In this document: positions 1 to 64,000 of the stretch, in pieces
Layout: the number at the start of each line of letters is the position of its first letter
How positions within the stretch are numbered: position 1 is the first letter of the stretch
Source of the DNA: Armatimonadota bacterium
GTDB taxonomy: Bacteria > Armatimonadota > UBA5829 > DSUL01
Length of the DNA stretch: 64,000 nt
Direction of reading: 5' to 3'
Assembly: GCA_025998755.1 (NCBI GenBank)
Contig: AP024674.1
Coordinates: 2,930,162 to 2,994,161 of the forward strand
Translations under genes and position numbers: made by a program
Notes under the pieces: model-generated
What the model was told of the DNA's origin: nothing
Seen by the model: only the letters and a program-made list of their open reading frames with translations
Databases searched by the model: none

Positions 1-486
1 GCGACGAACATGCTCATAGACCGCCTGGGGGTGCCGTTCATCGAGGAGTTCCTGCAGTCCAACGGATTCCGCCGGATGAAGCTGCAGCGCAGGCTGTTCG
101 ACATGGACGCCCGGGCGCAGGGGCGGGAAAACCTTATCACTGCGGGAGAGGTGGCGGAGCTTTTGCGCAGGATGCATTTGGGAGATCTTCCGCCGCTCAG
201 CTCCGCTTCCTGCGAGGAGTGTCTGTCCATCATGCGCCGTCAGCAGCACCGGGAGAAGCTACCCGCCCTGCTTCCGCCGGGAGCGGTGGTCGCCAGCAAG
301 CCGGGCGGGCTGGAGGATGTGACGCACGACTGCGGGCTTGTCATCACCGAGTCGGGCAAAGCCTATTCGGTAGCCATCCTGTGCGCCGACTTCAGGGATC
401 GACGCGCCGCGGAGCACGCAGTGGCGCTCATCTCGCTGCGGCTATACGAGTACTTCGAATCCGCGGAACCTCGGCCGGCGGCCTGA
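1..486 (+). CDS. Serine beta-lactamase-like hydrolase, C-terminal part (cut by window edge)
   Basis: The reading frame is open from base 1 (Ala-Thr-Asn-Met-Leu-Ile-Asp), so the gene starts upstream of the window. ATNMLIDRLG resembles the helix after the SDN-type motif of class A beta-lactamase-like proteins. KPGG near residue 100 sits where the family has its KTG triad, followed by a strand (CGLVITESGKAYSVAILC). The family acylates an active-site serine on beta-lactams or peptidoglycan peptides. The catalytic SxxK lies outside the window, so activity cannot be judged; a penicillin-binding-like peptidase is an alternative. The family call is fairly secure and the substrate is unknown. Confidence 0.6.
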   Translation, partial: ATNMLIDRLGVPFIEEFLQSNGFRRMKLQRRLFDMDARAQGRENLITAGEVAELLRRMHLGDLPPLSSASCEECLSIMRRQQHREKLPALLPPGAVVASKPGGLEDVTHDCGLVITESGKAYSVAILCADFRDRRAAEHAVALISLRLYEYFESAEPRPAA

Positions 487-508
487 AATACCCGCCACTG
501 GATCGGCC

Positions 509-718
509 TCAGCCTCCCAGAAGCTTACGCGCCCGTTCTGCTGCTTCGGATGCCTGGGCCATCTCTTTGCGCAGCGTTTCCAGCTCGTCCAGATTGATGT
601 AGATCTTCGATACGCCCTCCAAATCCACGGAGGCCGTGTTCAGCTCAAGCCACCCCTGTTCGGGGCGTTTCCCGTCGTGGACCTCGATGATGCGCATCTT
701 GCTTTTCGGAAAGATCAT
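509..718 (-). CDS. Small hypothetical protein, 69 aa
   Basis: A 69-residue acidic/basic protein that I do not recognise. The N-terminal half reads as short beta strands (MRIIEVHDG, WLELNTASVDL). The C-terminal half (about residues 42-66) is an Ala/Glu/Arg-rich helix likely to be a coiled coil. It lies 24 bp downstream of the DUF4406-like gene on the same strand and is probably co-transcribed with it. No catalytic or metal-binding residues are evident. Coding is supported by the operon-like position and clean codon use; the function is unknown. Confidence 0.5.
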   Translation of the reverse strand: MIFPKSKMRIIEVHDGKRPEQGWLELNTASVDLEGVSKIYINLDELETLRKEMAQASEAAERARKLLGG

Positions 719-742
719 CCGCCGCCCTCTCTTCCTCCAGCG

Positions 743-1120
743 TCAATCGCAGATGAGCTGCGGTTCCAGCAGGACCTCCGGCAGCTCAGTGCCCCCCTGC
801 AGATCCGGCGCGAAATGCCGTGAGAGCTCCTCGGTCGTGGTGAATGCCGGGATCCCCAGTTCGCGCGCGTGCGCCAGTTCTTGGCGGGAGTCCTCGCACT
901 CCTCCCACCCGGGCATCAGCAGAAGAGCGTGGCACACAGAAAGCCAGTCCAGGTCGCTCCGGCCCGGCAGAGGCTCCGGCAGGCGCTCTTCCCGGGAAGG
1001 TTTGCGGTGGTAGTGACGGGGGACGAACGGGTTGAAGCCCAGGGCGGCCAGCCGCTCGGCCATCCTCTCCGCGGCTGCGGCTCCGCCGTCGCCAGTGCTG
1101 GTGACGTAGACTCTGACCAC
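743..1120 (-). CDS. DUF4406-like / nucleoside 2-deoxyribosyltransferase-fold protein
   Basis: About 125 residues with a Rossmann-like pattern. It begins VRVYVTSTGDGG, carries DWLSVCHALLLMPGWEE in the middle, then SRQELAHARELGIPAF. This matches the DUF4406 family, small relatives of nucleoside 2-deoxyribosyltransferases often found in phage and mobile contexts; biochemical roles are mostly unproven. I start at GTG 1118-1120 because a GGAGG lies 8 nt upstream. The longer GTG start at 1129 would overlap that ribosome site. It heads a two-gene minus-strand unit with the 69-aa gene. Confidence 0.6.
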   Translation of the reverse strand: MVRVYVTSTGDGGAAAAERMAERLAALGFNPFVPRHYHRKPSREERLPEPLPGRSDLDWLSVCHALLLMPGWEECEDSRQELAHARELGIPAFTTTEELSRHFAPDLQGGTELPEVLLEPQLICD

Positions 1121-1287
1121 TTGCGGCACCTCCGTGTGCTGTGGGCCCGCCCGCTTCCGGGCGCAGCTCTGCGGATTCTTTCTCCATCGCTGACAGAATT
1201 CCTTTCCCGGTTGTGCATTCTGGCGCTCAAGTCCGGCGGCTGGCGGGACGATTCATGTCCTCGGAGGACAAGACCGGCGCAACGAAA

Positions 1288-1839
1288 ATGAGGATCGAGA
1301 GTCTCATCAACGTCCAGCAGAGGATCGCCGAGATCGAGGACCGCATCGAGGAGCTCACGGGGCGGGTGCAGGGGCACGCCCCGGACCCGTCCCGCCTGTG
1401 GCAGACATCCTTCGCGGCCCGCCTGCAGCAGGCTGTCGAGCGTCACCCGACGCGCGGCGTTTCGCAGTGGGAGCCCATCATTCAGGAGGCGGCGGCGGAG
1501 TACGGTCTGGATCCTGGATTGCTGCGCGCGGTCATCGCCCAGGAATCCGGCGGCAACCCTTCCGCCCGAAGCTCGGCGGGCGCCATGGGCCTGATGCAGC
1601 TGATGCCCGCCACGGCCGCCTCGCTGGGCGTCACGGATCCCTTTGATCCTCGGCAGAACATCTTCGGCGGCGCTCGTTACCTTCGGGGACTCTTGGACAG
1701 GATGGGCAGCGTCGAGCTTGCCTTGGCGGCCTACAATGCCGGCCCGGGCGCGGTCCGCCGCTACGGCGGCATTCCGCCGTTCCCTGAGACGCGCAACTAC
1801 GTGGCCTCCGTGATGAGCCGCTGGAGCGGGCAGCAATGA
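1288..1839 (+). CDS. Flagellar-locus lytic transglycosylase (SLT domain)
   Basis: An N-terminal coiled segment (RIESLINVQQRIAEIEDRIE) is followed from about residue 65 by a Slt/MltE-type domain. The catalytic glutamate is in VIAQESGGNP, with the family's GAMGLMQLMP loop and an AYNAGPGAV motif. Such enzymes cleave the MurNAc-GlcNAc glycosidic bond. Placed before fliK and flgD, it probably opens the wall for the flagellar rod or hook. No signal peptide is visible, as in several flagellar SLT proteins that are exported with the flagellar apparatus. ATG 1288 gives the usual N-terminus for such proteins; ATG 1255 is an alternative. The stop overlaps the fliK start (ATGA). Confidence 0.85.
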   Translation: MRIESLINVQQRIAEIEDRIEELTGRVQGHAPDPSRLWQTSFAARLQQAVERHPTRGVSQWEPIIQEAAAEYGLDPGLLRAVIAQESGGNPSARSSAGAMGLMQLMPATAASLGVTDPFDPRQNIFGGARYLRGLLDRMGSVELALAAYNAGPGAVRRYGGIPPFPETRNYVASVMSRWSGQQ

Positions 1840-3608
1840 CCACTCCGTCCCCTGCCGCCACTTTTTTGGCCCCGTCCGCTGGAGCTGCTCAGCCGGGAGC
1901 TCTTCAGAGCGCAGGACAGGATGCTGCTTCGGGCGGTTTCCTGCAAGCGCTGGCCATCGCCGCGCTGGCCGATGGCCTGGATCTGGAGACCGGGGAGCAG
2001 TCCCTTCCAGTTCCTGTGGAACAAAAGCCACCCGATCCCTGCGGGAAGGATCAGGTCGTTTCAGAGGCGGACGCTTCCGCAATCCCGCCGGCCGCGCCGG
2101 TCAGCTTGATCACTGCGCAGGCTGTCCTGCCGATGCCGGAGGAGCCGCAGCCTGGCGGGATGCCGGGTAGCGCCGGCCCACGCATTTCCGCTGTTCATCA
2201 GGAGCCTGCAGGTCGCAACGTCACCCCTCCCCAAGGGGTTAGGCTGGTGGACTCTCCTGCTGGCGAAGAGATTTCGGGCGAGCAGTCTCCCCGGGAGAAT
2301 CGCCCGTCCACCGGCATTCCGCAGGACCCGCGAGAACCGATGGCGACTGATGGGACTGCGGGGGAACGGCAATCCCCTCTGCCCGCCAGCGGAGTATCTG
2401 CCGGAGTCGCCAGCCTGCGCTCCGGTCAGCACTCGCCTACAGAGGACCTTGCGGACCATCTGGCCCCCTTGGAACCGGCCAAGATTACCAAGGGACAACA
2501 GGTGGAACAGGTTGCTGCTGTGCTTCCGGATGTGCCTGAGGCCGCCCCCGTGCCGGATGTGGCAAAGACAGCGGAAATGCAGTCGGTTGCGGTGAGCACA
2601 GCTCCTCAGAGCCGGATGCGCATCCGCGAGTCGGGCAATGACCGTGCTCATTCGGTCTTGCTGTCTGGCCATTTGCACGCTCGCAACGCGGCCGAGGCGT
2701 CAGCGCCGGGCACCGGGGCCTTCGACTCAGAGGTTCTGACAACCCTGGCCCCTACCGTCCCGGACGTCGGACCGATCCAGCCGGAAGCGGCGTTCCCCTT
2801 GGGACCCGCCGCTCGGGATGCCGCCGCAAACGAGCCCGCCTCGCCCGCGCTTCAGGGCACGACCGTGAAGGATGCTCCGTCTGAGAATGTGGTTTTCCAG
2901 GAGGATCAGCGCCCAACAGTTACCCGTCCAGCAGCCGTTTCCGCTGGAGAGGCTGAGGGCTCGCACCAGTTTCTGGCAGAGCATGGAGATCATTTGAATC
3001 CCGTTCGGTTGGGGCCCGTCCGGGAGGAGCGTTCCGAACGCCCTGCGTCGTCTGGCGCCGAAGTAACGGCGTCGGAAGCTCACGCCGCTGCCGATGCGCT
3101 CCGGAACCTTCGCGAGGCTACCGGCTCGGCCCAGGCCGCTCCCCCGGAGCGTCGGGCGCCGGAAGTCGTGGACCCGCCCCGCCTGGTGGATCAGGTGGTC
3201 CGGGCCGTGGAGCTCACCCGCCGGGGAGCGGCCACGGATCTGACGGTGCAGCTCGACCCGCCCGAGCTGGGAGTGCTGAGAGTGAAGGTCACGCTGTCGG
3301 ATGGGGCCATCACGGCCCACGTCCGGGCGGACTTGCCCGATGTGCATCGGTTGCTTCTTACCGGCCAGTCCGAGTTGCGGGACGCGCTGCAGCAGGCGGG
3401 GCTGCGGGTGGATGAGATTCGCGTGCCGCCGTTCGGGTCCGGGTTCGCCGATCCCGGCCGGCAGAGTCAACCCCGGCAGGAGCATGCCCGGCCCCGGCGT
3501 GCCTCCTCCGCTGCCTCTCTGGAGGGAGTGCGCTCCGCTGCGGCATTTGCGGGGATGGCCTGGCTTGCGCGCACGGACTCCCGCGCGCTGGTGGATCGCT
3601 TCGCGTAG
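1836..3608 (+). CDS. fliK: Flagellar hook-length control protein FliK
   Basis: 590 residues. The first roughly 440 are low-complexity, rich in Pro, Ala, Ser and Glu, as expected for the molecular-ruler part. Residues 450-530 form the conserved Flg_hook domain (TDLTVQLDPPELGVLRVKV, then LRDALQQAGLRVDEIRV). FliK is exported during hook assembly and switches the type III export gate from hook to filament substrates. It is translationally coupled to the upstream transglycosylase (4-bp overlap) and followed by flgD. The N-terminal sequence is expected to be poorly conserved, so the assignment rests on the C-terminal domain and the neighbours. Confidence 0.88.
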   Translation: MTTPSPAATFLAPSAGAAQPGALQSAGQDAASGGFLQALAIAALADGLDLETGEQSLPVPVEQKPPDPCGKDQVVSEADASAIPPAAPVSLITAQAVLPMPEEPQPGGMPGSAGPRISAVHQEPAGRNVTPPQGVRLVDSPAGEEISGEQSPRENRPSTGIPQDPREPMATDGTAGERQSPLPASGVSAGVASLRSGQHSPTEDLADHLAPLEPAKITKGQQVEQVAAVLPDVPEAAPVPDVAKTAEMQSVAVSTAPQSRMRIRESGNDRAHSVLLSGHLHARNAAEASAPGTGAFDSEVLTTLAPTVPDVGPIQPEAAFPLGPAARDAAANEPASPALQGTTVKDAPSENVVFQEDQRPTVTRPAAVSAGEAEGSHQFLAEHGDHLNPVRLGPVREERSERPASSGAEVTASEAHAAADALRNLREATGSAQAAPPERRAPEVVDPPRLVDQVVRAVELTRRGAATDLTVQLDPPELGVLRVKVTLSDGAITAHVRADLPDVHRLLLTGQSELRDALQQAGLRVDEIRVPPFGSGFADPGRQSQPRQEHARPRRASSAASLEGVRSAAAFAGMAWLARTDSRALVDRFA

Positions 3609-3644
3609 GTTGCACGGGTGTCAGGAAGGAGAGTCTGAAACGCC

Positions 3645-4064
3645 ATGCCCACAACTGTTTCATCGGTCACTGCAGCCGCATCTTCGGGAAACACGTCCAC
3701 GGTCGTCAAGGATCGCATCTCTAGCGACAAGGAGACGTTCCTGAAGCTGCTTATCACTCAGCTGCGCAACCAGGATCCGCTGGACCCGGTGCAGGACAAG
3801 GAGTTTATCGCTCAGCTTGCCCAGTTCAGCAGCCTGGAGACCCTGCAGTCCATAGACGCCAAGCTGGGAGCCTCAAACGACGGGGCCAGGCTGCAGCAGG
3901 CGGCCGCCCTCCTTGGGCGTCAGGTGACCGTGGCTGATCCGGACGCCTCCGACCTGGTCCAGGGTAGGGTAACCTCGGTACGGCTAGCGTCAGGCGGCGA
4001 GCTTTTGGTCACCGTCAACGGAAAGGATTACCCGGTGCTCTGGCTGGCTGCCGTGAGCGAATAG
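3645..4064 (+). CDS. flgD: Flagellar hook-capping protein FlgD
   Basis: 139 residues with the FlgD N-terminal signature: KETFLKLLITQLRNQDPLDP at about residues 27-46, then KEFIAQLAQFSSLETLQSI. The C-terminal part (LLGRQVTVADPDAS through GKDYPV) is a short version of the beta domain. Many FlgD proteins are over 200 aa, so this is a minimal one. FlgD forms the cap on which hook subunits (FlgE) polymerise. It would be expected to be followed by flgE; here a CRISPR-Cas locus follows instead. An RBS (AGGAAGGAG) lies upstream of ATG 3645. Confidence 0.9.
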   Translation: MPTTVSSVTAAASSGNTSTVVKDRISSDKETFLKLLITQLRNQDPLDPVQDKEFIAQLAQFSSLETLQSIDAKLGASNDGARLQQAAALLGRQVTVADPDASDLVQGRVTSVRLASGGELLVTVNGKDYPVLWLAAVSE

Positions 4065-4244
4065 AGTTCCATCCCGTGCGCGCTGGCCGCGCCCGCGCGC
4101 CTTTCCTCATGCCTCCTCGCGCCCCGGAAGGCCCTCATCGGCCTCCGGGGCGCAAGCTCGCGGAACCCGGGATCGGACTGGGTCGAGCACGGCATCCTCC
4201 CAAGGGACCTATCGAAAAAAGGAGACATCTCGCGACACAGCCCC

Positions 4245-4273
4245 TTGACATGCATTGTGGATGATGGTAATTT
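4245..4273 (+). promoter_or_regulatory. Sigma-70-type promoter for tracrRNA and the cas operon
   Basis: TTGACA at 4245-4250, a 17-bp spacer and TAATTT at 4268-4273. The predicted start is near 4280, about 50 nt before the tracrRNA anti-repeat. It is the only strong promoter seen between flgD and cas9, so it may also feed cas9-cas1-cas2. The 180 bp between the flgD stop and this site contain no convincing gene. Confidence 0.75.
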
Positions 4274-4279
4274 TTCAAG

Positions 4280-4470
4280 CGCTAGAGCCCTTGCGCGACA
4301 GCCGGGTGGAGGGAACAACGTTTCTGCAGTTGTTATAGCCCACCGGAGGAACGGAGGTCGCTATAATAAGGCTCACAGCCGTGAGGTTCTGCCGACCCGG
4401 GCTTCTAGCCCGGAGGCATCCTCTCGTGAAAAAGTGCCCCTGTCGGTCGCGTGCCGGCAGGGGCGTACTC
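4280..4470 (+). ncRNA. tracrRNA of the type II-C CRISPR system
   Basis: A CRISPR repeat-like stretch at 4332-4367 matches the array repeat at 32 of 36 positions (differences at positions 1, 27, 28 and 36) and is complementary to the crRNA strand. It runs directly into AATAAGGCTCAC, the layout known from Neisseria-type tracrRNAs. Next come a nexus-like hairpin (CTCAC 4372-4376 with GTGAG 4381-4385), a second hairpin (CCGGGC 4397-4402 with GCCCGG 4408-4413) and a long final stem (4435-4464). There is no U-tract after the last stem, so the 3' end is approximate. The 5' end is inferred from the promoter at 4245-4273. It lies just before cas9 on the same strand. Confidence 0.88.
4332..4367 (+). 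repeat. tracrRNA anti-repeat (isolated CRISPR-like repeat)
   Basis: A single 36-bp copy of the CRISPR repeat lies 4.6 kb away from the array. It has GTTATAGCCCACCGG at the left end and GCTATAAT at the right. It has no spacer partners and sits in front of a set of hairpins, which identifies it as an anti-repeat rather than a stray array fragment. Confidence 0.9.
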
Positions 4471-4498
4471 GTTCATGTAAGGTCGGAGCACGGGCATC

Positions 4499-7400
4499 AT
4501 GAACTACGTTCTCGGTCTCGATGTTGGTATCTCCTCTGTCGGCTGGTGCGTTCTGAACCTTGATGACCAAAGGATCGAAGCACTGGGTGTCCGGGCCTTC
4601 AACGAGGCGGAAGACAAGAAGACCGGCGCGCCCCTTGCCGAGCCCCGCCGATTGAGCCGAAGTGCCCGGCGGCGACTCCGCAGGCGAGCCGGCAGACTGC
4701 GCAGGGCAAAGGACCTGTTCGTGACTTATGGCCTCATTCCGCCCGGGCGGGTGGACGAAGCCCTTGCAACCTCACCGGGCAAGCCAGACCCGTGGAGCCT
4801 GCGCGCAAAAGGGCTGGACCATCTCCTCCAGCCCGAGGAGTTTGCGCGCGCGCTCTTCCACATCGTAAAGCGCCGTGGGTTTAAGAGCAATCGCCGGGAG
4901 GACTCCGCCAAGGCGGACCAGGAGTCCCGCAAGATGCTGGCGGCCATCGAGGAGAACCGACGCCGCATGCAGGAAAAGGGCTACCGCACCGCGGGCGAGA
5001 TGTTCGTCCGGGATGAGCGGTTCGCGGAGCGCAAAAGAAACACGGAAGGGTTCTACGGCTTCTCCGTGGATCGTTCGCTTCTGGAAGAGGAGATAAAGGT
5101 ACTCTTTGAATCCCAGCGGCGTCTGGGGAACACGCTTGCCACTGCTGATTTCGAGCGCGATCTCCTGGATGTCTTCCGCTGGCAGATGCCGTTCGTGAAG
5201 GGGGACAGACTGCTGAGCCTCGTGGGGGAGTGCACCTTCGAGCCGGAGGAAAAGCGCGCACCCAAATCCGCTCCCACCACCGAGCGTTTCAACCTCCTGC
5301 AACATATCAACCGACTGGTCATCACCCAGGACGGCACCGAGCGGCGCCTGGAGCCGGAAGAGCGGGCCGCGGTCCGGGACCTGGCCTACCGCCAGGCCAG
5401 GGTGACGTATGCGCAGCTGCGTCGGCGCCTCTCGTTGCCGGACTCCGCGCGTTTCAAGGGACTCGCCTACAACCGCCGCAAAGATGGCCAGATGGATGAG
5501 ACCCTGGACTGCGAGAAAGCCACATTCGCAGAGCTCAAGGGATACCACTCCATCCGCGAAGCCATGGAAACTCACGGCCTCTGGGAGCAGCTCCAACAGC
5601 GGCCCGAATGGATGGACGAGATCGCCTTCGCCGCCACGTTCTTCAAGACGGAGGAGGACTTCCTGCGCCATCTCCACCGAGCCGGGCTGCCGGATGACAT
5701 CGCGAATGCCGCCCTGGAGGTACCGTCGTTCAGCAAGGTGGGTCACCTCTCGCTCAAGGCCATGCAGCGGATGATGCCATACCTCGAGCAGGGGATGCTT
5801 TACAGCGAGGCGGCAGCCGCGGCGGGTTACGATCATTCTTCGCCGCGACGCAGTCCCACAAGCCACCTGCTTCCGCCTTTTGACCCGGATGAAGTCCGCA
5901 ACCCGGTGGTGCTCCGTGCCCTGTCCCAGGCCCGTAAGGTCATTAACGCCGTGGTCCGGCGCTACGGTTCCCCGTGCCGGGTTCACATAGAGCTTGCCCG
6001 AGAGGTCGGCAAATCCGCCCTGGAGCGCAGGCGCATCCAGAAGGAGATAGAGGCTAACCGCAAGCGCAAGCAGGAGGAGCGAGAGGAGTTCTCCAGAAAC
6101 TTCGGACGCGAGCCGCGGGAAGAGGACTTCATCAAGTTCCGCCTTTACCGGGAACAGAACGGGCAGTGCGCCTATTGCGACCATCGCGGCAAGGATTCGC
6201 TGGACTTGGACAGGTTGTTCGAGCCTCACTACGCAGAGGTGGACCACATCCTTCCCTATAGCCGGAGCTTCGACGACTCCATGGCCAACCGCGTGGTGGT
6301 CTGTGCCCGCTGCAACCAGGAGAAGCGCGGACGCACGCCCCACGAGTGGTTCGGTGCGGATTCGGGCCGCTGGGAGGCGTTCGAAGCCTGGGTGAAGGCC
6401 ACCATCAAGCACATGAAAAAACGCAACATCCTGCTGACCAGGGACTTTCAGAAAAGGCAGGAAGACTGGTTCGAGAGGAACCTGAAAGACACGCAGTGGA
6501 TCGCGCGCGAGCTCGCCGACCACGTGCGGGAGCACCTGCAGTTCTCGGACCCCGCCGACAGGGCTCCGGTGCTCTGCCTTAACGGCAGGGTGGTGGCGAT
6601 GGCCCGTGGCCTCTGGGGCATCGCCAAGGTCCGCGAGGAGGACGACCTGCACCACGCCGCCGATGCTGCCGTCATCGCAGCCATGACGCCCGCCACGGTC
6701 CAGAGGATCACCCGTTATCACCAGGCCGTGGAAACCGGCAACCTCACTGTCGCCACGGACTTCCTCACCGGGGAGATCCAGGAGTTCGTCTACGGCCGCA
6801 AGTTCACCTTCCCGCCCCCATGGCCGGACTTCCGCAGAGAGCTCGTCGCTCGGCTGTCGGACGATCCCGCGCGCGCCATTGCGGACCTCGGGCTGAAGTC
6901 CTATGAACAGAACCCTCCGAAGCTCTCTCCGGTCATCGTTTCACGGATGCCCGTTCATAAAGCGGACGGCGCGCTGCACGCGGAGACCATCCGCTCCCTG
7001 CGCGAGGAGAAGGACGCCCGCTACTCCGTGGTCCGGGTGCCGCTCAAGCAACTGACGCGGGACCACCTGGAAAACCTCCTGGACACGGGAGGACACCTGG
7101 CGCGGGCGCTGCGTGAGCAGATGGACAGATACGGCGGGGATTCAGAAAAGGCCTTCGCCGAACCCTTCTATTGGCAGCGGCCCGACGGGTCCAAAAGGCT
7201 GGTCAAGGCGGTCCGGGTGAAGCAGTCACAGCCCTCGGGGTTCAAGGTCCGCGGCGGAATTGCCGACAATGAGTCCATGGTGAGGGTGGACGTGTTCCGG
7301 CGCAGCGGCAGGTTCTACCTTGTGCCGGTCTACGCCCGCCACATCGCCGCGGGTGTTCTCCCCAACCGCGCCATTGCTGCCGGGCGGCCGGAGGACGAAT

Positions 7401-7708
7401 GGCCGGAAATGACCGAGGAATACGAGTTCCTGTTCTCGCTTCGGCCTTTCGATCTGGTGCATCTGGCGGATGAGAAGGACGATATCCTGGGCTATTACCG
7501 GGGCGTTGACCGAAGCAGCGGCCGCCTGAAGTTGACGCCGCCGAACTCTGCTGATGAAAAAAACCTGATCAGAAAAGGGGCTAGGACCCTCCTAACGTTC
7601 GAGAAGCTGGGGGTGAGCCTACTGGGGGAGATCTTCCCTCTGAAAGCCGAGCAACGCCGTGGCGTGGAGGACTGTGGCCATAACCAATCCCGCCAGGCTC
7701 CGGGTTGA
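4499..7708 (+). CDS. cas9: Type II-C CRISPR-associated endonuclease Cas9, 1069 aa
   Basis: RNA-guided DNA endonuclease. RuvC-I begins at residue 5 (LGLDVGISSVGW, catalytic Asp8). An Arg-rich bridge helix follows (about residues 50-72, RRLSRSARRRLRRRAGRLRR). RuvC-II is HIELAREVGKS with Glu498. The HNH domain has VDHILPYSRSF with catalytic His583, flanked by CAYC (557/560) and CARC (602/605), a likely zinc-binding set. RuvC-III is DDLHHAADAAVIA with His719 and Asp722. All catalytic residues are present, so it should be an active nuclease. At 1069 aa it matches compact II-C enzymes. The C-terminal roughly 250 residues should hold the PAM-interacting region; the PAM cannot be read from sequence. 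The 3' end overlaps cas1 by 50 bp. Confidence 0.97.
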   Translation: MNYVLGLDVGISSVGWCVLNLDDQRIEALGVRAFNEAEDKKTGAPLAEPRRLSRSARRRLRRRAGRLRRAKDLFVTYGLIPPGRVDEALATSPGKPDPWSLRAKGLDHLLQPEEFARALFHIVKRRGFKSNRREDSAKADQESRKMLAAIEENRRRMQEKGYRTAGEMFVRDERFAERKRNTEGFYGFSVDRSLLEEEIKVLFESQRRLGNTLATADFERDLLDVFRWQMPFVKGDRLLSLVGECTFEPEEKRAPKSAPTTERFNLLQHINRLVITQDGTERRLEPEERAAVRDLAYRQARVTYAQLRRRLSLPDSARFKGLAYNRRKDGQMDETLDCEKATFAELKGYHSIREAMETHGLWEQLQQRPEWMDEIAFAATFFKTEEDFLRHLHRAGLPDDIANAALEVPSFSKVGHLSLKAMQRMMPYLEQGMLYSEAAAAAGYDHSSPRRSPTSHLLPPFDPDEVRNPVVLRALSQARKVINAVVRRYGSPCRVHIELAREVGKSALERRRIQKEIEANRKRKQEEREEFSRNFGREPREEDFIKFRLYREQNGQCAYCDHRGKDSLDLDRLFEPHYAEVDHILPYSRSFDDSMANRVVVCARCNQEKRGRTPHEWFGADSGRWEAFEAWVKATIKHMKKRNILLTRDFQKRQEDWFERNLKDTQWIARELADHVREHLQFSDPADRAPVLCLNGRVVAMARGLWGIAKVREEDDLHHAADAAVIAAMTPATVQRITRYHQAVETGNLTVATDFLTGEIQEFVYGRKFTFPPPWPDFRRELVARLSDDPARAIADLGLKSYEQNPPKLSPVIVSRMPVHKADGALHAETIRSLREEKDARYSVVRVPLKQLTRDHLENLLDTGGHLARALREQMDRYGGDSEKAFAEPFYWQRPDGSKRLVKAVRVKQSQPSGFKVRGGIADNESMVRVDVFRRSGRFYLVPVYARHIAAGVLPNRAIAAGRPEDEWPEMTEEYEFLFSLRPFDLVHLADEKDDILGYYRGVDRSSGRLKLTPPNSADEKNLIRKGARTLLTFEKLGVSLLGEIFPLKAEQRRGVEDCGHNQSRQAPG

Positions 7709-8558
7709 GCAGGGCCAACTGGTCATAGGGCAGGACGAGGAAACCGCCCTGCCGCTGGAAGACATCGCCGTCCTTCTCATCGAGTCCCCGCAGGTGCTCC
7801 TGACCGCGGGGACTCTTGCGCGTCTGGGCGAGCATGATTGCCTGCTGCTGGTGTGCGGGGAGAAACACACGCCCGTCCTTGCCGGGCTGCCGTATGCCGG
7901 GCACAGCCGTCTCAGCGGCATCCACAGACTGCAACTGGGCACATCGCTGCCGTTCAGGAAGCGCTGCTGGCAGCGCATCGTCCGCCAGAAGGTTCTGAAC
8001 CAGGCGGAATGCCTCCGCCTGGCGGGATGCGTGCGCTGGAAGGACGTGGAGGCCCTGGCCGACCGGGTGGCCAGCGGGGACAGCGGCAACATCGAGAGTG
8101 TGGCCGCCCGGATGCATTTTTCCCTGCTCTTCGGCGAAGGGTGGTGGCGCGGCGGGCCGGACGGCCTGAACGGCGTCCTGGACTACGGATACGCCGTCCT
8201 TAGGGCGGCCGTGGTCCGCGCCCTGGCGGCGCACGGATTGCTGCTTACGGTGGGGCTGCACCATTCCAGCGAACTGAACCCCTTCAACCTGGCGGATGAC
8301 TTTCTGGAGCCTCTGAGGCCGGCCGTGGACCTGTTCGCCGCCGGGCTGAAGCCCCCGCCGGACGTCCTGACGCGGGAACTGCGCATTCGCCTGGTGGAGC
8401 TGCTGGGCTGTGAGGTTCTGGTGGACGGCAAGCGCCACAGCATCCTGAACGCCTGCACGCTGGTGGCCGCCAGCTTCCAGGCGGCCTGCCGGCACAAGGA
8501 TCCCTCCTTGTTGCGCCTTCCGGAGATCTTTGCGCTGACAGAGCACCGGTATGGGTAG
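7659..8558 (+). CDS. cas1: CRISPR integrase Cas1 (type II)
   Basis: 299 residues with the type II Cas1 opening WRTVAIT and the catalytic set: Glu in GNIESVAARMHF (about residue 147), His in VGLHHSSELNPFNLADD (about 205) and Glu in FLEPLRP (about 220). Cas1 with Cas2 integrates protospacers at the array. Start is GTG 7659, giving the family-typical N-terminus and a 50-bp overlap with cas9, so translation is probably coupled. The 8-bp overlap with cas2 continues the operon. Confidence 0.95.
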   Translation: MAWRTVAITNPARLRVEQGQLVIGQDEETALPLEDIAVLLIESPQVLLTAGTLARLGEHDCLLLVCGEKHTPVLAGLPYAGHSRLSGIHRLQLGTSLPFRKRCWQRIVRQKVLNQAECLRLAGCVRWKDVEALADRVASGDSGNIESVAARMHFSLLFGEGWWRGGPDGLNGVLDYGYAVLRAAVVRALAAHGLLLTVGLHHSSELNPFNLADDFLEPLRPAVDLFAAGLKPPPDVLTRELRIRLVELLGCEVLVDGKRHSILNACTLVAASFQAACRHKDPSLLRLPEIFALTEHRYG

Positions 8559-8871
8559 GTTTATGAGGCTGATGGTTCTCTTCGACCTCCCGGTGAAGAG
8601 AAAGGCGGACCGCAAGGCCTACGCCCGGTTCCGCAAGTTCCTGATCCGGGACGGATATGACATGATCCAGTTCAGCGTCTACGCCCGAATCTGCAACGGC
8701 CAGGAGGCGCTGGAGAAACATGTGAAGCGCCTGATGCTGAACGCCCCCTCCCGGGGATCGGTGCGCTACTTGCAGCTTACGGAGAAACAGTTCACGGATA
8801 TGAAGGTTCTGGTGGGCGTGAAAAAACCGAAGGAAGATCCGCGCTTCGCGCGCCAACTCAGCCTTTTTTGA
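8551..8871 (+). CDS. cas2: CRISPR adaptation protein Cas2
   Basis: 106 residues with the ferredoxin-like Cas2 pattern: MRLMVLFDLPV at residues 5-15, the loop KADRKAYARFRKFLIRDG, then MIQFSVYARIC. It forms the structural dimer of the Cas1-Cas2 integrase. It overlaps cas1 by 8 bp. ATG 8551 is used, but ATG 8563 (MRLMVLFDLP) is also plausible and closer to the usual start. No cas4 or csn2 follows, which together with the Cas9 type fixes subtype II-C. Confidence 0.95.
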   Translation: MGRFMRLMVLFDLPVKRKADRKAYARFRKFLIRDGYDMIQFSVYARICNGQEALEKHVKRLMLNAPSRGSVRYLQLTEKQFTDMKVLVGVKKPKEDPRFARQLSLF

Positions 8872-8888
8872 AGCGCCACGAAAGGGGT

Positions 8889-8924
8889 CTGGAGGGCCGT
8901 TCCACGCTGGGAAAGGCCCTCCAG
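8889..8924. terminator. Hairpin between cas2 and the array (terminator or leader element)
   Basis: A perfect 10-bp inverted repeat: CTGGAGGGCC 8889-8898 pairs with GGCCCTCCAG 8915-8924, with a 16-nt loop. There is no U-run on either side. It could end the cas operon transcript, the minus-strand pre-crRNA, or both. It is also the only distinctive element next to the apparently younger end of the array, so it may be part of the integration leader. Confidence 0.55.
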
Positions 8925-9957
8925 CAACGCCAAGTATTATAGCCCACCGGAGGAACGGAGGGGGCTATAACCTGCGATCTACGCGGATCTCGCTCGATTA
9001 TAGCCCACCGGAGGAACGGAGGGGGCTATAACGGAAATGCAGGAGATATCCTGCACGAACGAGATTATAGCCCACCGGAGGAACGGAGGGGGCTATAACA
9101 TAGAATGGCCGGAGCCAGGCCTTGGCATCATTATAGCCCACCGGAGGAACGGAGGGGGCTATAACGGGCCTGATTGACCAGATCGTCGCCGCGGTATTAT
9201 AGCCCACCGGAGGAACGGAGGGGGCTATAACGTGGCTAGCTCTGGCCAGTTGTACTCCTCCATTATAGCCCACCGGAGGAACGGAGGGGGCTATAACCAC
9301 TTATTTTCCATCAACATCCGCCTGCGCATTATAGCCCACCGGAGGAACGGAGGGGGCTATAACCGACCGCACGGCGGAGGATGCCATTGCCGCATTATAG
9401 CCCACCGGAGGAACGGAGGGGGCTATAACATGTGTGGGACGGCATAAACCGCGGGTTTCATTATAGCCCACCGGAGGAACGGAGGGGGCTATAACGCAGA
9501 CCGTGGGGCACTGGCTGGATTTCATATTATAGCCCACCGGAGGAACGGAGGGGGCTATAACACTCGGGACGGCGGATGTATTCGGTGAGGAATTATAGCC
9601 CACCGGAGGAACGGAGGGGGCTATAACCAAGCTATAGCAGCCTCTCCTCGCAACACAATTATAGCCCACCGGAGGAACGGAGGGGGCTATAACAGCTTTC
9701 GGTCCGCTATAAGTTCGGCCATGATTATAGCCCACCGGAGGAACGGAGGGGGCTATAACTCGACAGCAGCCTCTCTGACGTCACGAACGATTATAGCCCA
9801 CCGGAGGAACGGAGGGGGCTATAACCGTGGTCGGCGAGACAAGTCCGCCGAGCATATTATAGCCCACCGGAGGAACGGAGGGGGCTATAACTGTTGATTC
9901 TCATCGCACCCTCACAGGCTCATTATAGCCCACCGGAGGAACGGAGGGGGCTATAAC

Positions 9958-10053
9958 CGGCACGGGCTATACAGCGCTTCGCCTGAAATTATAGCCCACC
10001 GGAGGAACGGAGGGGGCTATAACTCCGTTGCGGATGAACAGCCCGATACGGGC
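9958..10053. repeat. Duplicated spacer pair, copy 1
   Basis: Two consecutive spacers and the repeat between them (spacers 9958-9987 and 10024-10053) recur base for base at 10421-10516. The first spacer begins CGGCACGGGC and the second TCCGTTGCGG. Flanking spacers differ, so only this pair was copied, most simply by recombination between repeats. Confidence 0.95.
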
Positions 10054-10420
10054 ATTATAGCCCACCGGAGGAACGGAGGGGGCTATAACACGACCCGGCG
10101 GCAGACGACCCCGACAGCTATTATAGCCCACCGGAGGAACGGAGGGGGCTATAACTTGCGCCGGTTGCAGTAGTATTGGTGATTCATTATAGCCCACCGG
10201 AGGAACGGAGGGGGCTATAACTAGCGAGGCGGCGATATGAACTCAACTGTGATTATAGCCCACCGGAGGAACGGAGGGGGCTATAACTTCCGCAGCGTAT
10301 CGGATTTCGCCCGTCGTTATTATAGCCCACCGGAGGAACGGAGGGGGCTATAACCATATTCGACAACGGGCGCATATCCGGCATATTATAGCCCACCGGA
10401 GGAACGGAGGGGGCTATAAC

Positions 10421-10516
10421 CGGCACGGGCTATACAGCGCTTCGCCTGAAATTATAGCCCACCGGAGGAACGGAGGGGGCTATAACTCCGTTGCGGATGA
10501 ACAGCCCGATACGGGC
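10421..10516. repeat. Duplicated spacer pair, copy 2
   Basis: Identical to 9958-10053 (spacers 10421-10450 and 10487-10516). It lies 463 bp further right, with six other spacers between the two pairs. Confidence 0.95.
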
Positions 10517-11347
10517 ATTATAGCCCACCGGAGGAACGGAGGGGGCTATAACCCCCGGCAGCAACCGTGTACAGGAACCGGCATTATAGCCCACCGGAGG
10601 AACGGAGGGGGCTATAACCAATGCTCAGGAGCGCGCGCAGACGCGTCTATTATAGCCCACCGGAGGAACGGAGGGGGCTATAACCTTCTTCCGGCCTTGT
10701 GTGGCCGGGGTTTTATTATAGCCCACCGGAGGAACGGAGGGGGCTATAACGCTGGCGCTGGACAGCGCAGCAGATCCCTGATTATAGCCCACCGGAGGAA
10801 CGGAGGGGGCTATAACCCGAGGGAAATACGCGCCGGACTGCGTGCGATTATAGCCCACCGGAGGAACGGAGGGGGCTATAACTCCCTAGCCGCGCGGCGC
10901 GCGTCCAGGCTCATTATAGCCCACCGGAGGAACGGAGGGGGCTATAACCTCAATCGGGATCCCCTCGCGCTTTGCCGGGATTATAGCCCACCGGAGGAAC
11001 GGAGGGGGCTATAACGATTTTCATCTCGGTAACTGAACAGCGCAGATTATAGCCCACCGGAGGAACGGAGGGGCTATAACACGTCGAGGACGCCGCAGCC
11101 TACGGAGTCCATTATAGCCCACCGGAGGAACGGAGGGGGCTATAACCGGCAGCGTGCAGTACATGTGGGCGTTCGAATTATAGCCCACCGGAGGAACGGA
11201 GGGGGCTATAACTACGACCTGTTCAAAGTCATCCTCATCTACATTATAGCCCACCGGAGGAACGGAGGCAGCTATAACAAAACCCAGCCTGGGCCACAGC
11301 CCTTGCTAATTATAGCCCACCGGAGGAACGGAGGGGGCTATAACTCA

Positions 11348-11626
11348 CTACCTTATCCATTTACATCGGCACATAGCAGTTATCTTGACGAAAATAACCG
11401 CGTTATACAACTCGCGGCACCCAGTAATGAACGGGACTTCCGAAGGAGATTTGTCCGAGTAAAACACATAATCCAGATCGTCCCAGATCTCCATCCCGTG
11501 ATTCGCTATCTCCAAAACACCGCGTAGCTCTTTTCCGCACTCTGGGCACTTGTGCGTCATTCTAGAATACCTGTCACCTTGACAAGACCCCGGAATACAA
11601 GTCAACCGAGTAGGACCTATAAGCAT
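11348..11626 (-). CDS. Small CPECG zinc-knuckle protein, module copy 1
   Basis: 92 residues with a shared core (YSRMTHKCPECGKELRGVLE), one CxxC pair and two later cysteines. I do not recognise the family. It is a clear paralogue of the gene at 12606-12890; identity is strong through the core and the tail VTGC..LYN. Start at 11626 is supported by GGAGG 6 nt upstream, also present in the paralogue. The stop lies 4 bp from the last intact CRISPR repeat, and the final roughly 7 residues diverge from the paralogue, as if the 3' end was replaced at the array boundary. The membrane gene that follows the other copy is missing here. Confidence 0.6.
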   Translation of the reverse strand: MLIGPTRLTCIPGSCQGDRYSRMTHKCPECGKELRGVLEIANHGMEIWDDLDYVFYSDKSPSEVPFITGCRELYNAVIFVKITAMCRCKWIR

Positions 11627-11655
11627 GGCACGCCTCCGTTACTTTTCTATCCATT

Positions 11656-11696
11656 AACAAAAGAAGACCACCGCCCCGGTGACCGAAGCGGTGGTC
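11656..11696 (-). terminator. Rho-independent terminator between module genes
   Basis: On the minus strand GACCACCGC pairs with GCGGTGGTC (plus coordinates 11666-11674 with 11688-11696), followed by a T-rich run (TTCTTTTG). It ends the transcript of the soluble-protein gene (11748-12203) before the small zinc-knuckle gene. The same hairpin is conserved at 12931-12968. Confidence 0.75.
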
Positions 11697-11747
11697 CAGA
11701 GAAGAGAGTTGTCCAGCCATCTCCTTATGCTACTGCTTTGCGGACCG

Positions 11748-12203
11748 CTACATTATCACTTGACTGATCATCCTTTCCAGCGTGTTCCTGTCTTCAACCC
11801 ACACCTTCGGGCCTTCCTGCTTCACAACAACGCATAGCGCATCACCAACACGCTTCTCCACGGCCCTCTGCGGGAACTCTTTGTTCAGCTTGCACCAGCC
11901 GTGAATACCCTCAGCCTCCTTCCTGTATTAAGCGGCATCCATCTCAACATACACTGGATAAACGAATCGAGACAGATCCTGCTCCACCTGCTTGTAGGCC
12001 TCCTTGGCGTCTTCCGCCATCTGCCCGTCCCCAGAGGTCCCGGTGTATACGCGGTCCAGAAGCTTGTATCCCTTATGCACTATATAATCATACAACCAGG
12101 AAGCGTCAATGCCTGGCCTAAGCGGCGAGCATATACAATTATCCGGCTTCTCGTGGTCGGGGGGAAGCTGGACAACAACTACTTCATCACCACCAGTATG
12201 CAT
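11748..12203 (-). pseudogene. Soluble module protein, copy 1, with an in-frame stop
   Basis: The 5' part encodes 91 residues (from MHTGGDEVVVVQLPP to PVYVEMDAA), then TAA at 11928-11930. The same frame stays open for another 60 codons to a TAG at 11748. The downstream part (YRKEAEGIHGWCKL through ERMISQVIM) aligns with the intact paralogue at 13002-13292, where this codon is TAC. A single C-to-A change therefore truncated it. The start overlaps the end of the membrane gene by 17 bp, so translation was coupled. The family is not recognised. Confidence 0.6.
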
Positions 12204-12636
12204 TCATTCTATCCTCTGTATCCTGAATAAACCAGTTTATGCGGTGTATAATGGCGCGCGCCAGACGGAAGGAATACAGATATATCCGAACCGCCCATAC
12301 GATCCCACCAATGGTCATAACGATAGCATACACAAACCAGTAATAATATCCGGCGATCGGTATCATCCCGAAAAAATAGCCAAGAACGATACCGACAATC
12401 CAGATCATTATTACCAGGTTGACATAAAAATACCACGGCACTACACCGTCGACGTAGCAGGCCTGGGGAGGCCGTACCCATACGCCGATGCACAGGGCAA
12501 AAGCCAAAGCCCAAGGCCAGCCATACTTGCGTATATAAAAAGGCTCAAGTGTTACCAGACACTTGGCTAGATAAATCCAGTATTTAATTGTCTCTATTAT
12601 GCTTGTCATTTTAGTCCGCCACCAGTGTCCTTGCAT
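12187..12636 (-). CDS. Small membrane protein of the unknown module
   Basis: 149 residues, aromatic-rich, with three probable membrane segments: about residues 37-54 (YGWPWALAFALCIGVWV), 68-93 (YFYVNLVIMIWIVGIVLGYF) and 96-121 (AGYYYWFVYAIVMTIGGIVW). The ends are charged (AIIHRINWFIQDTEDRMN). I do not recognise it. It overlaps the upstream zinc-knuckle gene by 31 bp and the downstream soluble-protein gene by 17 bp, so the three form one translationally linked operon. Codon use is AT-richer than the flanking chromosome, suggesting foreign origin. A later ATG (MTSIIETIKYW) is also possible. Confidence 0.6.
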   Translation of the reverse strand: MQGHWWRTKMTSIIETIKYWIYLAKCLVTLEPFYIRKYGWPWALAFALCIGVWVRPPQACYVDGVVPWYFYVNLVIMIWIVGIVLGYFFGMIPIAGYYYWFVYAIVMTIGGIVWAVRIYLYSFRLARAIIHRINWFIQDTEDRMNAYWW

Positions 12637-12890
12637 AGCGCGGCCATCTTGACAAAAATGGCCGTGTTATACAACGCTTGGCACCCGGTAACGAACGGAG
12701 CGGTGGAAGGTGATTCTTCCGAGTAAAACCAGTAATCCACATCACGCCAGTCACTCATTCCGTGATGAGCTATCTCCAAAACACCGCGTAGCTCTTTTCC
12801 GCACTCTGGGCACTTGTGCGTCATTCTAGAATACCTTTCACCCTTAAGAGAATCCAGAAGACTAATGAGCCGATCGACATACATGTTCAT
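12606..12890 (-). CDS. Small CPECG zinc-knuckle protein, module copy 2
   Basis: 94 residues, paralogue of the 11348-11626 gene. After a variable first 20 residues it has ERYSRMTHKCPECGKELRG and FVTGCQALYNTAIFVKM. One CxxC plus two later cysteines could bind zinc. Start ATG 12890 has GGAGG 6 nt upstream. It is the first gene of the complete operon (zinc-knuckle, membrane, soluble). No known domain is evident beyond the cysteine motif. Confidence 0.62.
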   Translation of the reverse strand: MNMYVDRLISLLDSLKGERYSRMTHKCPECGKELRGVLEIAHHGMSDWRDVDYWFYSEESPSTAPFVTGCQALYNTAIFVKMAALCKDTGGGLK

Positions 12891-12930
12891 GGCAAGCCTC
12901 CGCTACTTCTCTGTCCATTAATAGTAGTAG

Positions 12931-12968
12931 AAGCATAAGACCACCGCCCGGTGACCGAAGCGGTGGTC
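12931..12968 (-). terminator. Conserved hairpin terminator upstream of module copy 2
   Basis: GACCACCGC 12939-12947 pairs with GCGGTGGTC 12960-12968, followed on the minus strand by TTATGCTTCT. It is the same element as at 11656-11696, in the same position after the soluble-protein gene, which confirms a tandem duplication of a unit ending in this terminator. Confidence 0.65.
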
Positions 12969-13001
12969 CATATGGAAGTGTTGTCCAATGATCTCCTTAT
13001 G

Positions 13002-13292
13002 CTACTTCTTTGCGCAACTCTCTACTATTACTTCACTGATCATTTTTTCCAGCGTGTTCCTGTCTTCAACCCATACCTTCGGGTCTTCCTGCTTCACAAC
13101 AAGGCATAGCGCACCACCATAACGCTTCTCCGCCGCCCTCTGCGGGAACTCGTTGTACAGCTTGCACCCGCCATGGATACCCTCAGCCACGTTCCTGTAG
13201 TAAGCGGCATCCATCTCACTATACACTGGATAAACGAATCGAGACAGATCGTGCTCCACCTGCTTGTAGGCCTCCTTGGCGTCTTCCGTCAT
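13002..13292 (-). pseudogene. Soluble module protein, copy 2, 5'-truncated at a CRISPR repeat
   Basis: 96 residues remain (MTEDAKEAYKQVEHDLSRF through ISEVIVESCAKK). The match to copy 1 continues upstream of this ATG for about 37 bp (RVYTGTSGDGQ) and stops precisely at the degenerate CRISPR repeat 13331-13366, where an in-frame TAA appears. So the N-terminal roughly 54 residues are missing, while the C-terminal region, lost by a stop codon in copy 1, is intact here. Neither copy is complete. It may still be translated from the internal ATG, but no good RBS is seen. Confidence 0.55.
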
Positions 13293-13330
13293 CTGGCCGT
13301 CCCCAGAAGTCCCGGTGTATACGCGGTTCA

Positions 13331-13428
13331 GTTATAGCCCGCCGGCGCAACGGAGGGGGCTATAACCGGAAGGGGGGTACCGAAGTACTATTGACAAATT
13401 AAAGCCCACCGGCGGAGGGGGCTATAAC
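13331..13428 (-). CRISPR. Degenerate CRISPR unit: two decayed repeats and one spacer
   Basis: Repeat-like 13331-13366 keeps both ends but differs at four positions (1, 11, 16, 18). A 31-bp spacer-like stretch follows, then 13398-13428, a repeat that has lost 5 bp in its centre. The spacing equals that of the main array, so this is an old continuation of it. The left copy abuts the truncated module gene. Confidence 0.8.
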
Positions 13429-13585
13429 CTGCCGTGTGGACTCTTTACCCTTAGGTATTCAGGGCTGTTCAATGTCATGTACCCACGAGCAGAATCCCAG
13501 GTTTTGATTCCTGTTCGTGTGATCCGGGCAGCAATTTTAAAAAAAATTTTTTGGGCCCATTATTTGCCGCCCGTCTCGCAATTAC

Positions 13586-13614
13586 ATTATACACGTTATT
13601 CTTTAAAACCGCAA
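13586..13614 (-). promoter_or_regulatory. Minus-strand sigma-70-type promoter in the array-remnant region
   Basis: Reading the minus strand: TTGCGG (13609-13614), a 17-bp spacer and a perfect TATAAT (13586-13591). It points toward the degenerate repeats at 13331-13428 and the module genes. No start codon with an RBS follows closely, so the transcript may be noncoding at first. Confidence 0.55.
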
Positions 13615-13675
13615 CGCTGCTTTACAGACGCCCGACCAGGGCAGAAGCACTCACACAGGAAAAAGCCGCAGCCAC

Positions 13676-13701
13676 AATAAAAAGTAGCCCTACGCAGGGC
13701 T
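13676..13701 (-). terminator. Rho-independent terminator upstream of the 13.6-kb promoter
   Basis: Minus-strand AGCCCT, loop GCGT, AGGGCT (13686-13701), followed by ACTTTTTATT. It would stop any transcript coming leftward from the degenerate repeats at 13864-14084. The stretch 13429-13863 is otherwise AT-rich and I see no credible gene in it. Confidence 0.7.
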
Positions 13702-13863
13702 CCTCCCGCAGCAGGGCTATCTCCTCAATATCGGCTTATGGACTACGCTTTTTACGAATCCACATCCAAAGCGCCGCACACGCAGCACTCCTCGGAATCT
13801 CCGCCCTGTTTTTCCTTTTTAATTTTTTGCTTCTCGAATCAAGGCGTCCAGCTCGTCGACTGT

Positions 13864-13965
13864 GTTATAGCCCACCGGCGGAACGGAGGAGGCTATAACC
13901 AACGAGGGTGACCTGATGGCGATTATCGGGTTATAGCCCACCGGCGGAACGGAGGAGGCTATAAC
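13864..13965 (-). CRISPR. Degenerate CRISPR unit: two repeats of a variant type, one spacer
   Basis: Repeats 13864-13899 and 13930-13965 are identical to each other and share two changes relative to the main array (GGCGG for GGAGG, and GGAGGAGG for GGAGGGGG). The spacer is exactly 30 bp (13900-13929). The shared changes show descent from an older version of the array rather than random decay. Confidence 0.88.
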
Positions 13966-13985
13966 TTACAATACGGTACCAATGT

Positions 13986-14010
13986 ACAGTACTAGTATAT
14001 AGAGTACTGT
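13986..14010. repeat. Perfect inverted repeat between remnant repeats
   Basis: ACAGTACT 13986-13993 pairs with AGTACTGT 14003-14010 around a 9-nt AT-rich loop. A third partial copy (AATACTGTAG) follows near 14027. It lies in the 83-bp gap between degenerate repeats 13930-13965 and 14049-14084 and could be an operator or a small element remnant. Confidence 0.45.
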
Positions 14011-14048
14011 GCGCTCAGATTGGGCACAATACTGTAGGGTACAATTCA

Positions 14049-14084
14049 ATTGGAGCCCACCGGCGGAACGGAGGGGGCTATAAC
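14049..14084 (-). CRISPR. Solitary degenerate CRISPR repeat
   Basis: Matches the repeat except for ATTGGAG in place of ATTATAG at the left end and the GGCGG variant in the middle. It is the last trace of the array, 264 bp before cheY. Confidence 0.8.
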
Positions 14085-14347
14085 GCGCTGAAGACAGCGG
14101 AGTTCAGGGCCGCAGTCTGGAACCCCGTAAAAGTGCCGGTTTCTTTGCACCGCCCGCTTCACCAGTCCCGCGGACCCGCAGGAATGCGGAATATTTCAGG
14201 TGAACGCCGCAGCTGTCCCCGTCAGGGAAGGCGGGATGACTCCCCTGGGTTGCAACGCGGCGCGCCGGTTTGTCCGGTGCGCGCCCGGAGCGTCCCACCC
14301 GGAGGTGAATGACCTCCGGCGCGGGGGAAGAGATCAAGGTGGAGACC

Positions 14348-14713
14348 ATGAGTAAACGCATCCTTCTTGTGGATGACGCGCTCTTCATGAGGACGACCCT
14401 CAGGAAGATCCTTGAGGGCGCGCAATATGAGATCGCCGGCGAGGCCGAAAACGGGCAGGATGCCGTGGAGAAGTACCGCAGCCTGAAGCCCGATCTGGTC
14501 CTGATGGATATCACCATGCCCGTTATGGACGGGCTGGAGGCGGCGCGGACCATCCGGTCGGAGGATCCGAACGCCACCATCGTGATGTGCACCGCGCTGG
14601 GCCAGCAGAACCTGGTGGTGGAAGCGCTCAAGGCCGGCGCAAGAGACTATATTGTCAAGCCGTTTGAGCCGTCCCGGGTGCTGGAGGGTGTCGGGAAAGC
14701 GCTGGCGGCCTAA
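14348..14713 (+). CDS. cheY: CheY-like single-domain response regulator
   Basis: 121 residues forming one receiver domain: acidic pair in ILLVDDALFMR (residues 10-11), phosphoacceptor Asp in PDLVLMDITMP (about residue 55), Thr in MCTALGQ, Lys in DYIVKPF. There is no output domain, so it should act by binding partners such as the flagellar switch. I choose ATG 14348 because AAGGTGG lies 5 nt upstream and MSKRILLVDD is the usual start; ATG 14309 is in frame but adds an unrelated tail. It is followed 38 bp later by a CheX-type phosphatase, which supports a chemotaxis role. Confidence 0.88.
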   Translation: MSKRILLVDDALFMRTTLRKILEGAQYEIAGEAENGQDAVEKYRSLKPDLVLMDITMPVMDGLEAARTIRSEDPNATIVMCTALGQQNLVVEALKAGARDYIVKPFEPSRVLEGVGKALAA

Positions 14714-14751
14714 AGCCGGCGCTTTTCCCGCCGCAAACGGGGAAACCAAAA

Positions 14752-15234
14752 ATGAAAGTCGAATACATAGATCCGTTCGTGCAGGCGGCATTCGAGGTCA
14801 TCGCCCAGGTGACCGGCGATCAGCCAACGCGCGGGCCGCTTTCGCTTCGCGAGAAGTCCTTCACCACGCAGCAGGTCACCATTGTGGTGGGAGTGACCGG
14901 GCCCGTGGAGGGTCAGGCCCTCTACGGCATGTCCATCGTGACCGCCTCGAAGATCGCCACGGCCATGCTCCAGCAGGAGGTCATCTCGCTGGACGAGCTG
15001 GCCACCAGCGCCATCAGCGAGCTGGGCAACATGATCACGGCGCACGCCACGGCTCGCCTGGCTAAATCGGGGATCGTCTGCGATATCACGCCGCCCTCCG
15101 TGCTGCGCGGCATGAATGTCGAGGTGTCCACGTTTATCCCGGCGCTGGTCGTGCCGGTTCTGACTCAGTTCGGCAAGATGGAGATCAACGTCTCGCTGGC
15201 GGAGGTGGCGGCCACCGGCCGGAAAGTCGCCTGA
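14752..15234 (+). CDS. cheX: CheX-type chemotaxis phosphatase
   Basis: 160 residues of the CheX/CheC/FliY fold. The catalytic E-x-x-N appears as SELGNMITAHA (about residues 90-100). The flanking pattern TIVVGVTGPVEGQALYGM and ITPPSVLRGMNVEV fits CheX. CheX dephosphorylates CheY-P. Its position directly after cheY fits that role. The gene ends at a strong bidirectional terminator. Confidence 0.85.
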   Translation: MKVEYIDPFVQAAFEVIAQVTGDQPTRGPLSLREKSFTTQQVTIVVGVTGPVEGQALYGMSIVTASKIATAMLQQEVISLDELATSAISELGNMITAHATARLAKSGIVCDITPPSVLRGMNVEVSTFIPALVVPVLTQFGKMEINVSLAEVAATGRKVA

Positions 15235-15261
15235 AGCTCAGAATCAGCGGGCATTCGCTTC

Positions 15262-15290
15262 AGGGCCAGGCCGCCCCGCGGCCTGGCCCT
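15262..15290. terminator. Bidirectional terminator between cheX and the ThuA-like gene
   Basis: A perfect 13-bp stem, AGGGCCAGGCCGC with GCGGCCTGGCCCT, and a 3-nt loop between convergent genes. It is followed by CTTCC on the plus strand. Confidence 0.75.
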
Positions 15291-15357
15291 CTTCCGTGTC
15301 GGAACCTTCCCGCCTGGGCGGTGGTGCCGTCCCGGGCGTTCCCCCCTTTCAGGCGCG

Positions 15358-16092
15358 TTATTTCGTCTTGATCTCCTCCAGCGCCGGGAAATGACCGTAG
15401 ACCTGCCTGGCACCCTCCTGCGGCGCGGCCCAGCGGACCGCATTCGCAATGACCTTCATAATGGTCTCGTCGTAGTAGGTGGGATACGTCTCGTGTCCCG
15501 GCTGGAAGTAGAAGATTCGGCCCTTCTGGCGCGTCCAGCAGCATCCGCTGCGGAATACTTCGCCTCCCTCAAACCAGGTGATGAACACCAGCTCGTCCGG
15601 CGCAGGGATGTCGAAGCGCTCGCCGTACATCTCCTCCCGTTCCAGCTCGAAGTAATGGTCCAGCCCGTTCGCGATGGGGTGTCCGGGCTCCACCACCCAC
15701 ATCCGGGCTTTCTCGTCCGCCTCGCGCCATTTCAAGTCGCACGAGGTTCCCATCAGCCGCTTGAACGGCTTGGAGAAGTGCGCCGAGTGCAGCGCGATGA
15801 ATCCCATCCCCTCCCATACTCGCTGGACCACTTTCTCCACAATGGCGTCATCCACCTCGCGGTGCGCCGTGTGGCCCCACCAGGTCATGACATCCGTCTC
15901 CGCCAGCACCTGGTCGGTCAGACCGTGCTCCGGCTCATCCAGCGTGGCCGTCCTGGCGACGATCCCCGGCTGTTCGTTCAGCGCCTTGGCTATGACTGTG
16001 TGCATCCCGTCGGGATAGACGCGGGAAGCCTGGTGCGAGGGGTTCTTCTCGTGACGGAATTCGCCCCACACTGTGACCCTGATGTCGCTCAT
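15358..16092 (-). CDS. ThuA-like (trehalose-utilisation family) protein
   Basis: 244 residues with the class I glutamine-amidotransferase-like fold of ThuA. It opens [13 protein letters not shown] and has [45 protein letters not shown] and [13 protein letters not shown]. ThuA-type proteins are linked to sugar catabolism (trehalose or sucrose derivatives), but the reaction is uncertain. I start at ATG 16092 (AAAGGA upstream), since the longer frame adds 30 basic residues with no similarity. It is probably a single-gene unit. Confidence 0.8.
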
Positions 16093-16282
16093 TGGGTTTG
16101 TCCTTTCGTCTTTTGGTGAACTCTCAACGGGGAGTTCGCGCGAACGCGGACGTTTCCTGCGAAAACCGCGGGGCGTTCGCAAGTCTGGGGCAGAGCGATG
16201 GCCGCTCTGTGCCTGCGCAGGCGCTTCCTCTGCCTCCGTGCTTCCGGACCGGCGCGGGAGAACACATATGTGAGCCCCTGCT

Positions 16283-18112
16283 TTAGGGCTCCACGCGGCC
16301 GCCCAGCACTCCGGCCAGGAAGTGTTCTGCTTCCCGGTAAAAGATCAGGCGGTTCTCCGGCCGCGCGAAGCCGTGGCCCTCGTCCTCGAAAAGCAGATAC
16401 TTCACATCGATGCCGCGTGCCCGCATCGCCTCCACGATCTGATCCGCCTCGGCCTTAGGGACGCGTGGGTCGTTCGCCCCCTGCGCGATCATCAGGGGGT
16501 TCTTGATGTTGTGAATGTGGAACAGGGGGGATCGGGACTTCAGGAACTCTTCGTCCGTATCTGCGTTGCCCACCCGAAGATCCAGTTGGGCGCGGAAGGG
16601 CTCCCAGTAGGGCGGGATGCTTCGGTACCACGAGACCAGATTGCTGATACCCACCCCGGCCACTCCCACAGCGAACACGTCGGGCGTGAAGGTCATTCCC
16701 ACCATGGTGGCATATCCGCCATAGGACCATCCGAAGATCCCCACCCGCGCGGGATCGGCGATGCCTTCGTCTATGGCCCACTGCACGGCGTCTATCAGGT
16801 CGTCGTGCATCTTGCCGCCCCATTCCCGGTTGGCGGCGTTGACGAATGCCTTGCCGAATCCCGTTGAGCCGCGGTAGTTCACCTGCAGGCAGGCATATCC
16901 CCGGTTGGCCAGCCACTGTGCTTCCGGGTCCAGACTCCAGTAGTCCCGCGCCCAGGGTCCCCCGTGGACATTCAGCACCAATGGCAACCCCTTCGGCTCC
17001 ACCCCTTCCGGCAGGGTCAGATAGCAGACCATGGTCAGGCCGTCCCGGGTGGTGATCTCCACGGGCTTCATCGGGGCAAGGTGGGCTTCTTCCAGAGCGC
17101 GGTTCTGGCTGAACAGATACCGGCCTTCGCCGGAGGTCCGGTCGAACAGGTAATACTTCACCGGGTCAATGTCGGAGCTGAAAGCGACGATCCAGAGCCT
17201 GTCTTCCAGGTCGCGCGAGACAACGTCGGCTTCGCCGTGGCCGAGCGATGCTGCTCTGGTGAAGTCCCGCTCAAAGTCGGGGTCCAGGAACTGCCACTCG
17301 CGCCTCGCCCGTGTGAACGGCACCGCCTGCACGTGATGCTTCGTGGGGTGCACCACAGCGCCACCCTCGTAGTCCACATCAGGCCGCGAGGCGAGCACCT
17401 TCTGCTCTCCGGTCTTAAGGTCCATGGTCAGGAGGCGGCTGGTGTTGGAGTCCAGGCTGCTGACGATGTAGAGCCCGCGCTCATCGGGCGTAACTCCCAG
17501 GGCGCCGATGGACTCACCGAATGGAGCGGATAGCAGTGTGCGCCACTCTGCACCTTCCAGGACGCGGATCTCCGTGCCCCCGTCTTGCCTCTGAGCCGAT
17601 CCGCCGATCACGTTCAGATGCCAGTCCACGTCCCAGCCAACAATGTCCCCGGGGTTCTCCACCACCAACTCGCATTCCCCTGTATCCAGGCGCACCCGGT
17701 AGACGTCGTGAAGATGGGGATCCTCACGGTTCAGGGCCACCAGCATTTCATCCGGCCGCTCCGGCTCCACGGCCAGCGGATGCGCCTGCACGTTCTCGAA
17801 TGGAGTCAGATCGCGGACTTCTTCCGTCTGCAGATTCACCGCATAGACGTGCCAGTTCTCGTCACCGTCCCTGTCCTGCAGATACAGAAGGTGCTTTCCG
17901 TCGTACGCCCAGAAAAAGACCCGGATGCCGCGGTGCGTATCGTGCGTCAAAGGGCGGTCGTCTCCGCCCTCTAAGGAGCGCACCCATACGTTCAACACAC
18001 CGTCCAGCGGAGCGATGTAGCCGATACGTGTTCCATCCGGTGACAGCCGGACGTTCATCCGGTCCGGATTCCCGAACAGTACCTCACGAGGGATGATGGG
18101 GGGAAGAGGCAT
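16283..18112 (-). CDS. S9 family (prolyl oligopeptidase / acylaminoacyl) peptidase
   Basis: 609 residues. Residues 1-350 form a beta-propeller with repeated SPDG/W-type blades ([14 protein letters not shown]). The C-terminal alpha/beta-hydrolase domain has the nucleophile Ser in [10 protein letters not shown] (about residue 460), Asp in [13 protein letters not shown] and His in [12 protein letters not shown]. The oxyanion region [10 protein letters not shown] is also present. It cleaves short peptides or acylated amino-terminal residues. No signal peptide is seen, so it is probably cytoplasmic. The RBS GGAGAAGGAA precedes ATG 18112. Confidence 0.9.
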
Positions 18113-18176
18113 TTTCCTTCTCCAGTTACGTTCCTACACGTTATCCTTCGGGTCAGCAGCCGCCGATCGTTCCGTG

Positions 18177-18602
18177 TTACTCTGTGGCCGGATGTCTCTG
18201 AATCTTTACGGGTTCCGGGAGTCCTGCTATTTCCGGGTGGCCCGTCACCAGTATGGCGTTGCGCTCCTGTGCCACGGCTACCGCGAACGCATCCGTGTAA
18301 GATAGTCTGTTGCGGGACTTTATCCGCGCCGCGGCGACTACCTGAGGCTCTGTCACTCCGATGATCTCGACCGGAATGGCGCGCAGGCGATCCAGTGTTG
18401 CCTCGGCCTGTTCCCAGCCTGTCCTCCGTGCCAGGCTGTACAGGACTTCTCCCGCATTGATCAGGCTCATGCAGCAGCGCGCACGGGACTCCTCGGCATC
18501 TACCAGGATGGATTCCACCGCCGAGGCCGCAGGTTCATCTTTCAGGTAGGCCAGCACAGCCCAGGAGTCAAGAAGATATACGGGCGTCTCGCTCGCGCTC
18601 AA
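18177..18602 (-). CDS. PIN-domain toxin (VapC-like ribonuclease)
   Basis: 141 residues with a PIN fold: first acidic residue in YLLDSWAVLAYL (Asp12), Glu in INAGEVLY, Asp in YTDAFAVAVA, and a final LVTGHPE. PIN toxins cut RNA, often tRNA, with Mg2+. The start is TTG at 18600-18602 with GGAGGAG just upstream. It overlaps the antitoxin reading frame by 35 bp, which is typical of coupled toxin-antitoxin pairs. Confidence 0.85.
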   Translation of the reverse strand: MSASETPVYLLDSWAVLAYLKDEPAASAVESILVDAEESRARCCMSLINAGEVLYSLARRTGWEQAEATLDRLRAIPVEIIGVTEPQVVAAARIKSRNRLSYTDAFAVAVAQERNAILVTGHPEIAGLPEPVKIQRHPATE

Positions 18603-18810
18603 TGCGGCGCTCCTCCTTCAGGTCCTCAAGCAGCGGCAGATCCCGGAATGCTCCCCGGAGGCTGCGCGCGATGCTGCCTTCCAGCGGATCAATGACCAGT
18701 CTGCTTCCTTCGCGGCGGATGGCGAGCCGCTGCCCGGGCCGGATTCCCAGTTCGCGCCGCAGCTTCGCCGGGATGACCAGTTGTCCCTTGGCTGTCGTCT
18801 TCACGATCAT
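18568..18810 (-). CDS. AbrB/SpoVT-family antitoxin (VapB-like)
   Basis: 80 residues. The first 45 are a swapped-hairpin AbrB domain (VKTTAKGQLVIPAKLRRELGI, then GSRLVIDPLEGS). The charged C-terminus (LKEERRIERERDARISS) should wrap the toxin. It would bind the PIN toxin and repress its own promoter. The likely operator is the pair of inverted repeats just upstream (18814-18836). Confidence 0.87.
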   Translation of the reverse strand: MIVKTTAKGQLVIPAKLRRELGIRPGQRLAIRREGSRLVIDPLEGSIARSLRGAFRDLPLLEDLKEERRIERERDARISS

Positions 18811-18813
18811 CGT

Positions 18814-18836
18814 CTTACGCCTGTAAGAGGTATACC
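18814..18836 (-). promoter_or_regulatory. Putative operator of the toxin-antitoxin operon
   Basis: Two adjacent palindromes lie 4 bp upstream of the antitoxin start: CTTAC-gcct-GTAAG (18814-18827) and GGTATACC (18829-18836). The second could overlap a -10 element. AbrB-type antitoxins usually bind such sites. Confidence 0.5.
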
Positions 18837-18873
18837 ACCTCCCGCCAAAAGGTAGGCATCACTTCGCGATGTC

Positions 18874-19287
18874 CTACTCTCCGATGATCTTGACCACCAC
18901 TCGCTTGCGCCGTTGCCCGTCGAACTCCGCGTAGAAGATGGTCTGCCACGGGCCAAGGTCCAGCTTGCCTTCGGTCACAGGGATGATGACCTGATGATGC
19001 GTCAGCAGGTTCTTAAGATGAGCATCGCCGTTCGTCTCGCCGGTCCGATGGTGCCTGTAGTCTGCGCGGAACGGCGCAAGCTCCTCCAGGAAGTCCATGG
19101 CATCCTGCAGAATGCCGGATTCATTGTCGTTCACCCAGACTCCGGCGGTGATGTGCATCGCCGAGACCAGCATGAATCCCTCGCGGATGCCGGACTCCTT
19201 CAGAATCCGCTCGCACTCGGCCGTAATGTTCACGAACTCCTTCTGCCTGCGGGTGTTGAACCAGAGATACTCCGTGTGCGACTTCAA
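18874..19287 (-). CDS. YjbQ family protein (UPF0047)
   Basis: 137 residues with the family signature: [36 protein letters not shown] and [18 protein letters not shown]. The conserved His/Glu residues form a cavity; some members have weak thiamine-phosphate synthase activity, but the true role is unknown. Full length for the family. RBS AAGGAGCC lies upstream of ATG 19287. Convergent or adjacent genes do not suggest a pathway. Confidence 0.9.
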
Positions 19288-19467
19288 TGCGCTTGGCTCC
19301 TTTCTGCCTCAGTATTACTGCCAACAGGGCTTTGTACCCCCGGCGCGGCTTGCCCTGCACCTCTGCCTATTCCGCAGCTATCCGGGCGCAAGGTTCAGGC
19401 GCAGTGGCCTGCCCGCCCGGGCAGACAAAGAGCGATGCGGGGTAAACTGCCTGCGGGAGGTCCGGGG

Positions 19468-21069
<1,602 letters not shown>

Positions 21070-21114
21070 GAATCCCCGGAGGCTGCTCCACCGGGCGGCC
21101 CAGGAGGTATGAAG

Positions 21115-22281
21115 ATGAATACAGAGCGCCGTAGTCTTGTCGTCTTCGTTTTGATAGCGCTTGTGCTGGTGGTGGGCGCGGTATGGGTGGGCCAGTGGCT
21201 GGCGGCCGGTGGTCCGACGAAGGCTGTCGCGAAGCCGGGGCAGATCGCGTTCATCAGCGACCGGGACGGCACTGCGGATGTGTGGCTGATGAACGAGGAC
21301 GGTTCGGACCCGGTCCGGCTGGCGGTTTTCCCAGGCGAGGAGCGCGAAACCGCCTTTTCGCCTGACGGCGACTGGATCTACTTTACCGGTCAGATTGAAA
21401 GCCAGGAATACCAGCTCGGCAAGGTTCGCCCGAACGGTCGGGCGAAGGGCAGGCTGCTGGCAACCAGCGGCGCGCAGACAAACATATCGGTCTGTTTCGG
21501 CACGCGCCGAGTCTACTACATCAGCAACTCACAAGTTTTCAGCTGCAGTACAACGGGAACCGACCCGGTGCGGATGCTTCCATCGCGAGGTGACGAATCG
21601 CTTGATCCCGCTCAGCTGCGGGATATGCAGGGAGACCCGCCGCCCACCCGCCGGTATTCCTATGCCGTCGTCTCGCCGCGCAACGACTGGATCGCCGCCG
21701 TGTCGCAGGGCTACGATTTCCAGCGCGCCTATCTCTCCCTGGGCCAGGACAGAGTCACGGCCACACTTCTGGACGGCCGCGGCGAGAAAGTTGTGGCCGA
21801 CGAGTGCTCGTTCGGCTGGTCGGCGGATGGCCGACGGCTCGCGCTGGCCACCGGCGGACCTCCCGGTTACGCCATGCTCGCCGTCTACGAACCCGACCCC
21901 GCGCGTTTGCCAGAAGGCGTGCCGAATATCGCGCCGGCGCGGGTGCTGCTGGAAAGCAGAGACAATCGCTTTGCGATTCGCAACCCGGCCTGGTCCCCGG
22001 ACGGGGAGACCATCGTCTTCGAACGGGTGGAGGAGGTGCCCGACGGAGCGCGCCTCCCTGCCGGGCTCTGGGCCGTGCCCGCGAGGGGCGGACAGCCGCG
22101 GCAGCTGATCAAGGGTATGGTCACCAACCCTCTGTTCAGCCCGGACGGCCGGTTCCTGCTCTATCAGTCGGGCGGCGACCTCATGCGCTATGACTGGAAG
22201 AGTGGGGATGTGCTCAACCTTACCAAAGGTAAGGGTCTGAACCGCTATGCCAGCTGGTCCCCGGTTCTGAAAGCCAAGTAA
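21115..22281 (+). CDS. Membrane-anchored beta-propeller protein (TolB/PD40-like repeats)
   Basis: 388 residues. An N-terminal membrane anchor at about residues 6-28 is followed by repeated PD40-type blades (IAFISDRDGTADVWLMNEDG, AFSPDGDWIYF, AWSPDGETIVF, LFSPDGRFLLYQSG). The propeller faces the periplasm or outside and probably binds proteins or peptidoglycan-associated partners. The start is ATG 21115 because AGGAGG sits 7 nt upstream; ATG 21109 is too close to it. The next gene follows after 53 bp, so they may be co-transcribed. Not a complete TolB. Confidence 0.75.
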   Translation: MNTERRSLVVFVLIALVLVVGAVWVGQWLAAGGPTKAVAKPGQIAFISDRDGTADVWLMNEDGSDPVRLAVFPGEERETAFSPDGDWIYFTGQIESQEYQLGKVRPNGRAKGRLLATSGAQTNISVCFGTRRVYYISNSQVFSCSTTGTDPVRMLPSRGDESLDPAQLRDMQGDPPPTRRYSYAVVSPRNDWIAAVSQGYDFQRAYLSLGQDRVTATLLDGRGEKVVADECSFGWSADGRRLALATGGPPGYAMLAVYEPDPARLPEGVPNIAPARVLLESRDNRFAIRNPAWSPDGETIVFERVEEVPDGARLPAGLWAVPARGGQPRQLIKGMVTNPLFSPDGRFLLYQSGGDLMRYDWKSGDVLNLTKGKGLNRYASWSPVLKAK

Positions 22282-22334
22282 GGAGCGGGCGGAGATTCGC
22301 GCGCCCGGCGCCGGCGCGCAGGGCCGAAAGGGAT

Positions 22335-22991
22335 ATGAACGTGAAAAGGACACTTCTTTTAATGGCAGGCGCTTTGGCTCTGGCCTGCGGGCCGGCAGGC
22401 GCGGACCGCGTGCTTCTGGCTCCGGCGGGGCAGGTGCTTTCCGCCGGAGCCCTCCGATGGGAAAGCGCCGTCCGCGGGAGCGACTCCGGCGACAACATAC
22501 AGTGGCTTCAGGCAGGCCTGCCCGGCCTGGAGCTGGAGGTCGTCCGCGATGACCGCCCCGGACGAGGGGCGGACTGGACGGCCGGAGCCCAGATTGCCAT
22601 CTTCCCGGGCACTGCCAGCCTGCCCGCCCTCAGTGCCGGAGTCCGTGACATTGCGGACCAGACCCGGTTCGGTCGGGCGTATTACATCGTGGCCGGAGCT
22701 CCCATGCCTGTTGCCGTGCCTCCGTTCTCTTCCCTGCGGCTGAACGCCGGACTGGGCGCGGACGGCATCAAGGGAGCTTTCGGCAGTGTCGAGATGGACG
22801 GCCCGTCACGGCTGCGGCTTCTGGCGGAATTCGACAGCCGCCGTCTGAACTTCGGTCTGGAGCTTCCGGTCACGTCCTTCCTGAAGCTCCGTGCTTCTGT
22901 TCTGGGTGGCGATGCGTTTTTCGGCGTGAATCTGATTTTCGGTGGAGCTTCCAGGTCGGCGCCGGACGTCGGGTTAGATTTCGAGTTCTGA
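22335..22991 (+). CDS. Secreted / possible outer-membrane beta-rich protein
   Basis: 218 residues with a signal peptide (residues 1-23, RTLLLMAGALALACGPAGA). The rest is alternating beta-strand sequence (LRLLAEFDSRRLNFGLELPV, FLKLRASVLGG) and ends in ...GLDFEF. A C-terminal Phe is typical of outer-membrane beta-barrels. I do not recognise a named family; it recalls YjbH-like or small porin-like proteins. It follows the propeller protein and ends at a terminator. Confidence 0.55.
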   Translation: MNVKRTLLLMAGALALACGPAGADRVLLAPAGQVLSAGALRWESAVRGSDSGDNIQWLQAGLPGLELEVVRDDRPGRGADWTAGAQIAIFPGTASLPALSAGVRDIADQTRFGRAYYIVAGAPMPVAVPPFSSLRLNAGLGADGIKGAFGSVEMDGPSRLRLLAEFDSRRLNFGLELPVTSFLKLRASVLGGDAFFGVNLIFGGASRSAPDVGLDFEF

Positions 22992-23021
22992 GTCCTGATC
23001 ATTGTTTCCGCTCAAACGAAT

Positions 23022-23048
23022 GCCCCGGGCGGCTTGGCCGCCCGGGGC
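23022..23048. terminator. Terminator between convergent genes
   Basis: GCCCCGGGCGG, a 5-nt loop and CCGCCCGGGGC, then TCGCTCTTT on the plus strand. Confidence 0.75.
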
Positions 23049-23094
23049 TCGCTCTTTGCAGCATCCGCCGCTGCAGTTGCCGCCTGTCGACTCC

Positions 23095-24219
23095 CTACTG
23101 CCCGCCGCCGGGAGCAGCCGGAGCGGTTGTCCCACCGGATCCGCCGGTGATGGCCTTCTCCGTGATGGTCTGCTGCTTCTGCAGGTTCTCCTGCACGCGG
23201 GCGAAGACTTCCTTGTAGTTCGGCAGTAGCACCTCGATCTTCGCGTCAGGCCGCAGGTTGGTGAACATCTTCACCAGCTTCTGGTCTTGAGAGGCCTTCT
23301 GCTGCAGGATCCTGTCCCGGATCACTCCCTTTACGTGCTCGAAGGGTTGCATGCGCGCCGGTTTCTTGTCCTCAACCCGGACGATCAGCCACTGCTCCGA
23401 CACCTGCCCGTTCGGCAGAGGAACGCGCACACGGAATGGCTCCGAGGTCTGGCCCTTGCTCATGCTGAACACCTTCTGGAAGAACTCCGGCGGTGTCCCT
23501 TGCGGGGCCGGGCGCACGGGATCGGGCTTGTTCACCCACCCGGGAATCTCTCCTCGGTTCTTGTTGGTGTTCTGATCTTCGGAATACTTCTCAGCCGCCA
23601 CGCCGAAAGACATCCCCTGGTCCAGTTGTTTCTTGGCTTCCCTGATCTTGTCGGGGCTGGCGCACTGGATGATGAACACCTTTGCCGACTCCGGCAGATA
23701 GAACGCGGAGCGGTACTTCTGGTCGGCCGGCAGCGCCTTGGTGGCGTTGTCGTACGCCTTGCGGACCTCTTCGTCGGTCACCTTGACATACTTCGCAAGC
23801 ACGTTCATCTGCGCCAGCTCGGGCTTCAGCCGCTCATCCAGCTCCTTGTGGGACATGCCGCTGCGGTTCAGCAGCGTTGCAAGGTCCTGACCACGATCGT
23901 TTAGAGCGCCGTTCAGTTCCTTTTTGCGCTCGTCAATCTGCGCCTGGTCCGGCATTACGCCTTCCTTCTCTGCAAGCTGCAGGAAAAGCGCCTCCCGGAT
24001 CATCTGGTCCAGCACAATGGTAGCAGCCTGGGTCTCAATGGGCGGCGGGAAGCCAACATTGGGCGCAACGGGCTGGCGCTGCAGCCTCTTGTAGAACGCA
24101 TCCTGCGTGATCTTCTCACCGTTCACCGTGGCCACGGCACGCTTGCCGCAGCCGTACGAGGCTGCAAGGCTGATTCCCAGCAAAGTAGCGGCGGCGAATC
24201 TCCAGAGAGATGCTCGCAT
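23095..24219 (-). CDS. SurA/PrsA-like peptidyl-prolyl isomerase lipoprotein
   Basis: 374 residues. A lipoprotein-type signal ends at SYGCGK (Cys about residue 23). A SurA_N-like helical chaperone region follows (VNGEKITQDAFYKRLQ, MIREALFLQLAEKEGV). A parvulin-type domain lies at about residues 185-310 (AKVFIIQCASPDKIREAKKQ, SFGVAAEKYSEDQ, MSKGQTSEPFRV). The Gly/Pro tail is flexible. It would assist folding of exported proteins outside the cytoplasm. Start ATG 24219 follows AGAGGAG. It is the last gene of the fliA group. Confidence 0.85.
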   Translation of the reverse strand: MRASLWRFAAATLLGISLAASYGCGKRAVATVNGEKITQDAFYKRLQRQPVAPNVGFPPPIETQAATIVLDQMIREALFLQLAEKEGVMPDQAQIDERKKELNGALNDRGQDLATLLNRSGMSHKELDERLKPELAQMNVLAKYVKVTDEEVRKAYDNATKALPADQKYRSAFYLPESAKVFIIQCASPDKIREAKKQLDQGMSFGVAAEKYSEDQNTNKNRGEIPGWVNKPDPVRPAPQGTPPEFFQKVFSMSKGQTSEPFRVRVPLPNGQVSEQWLIVRVEDKKPARMQPFEHVKGVIRDRILQQKASQDQKLVKMFTNLRPDAKIEVLLPNYKEVFARVQENLQKQQTITEKAITGGSGGTTAPAAPGGGQ

Positions 24220-24271
24220 TACCTGTGACTCCTCTCTAACAAGCGGCGCTGTCCGCATTCTGAAAAGTTGG

Positions 24272-25306
24272 TCATTGAACCTCCGGTCCCTCCTGCGGCG
24301 GCTGCCCCGCGATCATCAACTCAATTTCGGCAATATCGAGTCCAGTCCTCACGGCGATGGCTTCGACCGTCAGGCCCTGCCCGCTCAACCGGAGCACTTC
24401 TTCAAAGCGCTCCCTTGCCCGCGCGCTGACAATGCGCGGACGCCTTGAGGTGCCCGGGGCAATTTGCGGCTCCCGGACAGGGATTTCCTCCGCTGCGACC
24501 GGCGGCGACCCGGCGTTTATACGCTCCCCGGACGGGAACGGTTCCTGCCCGGACACTCTTCTTCGCAGAGAGTCCAGTTCCTCCGAGAGATGGGTAATGC
24601 GCTCTTCCAGCAGTCCCGCGTGTTCCTCCGCCGATGCCGCGCCCCCGGCGGCCGCCTCTTCCGACCGGCTCCGGATATCCTCCACCTCGCGGCCGAGGGC
24701 GATCACGTCCTCCGCCTTCGCCGCCGCCAGCAACCCTTCTCGCACCATCTGTTCCATACCCGCCAGGCGTTCCTCCAGGCGCGATACGGCCCTCTCCACC
24801 GCTTCGGACGCCTGCGCCTCCGCTGCCCGCGAATGCTCCCGGACGGTCTGCTCCGCCAGTTTCCGGACCACCTGCTGGCTTTTCGCCAACGTCTCCGCCA
24901 GATGTTCAATGCGGGACGCCACCTCCAGCTGGCTGCGAGCCTGGTCCATGGCATGTTCCAGCGTGTCCAGCCTCTCGCGAAGGGGGGCAGACTCGGCGTC
25001 GAACGAGTCGTGGAGGGTCTTGTAGAACGACGCGCGCAGATCCTCGATGGCGGACTTCAGAGACGCTGCGGATTCTTCGGCCTGCCGGCTCATCTGTCTT
25101 TCCAGGCGGGCAAGGCTGTCCGCCAGTTCGCGGACACGGCGATCCAGGACTGCAAGGCGGCTCTCCTCGCCGGAGGGATTCGCCGCGATGAGCCATTCAT
25201 CCCGGAGGGTGGATATCAGAGAGACTGCGGCTCGTGCCACTCCCGCCCAGACAAGAGCGGCTGCAAGGATCAGAAGGACGGCTGCGAGGCTGAGGTCTGG
25301 CGTCAC
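24272..25306 (-). CDS. Membrane-anchored coiled-coil protein (DUF6115-like, flagellar operon)
   Basis: 344 residues: one N-terminal membrane segment (residues 5-27, LAAVLLILAAALVWAGVARA), a long coiled coil (about 50-270, rich in Glu, Arg and Ala) and a C-terminal helix-turn-helix-like segment (LSGQGLTVEAIAVRTGLDIA). Proteins of this build commonly follow fliA in flagellar operons and are called DUF6115; their role is unknown. It begins 15 bp after fliA on the same strand. Confidence 0.65.
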   Translation of the reverse strand: MTPDLSLAAVLLILAAALVWAGVARAAVSLISTLRDEWLIAANPSGEESRLAVLDRRVRELADSLARLERQMSRQAEESAASLKSAIEDLRASFYKTLHDSFDAESAPLRERLDTLEHAMDQARSQLEVASRIEHLAETLAKSQQVVRKLAEQTVREHSRAAEAQASEAVERAVSRLEERLAGMEQMVREGLLAAAKAEDVIALGREVEDIRSRSEEAAAGGAASAEEHAGLLEERITHLSEELDSLRRRVSGQEPFPSGERINAGSPPVAAEEIPVREPQIAPGTSRRPRIVSARARERFEEVLRLSGQGLTVEAIAVRTGLDIAEIELMIAGQPPQEGPEVQ

Positions 25307-25321
25307 GGCCGCCCTGCTCCG

Positions 25322-26095
25322 TCAGCTGCGGAACAGGGCTACGTCGCGCTGAAGATACCCGCGCATCCGGATGACGGCCTGAGTGTGGAGCTGATAGACA
25401 CGCGACTCGGACACCCCCAGGATTCGCCCGATCTCCTTGAACGTCAGCCCTTCATAGTAATACAGGGTGATGACCAGCTGCTCGCGCTCGGGGAGGCGTT
25501 CGATGCTGTCTCCCAGGGTGCTCTTGACCGCCTTGACCTCTACTTCGGCCACAATATTGGAGCGCTGGTCCTGCACCACATCACCCAGATGGATCTTCTC
25601 GTTGCCTTCGCTGGTCAGGACGATGTCATCCAGCGACATCAGCGCAGCGCGCCCGGCGTCCGCAAGCATGGAATGGAATGTTTCCATATCCACGCCCAGC
25701 TCCTCGGCCACCTCCTGCTCGGTTGCGGGGCGTCCCAGAATGCCCTCCAGACGCAGATACGTGCGCTCCAGCAGTTTGACGCGCTCGCGGACGGAGCGGG
25801 GAACCCAGTCCTCCTCGCGCAGCATCTCCAGAATGGCTCCGCGAATGAGCGCGATGGCGTAGGTCTCGAACTTGACTTTGCGATCGGGGTCGAACTGGTC
25901 TATGGCCTTGATCAGGCCGACAACGCCGGCCGAGATGAGGTCCTCCCGGTCCACGTTGGGAGGCAGGCTGGTGACCACTCTGCCCGCCGTGATCTTCACC
26001 AGATACGCATAGCGCGTGATCAGGGCATCCCGGGCTTTCTGATCCCCCCACTTTTTGAAGCTTGCCCAGGTCTCCTCAAGTTGCGAGGAGCTCAT
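25322..26095 (-). CDS. fliA: RNA polymerase sigma-28 factor FliA/WhiG family
   Basis: 257 residues with regions 2 (YAYLVKITAGRVVTSLPPNV, DLISAGVVGLIKAIDQFDP, KFETYAIALIRGAILEMLRE), 3 (LGRPATEQEVAEELGV) and 4 (ERLPEREQLVITLYYYEGL, FKEIGRILGVSESRVYQLH). It directs transcription of late flagellar and chemotaxis genes. I start at ATG 26095 (GGAGG upstream); the extra 21 codons of the open frame have no family similarity. It leads a unit with the coiled-coil protein and the SurA-like lipoprotein. Confidence 0.92.
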   Translation of the reverse strand: MSSSQLEETWASFKKWGDQKARDALITRYAYLVKITAGRVVTSLPPNVDREDLISAGVVGLIKAIDQFDPDRKVKFETYAIALIRGAILEMLREEDWVPRSVRERVKLLERTYLRLEGILGRPATEQEVAEELGVDMETFHSMLADAGRAALMSLDDIVLTSEGNEKIHLGDVVQDQRSNIVAEVEVKAVKSTLGDSIERLPEREQLVITLYYYEGLTFKEIGRILGVSESRVYQLHTQAVIRMRGYLQRDVALFRS

Positions 26096-26327
26096 AAACC
26101 TTGCCTCCGGCCGTCCCGTCTCAGACGACGCCCTATTGTAGCAGACCGCATGCCCCATCTGTCAACCTCATCCTGTAGCCGGTTCCTCCGCCGGAGGGCT
26201 GCCCTCCGGCAAGTAACTTGTTCCACTGCCCGGCGCGCCAGTTCACAGGATTTGTACGGGTTTTTGCGCCGCGGGGCTAAAGATTCCGCTCTTGTGTCCG
26301 AAAATAGATGCCCCGCTCCCGTCATGC

Positions 26328-26342
26328 GATAATCATTCTATG
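26328..26342 (+). promoter_or_regulatory. Leaderless-type promoter of rlmN
   Basis: GATAAT at 26328-26333 ends 6 nt before the ATG at 26340, and no ribosome-binding site is present. This geometry predicts that transcription starts at or next to the start codon. No good -35 is visible. Confidence 0.5.
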
Positions 26343-27443
26343 CTGCTTACCGGTCTCACAACGGAGGAACTGCAGGAATGGGCGCGTGAGCGCGGGCTGG
26401 GAGCCTACCGCGGCCGTCAGCTGGCGGACTGGGTGTACCGCCGGTCCGCGCGATCCTTCGACGTGATGACCGATCTACCGCAGAAGCTCCGCGGCGAGCT
26501 TGCCTCCTCGTTCATCCACCCTGCGCTGCAGGAGGAGGATCGTTCCACGTCCCCTGACGGAGCCATCAAGTTCCTGGCGCGCGCACGGGACGGAGAGAGG
26601 GTCGAGTGTGTATTCCTGCCCTATGATGACCGCATCTCCCTCTGCGTCTCCACACAGGTGGGATGCGCGATGGACTGCAGCTTCTGCGCCACCGGAATAG
26701 GAGGCCTGAAGCGGGACCTCGCGCCCGGGGAGATCGTGGATCAACTTCTTCTGGTTCAGGCGGCCACAGGGCAGCGGATCACTCACGTGGTCTATATGGG
26801 GATGGGTGAGCCGCTGGCCAACTATGCCGCTACCGTCGCCTCCATCCGGTTGCTGTCGAAAGAGGTGGGCCTCTCGGCCCGGCGGATCACCGTGAGCACG
26901 GTGGGACTGCCTGCGGCCATCCGGCGTCTGGCAGCGGAACGGCTGCCCATCACGCTTGCGGTCTCCATCCATGCGCCGGACGACGATGTCCGCCGCGTCA
27001 TCATGCCCGCGGCGCGCCTTCACCCGCTGGAAGATCTGCTTGACGCCTGCCGTCACTGGTGTGCGGTGACCCGCCGGCGGATGACGTTCGAATACCTGCT
27101 GCTGGAAGGCATAAACGATTCGCCCGCCCAGGCGCGCGATCTGGCCCGCCGGATCCGTGGCATCCTGGGAAACGTGAACCTCATCCCGTATAACCACGTT
27201 GAAGGCAGAGGAAAGTTCCGGCGCCCCTCCCGGGAGAGGATCGAAGCATTTCGCGCCGCTCTGGAGGAATCGGGTATCCGGACAACGGAGAGGATGAGGC
27301 GGGGCAATCCGGTCAGCGCCGCATGCGGACAGCTCCGGCACGAGGCGGAATCGGGCCGCAAGCTCTTCGCGCCGTCCGGTGCGGCGGGCGTCAAGATCCC
27401 GGTCTCCGCGAAGGTGCCGGCGCCGGACGCGGGCGACGGGTGA
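26340..27443 (+). CDS. rlmN: 23S rRNA (adenine-2503-C2)-methyltransferase RlmN
   Basis: 367 residues. The radical-SAM cluster CxxxCxxC is CAMDCSFC (about residues 114-121); the SAM-binding GMGEPLANY follows. The methyl-carrying and acid/base cysteines should be the one in CGQLRHEAE near the C-terminus and the one in the N-terminal half. It methylates A2503 of 23S rRNA (and tRNA in some species). The C-terminus carries about 25 extra residues (SGAAGVKIPVSAKVPAPDAG). The start is the ATG 6 nt after a -10-like GATAAT. Confidence 0.93.
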   Translation: MLLTGLTTEELQEWARERGLGAYRGRQLADWVYRRSARSFDVMTDLPQKLRGELASSFIHPALQEEDRSTSPDGAIKFLARARDGERVECVFLPYDDRISLCVSTQVGCAMDCSFCATGIGGLKRDLAPGEIVDQLLLVQAATGQRITHVVYMGMGEPLANYAATVASIRLLSKEVGLSARRITVSTVGLPAAIRRLAAERLPITLAVSIHAPDDDVRRVIMPAARLHPLEDLLDACRHWCAVTRRRMTFEYLLLEGINDSPAQARDLARRIRGILGNVNLIPYNHVEGRGKFRRPSRERIEAFRAALEESGIRTTERMRRGNPVSAACGQLRHEAESGRKLFAPSGAAGVKIPVSAKVPAPDAGDG

Positions 27444-27488
27444 TGCCAGCGCTTCCCGCCGCCGAAATATATTCCTGAGCGCACACCG

Positions 27489-28658
27489 ATGATCGAACAG
27501 ACAGGCGAGAGCAAAAGACCCTTCACGGTCACCGGCCCTGGCCCCGGGACCGAAAGCATGCTCTTCCGCCTGCGCCGCGGCCTGTCCAGTTGGGAGGCCG
27601 TTCTTCGCCGCGAGGGGTTGGATCTGGATCCCACCAAACGCGAACTGGTCTGGGAGCTCGTGGTCGCCTGTTGCGAGTTCGTGGAAAGCGGTGGTACGCA
27701 GATCCCTCGCGATGCCTATCGCCTGGCCTCGGAGATAGGCCGTCGCCTCACCGAGCGTCTGGACCGTAGAGAGGCAGTCTATTTCTACCGCGACCTCTTG
27801 ATGGAGCGGATCAATGCGGAGCTTGCCGATTGCCCGGAGGCCATCCCACCCGTGATGACTTTCTTCATCGCGGTGGGGGACGCGCTCTGGGAGTCGTTCG
27901 TCGAGCAGCTCCGCTCGGACATCCGGCAGGAGAAGCGCCAGCGCCTGACAGAGCAGCTGCGCATCGCCAAGCGCATCCAGCAGCATCTGCTCCCCAAGAC
28001 CATTCCGCAGGTAGAGGGATTCGACTTCGCCGGACGTCTGGTTCCAGCGGAGGAGGTGGGCGGTGACTACTGGAGCATCAAGAATTACCCCCAGGACCAG
28101 ACCATCACCATGAAGCTGGCGGACGTCTCGGGCCACGGCATCGGAGCAGCCACCCTGGTTGCTGCGGTCAAGTTCATCTCGGGCGGATATTACCGTGGAG
28201 CCTCATCTCCTCAGGAAGTGATGGAGCGCACCAACCAGGTGCTGGTGAAGGAGACCCCCAACGACATCCTTGTCACCATGATCTACGGCTGGTTGAACCC
28301 TGTCACCCGCGTCATCCGGCTGGTGAACGCGGGGCATTCACCGGTGTTTATCGCGCGTCCGGACGGGTTTCACGACATCGAGCCGACCGGTCCTGTGCTG
28401 GGAGTGCTGGGGGCAACAAGCTACGGCGAGCGTCAGGAGGTCCTGCAGCCCGGCGACATCCTTGTCTTCGCCTCGGATGGCATCACCGAGGCCGGATCCG
28501 ACAGGCGGTTCGGCACGGATCGCCTGAAGCAGGTGGTGTGGGATCATCGCCGGGAGCCTGCGCGGGAAATCGCCGATGCCGTCATAGACGCTGTCATGCG
28601 CTATGACGTGACCGTCCCGGACGACCTTTCCATCGTCGTCACCAAGTCTCTTCCCTAA
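27489..28658 (+). CDS. RsbU/SpoIIE-type PP2C serine phosphatase
   Basis: 389 residues. The N-terminal roughly 165 residues are helical and unrecognised, perhaps a sensor. A linker helix (RQRLTEQLRIAKRIQQHLLP) leads to the SpoIIE phosphatase domain: VGGDYWSI, LADVSGHGIGAATL, LVNAGHSPVFI, FASDGITEAGS and VPDDLSIVVTK, with metal-binding Asp residues in place. Such enzymes dephosphorylate anti-anti-sigma factors in partner switching. No partner gene lies next to it. A terminator follows. Confidence 0.85.
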   Translation: MIEQTGESKRPFTVTGPGPGTESMLFRLRRGLSSWEAVLRREGLDLDPTKRELVWELVVACCEFVESGGTQIPRDAYRLASEIGRRLTERLDRREAVYFYRDLLMERINAELADCPEAIPPVMTFFIAVGDALWESFVEQLRSDIRQEKRQRLTEQLRIAKRIQQHLLPKTIPQVEGFDFAGRLVPAEEVGGDYWSIKNYPQDQTITMKLADVSGHGIGAATLVAAVKFISGGYYRGASSPQEVMERTNQVLVKETPNDILVTMIYGWLNPVTRVIRLVNAGHSPVFIARPDGFHDIEPTGPVLGVLGATSYGERQEVLQPGDILVFASDGITEAGSDRRFGTDRLKQVVWDHRREPAREIADAVIDAVMRYDVTVPDDLSIVVTKSLP

Positions 28659-28680
28659 TGTGCGGTTTCCAGAACCGGCG

Positions 28681-28706
28681 AAGGAGAGCCCATCCGGGCT
28701 CTCCTT
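28681..28706. terminator. Terminator after the PP2C phosphatase gene
   Basis: AAGGAGAGCCC, loop ATCC, GGGCTCTCCTT, perfect stem, between convergent genes. Confidence 0.8.
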
Positions 28707-28779
28707 CCTGCCAGGGAGGTTGCTGTTGCTGCTGGTGGCCTTGCGCGGTAAACCTCGCGTTCGAGATTGAAGCAATTAG

Positions 28780-29784
28780 TTACTGCTGCGTGAGAGTGTA
28801 AACCCCGTTCGGCAGCACATCCATCACCAGACCGGCCTGACGGGCCAGATCATCCAGCGAATAGAGTGTGGAATCGCTGCCCTGCTCCAGCCGCACTATC
28901 CTGTCCAGTCCCGCCTCGCAGACGATGAAGTTCTGATGGCAACGGGCGACCTCATACACCGCGCTGCACAGCGCATCCATCTGGCGGGCCGGGGTTGCCT
29001 TCGGCTCCAGACCGGGGCTGGTAGGCCGGAAGATAGCCAGAGATCGCGACGACCCTCCAGCTGTCAAACGGACCAGCAGGACATCCACTCCCCGGCTGCG
29101 ATCCCGCTGGAGCTTGCGCGAGAACACCTCTGACGCCACCGGCGAACGCGCGACTTCCGTGTCGGCCACCAGCGTCAGGCCGTTCGCGGGCGTCAGGGAA
29201 GATAGCATCCACGGCTGCCAGCCGGCGGAGCGGTTCTCCAGAGCATACACCCGGACCCGGACGTCCGTCTTCGGACTCTTGACGGAGATGGTCACCGTCT
29301 CGGTCCCATCCTTGGAGGCAACCGCATCCGGAATGACCTGCGCCGCCAGCAGGTTGTCCTGAGCCGTCACCTGAGAGACCTTCACGGCGGGAGACAGCCA
29401 CATGGAGATGCCGTTCGGGCCCACCTGCACCGCGATGCCCACAAGAACAATGGCCGCGGCCGCAGCCAGCGACCAGCCCAGGCTGGCCTTCTGATTGACG
29501 GGCCGTGTGAGACGGTCCCACCAACCCTGCCAGGCCGGACGGCGCTCCGCTTCCTGCTCGGCCTTTAACTGACGCACGGCAGACATGATGCGGCCGTGCA
29601 GGTGAGCGGGAGTCTCCACCCAGGGGATAGACTCCAGCATATCCCACGCGCGCTGAAAGGCGGCGAATTCTTCCTCGCACGCTTCGCACGACCGGAAGTG
29701 ATTCTCCAGCGCTACTCTGAATGCCTGTTCGACTTTTCCTTCGACCAGATCAGAGAAATATTCCCGGACTGTCTCGCAGTTCAT
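28780..29784 (-). CDS. Anti-sigma factor with zinc finger (ZAS domain)
   Basis: 334 residues. The N-terminal zinc-binding HxxxCxxC (HFRSCEACEEEF, about residues 29-40) is the anti-sigma ZAS motif. A membrane segment follows at about residues 103-125 (LGWSLAAAAAIVLVGIAVQV). The outer roughly 200 residues are beta-rich and unrecognised; they may sense an envelope signal. It lies downstream of the ECF sigma gene on the same strand and should hold that sigma factor at the membrane. Confidence 0.82.
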   Translation of the reverse strand: MNCETVREYFSDLVEGKVEQAFRVALENHFRSCEACEEEFAAFQRAWDMLESIPWVETPAHLHGRIMSAVRQLKAEQEAERRPAWQGWWDRLTRPVNQKASLGWSLAAAAAIVLVGIAVQVGPNGISMWLSPAVKVSQVTAQDNLLAAQVIPDAVASKDGTETVTISVKSPKTDVRVRVYALENRSAGWQPWMLSSLTPANGLTLVADTEVARSPVASEVFSRKLQRDRSRGVDVLLVRLTAGGSSRSLAIFRPTSPGLEPKATPARQMDALCSAVYEVARCHQNFIVCEAGLDRIVRLEQGSDSTLYSLDDLARQAGLVMDVLPNGVYTLTQQ

Positions 29785-29908
29785 GAAACGCCGATAATCC
29801 CTTGTGTCAGTCCACCCTGCGCTTAGCCCGACCCGCGCCGCTCACAGGCGGCGGCGATTGATCTGCGGCTGAAGAGGTCTTCACCCGCAACCCAATTCCG
29901 TGACTGCG

Positions 29909-30493
29909 TCACCTCTCGAAAAGTTCCCTCAAGGGTTCCAGTTTCGATTTCAGAGCAATCCGTGCCCGGTTCAGGCGGCTTTTCACCGTGCCGATCGGCA
30001 GGTGCATGATCTCCGCTATCTCTTCATAAGACTTGTTCTGCGTGTGATACAGCAGCACCATCGTCTTCTGGTAGTCCGGAAGCTCGTCAATCGCCCGGCG
30101 CAGGATCTGGCTCAGCTCCGCGTCCTCGGCCATGCGTTCCGGCAGGGGAGCAGGATCCTCCACCTGACGCGTCACCTCGGACTCATCCAGCTCCAGCACG
30201 TCCTGGAGCGAGGTGTGAGGGTGCGCCCTCTCTTTCTTCCTCATATCCAGGAAAACATTGTGGGCGATTCTGAACAACCAGGTGCTGAAGGTGGCGTCCC
30301 CGCGGAAGTTGGCGATGGCATTGAACACGCGAATGAACGTCTCCACCGTGATGTCCTCGGCATCGTGGTGGTTGCCGCTCAGGCGCAGGGCAAAGTTGAA
30401 GATGCGCCGCTCGTACAACCGCACGAGCTCATCGAACGCTTCCAGGTCGTGCTGCCTGCAGCGCTCGATGAGGGCGCGCTCCTCGGCTCTCAC
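29909..30493 (-). CDS. ECF-type RNA polymerase sigma factor
   Basis: 194 residues: region 2 (FDELVRLYERRIFNFALRLS, DAEDITVETFIRVFNAIANF, FSTWLFRIAHNVFLDMRKKE) and region 4 (DELPDYQKTMVLLYHTQNKS, EEIAEIMHLPIGTVKSRLNR). It should direct an envelope or stress regulon controlled by the anti-sigma factor encoded next. Start GTG 30493 has GGAGG 8 nt upstream; the longer frame overlaps the upstream gene and lacks similarity. Confidence 0.9.
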   Translation of the reverse strand: MRAEERALIERCRQHDLEAFDELVRLYERRIFNFALRLSGNHHDAEDITVETFIRVFNAIANFRGDATFSTWLFRIAHNVFLDMRKKERAHPHTSLQDVLELDESEVTRQVEDPAPLPERMAEDAELSQILRRAIDELPDYQKTMVLLYHTQNKSYEEIAEIMHLPIGTVKSRLNRARIALKSKLEPLRELFER

Positions 30494-30521
30494 GCCACCA
30501 TCCTCCTCCCGCTCTGTCCGT

Positions 30522-31064
30522 TCAGATGGAATGCTCCTCTCTCGCCCTCCGCGGCTCGCCGGATGCGCCTGCTTCCCGGATGGCGCGCAGCTCCTCATCC
30601 GAGAGGTTGTGTGTGCCGCGTCCTGCCCTCAATCCCTTGGCATAGGTGCGCGAGTCCGACCGGCTGTAAAGGCTGGAGAGCACCACACCGTTGTCATGCG
30701 CGTCCAGAAGCGCCAGTGCGTAACTCTGCTCGCCACCCACATCCTCGAACGCATCGAAGCGCACCAGCCCCACTCTCTGAATGCACCGGTCCGCCTGCTT
30801 GCGCAGGGCTGCCACATCGTCCCGGAGCTGCTTCAGATCTTCCTCCATCGCCTCCACCTTCCGCTGAAGCGCGGCGAAGACCACTCCCAGATCCTGCGTG
30901 TCCTCGTGCCGCAGCAGGAATGAATAGCGCCTGCGCAGCATCACCACCGACCCGAGCAGATACAGGAGCAGAAGCGCCATCAGCGCCGCCGCCACAGCCA
31001 GAATGGCCAGAGCCGCTCCAGGTTCGCGGTCAAGTGTCGAGGAGATCTGTTGCCAGAAGTTCAT
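30522..31064 (-). CDS. DUF4446 family membrane protein
   Basis: 180 residues. A single membrane segment at about residues 18-42 (ALAILAVAAALMALLLLYLL), a short coiled coil (VVFAALQRKVEAMEEDLKQL) and the family core VRFDAFEDVGGEQSYALALL with DNGVVLSSLYSRSDSRTY. DUF4446 proteins occur in Firmicutes and related groups near chromosome-partition and sporulation genes; their function is unknown. It lies 28 bp upstream of the ECF sigma gene on the same strand, possibly one operon. Confidence 0.85.
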   Translation of the reverse strand: MNFWQQISSTLDREPGAALAILAVAAALMALLLLYLLGSVVMLRRRYSFLLRHEDTQDLGVVFAALQRKVEAMEEDLKQLRDDVAALRKQADRCIQRVGLVRFDAFEDVGGEQSYALALLDAHDNGVVLSSLYSRSDSRTYAKGLRAGRGTHNLSDEELRAIREAGASGEPRRAREEHSI

Positions 31065-31340
31065 AGGCTGTCCAGGAAGACTCCGGAAATCTCGGATTGT
31101 GGCGCGGCGCCGCCGGCTCTGACCGGCCGCGCCGCAGACGCATCAGACTTTGCCAGCGCCCACCCTCTTTCCTCCCGCTGCGGCGGCGTTCCACGCGCTG
31201 CCACGGCCACATGATATCTCCTGGCGTTCCCTGCCGCGAGACTCGCGCCCGGTGGCGCGCGCCGCCCTGCAGGGGCCAACATGGCTGGCGGAGGTAAACG
31301 GCAGTGCCCCGGCCTCCACCAGTGTACTGGAGAAGACCCG

Positions 31341-32276
31341 ATGTTGTACCTGACCGAACAGGATGTGCTGCGCCTGCTGGACATGCCTTCTGCGATCGCC
31401 GCCGTCGAGCGCTCCATGCTCTCCTGCGCGGCCGGGGAAGGGGAGAGTATTCCTCGCCGCAGGGCAAAGACCCGCCGCGGGATTTTCCACCTGATGGGCG
31501 GCTCCCTGCGGGATGCGGGGGTCCACGGGCTGAAGGCGTATACCTCCCTGCCGGAAGGCACCCGCTTTTTCTGCCTGCTCTTCGGGGAAGACGGCGCGCC
31601 GCTTGCGCTCATCGAGGCTGACTACCTGGGCCGTATCCGGACGGGCGCCGCAAGCGCCGTCGCCACACGCGTTCTTGCCCGGCCGGATGCCTCCGTGATG
31701 CTGGTGATCGGCAGCGGGACTCAGGCCCGCACCCAGGTTCAGGCAGTCGCGTGCGTGCGCCGTCTACAGGAGGTGATGGTCTGGAGCCGCACCCCGGAGC
31801 ATCGGGAGCGCTTCGCGGCCCTTCTGCGGGGGGAGGACGGCCTTCCCGCTTGCGCCGTGGACGATCCCGCCCAAGCCTGCCGCAAAGCGGACATCATCAC
31901 CACCATCACCACGTCCCGAGAGCCGGTCCTCCTTTCAGAATGGGTGCCGGACGGGGCGCACATCAACGCCTGCGGTTCCAACCATCTCTCCCGCATCGAA
32001 ATAGACCCTCGTCTCTTTGCCCGGGCGGCTTGCACCTGCGTGGACCATCGCGAGCAGGTGCTCGCCGAGTGCGGAGAGCTGGCGGCGGCCGTCAGGGAGG
32101 GGCTGACGCATCCGGACCGGCTCACGGAGCTGCCGGATGTGCTGGCGGGTAGAGCGCAGGGACGCTCCTCGCCGATGGATGTGACTCTTTTCGAATCGCA
32201 AGGAATCGGCATCTGGGATGTGGCCGTAGCCGAGGAGGTGCTCCGGCGGGCCGGAGGCCTTCCGGCGAATCCCTGA
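31341..32276 (+). CDS. Ornithine cyclodeaminase / mu-crystallin family protein
   Basis: 311 residues with the family opening YLTEQDVLRLLDMPSAI, substrate Lys/Arg region FHLMGGSL...GLKAYTS, LIEADYLGRIRTGAASAVAT and the NAD-binding VIGSGTQARTQVQAV. Members deaminate ornithine, or reduce or oxidise alanine or ketimines with NAD(P). The substrate cannot be fixed from sequence. Start ATG 31341 has GGAG 8 nt upstream. It stands alone between divergent and downstream genes. Confidence 0.85.
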   Translation: MLYLTEQDVLRLLDMPSAIAAVERSMLSCAAGEGESIPRRRAKTRRGIFHLMGGSLRDAGVHGLKAYTSLPEGTRFFCLLFGEDGAPLALIEADYLGRIRTGAASAVATRVLARPDASVMLVIGSGTQARTQVQAVACVRRLQEVMVWSRTPEHRERFAALLRGEDGLPACAVDDPAQACRKADIITTITTSREPVLLSEWVPDGAHINACGSNHLSRIEIDPRLFARAACTCVDHREQVLAECGELAAAVREGLTHPDRLTELPDVLAGRAQGRSSPMDVTLFESQGIGIWDVAVAEEVLRRAGGLPANP

Positions 32277-32368
32277 ACCTTCTTCTCGCCTACACTCCCG
32301 AAGCCGAACGGCCCGCGCGCGGGGAGGGCGCAGGTCAATCCCCGTTGACTGCCGGGGCGGGAATTCAT

Positions 32369-32397
32369 TTGCCTTGCCATGGGGCAGGTGTTATACT
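32369..32397 (+). promoter_or_regulatory. Promoter of the cdaA-cdaR-glmM operon
   Basis: TTGCCT (32369-32374), a 17-bp spacer, TATACT (32392-32397). The predicted start near 32404 lies upstream of TTG 32468 and rules out the far-upstream TTG at 32345 as the start of cdaA. Confidence 0.65.
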
Positions 32398-32467
32398 GCT
32401 TGCGACGGACGCCAGAGGGTGTCCGCATCTCCACGCGCGCTTTCGGGATCAGGGCGGGAATCCGGAG

Positions 32468-33406
32468 TTGGGCTTTCCGAATCTTTTCTGGGGCAATGTC
32501 TTTAGCGGCGGCTGGCTCTCCGTCCTGACCACCCTCCTCGACATCGCGGTCATCTCCTTCATCCTGTATAAGCTCATTATGCTGGTGAAGGGCACCCGCG
32601 CCTGGCAGATCCTGTGGGGGCTTGCGCTGTTCTTCCTGCTCATCTTCGTCAGCGACAAGCTTCAGCTGTACACACTGAACTGGCTGCTGCGCACGGTTCT
32701 CCCCCTGGGTCCGGTGGCCATTGTCATCCTGTTCTACCCGGAGTTGCGCCACGCTCTGGAGGAGATGGGTCGGCTCGGCTTCTGGGGGCGCGGCTTCAGC
32801 TTCCTGGGCAAGGAAGAGATGGCCACGATGATCGACGAGGTGGTCAAACTGGCCACGCGTCTTTCGCGAGGGAAAGTGGGAGCGCTCATCGTCATCGAGC
32901 GGGAGATCGGGCTGGACAACATCGTGGCAACCGGCACTCGACTGGATGCGCTGGTCTCGCAGGATCTACTTCACACGGTCTTCTTTCCCGGCAGCCCCCT
33001 GCACGACGGCGCCGCCGTCATACGGTCCAACCGAGTGCTGGCGGTGGGATGCACCCTGCCGCTCTCCGATAGCCCGCATATCTCAACCATGATCCACACC
33101 CGCCACAAGGCGGCCGTCGGAGTTACCGAGCAGTCTGACGCCGTGGTGGTGGTCGTGAGCGAGGAGACGGGAACCATCTCTCTGGCAGTGGAGGGCAGGC
33201 TGGAACGAGGCCTTGACGCAGACTCCTTACGCGAGCGTCTCCAGCGCCTGCTCATTCCACAGGAGCGCTCGGGCGCGCCAGGCTACCGGATGCTGTTCCG
33301 GAAGCATTCTGCGCAGCAGGACCGGCAGAAAACCTCTGCCGGAGACTCGCGCCCCGCGGCGGAGCCGGCGGCGCAGGAGACCCAGACGGGGTCCGGATCC
33401 GGATGA
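32468..33406 (+). CDS. cdaA: Diadenylate cyclase CdaA (c-di-AMP synthase)
   Basis: 312 residues. Three membrane segments (about 15-35, 42-62, 66-85) precede a DAC domain with LHDGAAVIRSNRVLAVGC and TRHKAAVGVTEQSDAVVVVV, the DGA and RHx motifs that bind ATP. It makes c-di-AMP from two ATP at the membrane. A Gln/Ala/Gly-rich tail of about 40 residues follows. Start TTG 32468 is a choice; no ATG or GTG is available near the first membrane segment. Gene order cdaA-cdaR-glmM is the classic operon, and the stop overlaps cdaR (ATGA). Confidence 0.92.
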   Translation: MGFPNLFWGNVFSGGWLSVLTTLLDIAVISFILYKLIMLVKGTRAWQILWGLALFFLLIFVSDKLQLYTLNWLLRTVLPLGPVAIVILFYPELRHALEEMGRLGFWGRGFSFLGKEEMATMIDEVVKLATRLSRGKVGALIVIEREIGLDNIVATGTRLDALVSQDLLHTVFFPGSPLHDGAAVIRSNRVLAVGCTLPLSDSPHISTMIHTRHKAAVGVTEQSDAVVVVVSEETGTISLAVEGRLERGLDADSLRERLQRLLIPQERSGAPGYRMLFRKHSAQQDRQKTSAGDSRPAAEPAAQETQTGSGSG

Positions 33407-34356
33407 TGGGCGAAAACAGCATCTACAAGATCTTCTCCGTGCTGATTGCCATTGCGCTGGCCATCTATGTCAACAGCGAGCGCAACCCGTATCAGACGCG
33501 CCAGCTCACAGTCCCTCTGCTGCTGGAGAATCAGGAGCCGGGCACGCTGATCGAATCCGCCCCTTCCTCAGTGCAGGTGGAAGTGAGTGGGCCCCGGAAC
33601 TCCCTGTCGCGTGTCTCGGAGCGCGATCTCAAAGCTGCTGTGAACCTTAAGGGGCGCAGGGCCGGTGTGCACAATCTTCGGGTCATCGTGGTTCCCGTGG
33701 TGTCCGGTGCTCTTCCCGCGGATATCTCCCTGGAACCGCGCACGCCAGTAGTTACTATCCGGGTGGCCGCCATCGCCACCCGCTCGCGCACTCTGGAGCC
33801 TGTTTTCCTGCGGCCGGCTCCGGCCGGGTTCAGTTATGCTCCGCCCACGGTGCAACCATCGGTGGCCATCCTCTCGGGATCGCGGGAGGCAGTCAGCAGG
33901 GTGGCCCGGCTTGAGGTCCTCGTAGACGCGGAGCCCACTCCGGGACGGCCCATCGAAGGACAGTTCGAGGTCCGTGCGGTGGACTCTTCCGGCAACGTGG
34001 TGGACGAGGTCAAGACCTCCCCCGCGACGGCCTTCGTCCGGACGGAGCTGCAGCGGCTGGCCGCGGAAAAGGAGGTGCTTATCAGCCCCAATGTGACGGG
34101 TGTGCCTCCGGCGGGCTATCGGTTGACCAGTGTGGACATCCAGCCGCGCACCGTCCTGCTAACCGGAAACCCGGATACGCTGGCCAAGATCAATCTGGTG
34201 ACCACGCGGGAGGTGGATATTTCAGAGGTCACATCCAGTCTGGTCCGCACGGTGCCGATACTGGTGCCGGAGGGCGTGGCCATTCAGGGTTCCAATCGGG
34301 CGCGCATTGAGGTGACCGTAAAGCCGCTCACGGCCGCGCCTCCTGCAAGGGACTGA
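33403..34356 (+). CDS. cdaR: CdaR, YbbR-domain regulator of diadenylate cyclase
   Basis: 317 residues. One N-terminal membrane segment (IYKIFSVLIAIALAIYVNSE, residues 6-25), then YbbR repeats seen as recurring PSSVQVEVSG, PSVAILSGSREAVSRV and PRTVLLTGNPDTLAKI at about 90-residue spacing. It binds CdaA at the membrane and tunes c-di-AMP output. It overlaps cdaA by 4 bp and precedes glmM. Confidence 0.9.
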   Translation: MMGENSIYKIFSVLIAIALAIYVNSERNPYQTRQLTVPLLLENQEPGTLIESAPSSVQVEVSGPRNSLSRVSERDLKAAVNLKGRRAGVHNLRVIVVPVVSGALPADISLEPRTPVVTIRVAAIATRSRTLEPVFLRPAPAGFSYAPPTVQPSVAILSGSREAVSRVARLEVLVDAEPTPGRPIEGQFEVRAVDSSGNVVDEVKTSPATAFVRTELQRLAAEKEVLISPNVTGVPPAGYRLTSVDIQPRTVLLTGNPDTLAKINLVTTREVDISEVTSSLVRTVPILVPEGVAIQGSNRARIEVTVKPLTAAPPARD

Positions 34357-34391
34357 CACATCGGTCCTCTCACCAACAGGAGCAAGTTCTA

Positions 34392-35786
34392 TTGACTTCA
34401 TACTTCGGCACGGATGGCGTACGCGGAGTCGCCAACAGAGAGCTGACCGCAGATCTGGCGCTGCGTCTTGGTGCTGCTGCGGCCCGGGCGCTGTTGTCAA
34501 GGCCTCACGGGGTCAGCGTGCTCATCGGGCGGGATCCCCGCATCTCGGGAGACATGCTGGAGAGCGCGCTGGCGGCCGGCTTCGCCTCCCACGGGGCGGA
34601 TGTCATCCTGGTGGGAGTCATCCCCACGCCCGGGGTCGCCTGGTTGGTCCGCAACACAGATGCGGACATCGGCTGCGTCATCTCCGCCTCGCATAACCCC
34701 CTGGAGTATAACGGCATCAAGTTCTTCGGGCCGGACGGGGAGAAGCTGCCGGACGCCACGGAAAGGCGCATCGAAGAGCTGCTGGACGTGCCTCCGGGCC
34801 CCCTGCCCACGGGGCGGGGTGTCGGGCGGTTTTTGCGCCAGCCGGAGCGTTGCCGCGACTATATCGAGGCCGTGAAAACCACAGCCCGCCGCCGGCTGGA
34901 CGGGATGCGGCTGGTCATGGACTGCGCGAACGGCGCGGCCTATGAGATTGCTCCCCGAGTGTTCCGCGAGTTGGGCGCGGAGGTCCTGTGCCTGAGCGCT
35001 TCCCCGGACGGCGTGAACATCAATGCCGGGTGCGGATCGCTTCATCCGGAGGATATGCTGGACGCCGTCCGGCGTAAGGGTGCAGACGCGGGATTGGCCT
35101 TCGACGGTGATGCCGACCGCGTCGTTATGTCCACGGAGAAGGGCGATCTCGTGGACGGGGATCGAATCATGGCCATCTGCGCCCTGGATATGGATGCGCG
35201 CGGCCGGCTGCCCGGCCGCCGTGTGGTGGCCACGGTGATGAGCAATATGGGCCTGGAGCGCGCGCTGAGCAGCCACGGCATCACCCTGGACCGCGTGGAC
35301 GGGGTGGGGGACCGCTACGTCTGGGAGCGGATGAAGGCCACCGGAGCCACTCTGGGCGGCGAAAAGAGCGGGCATATTATTCTTTCGGACTATACCACCA
35401 CGGGAGACGGGATGGTCACCGCGCTCCAGGTGCTTGGCGCGATGCAGGAGAGTGGCCGTCCGCTTTCTGAGATGGCCGCTGTGGTGCAGGAGATGCCTCA
35501 GGTGCTTGATGGTGTCCGGGTGGAGGGTGTCCGTCAGGACTGGCGGGACGATCCGGGCATTCAGGAAGCCATCGACGAAGCAGCGGAGCGGTTGCGCGGG
35601 CGGGGGCGCATTCACGTGCGCCGCTCCGGTACGGAGCCGGTGATCCGCGTGATGGCCGAAGGCCCCGACGAGGCCGAATTGCGGGAGATCACCGGTGCGC
35701 TCTGCGCCGTCATCAGAGAGCGCCTGTGCGGAGCGCACCCTTTTGAGCCGAAGGATGCTTATCACGCAGGGGCTGCCGGACACTGA
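34392..35786 (+). CDS. glmM: Phosphoglucosamine mutase GlmM
   Basis: 464 residues. Opens YFGTDGVRGVANRELTADLA; phosphoserine loop CVISASHNPLEYNGIKFFG (about residues 95-113); metal loop AFDGDADRVVM; substrate loop GGEKSGHIILSDYTTTGDG; phosphate-binding VRRSGTEPVIRVMAE. It converts glucosamine-6-P to glucosamine-1-P for UDP-GlcNAc and peptidoglycan synthesis. Start TTG 34392 has AGGAG 9 nt upstream. In other bacteria GlmM is inhibited by CdaA interaction, fitting this operon. Confidence 0.95.
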   Translation: MTSYFGTDGVRGVANRELTADLALRLGAAAARALLSRPHGVSVLIGRDPRISGDMLESALAAGFASHGADVILVGVIPTPGVAWLVRNTDADIGCVISASHNPLEYNGIKFFGPDGEKLPDATERRIEELLDVPPGPLPTGRGVGRFLRQPERCRDYIEAVKTTARRRLDGMRLVMDCANGAAYEIAPRVFRELGAEVLCLSASPDGVNINAGCGSLHPEDMLDAVRRKGADAGLAFDGDADRVVMSTEKGDLVDGDRIMAICALDMDARGRLPGRRVVATVMSNMGLERALSSHGITLDRVDGVGDRYVWERMKATGATLGGEKSGHIILSDYTTTGDGMVTALQVLGAMQESGRPLSEMAAVVQEMPQVLDGVRVEGVRQDWRDDPGIQEAIDEAAERLRGRGRIHVRRSGTEPVIRVMAEGPDEAELREITGALCAVIRERLCGAHPFEPKDAYHAGAAGH

Positions 35787-35788
35787 AA

Positions 35789-35819
35789 AGAGGCCCCCGC
35801 CTGGAAGGCGGAGGCCTCT
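35789..35819. terminator. Terminator between glmM and a PEP-CTERM gene
   Basis: AGAGGCC...CCGCC, loop TGGAA, GGCGG...GGCCTCT, immediately after the glmM stop and before a convergent gene. Confidence 0.78.
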
Positions 35820-35847
35820 GTGAGGAATCGGTTGCGGGCCGGAGCGC

Positions 35848-36618
35848 CTAGCGCCTGCGCCGCAGCAGCAGGCCGCTCATCCCGATGAGCCCGGTTCCGA
35901 GAGCCAGCAGGCTTCCCGGCTCCGGGACCATCGCGAAGTTGTCGAAATACAGTTCATACGGGCCCACTCCTCCGAGGCGCTTGATCGCGAGTGCCTCCAG
36001 CGTTCCGGTAGCGTTGTCCAGCACGCCGTTGCCCGTGAAAGCAGCCACACTGGCAGTGGGGATGTCGATCACCACGGTCTGCCAATTCGGCGAGGCTGAC
36101 AGCACGAACGCGCCGTCCGGACCGGTGGATGTGGAGAAGCTGGTCGCCCCGATAACTTCAATGGGACCCGAGCCTCCACCATTCTGACCGATCGCCGCAG
36201 AAGTCCCATTATCGCGGGACAGCAGGGCGATGGCGATGTCGTCGCCTGCGGTGTAGAGCACGTCGAACTTCAGGGCCAGGCTGTAGCTGATGGCCGGATT
36301 CGGGCGGTTGGTGGTGTTGAATGTGGTCAGGCGCAGCCAGTTGCCGGTATCCTGCCACTTGAACACCACCTGTAGGCTGTTGTTGCCGCTCGCGGCCACG
36401 CCGGACACAACCTTCGAAACGTTGTTAGCCGGGTCGGTAGTGTCCATCTGAGCAGACGTGGAGCCTGAATAGCTCGGCTGCCGGAACATCACTGCGCCAT
36501 TTGAGACGCTGCCCGGGTCGTAGGCCTCGAAGTCCTCGATCAAGAAATACTGCGCGGAAGCGCTCAGGCTGCTCGCAACCAGGAGCGCTGCCACCAGGCC
36601 GAAGCGCATCATCTTCAT
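35848..36618 (-). CDS. PEP-CTERM sorted secreted protein
   Basis: 256 residues: signal peptide (residues 1-22, RFGLVAALLVASSLSASA), a beta-sandwich-like body and a C-terminal sorting signal VPEPGSLLALGTGLIGMSG followed by LLLRRRR. This is the substrate pattern of exosortase systems: PEP motif, membrane helix, Arg cluster. The body has no recognised catalytic motif. The RBS AGAAGGAG precedes ATG 36618. The promoter carries an inverted repeat shared with the next PEP-CTERM gene. Confidence 0.88.
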   Translation of the reverse strand: MKMMRFGLVAALLVASSLSASAQYFLIEDFEAYDPGSVSNGAVMFRQPSYSGSTSAQMDTTDPANNVSKVVSGVAASGNNSLQVVFKWQDTGNWLRLTTFNTTNRPNPAISYSLALKFDVLYTAGDDIAIALLSRDNGTSAAIGQNGGGSGPIEVIGATSFSTSTGPDGAFVLSASPNWQTVVIDIPTASVAAFTGNGVLDNATGTLEALAIKRLGGVGPYELYFDNFAMVPEPGSLLALGTGLIGMSGLLLRRRR

Positions 36619-36779
36619 TGGAGCCTCTCTCCTTCTTGTCACTTTCTCGCCGCTGCCGCCGCAAAAACAACTTCCAGCCCAGACCTGCAGACCGAAGGCC
36701 GGCTTTTTCTTCCACAATGCGGCGGTCAGCGCACGACGTTTCCCCGGCGCGGCCGGGTCGAGCCGCGCCCACCGTCCTC

Positions 36780-36842
36780 ATTGTAGGGGACGGGATGTCA
36801 CTGGTCAAGCGAATCCGGAAAAACCCGGTAGTTTTACCGGGT
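36780..36842 (-). promoter_or_regulatory. Promoter and inverted-repeat box of the PEP-CTERM gene at 36618
   Basis: Minus strand: TTGACC (36803-36808), 17-bp spacer, TACAAT (36780-36785). Just upstream of the -35 lies a perfect inverted repeat, ACCCGGTA 36823-36830 with TACCGGGT 36835-36842, 14 bp away. The same arrangement occurs at 37785-37849. Its place upstream of the -35 suits an activator. Confidence 0.7.
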
Positions 36843-36876
36843 CTGAAGACCCCCCGACTTTCCTGGAGAACAAGAA

Positions 36877-36902
36877 GCCGGGGCTGGAAGCCCAGCCCCG
36901 GC
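36877..36902 (-). terminator. Terminator of the PEP-CTERM gene at 36942
   Basis: GCCGGGGCTGG, loop, CCAGCCCCGGC, then TTCTTG on the minus strand, 40 bp after the stop codon. Confidence 0.75.
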
Positions 36903-36941
36903 AGTCTTTCGCGGCCTGATTAACAATGACGCAGATGAAAT

Positions 36942-37682
36942 TTATGCCCTGCGGCGAAGCAACAGACCGGCCATTCCCACCAGCCCGCTTCCCAGAGCCA
37001 CAAGGCTGCCGGGCTCAGGGACAACGCTCACGTCATCGAAATACATGCCGTGCGTGGAGGTCAGGCCGGACCCCAGGACCACGAAGTTGAACACCGAGTT
37101 GGCAACGCCGCCGACAGTCTTGCCGAGCTGGCCATCAATGTAAAAGCTGAGCTCAGCCTTGGTCGGGTCGTTCGGATCTACAGCGCCGATGACTTCGGCC
37201 TTGTGCCAACCAACCGAGCGGTCCGGAGAGGTAGGAGCATCCAGCACGAACCAGTTCAGGCTGCCGAAGGCAATCCGACCAAAGTATTTCGTGGTTGCAA
37301 CGTTGTTGTACTTGCCAACAGCAATGATCTGCTGAAGGCTGTCCGACCAGAGGTTACCGGCGCGGGCATAAACCATTCCATAGGCCCGGGCTAGACTGCC
37401 AGTGCCGGTTTCATCGTAGAACATAAAGCTGAACTTCAGCTGCTGTGCCGGCACCGGGTTGCTGAGCAGGATGCGGCTCTGGGCTGCTGCCGTTCCCTGG
37501 TAGACGCTGTTGGGGCTTGAGACCCACTGGTTGTTCGAGAGGGTAACCGGTGATCCGCTGTTGGCCCATACGGCGTCGAAAGCCGCTTGATCGGCGTAGC
37601 TGTCAAAGTTCTCTGTAAAGGCCCCCGCGCTGCAGGCGCAGGCTACGGTCAATGCCGCTGCGAGGATGAAAAGTCGCTTCAT
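36942..37682 (-). CDS. PEP-CTERM sorted secreted protein (second)
   Basis: 246 residues: signal peptide (KRLFILAAALTVACACSAGA), a lectin-like beta-rich body with WHKAEVIGAVDPNDPTKAEL and FYIDGQLGKTVG, and the sorting tail VVPEPGSLVALGSGLVGMAG then LLLRRRA. The body resembles LamG/concanavalin-type folds that bind or display sugars, but no catalytic residues are clear. RBS AGAAGGAG before ATG 37682. It shares its promoter architecture with the gene at 35848-36618. Confidence 0.88.
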   Translation of the reverse strand: MKRLFILAAALTVACACSAGAFTENFDSYADQAAFDAVWANSGSPVTLSNNQWVSSPNSVYQGTAAAQSRILLSNPVPAQQLKFSFMFYDETGTGSLARAYGMVYARAGNLWSDSLQQIIAVGKYNNVATTKYFGRIAFGSLNWFVLDAPTSPDRSVGWHKAEVIGAVDPNDPTKAELSFYIDGQLGKTVGGVANSVFNFVVLGSGLTSTHGMYFDDVSVVPEPGSLVALGSGLVGMAGLLLRRRA

Positions 37683-37784
37683 GATCACATTCTCCTTCTG
37701 CTTGTCGCCGCCAGGGCCGTCGCGGCCGCGGCACATCCCGGCGCATCGGGCCGGAAAGGAACGGATGCTTTCCGTCCTGCTTCC

Positions 37785-37849
37785 ATTCTAAGCCTGTGAT
37801 GCAACGAGGGTCAACGCGCGAGGGCAAAAACCCGTAATCCTTACAGGAT
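37785..37849 (-). promoter_or_regulatory. Promoter and imperfect inverted-repeat box of the PEP-CTERM gene at 37682
   Basis: Minus strand: TTGACC (37809-37814), 18-bp spacer, TAGAAT (37785-37790). The box 37830-37849 (ACCCGTAATCCTTACAGGAT) lies 15 bp upstream of the -35 and is preceded by an A-run, as at 36823-36842. Confidence 0.65.
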
Positions 37850-38166
37850 ACGGCGCGGATTATTCTGCGAAACCGGTTGCGCAGCCTGATCGGGGGACCT
37901 GTGCGGAATCATTCTTGTCTGGGTCGGGGAGACGTGGTTCCGGCCAGGATCTTTCAGACCCGAAACCTTTTCCCAGGCGTGACTGGCGCCTCTATGCTCC
38001 TGTTGGCGGGATCCTATGTGGCGACGAACACCGGGCAATCCTTGTCTTGCCTGCGGTCAGAAGCCCACCGACGCCTGACGCAGCGAGATGATCCTCGTCT
38101 GAACAGGTCGGTATCTCCCTGCGTGTGACCTGCTTGCTTTTGGGAGACACGCAGACCAACCTCCCC

Positions 38167-38195
38167 TTGACACAGACGTCCGGTTATTCTACCAT
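38167..38195 (+). promoter_or_regulatory. Promoter of the ABC sugar importer operon
   Basis: TTGACA (38167-38172), 17-bp spacer, TACCAT (38190-38195). The predicted start near 38202 gives an 80-nt leader before GTG 38282. The 330 bp between this and the upstream promoter region hold no credible gene. Confidence 0.7.
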
Positions 38196-38281
38196 TGTGC
38201 TTACCTGGAGGACGCCCTTTCCGCCCTGGACAGGCAGACCGTGGCCTCCGGCGAGTCCATCGAGATGAACATCTGGCCGGC

Positions 38282-40756
38282 GTGAAAGCCCGGATATCCC
38301 CTCTGGCTCGGCGCTCTGCGCAGTCGTCCGTCCTGTTCTGGCTGCCTTTGCTGACCGCGGCATTCATGCTCGCGGCCTGTCCGGACTTGTCCGCGGCCGG
38401 TGGGGCGAAGAAGGTCGAGAAGATCCCTCTGCGCCTGACCACGGGCTCCTGGTGGGGAGCCATTCCCGGCAAGGACTCCACCGACCCGCACAGCCGTGCC
38501 AAGCGCGCGGTCTTCGAGCGTTTCCTGCAGCTTCACCCGGAGGTGGAGATCATCCCGGCTTCCGGCATCCAGCTTCAGGGACGCGCCTGGGAGACCGGGT
38601 TCCTGATGTCCATGGCCGGAGGCACGGCCCCGGACGTCTTCTATGTGAACTTCCGCAAGCTGGAGAGCTTTGTCAAGCAGGGCTTCATGCTGCCTCTTGA
38701 CGAGTTCATCAAAGAGGATCCCGATGTGTTGAAGGACGTCCACCCGAAGGTTCTGGACGTCATCCGCGTCAATGGGAAGATCTATGCCATCCCCTTCCAG
38801 CAGTTCGTGATGGCCCTGTATTACAGGAAGGATCTCTTCAAGGAGGCGGGACTCGATCCCAGCCGTGGACCCAGGGACTGGGACGAGTTCTACCGTTACG
38901 CTCAGAAACTGACCAACCCTGCGAAAGGGCAGTACGGCTTCGTTTTCGAGGGGGATCCCGGCAGCGCGGCCTTCCACTGGGTGAACTTTCTGTGGCAGGC
39001 CGGGGCGGACGTGGTGAAAAAGGGACCGGACGGCCGCTACCGGGCCGCATTCGCCACGCCGGAGGGTCTGAAGGCGCTGGAGTTCTACCGCAAGCTGCGC
39101 ATCGGCCCCTGGGAGCGGGACGGAAAGATCGTACGCGGCGTGGCGGCGCGAACCACCGAACGTTCCATCATGGTGGAACGCGGCCGCGTGGGCATGTGGT
39201 TCGCCTACCAGTCGGACATCAGCATGAACATGTCCACGCAGAACCCCAGCCTGATCGGCATCAGCATCCTGCCCGCTGGGCCCGCCGGACACGCAAACGA
39301 GATCAACGCCAGCATGTGGGCCATCAACTCACAGATCAAGGACCCACGCGTGCGCCGGATGGCCTGGGAGTTCGTGAAGTTCCAGTGCTCCGAGGAGGCG
39401 GAGCGCCTGCGCACACAGACCCTTGTGGAAGCCGGGATGGCCAAGTTCGTCAACCCGGTGTATCTGAAACGGTTCGGCTACGAGGAGTATCTGCGGGAAG
39501 TGCCGCGGGAATGGGTGGAGGCCAACGCCGACGCCTTCCGCTACGGCCATCCCGAACCCCACGGCGAGAACATGGAGATGATCTATGTTCTGTTGGGAGA
39601 ACCGTTGGAGATGGCCGAGCTGAACCCGGATATGCCGGCCATGGCCATTCTGAAGCGCTCCGCCCGCAAGATTGACGCCAAGCTGCTCAACTACATCCCT
39701 CCTGATGAACTGGCCCGCAAGCGGCGCATCGCGTGGGCCGTGGTGGTGGGTCTGGGTCTGTTCATCGCGCTGGTGGGGATCCGGCAGGTGCGGCTGCTGG
39801 CGGCCGCGCAGGCGGCGGAGACAGCCGACGCGCGCATCGCCGCGCGCACCGGATGGAAGGTGCACGTCGTGGCGTGGACGTTCATGCTGCCCGCTGTCGT
39901 CTCCATCGCGGTGTGGGCATACTATCCCCTGCTGCGAGGGATGGTGATGGCGTTCCAGAACTATATGGTGGTGGGGCAGAGCACGTGGGTGGGGCTGGAC
40001 AACTTCATAGACGTGTTCAGCCAGGAGACCTTCTGGATCGCGCTTCGCAACAGCTTCATCTACGTGACCATGAGCCTGACGCTCGGCTTTTTCGCGCCGA
40101 TCATCCTGGCCCTGATGCTGAGCGAGGTCCCGCGCGGCAAAATGCTGTTCCGCACCCTGTACTACCTGCCGGCGGTCACCAGCGGACTGATCATCCTCTT
40201 CCTGTGGAAGTGGTTCTACGACCCCTCTTACAACGGGCTGTTCAATACGCTGATTGACTTCTTCCTTTCGGCATTCGGGATGAGCCTGCACGAGCCCATC
40301 AAGTTCCTTCAGGATCCGAAGCTGGCCATGCTGTGCATCATCCTGCCGGCCATCTGGGCCGGCGCCGGGCCGGGCAGCATCATCTATCTGGCGGCCCTGA
40401 AATCCATCCCGGACGAGATGTACGAGGCGGCCGACGTGGACGGGGCGGGCATCCTGACCAAGGTGGTGCGCATCACGCTTCCCACCCTGAAGCCGCTGAT
40501 CATCATCAACTTCGTGGGGGCGTTCATCGGAGCGTTCAAGGCAACGGAAAACATCTTCGTGATGACCGGCGGCGGACCTCTGAACGCCACGCATACCCTG
40601 GGGCTGGAGATCTGGTACAACGCCTTCATGTACTTGAAGTTCGGTTACGCCACGGCCGCCGCCTGGATCATGGGGAGCATGCTGATCGGGTTCACCATGT
40701 ATCAACTGCGGATCCTGCGGGACCTGAAGTTCTCCGCCGCGGCGGGGGAGCGGTAG
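38282..40756 (+). CDS. Fused extracellular sugar-binding protein and ABC permease
   Basis: 824 residues combining two proteins that are normally separate. Residues 1-35 are a signal or anchor. About 45-430 is a family 1 solute-binding protein (WETGFLMSMAGGTAPDVFYV, YAIPFQQFVMALYYRKDLFK, KGQYGFVFEGDP). A membrane helix at about 468-488 leads to a MalF-like permease (about 520-820) with the ATPase-contact EAA loop EMYEAADVDGAGILTKVVRI. The substrate is probably an oligosaccharide. I start at GTG 38282, giving a normal N-terminus. The partner permease follows after 4 bp. No ATPase gene is nearby, so a shared MsmX-type ATPase must serve it. Confidence 0.88.
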   Translation: MKARISPLARRSAQSSVLFWLPLLTAAFMLAACPDLSAAGGAKKVEKIPLRLTTGSWWGAIPGKDSTDPHSRAKRAVFERFLQLHPEVEIIPASGIQLQGRAWETGFLMSMAGGTAPDVFYVNFRKLESFVKQGFMLPLDEFIKEDPDVLKDVHPKVLDVIRVNGKIYAIPFQQFVMALYYRKDLFKEAGLDPSRGPRDWDEFYRYAQKLTNPAKGQYGFVFEGDPGSAAFHWVNFLWQAGADVVKKGPDGRYRAAFATPEGLKALEFYRKLRIGPWERDGKIVRGVAARTTERSIMVERGRVGMWFAYQSDISMNMSTQNPSLIGISILPAGPAGHANEINASMWAINSQIKDPRVRRMAWEFVKFQCSEEAERLRTQTLVEAGMAKFVNPVYLKRFGYEEYLREVPREWVEANADAFRYGHPEPHGENMEMIYVLLGEPLEMAELNPDMPAMAILKRSARKIDAKLLNYIPPDELARKRRIAWAVVVGLGLFIALVGIRQVRLLAAAQAAETADARIAARTGWKVHVVAWTFMLPAVVSIAVWAYYPLLRGMVMAFQNYMVVGQSTWVGLDNFIDVFSQETFWIALRNSFIYVTMSLTLGFFAPIILALMLSEVPRGKMLFRTLYYLPAVTSGLIILFLWKWFYDPSYNGLFNTLIDFFLSAFGMSLHEPIKFLQDPKLAMLCIILPAIWAGAGPGSIIYLAALKSIPDEMYEAADVDGAGILTKVVRITLPTLKPLIIINFVGAFIGAFKATENIFVMTGGGPLNATHTLGLEIWYNAFMYLKFGYATAAAWIMGSMLIGFTMYQLRILRDLKFSAAAGER

Positions 40757-40760
40757 GGCG

Positions 40761-42752
40761 ATGGCGCTCATCCCCACGGTGGGTCGCAGAAGCCTGAAGC
40801 TCCGCCTGGTGGTGGGGCTACTGTATCTGGCGCTGTCCCTGGGAGCGGTCACGATGGTGTATCCGTTCCTGCTGATGCTGGGAACCAGCATCACGAGCGA
40901 GGCGGACTACACCGATTTTCGCCCCTTCCCGCGGTATCTGATAGACGACGGGGCGCTTTTCGCAAAGGAGGCCGAGGCCCGCTTCAGCGCGGACATGCTG
41001 GCGTTGAACCGCCACTACGGGACGGACTTCGCAAGCCTGCGGGCGGTGCAGCCTCCGCAGGCGCTGCCCCGCAGCGCGGCCGTGCGCGCGGTGGTCACGC
41101 AGTGGAATTCCACCCGCAACCATTTCGAGGGGCAGGTCCGCAAGATGGATGCGGTGAAGCTGCCGTATCTGGATCCGCGGGATCCCCACATCCGGGCGCA
41201 GGTGGACGACTGGCTGCAGTTCAAGAGAACCCTCCCCCTCACGCATCTTCACGCATCGTATGCCGGATGGACCGCGGCCCCCTCCAACGCGCCCAGCCGC
41301 CTCCTGGAGTACTACCGAGCCGAGCTGATGAAACGCTACGGCTCCATTCAGGAGCTCAACCGGGCCTACGTGCAGGAGAACGAGACGTTTGCGACAGTGC
41401 TTCCGCCCCTGGGGCAGGAGGAGCGCCGGGAGTGGAACCCTCCCGGGGGCCGGAGGGGGGAGGAGTGGGAGGAGATCCGCCGCGGCATGCCGGAGCGTCT
41501 GAACGCGGTGGTGCCGGTGGAGCCGTTGTTTCAGCAGTGGCTGCAGCAGGTGCGATACGAGGATGACATCCGGGCGCTCAATGCAGCCTGGGGAACGTTC
41601 TATACGCAGTTTTCGGAGATCCCGCTGACGGAGGAATGCCCGGAACAGAAGGCGCAGGCGGCGGACTGGGAGGAGTTTGTGCGGACGCAGCTCTCCCCCC
41701 GCTACATCCGGGTGGACGCCTCGGCCCTGCCGGCGTGGAGACAGTTCCTGATGGGACGGCACCGTTCGCTTGCCACCTTGGGGAACGTGCACGGCCAGCG
41801 GTATGGCTCGCTGGAGGAGATCGCCTTTCCGCGGCGGCTGACGGCGGGATCCGCCGTTGCGACAGACTGGCTGGAGTTCATCGCGCGGGCGGCGCCGCTC
41901 ACCGCGCTTCGGGTGGACTCAGTGGAGACACGCTACCGGGGCTGGCTGAAGGCGCAGTTCGGCAGTGTGCGAAACGTGAACGAGCGTTACGGCACGCAGT
42001 ATGCCTCGCTGCTGCAGGTCCGTCCGCCGCTGTATCTCACGGACTGGGCATACGTGAAGCAGCACGCGGGTGAGTTGCGGCGTTACTTCGCGCTCTCCAA
42101 CTACCGGCTGGTGCTGGACTACATCCTGCGGCACGGGCGGGCGGTTTACAACACATTCCTCTTCGTGACGCTCGCCATTCTGACCCATCTCATCGTGAAC
42201 CCGGTCTGCGCCTACGCCCTCAGCCGCTACAATCTGAAATACGGGCACCGGGTGCTGCTGTTCCTGCTGGCCACCATGGCGTTCCCGGCCGAGGTGGCGA
42301 TGATTCCCTCCTTCCTCCTGCTGAAGGAGCTGAACCTGTTGAACACCTTCGCCGCTCTGGTTTTGCCCACCGTGGCAAACGGCTACAGCATCTTCCTGCT
42401 GAGGGGATTCTTCGACAGTCTTCCCAGGGAGCTTTACGAGGCGGGCATCATTGACGGGGCAAGCGAAGGACGGATGTTCTGGAAGATCACGGTGCCGCTT
42501 TCCAAGCCCGTGCTGGCGGTGATTGCGCTCTCCAGCTTCACGGCCGCATACGGAAGCTTCATGTTCGCGTTCCTGGTCTGCCAGGATCCGCGGATGTGGA
42601 CGCTGATGGTGTGGCTGTACGAGCTGCAGATCGCTTCGCCCAGCTATGTGGTGATGGCCGCGCTCACGGTGGCCGCAATTCCCACCCTTCTGGTGTTCGT
42701 GTTCTGCCAGAACATTATCATGCGGGGCATCATCATCCCCAGTTTCAAGTGA
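40761..42752 (+). CDS. MalG-like sugar ABC permease with a large internal insertion
   Basis: 663 residues, more than twice the usual 280. Residues 17-42 are the first membrane helix. The other helices begin at about 463 (NTFLFVTLAILTHLIVNPV) and include the EAA loop ELYEAGIIDGASEGRMFW, ending FCQNIIMRGIIIPSFK. Between them, about residues 50-450, lies an extracytoplasmic insertion built of repeats of the type YGSI..LN..YGT.Y.S near residues 85, 193, 272, 349 and 401. Similar wording occurs in family 42 glycosidase-like proteins. It pairs with the fused binding-protein/permease upstream. Confidence 0.87.
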   Translation: MALIPTVGRRSLKLRLVVGLLYLALSLGAVTMVYPFLLMLGTSITSEADYTDFRPFPRYLIDDGALFAKEAEARFSADMLALNRHYGTDFASLRAVQPPQALPRSAAVRAVVTQWNSTRNHFEGQVRKMDAVKLPYLDPRDPHIRAQVDDWLQFKRTLPLTHLHASYAGWTAAPSNAPSRLLEYYRAELMKRYGSIQELNRAYVQENETFATVLPPLGQEERREWNPPGGRRGEEWEEIRRGMPERLNAVVPVEPLFQQWLQQVRYEDDIRALNAAWGTFYTQFSEIPLTEECPEQKAQAADWEEFVRTQLSPRYIRVDASALPAWRQFLMGRHRSLATLGNVHGQRYGSLEEIAFPRRLTAGSAVATDWLEFIARAAPLTALRVDSVETRYRGWLKAQFGSVRNVNERYGTQYASLLQVRPPLYLTDWAYVKQHAGELRRYFALSNYRLVLDYILRHGRAVYNTFLFVTLAILTHLIVNPVCAYALSRYNLKYGHRVLLFLLATMAFPAEVAMIPSFLLLKELNLLNTFAALVLPTVANGYSIFLLRGFFDSLPRELYEAGIIDGASEGRMFWKITVPLSKPVLAVIALSSFTAAYGSFMFAFLVCQDPRMWTLMVWLYELQIASPSYVVMAALTVAAIPTLLVFVFCQNIIMRGIIIPSFK

Positions 42753-42865
42753 CGCTTGGCAAGCTTCGGCAGGCTGCGCCCCCCGGGGCAGGATCCGCGT
42801 ACTGGAGAGAAAAGCGCACATTTTCTACGACCCGGGGGCGGAAATCACCAGGCGCAAATTTCTTC

Positions 42866-42895
42866 TTGACAGGGCTGCGCAGGCAGTGTTATTCT
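42866..42895 (+). promoter_or_regulatory. Promoter of the tandem PEP-CTERM genes
   Basis: TTGACA (42866-42871) and TATTCT (42890-42895), 18-bp spacer. It lies about 140 bp before ATG 43033. The inverted-repeat box of the other PEP-CTERM promoters is absent here. Confidence 0.6.
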
Positions 42896-43032
42896 ATCCT
42901 TGGTCGCTACTCTCGACCCACTAATTTCCTGGTTGCACCGTGGTTCCGCTCGGGTCTTTCGCAGAAAAGATGGTGGCCATTCGCGTTTGACCCGGGAACG
43001 GACGCGGTGGGAGAAAGGAGCAAGCAAATCCA

Positions 43033-43908
43033 ATGAGACTGACAGGCCTCATGCTGATGGCGCTCGCGCTCTGCGCGTCGGTCGCCTCAGCGCAGTACAC
43101 TGGTCCCTGGACTTACCAGTGGGACTTCAACACTTCGACTCAGGGATGGACAGTCGCAGGCAACGGCTACTGGACCGATCCGGGATGGGTGCCCTCAGCG
43201 GGCCCGACCCTGCCGGACGGCGCCCCCTCCGGAGGCGGCAACGGCAACTTCCACCTGCCGGATGGCAGCTATGCCCGGCTGGATGTCCGAAGCCTGAACC
43301 TGGGCGCTGGGACGGTCGGCGGCGTTCCGATGAACCCGTTCGTTTACCAGGTTGACGTCTACATTCCGAACCTGCGCCCGCTCGGCGGCTTCCCTTTTGA
43401 CTACCCGGGCAACATGAACCACCAGGCCGGCATCCAGGTGCTCCGCGAGAGCGACCTCAAGGCCTTGTTCTTGGAGGGCGACGTCTATAAAGGCGGTCTC
43501 CTGGCGCGGGACCAGACCTGGGAAAACACCGACCGGCGCTCGAACTGGGTGATGGAGGAGACTGTCTCTCCGGATACGCTCTGGTGGGACAAGTGGATCA
43601 CCCTGCAGCTGGACTATGGCGTGACCACGCCCGGCAAGTGGAGGGCGTGGGCTTACATTCCGTGGAACAGCTACGTGTCTTCCGCCGGCTGGCAGCAGGT
43701 CGGTGGCGGCTCCTGGGATGTGAACCCGTCGGTGTGGTTCGGCTACCTGCAGATGGGCGGCCAGTACTCCTGGACGCAGGCCCAGTTCGACAACGCCAGG
43801 CTGTACGTCCAGTCGCCTGCTCCCATTCCCGAGCCCGTGTTCTTCCAGATGGGCGCGCTGATGGGAATGGGCGCTCTGGGGATGCTGAAGCTCCGCCGCA
43901 GAGCGTAG
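43033..43908 (+). CDS. PEP-CTERM secreted protein, tandem paralogue 1
   Basis: 291 residues: signal peptide (residues 1-20), mature start QYTGPWTYQWDFNTSTQGW, a carbohydrate-binding-like beta body (DNARLYVQ near the end) and a variant sorting tail, PIPEPVFFQMGALMGMGA followed by LGMLKLRRRA. The helix after PEP is Met/Gly-rich, unlike the two earlier PEP-CTERM proteins. It is the paralogue of the next gene and follows the sugar importer, so it may help bind the same polysaccharide. Confidence 0.85.
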   Translation: MRLTGLMLMALALCASVASAQYTGPWTYQWDFNTSTQGWTVAGNGYWTDPGWVPSAGPTLPDGAPSGGGNGNFHLPDGSYARLDVRSLNLGAGTVGGVPMNPFVYQVDVYIPNLRPLGGFPFDYPGNMNHQAGIQVLRESDLKALFLEGDVYKGGLLARDQTWENTDRRSNWVMEETVSPDTLWWDKWITLQLDYGVTTPGKWRAWAYIPWNSYVSSAGWQQVGGGSWDVNPSVWFGYLQMGGQYSWTQAQFDNARLYVQSPAPIPEPVFFQMGALMGMGALGMLKLRRRA

Positions 43909-43944
43909 GCGAAACGGCTTCCCTTCTCAAACCCACTCAGAAAG

Positions 43945-43980
43945 GCGACGGGGCCAGGACTGGAGTGCTGGCCCCGTCGC
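43945..43980 (+). terminator. Terminator between tandem PEP-CTERM genes
   Basis: GCGACGGGGCCAG, 10-nt loop, CTGGCCCCGTCGC. It may limit read-through into the second paralogue. Confidence 0.72.
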
Positions 43981-44053
43981 AGGGCGGTGCGTTGAAACCT
44001 GCCCGAAACTTCGCGTGGCTTGCGGTGGACGGGAGAAAGGAGCAAAGCAAGTA

Positions 44054-44968
44054 ATGAGACTCACCTCCATAGTCGTGTTGGCGCTTGTACTGTGCTCAAC
44101 GATCGCCTCTGCGCAGTATACAGGTCCATGGACCTACCAGTGGGACTTCAACACCTCGCCTCAGGGCTGGAGTGTTACTGCCCCGGGTTACTGGACCGAT
44201 CCGGGATGGGTGCCCTCAGCGGGCCCGACCCTGCCGGATAACGCCCCCTCCGGAGGCGGCAATGGGAACTTCTACCTGCCGGACCACAGTGTCGCAACTC
44301 TGGACGTTACCAGTCTGAACATCGGATCCGGCACGGTGGGCGGACAGCCTAAGAATCCGTTCGTCTTCCAGGCCGACGTCTATATTCCGAATCTGTTGCC
44401 CCTCACCGGCTTTGACTGGGGGTATCCGGGCAACATGATCGACAAGGCTGGTATCGCGCTGTGGGGCTTTTCAGATGGCTATGATCCGGTGACTCAGTCC
44501 AAATCCATCTGGCTGTTCGGGGACATCAAGAAAGGTGGTCTGTGGACCAGAGATTCCAACTGGGATAACATTGACCATTACACTTGGTGGGCTCTCGAGC
44601 ACCCGCACGGCGTTCCCGAGGCCTCCTGGTGGGACCGATGGGTCACCTTGCAACTGGATTACGGCGTGACCACACCGGGCAAATGGAGCGCGTGGGCATA
44701 CAGGCCGTTCGCAAGTCCGTCAATCCCTGCAGGATGGGTCCTGGTGGGGAACGGCTCCTGGGATCTCCATCCCACGGGGGTCTGGTTCCACACTCTTCAG
44801 TTGGGCGGGCCGGAGTCCTGGACGCAAGCTCAGTTTGACAACGTGAAACTCTACGTCCAGACTGTTTCCGCCCCCGTCCCTGAGCCCGTGTTCTTCCAGT
44901 TGGGCGCGCTGATGGGAATGGGCGCTCTGGGGATGCTGAAGCTCCGCCGCGGAGCTTGGAGCCGATAG
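44054..44968 (+). CDS. PEP-CTERM secreted protein, tandem paralogue 2
   Basis: 304 residues, with the same layout and long near-identical stretches as the gene at 43033: YTGPWTYQWDFNTS, WTDPGWVPSAGPTLPD, LDYGVTTPGKW, SWTQAQFDN and the tail PEPVFFQLGALMGMGA. It has a 14-residue insertion near residue 150 (DGYDPVTQSKSIWL region). The terminal Arg cluster is altered to RRGAWSR, so sorting may be less efficient. ATG 44054 gives the same signal peptide as the paralogue. A terminator follows. Confidence 0.85.
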   Translation: MRLTSIVVLALVLCSTIASAQYTGPWTYQWDFNTSPQGWSVTAPGYWTDPGWVPSAGPTLPDNAPSGGGNGNFYLPDHSVATLDVTSLNIGSGTVGGQPKNPFVFQADVYIPNLLPLTGFDWGYPGNMIDKAGIALWGFSDGYDPVTQSKSIWLFGDIKKGGLWTRDSNWDNIDHYTWWALEHPHGVPEASWWDRWVTLQLDYGVTTPGKWSAWAYRPFASPSIPAGWVLVGNGSWDLHPTGVWFHTLQLGGPESWTQAQFDNVKLYVQTVSAPVPEPVFFQLGALMGMGALGMLKLRRGAWSR

Positions 44969-45000
44969 TCTTCCCTTCTGACTCTGCATCAGTTGAGACA

Positions 45001-45028
45001 GGGGCCGGACAGGCAAGTGTCCGGCCCC
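45001..45028 (+). terminator. Terminator after the second tandem PEP-CTERM gene
   Basis: GGGGCCGGACA, 6-nt loop, TGTCCGGCCCC, then CTCTGTCTTTC. Confidence 0.8.
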
Positions 45029-45196
45029 CTCTGTCTTTCACACCCCGTCGCTGCCCGAACACAGAGGTCCCATGCGGCTCCGTTTTTGCTGCATTCCTTT
45101 TTCGCTCCCGTCCCAGCGACATTATCACTCCGGGCGGCAGGTCTGGCGGCCGGATATGGCGAACTGATGCGGGGAAAGGGGGACCGGTCTCATTCC

Positions 45197-46357
45197 ATGT
45201 CTGAAACAGTGAATCTTGCTCTCATCGGCTGTGGGGGAATGATGGGCTCCCACGTTGAGCACGGCTACCAGGAGCTCTGGAACAGGGGGATCCGCACGTT
45301 CCGCATCGTGGGGTGCTGCGATGTCAACGAAGATCGGGCGCGCAAGATGGCCGCTAAGGTGGCCGCCTTCCAGGGCGAGGAGCCGAAGATCTGCACCGAT
45401 TACCGCCACGTGATGGACGCCCCCGGAGTGGATGCGGTGGACATCAGCGTGGTGCACTCCGAGCATCACCGGGTGGCTGTTCCGCTGCTGCAGGCGGGCA
45501 AGCACGTGACCATAGAAAAGCCGCTGGCCATTACCATGCGCGCCGGGCGGCAGATCATCGATGCCGCGGAGAAGTCGGGTGTGGTGCTGCAGGTGGCGGA
45601 GAACTATCGGCGCGCCCCGGAGATGCGCGCCATCCGATGGGCCATCCGCAAAGGCTATCTGGGCCGGCTGCGCCTGCTGTTCTGGATTGACGCCAGCGAG
45701 CGCCTGTGGCACTGGGGGTGGAGGGACGACGTGGAGGCTGCCGGGGGAGGCTGGTCTATGGACGGGGGCGTGCATTTTGCGGACCTGTTCCGCTTCTTCA
45801 TCGGCGAGGTGGAGGAGCTCTACGCCGTCTCACGCGCCTATCAGCCGGTGCGCTACCGCAAGCCAGAGACGCTGGAAGACCCGGTGCCCGCCACCGTGGA
45901 GGACACCACCCTTGCGGTCCTCAAGTTTGAGAACGGAGTCACCGGGCAGTGGGGATCCTCGCAGGCCGCTCCGGGAGCGGGGTTTTCGTCGCGCGTCATC
46001 TACGGCGAGCACGGCTCCATCAATCTGCACGAAGGTCTGACCACGCGGAACCGCAAGATGTCCCTGGAGCAGCTGGTGCAGGAGTATATGGCTTCCCTGT
46101 CCACCGAGGAGCGCGAAAGGCTGTTCCCCAGGGGCATCACCCAGCCGGTGGCCACTGAGCTGAAGGAGTTCGTGGACGCGGTGCTGGCGGGCGGCTCCAT
46201 CGAGACCGACGGTTGGGAGGGCTACCGCTCCGAGGCGGTGACGCTGGCGCTGTATGAGTCCTCGCTGCTGGGCGCGCCGGTGCGCCTGAAGGACATCGAA
46301 GACCTGAAGATCGAGTCCTATCAGGAGCGTTTCAACCGCCTGCATGCATTGGTCTGA
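45197..46357 (+). CDS. Gfo/Idh/MocA family NAD(P)-dependent oxidoreductase
   Basis: 386 residues. Rossmann start VNLALIGCGGMMGSHVEHGY; catalytic EKP motif in HVTIEKPLAITMRAGR (about residue 105); GGGWSMDGGVHFADLFRFF with the conserved His of the second domain. Members oxidise or reduce sugars and inositols. Its place among secreted sugar-binding proteins and an importer fits catabolism of an imported sugar. ATG 45197 lacks a strong RBS. The next gene begins about 10 bp after the stop. Confidence 0.87.
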   Translation: MSETVNLALIGCGGMMGSHVEHGYQELWNRGIRTFRIVGCCDVNEDRARKMAAKVAAFQGEEPKICTDYRHVMDAPGVDAVDISVVHSEHHRVAVPLLQAGKHVTIEKPLAITMRAGRQIIDAAEKSGVVLQVAENYRRAPEMRAIRWAIRKGYLGRLRLLFWIDASERLWHWGWRDDVEAAGGGWSMDGGVHFADLFRFFIGEVEELYAVSRAYQPVRYRKPETLEDPVPATVEDTTLAVLKFENGVTGQWGSSQAAPGAGFSSRVIYGEHGSINLHEGLTTRNRKMSLEQLVQEYMASLSTEERERLFPRGITQPVATELKEFVDAVLAGGSIETDGWEGYRSEAVTLALYESSLLGAPVRLKDIEDLKIESYQERFNRLHALV

Positions 46358-46366
46358 GTGGCGCAA

Positions 46367-47638
46367 ATGAAAGGATGCGCCGCGCGCCGTGGGGAGGGAA
46401 TGCGGCCCGCGGTTGTGGCCGCGGTCTGTTTCCTTGCGTTTGCGGGGCGTCATACGGCCTGCCTTGGCGCCACGGTGGTAACGGTTGCGCCGGAGCGAAT
46501 GGAGGGCTGGTGCATGGAGGCGTTCCACGGCGGGCAGGGCGCCCTGAGCGCCTGCGGACCCGCCGTGTTCGAGCGGGCCCGACCGTTCATCGCCGACGAC
46601 GGCACCGATCTGGGCCGGGGAGCCTTCTACGCCGCGTGCGCGCAGGTTTCGCCCGAGCGGCACGCCCTCCACCGTGTGGCTGGGCCTTGATGTCTGCCAG
46701 GGCAGGCTGCTCGCCGGCATCGCGCTGCGCCGGCTTACGCGGCTGGAGTATTATGCCTACGTGGCGCACATCCCCACGGGAACGTCCGGGGGATCTGCAG
46801 CTGGGAGAGCTGGAGCCTCTGGTGGACCTATCCGCGGCAACCCGTGCAGCTCCAGTTGACCGCCGTCAGCCCGGATGGTCGGGAGCGCCGGCAGTTCTGG
46901 TTTCTCCCGTGGCACGCAAAGAAGCTGAGGGGCGACAACAGCGGCAGACACTGCAAGAAGTGGCTGCGCTACGATTGCATCCGCTTCAATGCGCCCGGTC
47001 CCAATATGGTCGGACGCTGGTATTGCCCGGAGCCGGAGCAGGTGTTTGCCTGCTGGGAGGATCTGATCGCGGCCTACGGGGACTGGAGCCTGGCGCCGAC
47101 ATCAGACGAAGCGTACCCTCTGGGCTGGAAAAGCCCCGGCTGGGACAGCCGGACAGACCCGCCCGGGTCCCCGGCCTGCTCCGGCACGGGCAAGTGCCTG
47201 AACTTCCAGATCGGCGCCCGCAGTGCCAGGGCAAAGCTCCTGCTGGAGGATGACGACTTTGCCTGGGCAAACGATACGCGCGGCTTCCGCGGTTACGTGG
47301 ACCACTTCACTCTGGGCATCGATGGGGAAGATGTGACCTTCGACTTCGAGCCGACCGACGGCGAGCTCCCGTCTTCGGAAGCGTGCGGCCTTCCCCGCGT
47401 GGGAGTCCGTGTGGTGGAGCGGACGAACGTCAAGCTGACGCTTGACGACGGCTCCGGTCGGCCGTTGAAGCTGTTCCTCTTCCAGAATCTGAAGGACGCC
47501 GAACTGGTGGGAGAGCACGCCGTCGACGTGGGCGATTACCTGAGCATCCGGGGATTGGTGGAGCCGGTCCCGTTCGCTCCCCCAGACCGGCCGCCCTGCA
47601 TCTGGACAGCGGTGGAGCTTATCCGGCGCATCCGGTGA
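46367..47638 (+). pseudogene. Secreted protein with two frameshifts
   Basis: One protein spread over frames 2-0-2. The first part has a signal-like segment (PAVVAAVCFLAFAGRHTACL) and runs to about 46650. The second (TVWLGLDVCQGRLLAGIALR) runs to about 46785. The third (CSWESWSLWWTYPRQP onward, QLTAVSPDGRERRQFWFLPW) continues to the stop. The first shift needs one base fewer and the second one base more, at a GGGGG tract near 46789. Either the gene is decaying or the assembly has two compensating indels. I do not recognise the family; it is beta-rich, probably a carbohydrate-related secreted protein. ATG 46400 is another possible start. Confidence 0.6.
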
Positions 47639-47695
47639 GCACACCCACCCTCCGCGGCCCTGTGGGGATTGCCGGAGAGGCCTCTGGGCGTACGG

Positions 47696-47710
47696 TATAA
47701 TCTCACTATG
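47696..47710 (+). promoter_or_regulatory. Leaderless-type promoter of the large secreted protein
   Basis: A perfect TATAAT (47696-47701) ends 6 nt before ATG 47708, with no ribosome-binding site between. The arrangement parallels rlmN at 26328-26342. Confidence 0.55.
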
Positions 47711-50700
47711 AGGACCGCGCCCTTTCGTCTCTGCCTGCAGATCGTCCCCTGTTTTTCCGTGGAACCCCTGCGCCGGAAACTGGGGGCCATTGCTGCGCTT
47801 TTCCTGGCAAGCCTGCTGCTCGCCGCTCCGGCCGCGGCGCAGGTGTGGGAGTTCAACACCGAAGGTAACCTTCAGGGATGGTCGGCGCGGAAAAACGTCG
47901 GCGGTCTTCTGGCCGACCGCGGCGCTCTGTGTGGCGATATCACGGGCGATGATCCGCAGATCCAGGGACCCACAAGCCCCACGTTCTCGGCATCGGGACG
48001 GCGGTGGCTCCACGTCCGGATGCGGGTCACCTCCGGCAACTATGCGGAGCTGTTCTGGTCTACATTGTTCAACTGGTCTTTCAGCCAGTCCCGCTCCGTG
48101 CGGTTCAATGTCATGCCGGATGGCGTGTGGCGGGACTATGTGGTGGATATGTCCACCAACTCCAACTGGACCGGCACCATCCGGCAGCTGCGCTTCGACC
48201 CATCGGAAGCCTCTTCGGGACGGTTCGAGATAGACTTCCTGCGCCTGACCGGAACGCGTCCGTTCATCGGCTGGGAGTTCGACCAGCCCGGCGATATGGA
48301 GGGATGGTCCGCAGCGAACGCCCTGATCGCCCCGGCGGTCAGCGGAGGGTGCCTGCGCGCTGTGGTCTCCGGGCCGGATCCCTACTTCACCGGACCGTCA
48401 TCTCCTGAGATTGATTCCGCAGTTTACCGCTGGCTGCACGTCAGGATGAAGGCCCCCGCCGGCATGGAGGCGGAGTTCTTCTGGGGAACCCCTGCCGAGC
48501 CCTGGCACTCACCGGGGCGCAGGGTGGGCTTCGCGGTGATCCCGGACGGAGAGTTCCACGAATACGTCGTTGACCTTTCCGGTCATCCCGGCTGGACAGG
48601 CGCTGTCATCTTGCCGCGTCTGGATCCGAGCGCTTCGGGCTCTTCCGGCGTTGCGGAGATAGACTTCATCCGCCTGACGTCCCAACTTCCTCCGCCCCGC
48701 ATTCTCACCGGTGCGGCTCTTCCTGGACGTTTCGCGTTCGTTGGCGAAGAGGTCCCTGTGACGGCCACGATCTTCGCTCCCGGCTACACGGCTTCCAGCG
48801 GGCTACGGGCTACCCTCAGCCTGTCTGGCCAGATGTTGCTCTCACCCGCCACACAGTCCCTGCCGTCGCCTGCCGATGGGAGCGATCTGAGAACAGTGTC
48901 CTGGACTGTCCGCGCGACGGGACAGTCATTGACGCAGATGACCGTCACGGTGGAAGCCGATACCCCGTCCGCCACGGACAGGACCGTGACCGAAGCGGTG
49001 TTCAGCGCCCCGCCGCCCGCGCCGGAGGACACTCCCGGACCGGAGGCGGTCGCCTTCGTGGAGGACGACGGGTCTGCCGTGCTGCAGAACAACCGTCTCC
49101 GGCTGGTGTTCATCCGCAGCAGCTTTGGGTTCGGTGCGGCGCAGCTTTTCGCGCGCGACGGTGCTTCCTGGAAGCTGGCCGGGGGCGTGGCTCCGCTTTC
49201 CCGTCTGATCTACCGGCGGCCGTCGGGCGTTCCTGCTGGGCTCGCCATCGTGCCGTCGTCAGTCCTGGTCCAGACTCAGACCGGGTCCGCCAATCTGACT
49301 CTGTTCTTCACACGCTCCGACCCGGATGGGGGCAGCTGGAGCGGCGCATTTAAGTGGTATCTCGGTCAAGGAGAGGATCGCGCCAGGGCGGAGTTCACCC
49401 TTTCCTGCAACACGGCGAGAGACCTGCTCAGCTGGACCGGCCCCTCGCTGGCAGCGGGAAACCGCAGCTTCGGAAGCTCCAAAGTGGAAGCGCTCTTCCC
49501 GGGCATCGAGTGGCTGACCGGTGACGAGCGGTCCTCCAACAGCCTGGAGCACGATCCTCCGCTGGATTTGCGTGTGGTCCCGCATCCGTACCGCGTGACC
49601 GTCCCGTTGATGGCGGTCAGCTCGGGTGACGGACTCACGGCCATTCTTTGGGATCCGCTGCGGCCCTGGGACGGCGCGAATCGCTATCCGAACGCGAAGT
49701 TCTGCTCGCCCAACTGGCTGGAGGGCGAGGCGAATCACCTGATGGAGCTTTTCGTTCCATCCATCAGGGGTGGCTGGGTTCCGGAAAACGGTCTGCAGGC
49801 CGGGATTCCCTACTCGCTGCAGCCCGGTCTCACCCTTTCACAGGAAGCCTGGTTTCTGGCGCGTCCGGGAGCAGGCGTTCTGGATGCTTTGGATGAATGG
49901 TTCCGCATCTACGGCATGCCTCCTGTCCCCGGCGGGCCGGATCTGCTGGAACAGGGGCTGGCGACCGCCCGCGTGGGTCTGATGGAGACAGTCTGGGACG
50001 CGGCCACCAATCAGTGGAAGCACGCGGTGGAATGGGAGCCAGGTCCCGCTCCGGAGTTTGCAGCTGCGCTCTTCGCGGATTCGCTGACCGAGCCTAACCC
50101 TGCCACCCGCAGCGCGCTGCGGGCGCGCGTGAGCACCGCGGTCAGCCAGCACATCGCTTCCTACGGACCGGCTGTTCTGGGCTCCTTTGCCGCCAGCCAC
50201 ATTCCCGAGTACCGGCTGCCCTTCTTCATTGGCTATCTGGACGAGGTGATGGAGCACTACCAGTCGGACGTGACGGGACTGATCCAGAACCAGCAGCCAG
50301 ACGGAGGATGGTTGGTTCCTGCCAATCCGAGTATGCCACGCCTTGTAACGCCGGGGACCAAGGAGTTGGGCAGTTGCGCCAACAATGCCCGCATCCTTCT
50401 GAACCACGCGCGCCTGACCGGTTCCGCGCTCAGCAGGCTGGCCGGGTTGAAGGCGCTCGATCATATGGACCGCTATAGCGTCCCGCGTGCCGCTCAGACT
50501 TGGGAGGTTCCGCAGCACGCACCGGACATTCTGGCGGCGGCATGGGCGGTGGCGGCGTATCTGGACGGCTACATCCTGACAGGAAACGCCGGCTATCTGG
50601 AAAAAGCCAGATACTGGGCCCGGGCGGGTCTGCATTTCGTGTATACGTGGAGGGCTGCAGACCGTGGCATTATGGACTACGCCACCATCCCCGTGCTGGG

Positions 50701-51583
50701 AAGCACTCACTTCGTCTGGTCTTGGCTGGGTCTGCCTGTGCAGTGGTGTGGGATGGTCTACGCTTACTATGTGGAGCGGCTTGCCGATTTCGACCGCACC
50801 TTTCCCTGGCGGCAGATCTGCGAGGGCATCACGCGATCCTGCATTCAGCAGATGAATGTCAGTCCGTACCCCGGCACGTATGGGGACTCCATCAACCTGA
50901 TCGCGTCCAATACGCCGAACGGGGTTTACATCAATCCGGACAACATCTACAAGTGCGCGCTGAAGCTCACCGGCCGCTACGGTGAGGTGAACAGACAGGT
51001 GGTAACGGGCGGCGGCCGGACGGCATACGTGTCCAGCGCCGCGCGCCTCCTGTCAGCGGCCCTCGCCACCAACGGCTCCCAGATGCACGTGCGGGTGGGA
51101 TACCCGGCGGGCGAGACCTGCTTCGTGATGGTCTACGGGCTTCCCTTGCCCTCACAGGTCCGGAAGGGAACCGCCACGCTGACACGGGTCTCGGACACGG
51201 ACGCGGCGGTGGAAGGGTGGTCGTACGACATCGCTACCACGCGGCTGGTGATCCGGGCCAGGATGACCGCGCCGCAGGAGATGCTTTCTGTCGTGCTTTC
51301 CGGGACGTTTGCGCCTCCGCAGACGGTGTCCATCGGACAGGCGCGATCTCTGCCGGACGGGACGATGGTGTCGCTACGTGGCGTGGTCTCCAGCGGAGCA
51401 CTTCCGGGATCCTCCAGCCTGCATATTCAGGCCGAGGATAGGTCGGCGGGGATCAGGGTGTCGCTGGCCTCGCCCGCGCTTGCCGAAGTGCCCGTGGGCG
51501 CCAGAGTGGAGGTGACGGGCACCCTGGGAACGGTGAGCTGGGAGAAGGCTTTGCTGTCCGCCGGACTTCGTAGTGGAGAGTGA
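47708..51583 (+). CDS. Large secreted multidomain protein, probable polysaccharide-active
   Basis: 1291 residues as called. The signal peptide spans about residues 1-40. Two beta-sandwich repeats follow (VWEFNTEGNLQGWSARKN and GWEFDQPGDMEGWSAANA, each ending FEIDFLRLT or VAEIDFIRLT). Then come an Ig-like domain (about 330-430) and a roughly 650-residue part with helical alpha/alpha-barrel character (DGGWLVPANPS, NNARILLNHARL, WAVAAYLDGYILTGNAGYLE) resembling glycoside hydrolases and lyases. The last part is an OB-fold-like domain (DGTMVSLRGVVSSGALPG). No catalytic acids can be assigned. The frame ends inside an OB-like region that continues in other frames to 51916. Confidence 0.78.
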   Translation: MRTAPFRLCLQIVPCFSVEPLRRKLGAIAALFLASLLLAAPAAAQVWEFNTEGNLQGWSARKNVGGLLADRGALCGDITGDDPQIQGPTSPTFSASGRRWLHVRMRVTSGNYAELFWSTLFNWSFSQSRSVRFNVMPDGVWRDYVVDMSTNSNWTGTIRQLRFDPSEASSGRFEIDFLRLTGTRPFIGWEFDQPGDMEGWSAANALIAPAVSGGCLRAVVSGPDPYFTGPSSPEIDSAVYRWLHVRMKAPAGMEAEFFWGTPAEPWHSPGRRVGFAVIPDGEFHEYVVDLSGHPGWTGAVILPRLDPSASGSSGVAEIDFIRLTSQLPPPRILTGAALPGRFAFVGEEVPVTATIFAPGYTASSGLRATLSLSGQMLLSPATQSLPSPADGSDLRTVSWTVRATGQSLTQMTVTVEADTPSATDRTVTEAVFSAPPPAPEDTPGPEAVAFVEDDGSAVLQNNRLRLVFIRSSFGFGAAQLFARDGASWKLAGGVAPLSRLIYRRPSGVPAGLAIVPSSVLVQTQTGSANLTLFFTRSDPDGGSWSGAFKWYLGQGEDRARAEFTLSCNTARDLLSWTGPSLAAGNRSFGSSKVEALFPGIEWLTGDERSSNSLEHDPPLDLRVVPHPYRVTVPLMAVSSGDGLTAILWDPLRPWDGANRYPNAKFCSPNWLEGEANHLMELFVPSIRGGWVPENGLQAGIPYSLQPGLTLSQEAWFLARPGAGVLDALDEWFRIYGMPPVPGGPDLLEQGLATARVGLMETVWDAATNQWKHAVEWEPGPAPEFAAALFADSLTEPNPATRSALRARVSTAVSQHIASYGPAVLGSFAASHIPEYRLPFFIGYLDEVMEHYQSDVTGLIQNQQPDGGWLVPANPSMPRLVTPGTKELGSCANNARILLNHARLTGSALSRLAGLKALDHMDRYSVPRAAQTWEVPQHAPDILAAAWAVAAYLDGYILTGNAGYLEKARYWARAGLHFVYTWRAADRGIMDYATIPVLGSTHFVWSWLGLPVQWCGMVYAYYVERLADFDRTFPWRQICEGITRSCIQQMNVSPYPGTYGDSINLIASNTPNGVYINPDNIYKCALKLTGRYGEVNRQVVTGGGRTAYVSSAARLLSAALATNGSQMHVRVGYPAGETCFVMVYGLPLPSQVRKGTATLTRVSDTDAAVEGWSYDIATTRLVIRARMTAPQEMLSVVLSGTFAPPQTVSIGQARSLPDGTMVSLRGVVSSGALPGSSSLHIQAEDRSAGIRVSLASPALAEVPVGARVEVTGTLGTVSWEKALLSAGLRSGE

Positions 51584-51916
51584 TGGCGCGGCGCCCGACC
51601 CGCTTGGCGTAGTCTCGAACAGGACCTGCGCCGGGCCGGGGCTCAGCAACGCCGGGCTGCTTGTGCGCACCTGGGGGCGCGTGACCGCGCGAGGGAACCG
51701 GCTTCTTCTATGTGGACGATGGCTCGGGGCTCCTGGACGGCAGCTCCACAGCGAGGAGTCCCAAACAGGGGGATCCGGGTGGCGGGAGACGCCGGGGCCG
51801 TTGCAGTGGGGCAGATGGTCCGGGTGACGGGCATCTCGTCTGTGTTCCTCACCGGCGGCGAGTTGCGCCCGCTCATCCGCACCCGTTCAGCGCAAGACGT
51901 CGCAGTGCTTGAGTAG
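51584..51916 (+). pseudogene. Frameshifted C-terminal continuation of the large secreted protein
   Basis: The OB-fold-like sequence resumes in three successive frames. GVVSNRTCAGPGLSNAGLLV and RTWGRVTARG read in frame 0; GFFYVDDGSGLLDGSS in frame 1; IRVAGDAGAVAVGQMVRVTG through RSAQDVAVLE in frame 2 to a TAG at 51914. Each step needs one base fewer; the last is at a GGGGG tract near 51772. The net change is three bases. It looks like a second OB domain of the 47708 gene, broken by decay or by sequencing errors. Confidence 0.6.
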
Positions 51917-52186
51917 CAATCCATTCTCTTCTTCCCTATGACGCTCTGACTCTGGCGCAGCAGTTGAGTCTGGAGGGGTCTCTCACGAGGCTTTCCGAAC
52001 TCCACGACATCTTCCGGACAGTTTGCTGGCCAGCCATCCGGTCTCTCTGCCCGACGGCCACCCCGCCGCTTCGCCCTTCCGATGGTCGCGGAGAATACGA
52101 GCGAGGATGACCAATGGGCTGTCAGACCCCTACAACCGCACATCTTTCCGTGAGATTGGACCAAGGTCGTGGGGAGGGGATGGGCA

Positions 52187-52262
<76 letters not shown>

Positions 52263-52339
52263 CCGGAAGACAGCGGGATTATAGCACCGCCGGAGCCCGC
52301 GCGGCAAACTCCGGGGGCCGGAAAAGCCCCCGTTCCCGC

Positions 52340-53377
52340 TCAGGCATGATGATTGGGAGAAACGATTACCCCATCGAAGACGTTGGCATTGGACTTAACG
52401 CGGCAGCCGCGTCCCACCACGCAGCGCTCGATGCACGTGTCCCGCATCACGGCCGCCTCCGGCCACAGAATGCTGCGGCGCACGGTCGCCCCGCTCTCCA
52501 CCACGCAACCTTCTCCCAGCACGCTGTATTCCAGCACCCGGGCCCCGGCCTCGATCCGGCAGCCGTCCCCCAGCACGACGGGATACTCCACCACCGCCGA
52601 AGGGTCGATCTCGACGTTCTCCCCGATCCAGACGTATTTCCGCTGCTCCTTGCACTTGAGCTTCACACCGATGCGCCCGTCCAGCACGTCGTAATGGGTC
52701 TGCTGATACTGCTTCAGGTTCCCGATGTCCCTCCAGTAGCTGGAAGTCAGATACCCGAACAGTCGCATCTTGCGCTCCAGAAGCAGAGGCAGCAGGTTCT
52801 TTCCGAAGCCATACATCGTGTTGCGGGGGATCAGCTCCAGCACCTCCGGCTCCAGGAAGTAGACACCGGTGTTCGCGGTATTGGAGAACATCACCTCTCC
52901 GCGCGGCTTCTCCAGGAACCGTGTGATGCGGCCCCGTTCGTTCACCAGCGCAATGCCATACTCCGAGGGGTCATCCACCAGGGACAGGGCGATGGTGCAC
53001 ACCGCCTTCTTGTCGCGGTGGTGCGCCAGGATGCGCGTCAGGTCGAAGTCTCCCAGATCATCCCCCCCGATGACCAGGAATGTATCGTCGAAAAAGTCCT
53101 CCACCCGCTTGACGCTCCCCGCGTCCCCCCACAGCCGCTCCTCCTCGGAGTAGCTGATCTTCACCCCCCACCGGGAGCCGTCGCCGAGGTACTGGCGGAT
53201 CTGGTCTCCCAGGTAGTGCAGATTCACCATGATGTCCGTGAAATCGTGCCGGGCGAGCAGCTCCACAATGTGCTCAATGTTCGGCTTGTTCACGATCGGC
53301 ACCATGGGCTTGGGGGTGACCCGGGTCAGCGGGTCCAGCCGGCTTCCCACGCCGGCCGCAAGGATCATCGCCTTCAT
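52340..53377 (-). CDS. NDP-sugar pyrophosphorylase-like nucleotidyltransferase with left-handed beta-helix
   Basis: 345 residues. Nucleotidyltransferase start MILAAGVGSRLDPLTRVTPKPMVPI (residues 4-28), VIGGDDLGDFD, FLEKPRGEVMF. From about residue 250 come hexapeptide repeats (VVEYPVVLGDGCRIEAGARV). It should make a nucleotide-activated sugar such as GDP-mannose or NDP-glucose. It is one of three minus-strand sugar-nucleotide genes here (with 53560 and 54705). The acceptor sugar is not readable. Confidence 0.87.
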   Translation of the reverse strand: MKAMILAAGVGSRLDPLTRVTPKPMVPIVNKPNIEHIVELLARHDFTDIMVNLHYLGDQIRQYLGDGSRWGVKISYSEEERLWGDAGSVKRVEDFFDDTFLVIGGDDLGDFDLTRILAHHRDKKAVCTIALSLVDDPSEYGIALVNERGRITRFLEKPRGEVMFSNTANTGVYFLEPEVLELIPRNTMYGFGKNLLPLLLERKMRLFGYLTSSYWRDIGNLKQYQQTHYDVLDGRIGVKLKCKEQRKYVWIGENVEIDPSAVVEYPVVLGDGCRIEAGARVLEYSVLGEGCVVESGATVRRSILWPEAAVMRDTCIERCVVGRGCRVKSNANVFDGVIVSPNHHA

Positions 53378-53559
53378 CGTCTGCGGGGTTCCCTCCTTGA
53401 CTGTTTCCGGGCTTGATGCGCCCGGCTTTCAGTCACTACCATCATTGTCGGCCGTCCGGTTCCGGTCTTCAGAGGAAAAGGCGGAAGATAGCGCGGCCGC
53501 CCTTACAAAGGCTGCCCTGCAAAGCGGAACTCACCGGCTATGGCGGGCGCGAACGCCAC

Positions 53560-54663
53560 TCAGACTCCGCAGAAATCCAGCACTGATTGAGCCACGCGGT
53601 CCACAGCCCCTTCCGGGAGCTCCGGGAACACGGGCAGCGAGAGCACCTCGCGGCAGGCGCGCTCCGCTTCCGGGAAATCGCCTTCCTGCCCCCCCAGATG
53701 GCGGTAGGCCTCCTCCAGATGCAACGCCCCGGGATAATACACGGCCGATGCGATGCCCCGATCTTTCAGGAACGCCTGAAGCTCGGTGCGCTGCGGCGTG
53801 GCCACTGTATACTGATGCCAGACGTGCTTGTTACCCGGCGCGGCCTGCGGAAGCCGGATCCCGCACCCTTCGAGCAGTTCCGCATAACGTGCGGCGTTGG
53901 CGGCCCGCCGGGCTGTCCACTCTGGCAGATGCCGCAGCTTGACCCGCAACACCGCCGCCTGCAGCTCATCCAGCCGACTGCACCATCCCACCTCCCGATA
54001 CGAATAGGTGCCGCCCGACCCGTGGAAGCGCAGCAGTCTGAGACGTTCGGCCACCTCCTCGCTGTTCGTCAGCACCATCCCTCCGTCCCCAAGTCCTCCC
54101 AGGTTCTTGGTGGGAAAGAACGAAAGCGTGACGGCATCACCGAACTGTCCAATGCCCATCCCGTTATGTTGCGCCCCGATGGCCTGCGCGCCGTCGCTGA
54201 TGAGTTTGAGGGAGTAGCGCTCTGCCAGATGCTTCAAGGCCGTGAGATCCGCAGTCTGGCCATACAGGTGCACCGGCAAGAGTGCCCGGCTACGCTCCGT
54301 GATACGGCTTTCCACGAGCGCGGCGTCCATATTGAACGTCACCGGATCAATATCCACAAACACCGGCATGGCGCCCACTCGGATAATGGCTTCCGTGGTG
54401 GCCACAAAGGTGAACGGGGTGGTTATGACTTCGTCGCCCGGCCCGATGCCGCAGGCCGCCAGCGCCAGAATGAGCGCATCGGTCCCGGAGTTCACCCCCA
54501 CCGCATAGCGCGCCTCGCAGTAGCGAGCCACCTCTTCCTCCAGAGCTGAGACGTTCGGTCCCAGAATGAAGCGGCAGGACTCCAGAACCTCCCGGATCGC
54601 GCTGTCAATTTCCTCCGCAAGCGCCCTGTGCTGCGCCTGCAGATCTGCCATAGGAATCTGCAT
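53560..54663 (-). CDS. DegT/DnrJ/EryC1/StrS family sugar aminotransferase
   Basis: 367 residues. PLP-binding Lys in SFFPTKNLGGLGDGGM (about residue 186). Typical MADLQAQHRAL start, VGVNSGTDALILALAACGI, ISDGAQAIGA and C-terminal HLGGQEGDFPEAERACREVL. It transfers an amino group to a keto-sugar nucleotide. Between two nucleotidyltransferase genes, it suggests synthesis of an amino-deoxy sugar for a surface polysaccharide. Confidence 0.92.
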   Translation of the reverse strand: MQIPMADLQAQHRALAEEIDSAIREVLESCRFILGPNVSALEEEVARYCEARYAVGVNSGTDALILALAACGIGPGDEVITTPFTFVATTEAIIRVGAMPVFVDIDPVTFNMDAALVESRITERSRALLPVHLYGQTADLTALKHLAERYSLKLISDGAQAIGAQHNGMGIGQFGDAVTLSFFPTKNLGGLGDGGMVLTNSEEVAERLRLLRFHGSGGTYSYREVGWCSRLDELQAAVLRVKLRHLPEWTARRAANAARYAELLEGCGIRLPQAAPGNKHVWHQYTVATPQRTELQAFLKDRGIASAVYYPGALHLEEAYRHLGGQEGDFPEAERACREVLSLPVFPELPEGAVDRVAQSVLDFCGV

Positions 54664-54704
54664 CGTCTAAGCCCTGTCCGTCCCTCCTCCGGATGATGCG
54701 CCCG

Positions 54705-55796
54705 TCAGAGGATCCTCGTCCCGAAACCGATCCTGCTGCCCGAAGCCAGCACCGCCCTGGCGGAAATGGCGACATTGTCTTCAATGAAGACATCGCTGTC
54801 AACGATGCAGTCCTTCAGATGCACGCTCTTGCCAATGGTCACACTATCCAGTACGATACAGTCCTCCAGCACCGAACCCTCCTCTATGATGCATCCCTGG
54901 CCGATGCTGGTACAGCCCTTCAGCTCCACGTTGCCCTGCAGTTTGGTGCGGTGACCCAAGTGCACGGTGGGGGCGATCTTCACGGACGGGTCCATATCCA
55001 GGTCGCCCATCCGCCACCAGCCGTGCTCCGTGCGAGTTCCCGCCAGCTCCGCCTTCACATCGCCCGTTAGCAGGGCCCTGTGCGCCTCCCGGTACTGCTC
55101 CGGGCGACCGATATCCAGCCAGTAGCCCGTCGCGGGGGTGGCGAAGATGCCGCGGTCGTTGGCGCAGAAATCGGGGAACAGCTGCCTTTCAAAGGAGTAG
55201 GGCGTGTCGGCGGGCACATCGCGGAAGATGGTCGAGTCAATGACATAGAGCCCGGCGTTGATGAACTCCTCGCCCTCCTGCTCCACCACTCCCTGAGCCA
55301 GCTTCCGCTTCTGCTCCTCGCTGGGCTCGCGGAACTCGCGGACCTTGCCGTCCGCATCCGTGATGATCACTCCGTAAGGGCTGGGGGACGGCACACCGTA
55401 GAGAGTCAGAGTGATGCGCGCTTTCCGCTCTTCGTGGAAGCGCACAATGGCGGAGATGTCGAAATCCGTCAGCACGTCCCCGTTGAAGATCAGCAGGGTG
55501 TCTCCGTCGAAGAACTGCTCCGCGTTCTTAACCGCGCCGGCCGTTCCCAGTGGAACCTCCTCCAGAGCGTAACGCATCTTCACGCCGAAACCGCTGCCGT
55601 CCCCGAAGTGGGCCTGGATCATCTCGGCCATGTAGTTGGTACAGAAGATAATCTCGCGGATTCCGTGCCTTTTGAGCAGCTCCACCTGATACTCCAGGAA
55701 CGGCTTGTTGACGACCGGAACGATGGGTTTGGGACGCAGGTAGGTCAGCGGACGCAGCCGGGTACCGGGGCCTCCCGCGATGATGACACCTTTCAT
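54705..55796 (-). CDS. NDP-sugar synthase (glucose-1-phosphate nucleotidyltransferase type)
   Basis: 363 residues. MKGVIIAGGPGTRLRPLTYLRPKPI start, EVPLGTAGAVKNAEQFFDG, IFNGDVLTDFD, EFINAGLYVIDST and ATGYWLDIGRPEQYREAH. A beta-helix tail (LGHRTKLQGNVELKGCTSIG) follows from about residue 265. It should form NDP-glucose or a related activated sugar. I begin at ATG 55796; the upstream 35 codons are Arg-rich and dissimilar. 41 bp separate it from the DegT gene. Confidence 0.9.
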   Translation of the reverse strand: MKGVIIAGGPGTRLRPLTYLRPKPIVPVVNKPFLEYQVELLKRHGIREIIFCTNYMAEMIQAHFGDGSGFGVKMRYALEEVPLGTAGAVKNAEQFFDGDTLLIFNGDVLTDFDISAIVRFHEERKARITLTLYGVPSPSPYGVIITDADGKVREFREPSEEQKRKLAQGVVEQEGEEFINAGLYVIDSTIFRDVPADTPYSFERQLFPDFCANDRGIFATPATGYWLDIGRPEQYREAHRALLTGDVKAELAGTRTEHGWWRMGDLDMDPSVKIAPTVHLGHRTKLQGNVELKGCTSIGQGCIIEEGSVLEDCIVLDSVTIGKSVHLKDCIVDSDVFIEDNVAISARAVLASGSRIGFGTRIL

Positions 55797-55928
55797 TGTT
55801 GCTGCAGCACCTCGGTCGGAAACTGTGGAGCCCCTGCGGCGCGCTAGGAAGCGCCTGCGGCGGGCTTGCGACTTTATACCCCAAACTCCGGCGCTCGCCA
55901 AACAGGGGCAGGCACCGGACTCCCTTTT

Positions 55929-56610
55929 TCAGTCTGAATGCTGTCGCTGCGGGCCCGGAGTCGGCGGACTTTTGTCCATCAGATCCGGGCTGCCGTCGCC
56001 GTCTGTGTCCCGGACGGCCGGATTTCCCAGCAGTACGAAGGTGACATCGTCATAATCCGCCCTCGTATCCTCCACCACCAGGCCCACCTGACCCTCCAGG
56101 ATGTCGAACGTGCGGGTCTGCAGCAGTCTGCAGAACAGACCGGTCCGAGCTGATAACCCACCGCCCGGCAGCCAGTTCCCAGCCAGGGGTAGCCTTGCCG
56201 ATCCTGCCCCCGGCATCAAAGAGGTCCAGCACGGTTGGCCGCGCCGGATCCCTCGCATCCTGTGAGTCGCTGGCTTCCGCGGGTCCCTCGATGAAAGGCC
56301 GGTCGCCGGGGTCCGCCGGGTCGGCGCTGTTCGGCCTCAGCCAGAACAGACCCTCAATAGCCAGGTCGCGCTTCCATTGCACCAGGTTTCCAGAGATATA
56401 CTAGTCCACGCGAGGGCCGCTGGACTGCACGAGGTAGTACACCCCGCGGTATCCCACGGGGGCGGGGTCCTCAAAGCCGCACCCCACAGGGTTCCGGTAG
56501 GCCAGGGATGGTCCGCACGCTGCAGCCAGGACAAAGCATCCCGGCGCCACGGCCAGCCACAGGGTGCGAAGCCGCTTTCTTATGCGTCTATGGCAACAGC
56601 AGAGGCGGTG
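55929..56610 (-). pseudogene. Decayed secreted protein gene (glycosidase-like start, Ca-binding tail)
   Basis: Reads as one minus-strand protein with damage. A signal-like region (LRTLWLAVAPGCFVLAAACG) and GFEDPAPVGYRGVYYLVQSS end at TAG 56401-56403. The same frame goes on (YISGNLVQWKRDLAIEGLFW, family 43-like in style) and then shifts to another frame (DILEGQVGLVVEDTRADYDD, DTDGDGSPDLMDKSPP). The tail is a Ca-binding thrombospondin-3/dockerin-like motif. No good start codon is found. An internal stop plus a frameshift mark it as a pseudogene; the right edge is approximate. Confidence 0.5.
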
Positions 56611-56671
56611 GGGGGCAAACCCCGCCGCCTCAACAAAGAACGCAGCGCCTCTGCCGGACCCGGAAGCGTTC

Positions 56672-57745
56672 TCAACCCTGTAGAGCCGCGATGATGGCGT
56701 CCGCCATCTCGGATGTGCCCACAGCCGTCGGGTCGTCACGGTCGGGCTTCATGTCATAGGTCACGGACCTGCCTTCGGCGATCACCGACGCGACCGCTTT
56801 CTCCAGCCGGTCCGCGGCGTCCTTCTCTCCGATGTGGCGCAGCATCAGCATGCCTGAAAGGATGAGCGCCGTCGGGTTGACGCGGTTCTGCCCTTTGTAC
56901 TTCGGTGCGCTGCCGTGTGTGGGTTCGAAGACAGCCACCTCATCGCCGATGTTCGCGCCGGGAGCGACGCCCAGCCCCCCCACCAACCCAGCGGCCAGGT
57001 CCGAGAGTATGTCTCCATACAGGTTCGGCATCACCAGCACATCATAGAGCTCGGGCTTCTGGACCAGCTGCATGCACATGTTGTCCACAAGGCGCTCTTC
57101 GTACTCAATGCGGCCTTCATACTCCTTCGCCACATCCCGCGCAGCCTCATAGAACAGGCCGTCCGTGAATTTCATAATGTTGGCCTTGCATACCGCCGTA
57201 ACCTTGCGCCGGCCGTTGCGCACGGCGTAATCGAAGGCAAACCGCACGATGCGCGCGCTGCCCTCATAGCTGATCGGCTTGATGGAGATGGCCGATCCCG
57301 GCCTGATCTTGCCGCCGGACATTCCGATGATAGTATTGGCCTCGTGGCTGCCTCGCGCCCACTCGACTCCCGCATACAGGTCTTCCGTGTTCTCGCGGAC
57401 GATGACCAGGTCCACGTCCCGATAGTGGGAGCGGATGCCGGGATAGTACTTGCACGGCCGCAGGCAGGCGTAAAGGTTCAGCTCCTGCCGGAGCGCCACG
57501 TTCACGCTCCGGAAACCGGTGCCGATGGGTGTTGTGATGGGGCCCTTGAGGGCCACCTTGTTCCTGCGGATGCTTTCCAGTACATCGTCGGGCAGAGGAG
57601 TGCCTTTCTCCTCCATCACGTCCACGCCCGCATCTTTCACGTCCCATTCTATATCCGCACCCGTGGCATCAATTACCCGCCGGGCCGCCTCCACAAGCTC
57701 CGGCCCTGTGCCGTCGCCTCGGATGAGAGTCACTTTGTGAGCCAA
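56672..57745 (-). CDS. Isocitrate / isopropylmalate dehydrogenase family enzyme
   Basis: 357 residues. [20 protein letters not shown] start, [82 protein letters not shown]. The short length and ENTEDLY motif favour an NAD-type isocitrate dehydrogenase over LeuB. It oxidatively decarboxylates its 2-hydroxy acid to the keto acid. Start TTG 57745 has GGAGG 11 nt upstream; the longer TTG start at 57787 has no RBS. Confidence 0.9.
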
Positions 57746-57927
57746 CTCTCGTTTGTCCTCCGGTAAAAAGTCGCGTGCCAGACGCAATCAGGATGATACC
57801 CGCAGCCAACGAAGCCCGGCAAACAGAGTCTCACCCCTTGCGCCTGCAGGCGGGAGCGTATTATCCTCTGCTGGAATAAGGCTCCGGCCCGCCGGCCGGA
57901 AGATCTCGGAAAGGCAGCCGCCCCCAA

Positions 57928-59385
57928 CTGGCCCGTCTGCGTCCCAAAACATTAGCAATCGCTCTGATCGCTCTGGCCGTCCTGCTCCGGCTGGCGATGG
58001 CGGCCCGACTGCCGCTCGGCGACGACGAGGCGTTTTACTGGCTCTGGGCTCAGAGGCTCGCTCCCTGCTATTTCGACCACCCCGGCATGGTCGCCTGGCT
58101 GGTGGCGCTGTCCACGGCGATCCTGGGTGACACCACACTTGCGGTCAGGCTGCCCACCATCCTGCTGGGGGCAGCCAACGCCTGGATGATGTTTTTGCTG
58201 GCCCGCAGGTTCTTCAACGAACGCACGGGGCTGCGAGCGGCGTCGCTGTTCACGATGATCCCGCTCTATGCTCTGGGTGGCTTCCTGGTAGCAAGCGATG
58301 CGCCGATGGGCCTGTTCTGGCTGCTGACGCTCTGGCTGGTGGCGGACGCGGTGCTGGACGGCCGCCGGAACCGCTGGTATGCGGCAGGCGTCTCGCTCGG
58401 GCTCGCTTTGTGCTCCAAGTTCACCGCTGTTCTGCTCGTCCCGTCCGTGCTGCTATTCCTTGCGTCCTGCTCCACTGGCCGGCGAGAGCTGCAGCGGCGC
58501 GAGCCGTGGCTTGGAGCGCTCATTGCTTGTGTGATCTTCTGGCCTGTGCTTCTGTGGAACGCCCGGAACGAATGGGCCAGTTTCGCCTTCAATGCGGTCG
58601 GGCGGCACCAGGGTGCGAGTCTGAGGCTGACATCGCTGGCGGAGCTGACGGGAGCACAGCTTCTGGCGTTGTCTCCTATGGTGTTCGTGTCGCTGGTGGC
58701 CGCGCTGATCACGTTGACACGTTTGCGTGGTTCTGAGCATCGCTACCGCCTGCTGTTCTGGGGAGCAGTCCCGGCTTTGGTTGTGTTCTGGGGGGCCAGC
58801 CTGCTCACCCGCATACTGCCGCACTGGCCGGCGGCGGGTTACCTAACGCTCATCATCGCCTGCTGCGGTTTCTGGGGCGGAGCGGCCGGGCGGAAAGCCT
58901 CCCGCGCCTGGGTGAACTCCGTCTTCGCCGTGGCGCTGATCTTCACCGCCCTTCTGCACATCCAGCCGTTCTACCGAATCCTGCCTCTTCCGCCGGGCGA
59001 CGACAACACCAATCATCTCTACGGCTGGGATGAGGTGACGCCTGTGGTCCGGGAGGAATTCCAACGTATAGGCGGACCGGACCGGGCCTTCCTCTGCGCG
59101 GACCGCTACCAGTTCGCCGCGCAACTGGCGTGGAACCTGAGGCAGCCGCTTCATACCTTCTCCCTGAACACGCGGAAAGATCAGTTCGACATCTGGGTGC
59201 GACCGGATGAGATCCTCGGCAAGGACGCTGTCCTCGTCTGGGAGGATGACTGGGGACTGAAGCCCGAAACACTGGAGGTGTTCGAGTCGGCCGAAGAGAT
59301 CCGCACGATTCCGATCTTCCGGCAGGGGGTGAAAGTGCGCACGTTCCATATCGTCCGCTGCTCCAATCTGAGGAGGATCCCGTGA
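57928..59385 (+). CDS. ArnT/PMT-like membrane glycosyltransferase, probable CTG start
   Basis: About 485 residues, with ten or more membrane helices. The catalytic loop LPLGDDEAFYWLWAQRL follows the first helix (TLAIALIALAVLLRLAMAA). YFDHPGMVAWLVAL and LVASDAPMGLFWLLTLWLV are family motifs of lipid-linked sugar transferases (ArnT, GT83). ATG 57997 would cut off the first helix. The only upstream candidates in frame before TAA 57877 are non-standard; CTG 57928 gives the expected MARLRPKT start. It overlaps the next gene by 4 bp. It probably transfers a sugar from a polyprenyl phosphate to lipid or protein. Confidence 0.8.
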   Translation: MARLRPKTLAIALIALAVLLRLAMAARLPLGDDEAFYWLWAQRLAPCYFDHPGMVAWLVALSTAILGDTTLAVRLPTILLGAANAWMMFLLARRFFNERTGLRAASLFTMIPLYALGGFLVASDAPMGLFWLLTLWLVADAVLDGRRNRWYAAGVSLGLALCSKFTAVLLVPSVLLFLASCSTGRRELQRREPWLGALIACVIFWPVLLWNARNEWASFAFNAVGRHQGASLRLTSLAELTGAQLLALSPMVFVSLVAALITLTRLRGSEHRYRLLFWGAVPALVVFWGASLLTRILPHWPAAGYLTLIIACCGFWGGAAGRKASRAWVNSVFAVALIFTALLHIQPFYRILPLPPGDDNTNHLYGWDEVTPVVREEFQRIGGPDRAFLCADRYQFAAQLAWNLRQPLHTFSLNTRKDQFDIWVRPDEILGKDAVLVWEDDWGLKPETLEVFESAEEIRTIPIFRQGVKVRTFHIVRCSNLRRIP

Positions 59386-60125
59386 CGGTGGCGCGCCGGG
59401 CGGTGGTGCTGGCGGCAGGGAAGGGCACCCGTCTGGGAGACTTGACTCGCGACCGCCCGAAGCCGCTGGTGGAGGCTGGGAGCAGACCACTTGTGCACTG
59501 GATCCTGCAGGGCTTGAAGGATGCGGGTATCAGCGAGGTCTGCCTGGTGATCGGCTATCTTGGCTCGAAGGTGCGGGAGTCCTGCGGAGACGGCTCGGCC
59601 ACCGGATTGTCCATCGTCTATCGGGAACAGGAACGGCTGAACGGGACGGGAGGGGCGCTCTTCAGCGCTCGCGATTTCTGCGGAGATGAGCCGTTCTTTC
59701 TGTGCTTTGGGGACATCCTGCTACATCCCACACAGCACTACCGCGCCATGCTGGATGATTTTGAGGCTTCGCGTCCGGACGCCCTGCTGGCGGCCAACTA
59801 CGTTGAGGACCCCGCTTGCGGGGCGGCCGTGTATTTCGATTCTGCGCTGCGCATCCATCGCATTGTGGAGAAGCCCGCTCCCGGCACATCCACCACAAAC
59901 TACAATCAGGCCGGAGCATTTGTCTTTACCGCGGCGATCTTCGAGGCGCTGGACACAGTGGGACCGAGCCCGAGGGGTGAGATCGAACTGACCGCTGGCG
60001 TGGCCCGGCTGCTGGAGCAGGGCAAGACGGTGCGGGCCTATCCCGTGCCCGCGGAGCACTGGCTGGACATCGGCACGCCTGAGGCGCTGGCGCAGACGGA
60101 CAGAATCTTGAGGGAGACGATGTGA
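59382..60125 (+). CDS. Sugar-1-phosphate nucleotidyltransferase
   Basis: 247 residues, only the catalytic domain. AVVLAAGKGTRLGDLTRDRP (signature GxGxRxxxxTxxxPK), CFGDILLHPTQHY, RIVEKPAPGTST, HWLDIGTPEAL. It forms NDP-sugars from NTP and sugar-1-P. GTG start overlaps the upstream gene (GTGA) and its stop overlaps galK (ATGTGA), so the three genes are translated together. The coupling with galactokinase suggests it may activate galactose-1-P or a similar sugar. Confidence 0.85.
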   Translation: MTVARRAVVLAAGKGTRLGDLTRDRPKPLVEAGSRPLVHWILQGLKDAGISEVCLVIGYLGSKVRESCGDGSATGLSIVYREQERLNGTGGALFSARDFCGDEPFFLCFGDILLHPTQHYRAMLDDFEASRPDALLAANYVEDPACGAAVYFDSALRIHRIVEKPAPGTSTTNYNQAGAFVFTAAIFEALDTVGPSPRGEIELTAGVARLLEQGKTVRAYPVPAEHWLDIGTPEALAQTDRILRETM

Positions 60126-61534
60126 GCGCGGAACTGGAAAGATTGCTGGAGCGCGTGGCGCGGGAGTGGTGCGGCGGCAATCCTGACAAGGAGCGGATGT
60201 GGCGCGGGCTGGCGTCCGAAGCCGGCGTTGACACAGGCGCCGGCGGCTGGCGGGCTCTGCGCGCTCCCGGCCGGGTAAACCTGATCGGCGAGCACACGGA
60301 CTACAACGGCCTGCCCGTCATGCCCCTGGCGCTGGAGCGGGAAATCGCCGTCCTGTTCCGGCCGTCGGACACCCCGGAGGTCCGCCTTTCAAGCGCGGGC
60401 GGCGCCTATCCTGAGATCAGCTTCCAGGCAGTGGACCCGATACCGCCCGGAGCGGCGGGCGACTGGGGGAACTACGCTCGCGCTGCCGTGCAGGCGCTGC
60501 TGGCCAGAACCGGAGAGAAGTCTCTGAAGGGGTTCCAGGCGGTGGTGGGCGGCGATCTTCCTGCAGGAGGAGGATTGTCCTCCTCCTCTGCTCTGGTGGT
60601 GGCTATGGCTCTGGCGTGCGACGATGTGAACACGCTTGGCATTCCGCCGCAGGAGATGGCGGAGTTGATGGCCACCGGCGAGCATTACGTGGGCACGCAG
60701 GGAGGCGGGATGGATCAGGCCATCTGCCTTCTGGGGCGCAAGGGGTGCGCGCTGAAGATCGAGTTCCATCCCCTGCGCGTTGAGCCCGTGTCGCTCCCGG
60801 CGGGCGTCGCGGTGATTGTGGCGGACACTCTGGTAAAAGCCGAGAAGTCGGCCGGGGCTCGTCAGCAGTTCAACACCCGTGCGGCCGAATGCCGTCTGGC
60901 CGTCGCGCTGGTGAACAGGGCTAAGGGCACCTCTTACCGGCTTCTGGCAGACCTCTACCGGGACGCGCTGGATCCGGTCGAGGCACTGCGCTCATGCATC
61001 CAGGATGCGCCTTACTTTCTGGCGGACCTGGCGGTGGACCTTGGGCTGAGCGAAAACGAGATCCAGACCCGCTACCTGGCGCAGAGGGACGGAAACGCGC
61101 TGCCGGAGCCGCCGGGCGGTTTCCGGCCGCTGGCACGGGCGCTGCACGTGGTGGAGGAAGCCCGGCGGGTCTATCTGGCCGCCGACGCTATGCGTGCCGG
61201 AGACAGTGCGGCGCTCGGGCGGTTGATGGATGCCTCGCACGAGTCCGGCCGGGATCTCTACGAGGTGACCTGTCCCGAGCTGGATGCACTCGCGGATATT
61301 GCAAGGAAGGCGGGGGCCTACGGAGCGCGATGGACCGGTGCAGGTTTCGGAGGATGCGTCGTTGCCTTGGCGCGGGAAGAGGACATAGCTGCCATCCTTT
61401 GCCAGATAGCCGGGCGCTACTACCGGGATTGGCTTCCGCGGCACCGGCCGGATGTTTCCGTGCCGGAGGAGCTAAGCCGGGCGCTCTTCACCACGCGGCC
61501 CGCGCAGGGCGCCGCCATTCTGCGGCCGGAGTGA
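60122..61534 (+). CDS. galK: Galactokinase (GHMP kinase family)
   Basis: 470 residues. Galactokinase signature GRVNLIGEHTDYNGLPVMPL (about residues 50-69), ATP loop GDLPAGGGLSSSSALVVAMA (about 144), GTQGGGMDQAICLLG, and the third motif GARWTGAGFGGCVVAL near residue 410. It phosphorylates galactose at C1 (Leloir pathway). The length is somewhat over the usual 380-400 because of an inserted segment before the C-terminal motif. GTG start 60122 overlaps the previous stop. Substrate could be a related sugar. Confidence 0.88.
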   Translation: MSAELERLLERVAREWCGGNPDKERMWRGLASEAGVDTGAGGWRALRAPGRVNLIGEHTDYNGLPVMPLALEREIAVLFRPSDTPEVRLSSAGGAYPEISFQAVDPIPPGAAGDWGNYARAAVQALLARTGEKSLKGFQAVVGGDLPAGGGLSSSSALVVAMALACDDVNTLGIPPQEMAELMATGEHYVGTQGGGMDQAICLLGRKGCALKIEFHPLRVEPVSLPAGVAVIVADTLVKAEKSAGARQQFNTRAAECRLAVALVNRAKGTSYRLLADLYRDALDPVEALRSCIQDAPYFLADLAVDLGLSENEIQTRYLAQRDGNALPEPPGGFRPLARALHVVEEARRVYLAADAMRAGDSAALGRLMDASHESGRDLYEVTCPELDALADIARKAGAYGARWTGAGFGGCVVALAREEDIAAILCQIAGRYYRDWLPRHRPDVSVPEELSRALFTTRPAQGAAILRPE

Positions 61535-61537
61535 ATG

Positions 61538-62614
61538 TCATCCTTCAGCGCCGTAGTGGCGGGCGTTGAAGTCGTCCAGAAGCTCCAGCGCATACAGGTA
61601 GTTTTCGAGCGGCACCGTGGGCGGGAGGGAGTGGTCCGAATGGAAGATGTAGCCGCCGTCCGCCGCCACAGCCTCCAGCTTGCTCACAACCTCCTCCCGG
61701 ACATCGTCTTTCGTGCCGGACAGTTTGCGTACGTCAATGTTGCCGAAAAAGACGATGCGCTTGCCGTGAATCTGGCGAAGCTCCCGGACGTCCTGCTGAC
61801 ACTTGGCCTCCAGGGGCTGGATCGCTGAGAACCCGGCTTCGATGAAACGTGGGATAAGGGTCTTGATCTGCCCGCACGAATGCAGGATGACGGGCTTGCC
61901 GTGGCTCCGGAAGAAGTCGCACATCTTCCGATGCGCGGGAAACAGAAGCTCATCGTAGCACTCTGGCGAGAACAGAGTGCCATTGCGGTATCCCACGTCC
62001 CCGTAGACGAAGGCTCCGTCAAAGTCTATGCCCTGCTGCAGCGCCTGCTGTGCCAGCGCGATGATCAGGTCCGTGTAGGTCATGAAGACATCCTTCACCA
62101 CCTCCGGCTCGTCCATCATCATCGTGAAAATGTTCACCTGCCCGAAGACGGGCCAGGCGCATTCGTAGGCTTCGGTGGAAGACCAGTGCGTGAACAATCC
62201 GCGATTCCTGGCCTGCTCCCAGCGCTGCTTCATCTCGGGTGAAAGCCGGTCGGCGTCCGGCGTCAACCGCTCCTTGAAGCGCTTCCAGTCGTCGCCGTTG
62301 TTCAGCGTGTGCGAGAGCCAGTGGGGCGTATGCCCGGACTCGCTTTTCCAGTCCTTGCGCTCTACACCGTTCGGATCCCGCCGATGAATGTAGGTTTCGG
62401 TCTCTTCGATGATCTCCGTTGGCAGCCGCAGGGTCATGTCCGGCCAGGGGAGCCCGGCGAAGTCCCAGCCGAAATAGTCAACAGGGTCCACATCCTCCGG
62501 CAGTCCCTGCTCCCGCCAGACCTTCCACGTCTCGGCCCAGGGACTTTCCGTTCTGCCGATGCGGTCCGGACGCTCGCCCTTCAATGTTGTCAGAATCCGC
62601 TCTCGCGACGTCAT
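61538..62614 (-). CDS. UroD-superfamily protein (uroporphyrinogen decarboxylase / methyltransferase-like)
   Basis: 358 residues. TSRERILTTLKGERPDRIGR start, PVFGQVNIFTMMMDEPEVVK, GIDFDGAFVYGDVGYRNGTL, ILHSCGQIKTLIPRFIEAGF, FFGNIDVRKLSG. The family includes UroD and corrinoid-dependent methyltransferases (MtaA type). The His/Cys metal site HSCG favours a methyltransferase- or sugar-context UroD relative over haem synthesis. Start ATG 62614 has GGAG 5 nt upstream. It is convergent with galK (3 bp apart). Confidence 0.85.
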   Translation of the reverse strand: MTSRERILTTLKGERPDRIGRTESPWAETWKVWREQGLPEDVDPVDYFGWDFAGLPWPDMTLRLPTEIIEETETYIHRRDPNGVERKDWKSESGHTPHWLSHTLNNGDDWKRFKERLTPDADRLSPEMKQRWEQARNRGLFTHWSSTEAYECAWPVFGQVNIFTMMMDEPEVVKDVFMTYTDLIIALAQQALQQGIDFDGAFVYGDVGYRNGTLFSPECYDELLFPAHRKMCDFFRSHGKPVILHSCGQIKTLIPRFIEAGFSAIQPLEAKCQQDVRELRQIHGKRIVFFGNIDVRKLSGTKDDVREEVVSKLEAVAADGGYIFHSDHSLPPTVPLENYLYALELLDDFNARHYGAEG

Positions 62615-62814
62615 CTGCGCTCCGTCTAACCTCCGTCGCCCGCCTGCGCGGCACCCCGGCAAGTAAGCCTTACCCCCGCCGCTCCGTGAATCCTTCCGGG
62701 ACCGGGAGGCGTCTAAACGTTAATACTGCAAAAGGCCTGACGCGTGTTCGTGGTTTCGCACATATTGGAACGCGCACGCGTAAGCGACCCGACCAGGAAG
62801 GAGCATCAACGAAG

Positions 62815-63537
62815 ATGGAATCCGCAGTTCAAGAAACACGACACATCCCGCTGATCGGCGAGGACGCTCCCGCTTTCACCGCGAAGACGACTCAGGGAGA
62901 AATTGACTTCCCCAAGGATTACCGGGGGAAATGGGTCATCCTGTTCAGCCACCCGGCCGACTTCACGCCCGTCTGCACTACCGAGTTCATGACGTTCGCC
63001 ACGATGATGCCTGAGTTCAAGGCACTGAACTGTGAGCTGATCGGTCTGTCCATTGACAGCATCTACAGCCACATCGCCTGGCTGCGTACCATCAAGGAGA
63101 AGATCGAGTTCCGGGGCATGAAGGACGTGGAGGTCACCTTCCCTGTCATCGAGGATCTGAAGATGGAGGTTGCCCGGAAGTACGGGATGCTCCAGCCTTC
63201 CGCGAGCTCCACACAGGCGGTGCGGGCCGTGTATTTCATTGACCCGCACGGCAAGATCCGGGCGCTGATCTATTATCCGCTCTCCAACGGGCGGAATTTC
63301 CAGGAGATCAAGCGTCTCCTCATAGCCATGCAGACCTCGGACCGTCTGGGAGTCGCCACTCCGGCCGACTGGAAACCCGGAGACGATGTCATCGTCCCTC
63401 CGCCGGGTTCGTGCGGGGCTGCGAAGGATCGCGTGGAGCAGGCGGGCTCGGACTACCGCTGCCTGGACTGGTTCCTGTGCCTCAAACCGCTTCCTGTGGA
63501 GCAGCTGGAGCTGCCTGAAGGGATCTCGGTGGCCTGA
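62815..63537 (+). CDS. Peroxiredoxin, Prx6-like thermophile type
   Basis: 240 residues. Peroxidatic Cys54 in SHPADFTPVCTTEF, Arg in the pocket (LSIDSIYSHIAWL), FIDPHGKIRALIYYPLSNGR. Two more cysteines follow at the C-terminus (GSCGAAK and YRCLDWFLC). This matches the archaeal-type peroxiredoxins in which C-terminal cysteines resolve the sulfenic acid. It reduces H2O2 and organic peroxides. ATG 62815 follows AGGAAGGAG at 11 nt. Confidence 0.93.
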   Translation: MESAVQETRHIPLIGEDAPAFTAKTTQGEIDFPKDYRGKWVILFSHPADFTPVCTTEFMTFATMMPEFKALNCELIGLSIDSIYSHIAWLRTIKEKIEFRGMKDVEVTFPVIEDLKMEVARKYGMLQPSASSTQAVRAVYFIDPHGKIRALIYYPLSNGRNFQEIKRLLIAMQTSDRLGVATPADWKPGDDVIVPPPGSCGAAKDRVEQAGSDYRCLDWFLCLKPLPVEQLELPEGISVA

Positions 63538-63730
63538 AAGGGTGAGCCTCCTGGCTCGGGAGGGCGGACACGGGGTGTTGTCCACGATGCCGCCATCCCT
63601 ACGTTTTTGAGATGCTCGGCCGGACTCAGACGGCGAGGCTGCGCAGCGGGCGATAAAACCTGCCTGAGGCAGGACAAGTCCAAACGGTTGCGGAAGGTTT
63701 GTGCACGTGTCGAGAGAGGAGATAGTATCA

Positions 63731-64000
63731 TTGGTTCATCCCATAACGCTTGCGCTTGCGGCAGTCTTTCTTTTGCTGGAAGGGTCCGCCGTTCACGCGG
63801 CGGCCGTATCTCCTTACGCCAAGGATGGCGATCCTGTGGCTGGCAGTTATCCATTCCGGCGACTGATGCTGGACGCGATGGCGGTGGAGGAGTCTAGTGG
63901 GCTTGAGCGGGTGTTCCACAAGTTGGAAAAGCACCCGGGCAATCCGGTGCTCCGCCGCGACCGACCCTGGGAGGGATGGGGACCCTATCTCTACGGTACA
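63731..64000 (+). CDS. Secreted protein, N-terminal part (cut by window edge)
   Basis: Ninety codons are open to the last base. The start is TTG 63731 with GGAG 9 nt upstream, or in-frame GTG 63707. The signal peptide is HPITLALAAVFLLLEGSAVHA. The mature part has ESSGLERVFHKLEKHPGNP and RDRPWEGWGPYLYG, which recalls the opening of secreted glycosidase-like beta-propeller proteins (family 32/43 style). The full domain is outside the window. Confidence 0.65.
   Translation, partial: MVHPITLALAAVFLLLEGSAVHAAAVSPYAKDGDPVAGSYPFRRLMLDAMAVEESSGLERVFHKLEKHPGNPVLRRDRPWEGWGPYLYGT

Follow-up and report, generated by a model that had tools for sequence, protein, structure and literature searches.

A foreign three-gene block at the decaying end of a type II-C CRISPR array looks like a fossil of accidental recombination

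How does a stretch of protein-coding DNA come to lie between two repeats of a CRISPR array, where a spacer would be expected? The question is raised by a 64,000-nucleotide stretch of DNA (the window) from an Armatimonadota bacterium whose genome, assembled as one 3.29-Mb contig, contains the block in question once. A perfect repeat at 11309-11344 is followed by 1986 bp devoid of any repeat and then by a repeat at 13331-13366 that carries four differences. These coordinates are as given in a first-pass annotation, which had the block sitting in the exact place of a spacer and offered three explanations: that recombination between repeats had captured cargo, that the block is an element inserting itself into arrays, or that selection had favoured a system close to the array.

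The array belongs to a CRISPR-Cas locus that comprises, on the plus strand, cas9 (4499-7708; 1069 amino acids, a type II-C size, with matches to PADLOC Cas9 models, the best at E 2.6e-186), cas1 (7659-8558; PADLOC Cas1_II, E 7e-92) and cas2 (8551-8871; PADLOC Cas2_II, E 3e-43). Neither csn2 nor cas4 is present, the stretch from cas9 to the array holds no additional cas-sized gene, and the array directly follows cas2, starting 64 bp past it; it is a type II-C array. Upstream of cas9, at 4332-4367 on the plus strand, lies a repeat-like sequence with four mismatches to the repeat, presumed to be the tracrRNA anti-repeat, and a sequence like the repeat also stands at this position in relatives. 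The Cas9 protein is only about 50% identical to its nearest relatives within the phylum, and a similar Cas9 was found in only 8 of 100 relatives.

The intact part of the array (8936-11344) consists of 37 repeats of 36 nt, all but two of them identical and of the GGAGG type, separated by 36 spacers, 34 of which are distinct. Spacer length is tightly held, with 35 of the 36 measuring 30 or 31 nt and the first measuring 25 nt. One pair of adjacent spacers is present in two copies, with its order kept, at 9958-10053 and 10421-10516, indicating an internal duplication within the array. Comparison of the 34 distinct spacers with the host genome and phages gave no convincing match, and neither did comparison of the intact spacers with the block and the window.

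The block sits at a boundary, with the 37 near-perfect repeats on one side and five old, mutated repeats on the other, and the two groups also differ in the middle of the repeat (GGAG in the intact group, GGCG past the block). In type II-C systems, new spacers join at the last transcribed repeat; the oldest repeat is the first to be transcribed, and it is mutated in 60% of systems compared with 5% for other repeats (PMC12080349). The polarity of the present array is the same, its first repeats, beside cas2, being perfect and its five distal repeats mutated; in two relatives (G007 and G061), mutated repeats are likewise found at the end distal to the cas genes. Taken together, the comparison with these relatives and the type II-C literature place the block at the old, or trailer, end of the array, away from cas2.

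Past the block, the array is irregular. The repeat at its right edge (13331-13366, GGCGC) is followed, as the first-pass annotation had it, by a spacer-sized gap and another repeat, these being a 31-nt spacer (13367-13397) and a repeat at 13398-13428 in which we read a 5-nt deletion. A second oversize interval, of 435 bp and 49% GC, then extends from 13429 to 13863, and beyond it lie three repeats of the GGCGG type (13864-13899, 13930-13965 and 14049-14084) with three differences each, enclosing one 30-nt spacer and one 83-bp interval (13966-14048). The latter is AT-rich (40% GC) and contains the palindrome ACAGTACT...AGTACTGT. Last comes a spacer-sized sequence (14085-14114) whose outer repeat is missing. 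The block is therefore not the sole oversize interval in the array, and the 435-bp and 83-bp intervals, together with the missing outer repeat, indicate that repeat loss and oversize intervals arose here repeatedly. The arrangement resembles the degenerate oldest repeat described for type II-C systems in that a mutated old end lies distal to the end of acquisition and is transcribed first; here, however, decay spans five repeats and intervals of 435, 83 and 1986 bp (PMC12080349).

What the block encodes had been described as pieces of a tandem module of three genes, for a zinc-knuckle, a membrane and a soluble protein, and the partial tandem is confirmed. The block consists of about 1.6 copies of a unit of about 1.27 kb, encoded on the minus strand and composed of gene A (zinc-ribbon), gene B (membrane) and gene C (soluble), with 599 of 736 aligned columns identical between the two copies. 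Read along the minus strand, the order is the rest of C', A', B, C, a terminator and A. Gene C' (13002-13331) lacks its first ~50 codons and has the repeat in their place. Gene A' (12606-12890) encodes 94 amino acids, and its stop overlaps the start of gene B (ATGA), which encodes a 140-residue membrane protein with hydrophobic segments (12187-12609). The second C (copy 1; 11751-12203) is interrupted by an in-frame TAA at codon 92, making it a pseudogene. It is followed by an intrinsic terminator (11665-11697) with a 15-pair stem and a T-rich tail (-27.8 kcal/mol, z -6.9), and on account of this strong terminator A-B-C resembles a single operon. The second A (copy 1; 11348-11626) encodes 92 amino acids with a CPECG zinc-ribbon motif, and its final ~8 codons have no homology to copy 2.

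The A and A' proteins are 60% identical. Their genes share a 68-nt run of identical DNA but are only about 70% identical outside it, which suggests exchange between the copies. The ratio dN/dS between copies is ~0.42 for the core of A and 0.6 for both the whole of A and C, so A and C were probably once under some selection.

The two edges of the block differ in character. At the right edge, homology to copy 1 reaches the first base of the repeat at 13331, so that the claim that a gene is cut exactly at a repeat holds for C'. It does not hold in the same way on the left, where homology to the second copy of A ends near 11369-11372 and stops 24-27 nt short of the last intact repeat. The residual sequence (11345-11371) resembles the end of A' no better than chance would predict (shuffle p = 0.28), and its 24 nt beside the repeat gave no exact match in IMG/VR. 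Given this lack of homology to copy 2 and the usual spacer length of 30 nt, these nucleotides are possibly the remains of an ordinary spacer. The left junction may thus lie inside a spacer whose outer repeat has been lost, or at the end of such a spacer, in which case only one edge of the block coincides with a repeat and the supposedly exact fit to the place of a spacer applies to the right side alone. Alternatively, the 24-27 nt could be an unrelated end of A, whose frame closes with TAG TGA directly at the left repeat, near where a stop would be expected; judged from the reading frame, that edge too would then be exact. A short match at the right junction, between gene C and the end of the repeat (AGGGATACAA / CGGGCTATAA, 7 of 10 positions), is equalled at 7.5% of block positions; it is thus not significant and leaves microhomology unsupported.

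The composition of the block sets it apart from its surroundings. Its GC content is 50.0%, compared with 63.8 +/- 1.6% (minimum 60.1%) in 220 nearby segments of the same size, and its dinucleotide distance is 116, compared with 56 +/- 16 (maximum 95) in nearby segments. Among 291 genomes of the phylum, we found no relatives of A, B or C, and hence no convincing further instance of the module, beyond two weak zinc-ribbon matches to the A profile (G066 and G270); these cover mainly the CPxCG stretch inside far longer open frames and were not accepted as relatives. Family searches of the three proteins in Pfam, PHROGs, NCBIfam and PADLOC returned only a generic, weak zinc-ribbon signal for A, and in the PDB, A matched zinc fingers alone and C had no convincing match. 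With a mean pLDDT of 42.5, the AlphaFold models of the C and A proteins were left out of fold searches. No convincing relative came to light when the GTDB collection of contigs was searched with peptides conserved in A and C, or when A, B and C were sought in IMG/VR and in phage and plasmid collections. Three viral contigs matched C over 17-18 residues (YKLLDRVY), but they did so within much longer and otherwise unlike phage proteins, and we attribute these matches to chance. The composition, the absence from 291 phylum genomes and the orphan status of the proteins together support the capture of foreign DNA. That this DNA came from a mobile element is suggested by its composition and rarity, not by a donor; we found neither a donor element nor an empty site for the block, so the capture event itself is unseen.

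We consider it probable that a rare recombination event brought foreign DNA into a part of the array that selection no longer maintains, and that this DNA then decayed. The nonsense codon in C copy 1, the truncation of C' and the similar damage nearby at the old end all support capture followed by decay, and the block has the look of a relic of accidental recombination, not of a novel functioning system. With its roughly 1.6 tandem units of an orphan operon, it would probably derive from a mobile element such as a plasmid or phage, and it would have been captured at the old end of the array, which is transcribed first and probably inactive. Most likely, the incoming DNA would have been joined on one side to a spacer, either within it or at its edge, and on the other to the outer edge of a repeat. 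Erosion of the old end would have produced both the mutated flanking repeats and the other oversize intervals, and the block would have no specific role in CRISPR immunity. Counting against this account, the right edge fits to the base, and the left edge would be exact as well should the 24-27 nt belong to A.

Whole repeats at the two edges would be accounted for if the donor had itself carried the repeat. We entertained the possibility that a mobile element with a solitary repeat, or a mini-array, of the host type entered the array by homologous recombination and that most of it was later deleted. Complete repeats do flank the block on both sides, the repeat type shifts from GGAGG to GGCGG across it, and it has been proposed that viruses carrying solitary repeat units or mini-arrays recombine with host arrays by way of the repeats they share (PMC8616872). 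However, the 21-nt core of the present repeat, searched for as an exact match, occurs in no viral sequence of IMG/VR; the repeat is also absent from the other phylum genomes searched. Closed into a circle, the block would be an element that lacks replication genes and in which C' is still truncated, and the left junction possibly lies within a spacer. Of the proposal of cargo captured by repeat-repeat recombination, we thus retain the foreign capture, and regard the repeat-repeat route as possible but unlikely. The wider notion that arrays serve as homologous landing sites, and that the part left between two repeats is the trace of a repeat-mediated integration, appears to us a shade more doubtful still. 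If it were true, arrays would constitute a recombination target usable by mobile elements.

The remaining explanations fare worse. A functional accessory or defence module held beside the array by selection would agree with the dN/dS values of A and C, which probably reflect some constraint, and with the orientation of the genes along the presumed direction of crRNA transcription. We nevertheless judge this explanation, also put forward in the first-pass annotation, to be quite improbable: no block gene matched a PADLOC defence family at E values up to 0.1, the phylum holds no second instance, C carries a nonsense codon and both outer units are incomplete. An assembly chimera at 11344 or 13331 is very unlikely. 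The repetitive nature of arrays makes misjoins easy, but the genome is one contig with the block present once, and unusual intervals, such as those of 435 and 83 bp, are evidently a feature of this old array end. A new type of transposable element that targets CRISPR repeats would account for the coincidence of the block edges with repeats; it is most improbable in view of the truncated and pseudogenized content and the single copy, and the first-pass report of no transposase, integrase or terminal inverted repeats was borne out by family searches and by inspection of the edges. Insertion by Cas1-Cas2 or another integrase of a 2-kb oversize spacer at the boundary of a repeat, which would have been duplicated in the process, would explain whole repeats around a block in spacer position but is scarcely credible, as spacer lengths in the intact part are so narrowly distributed, the flanking repeats differ from each other and the literature searched offered no precedent.

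Foreign DNA inside a CRISPR region has been seen elsewhere. In Sulfolobus islandicus M.16.27, this region is drawn with a transposon insertion (PMC2946923); unlike that case, the block described here has neither a transposase nor terminal repeats, contains orphan genes and lies in a degenerate trailer. If the block is only a fossil, it illustrates that foreign DNA can accumulate at the trailer end of a type II-C array without a transposase, and that a seemingly precise insertion can derive from a spacer that has lost its outer repeat.

The locus lies among flagellar and chemotaxis genes, flanked by flgD (3645-4064) and a cheY-cheX pair (14309-15234). In relative G007, the cheX homologue adjoins cheY and is followed by a methyltransferase-like gene, with no CRISPR there.

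Read as its reverse complement, the repeat resembles the type II-C pattern, whose end, TATAAT, is similar to a -10 box. Most of the old repeats (13331-14084) begin with G and all intact ones (8936-11344) with A, so that the minus-strand end, a candidate -10-like box, reads TATAAC in most old repeats and TATAAT in the intact part. On sequence grounds, this change from G to A would have given putative crRNA promoters within the repeats, as in type II-C systems, a better -10 box. At the far end of the array, the spacer-sized sequence at 14085-14114 matches a sufB-like gene of the host (G000:C1:893523-893551, minus strand) at 28 of 29 positions, with one mismatch internal and one terminal; it may be an old self-derived spacer, situated where an extraneous crRNA would read.
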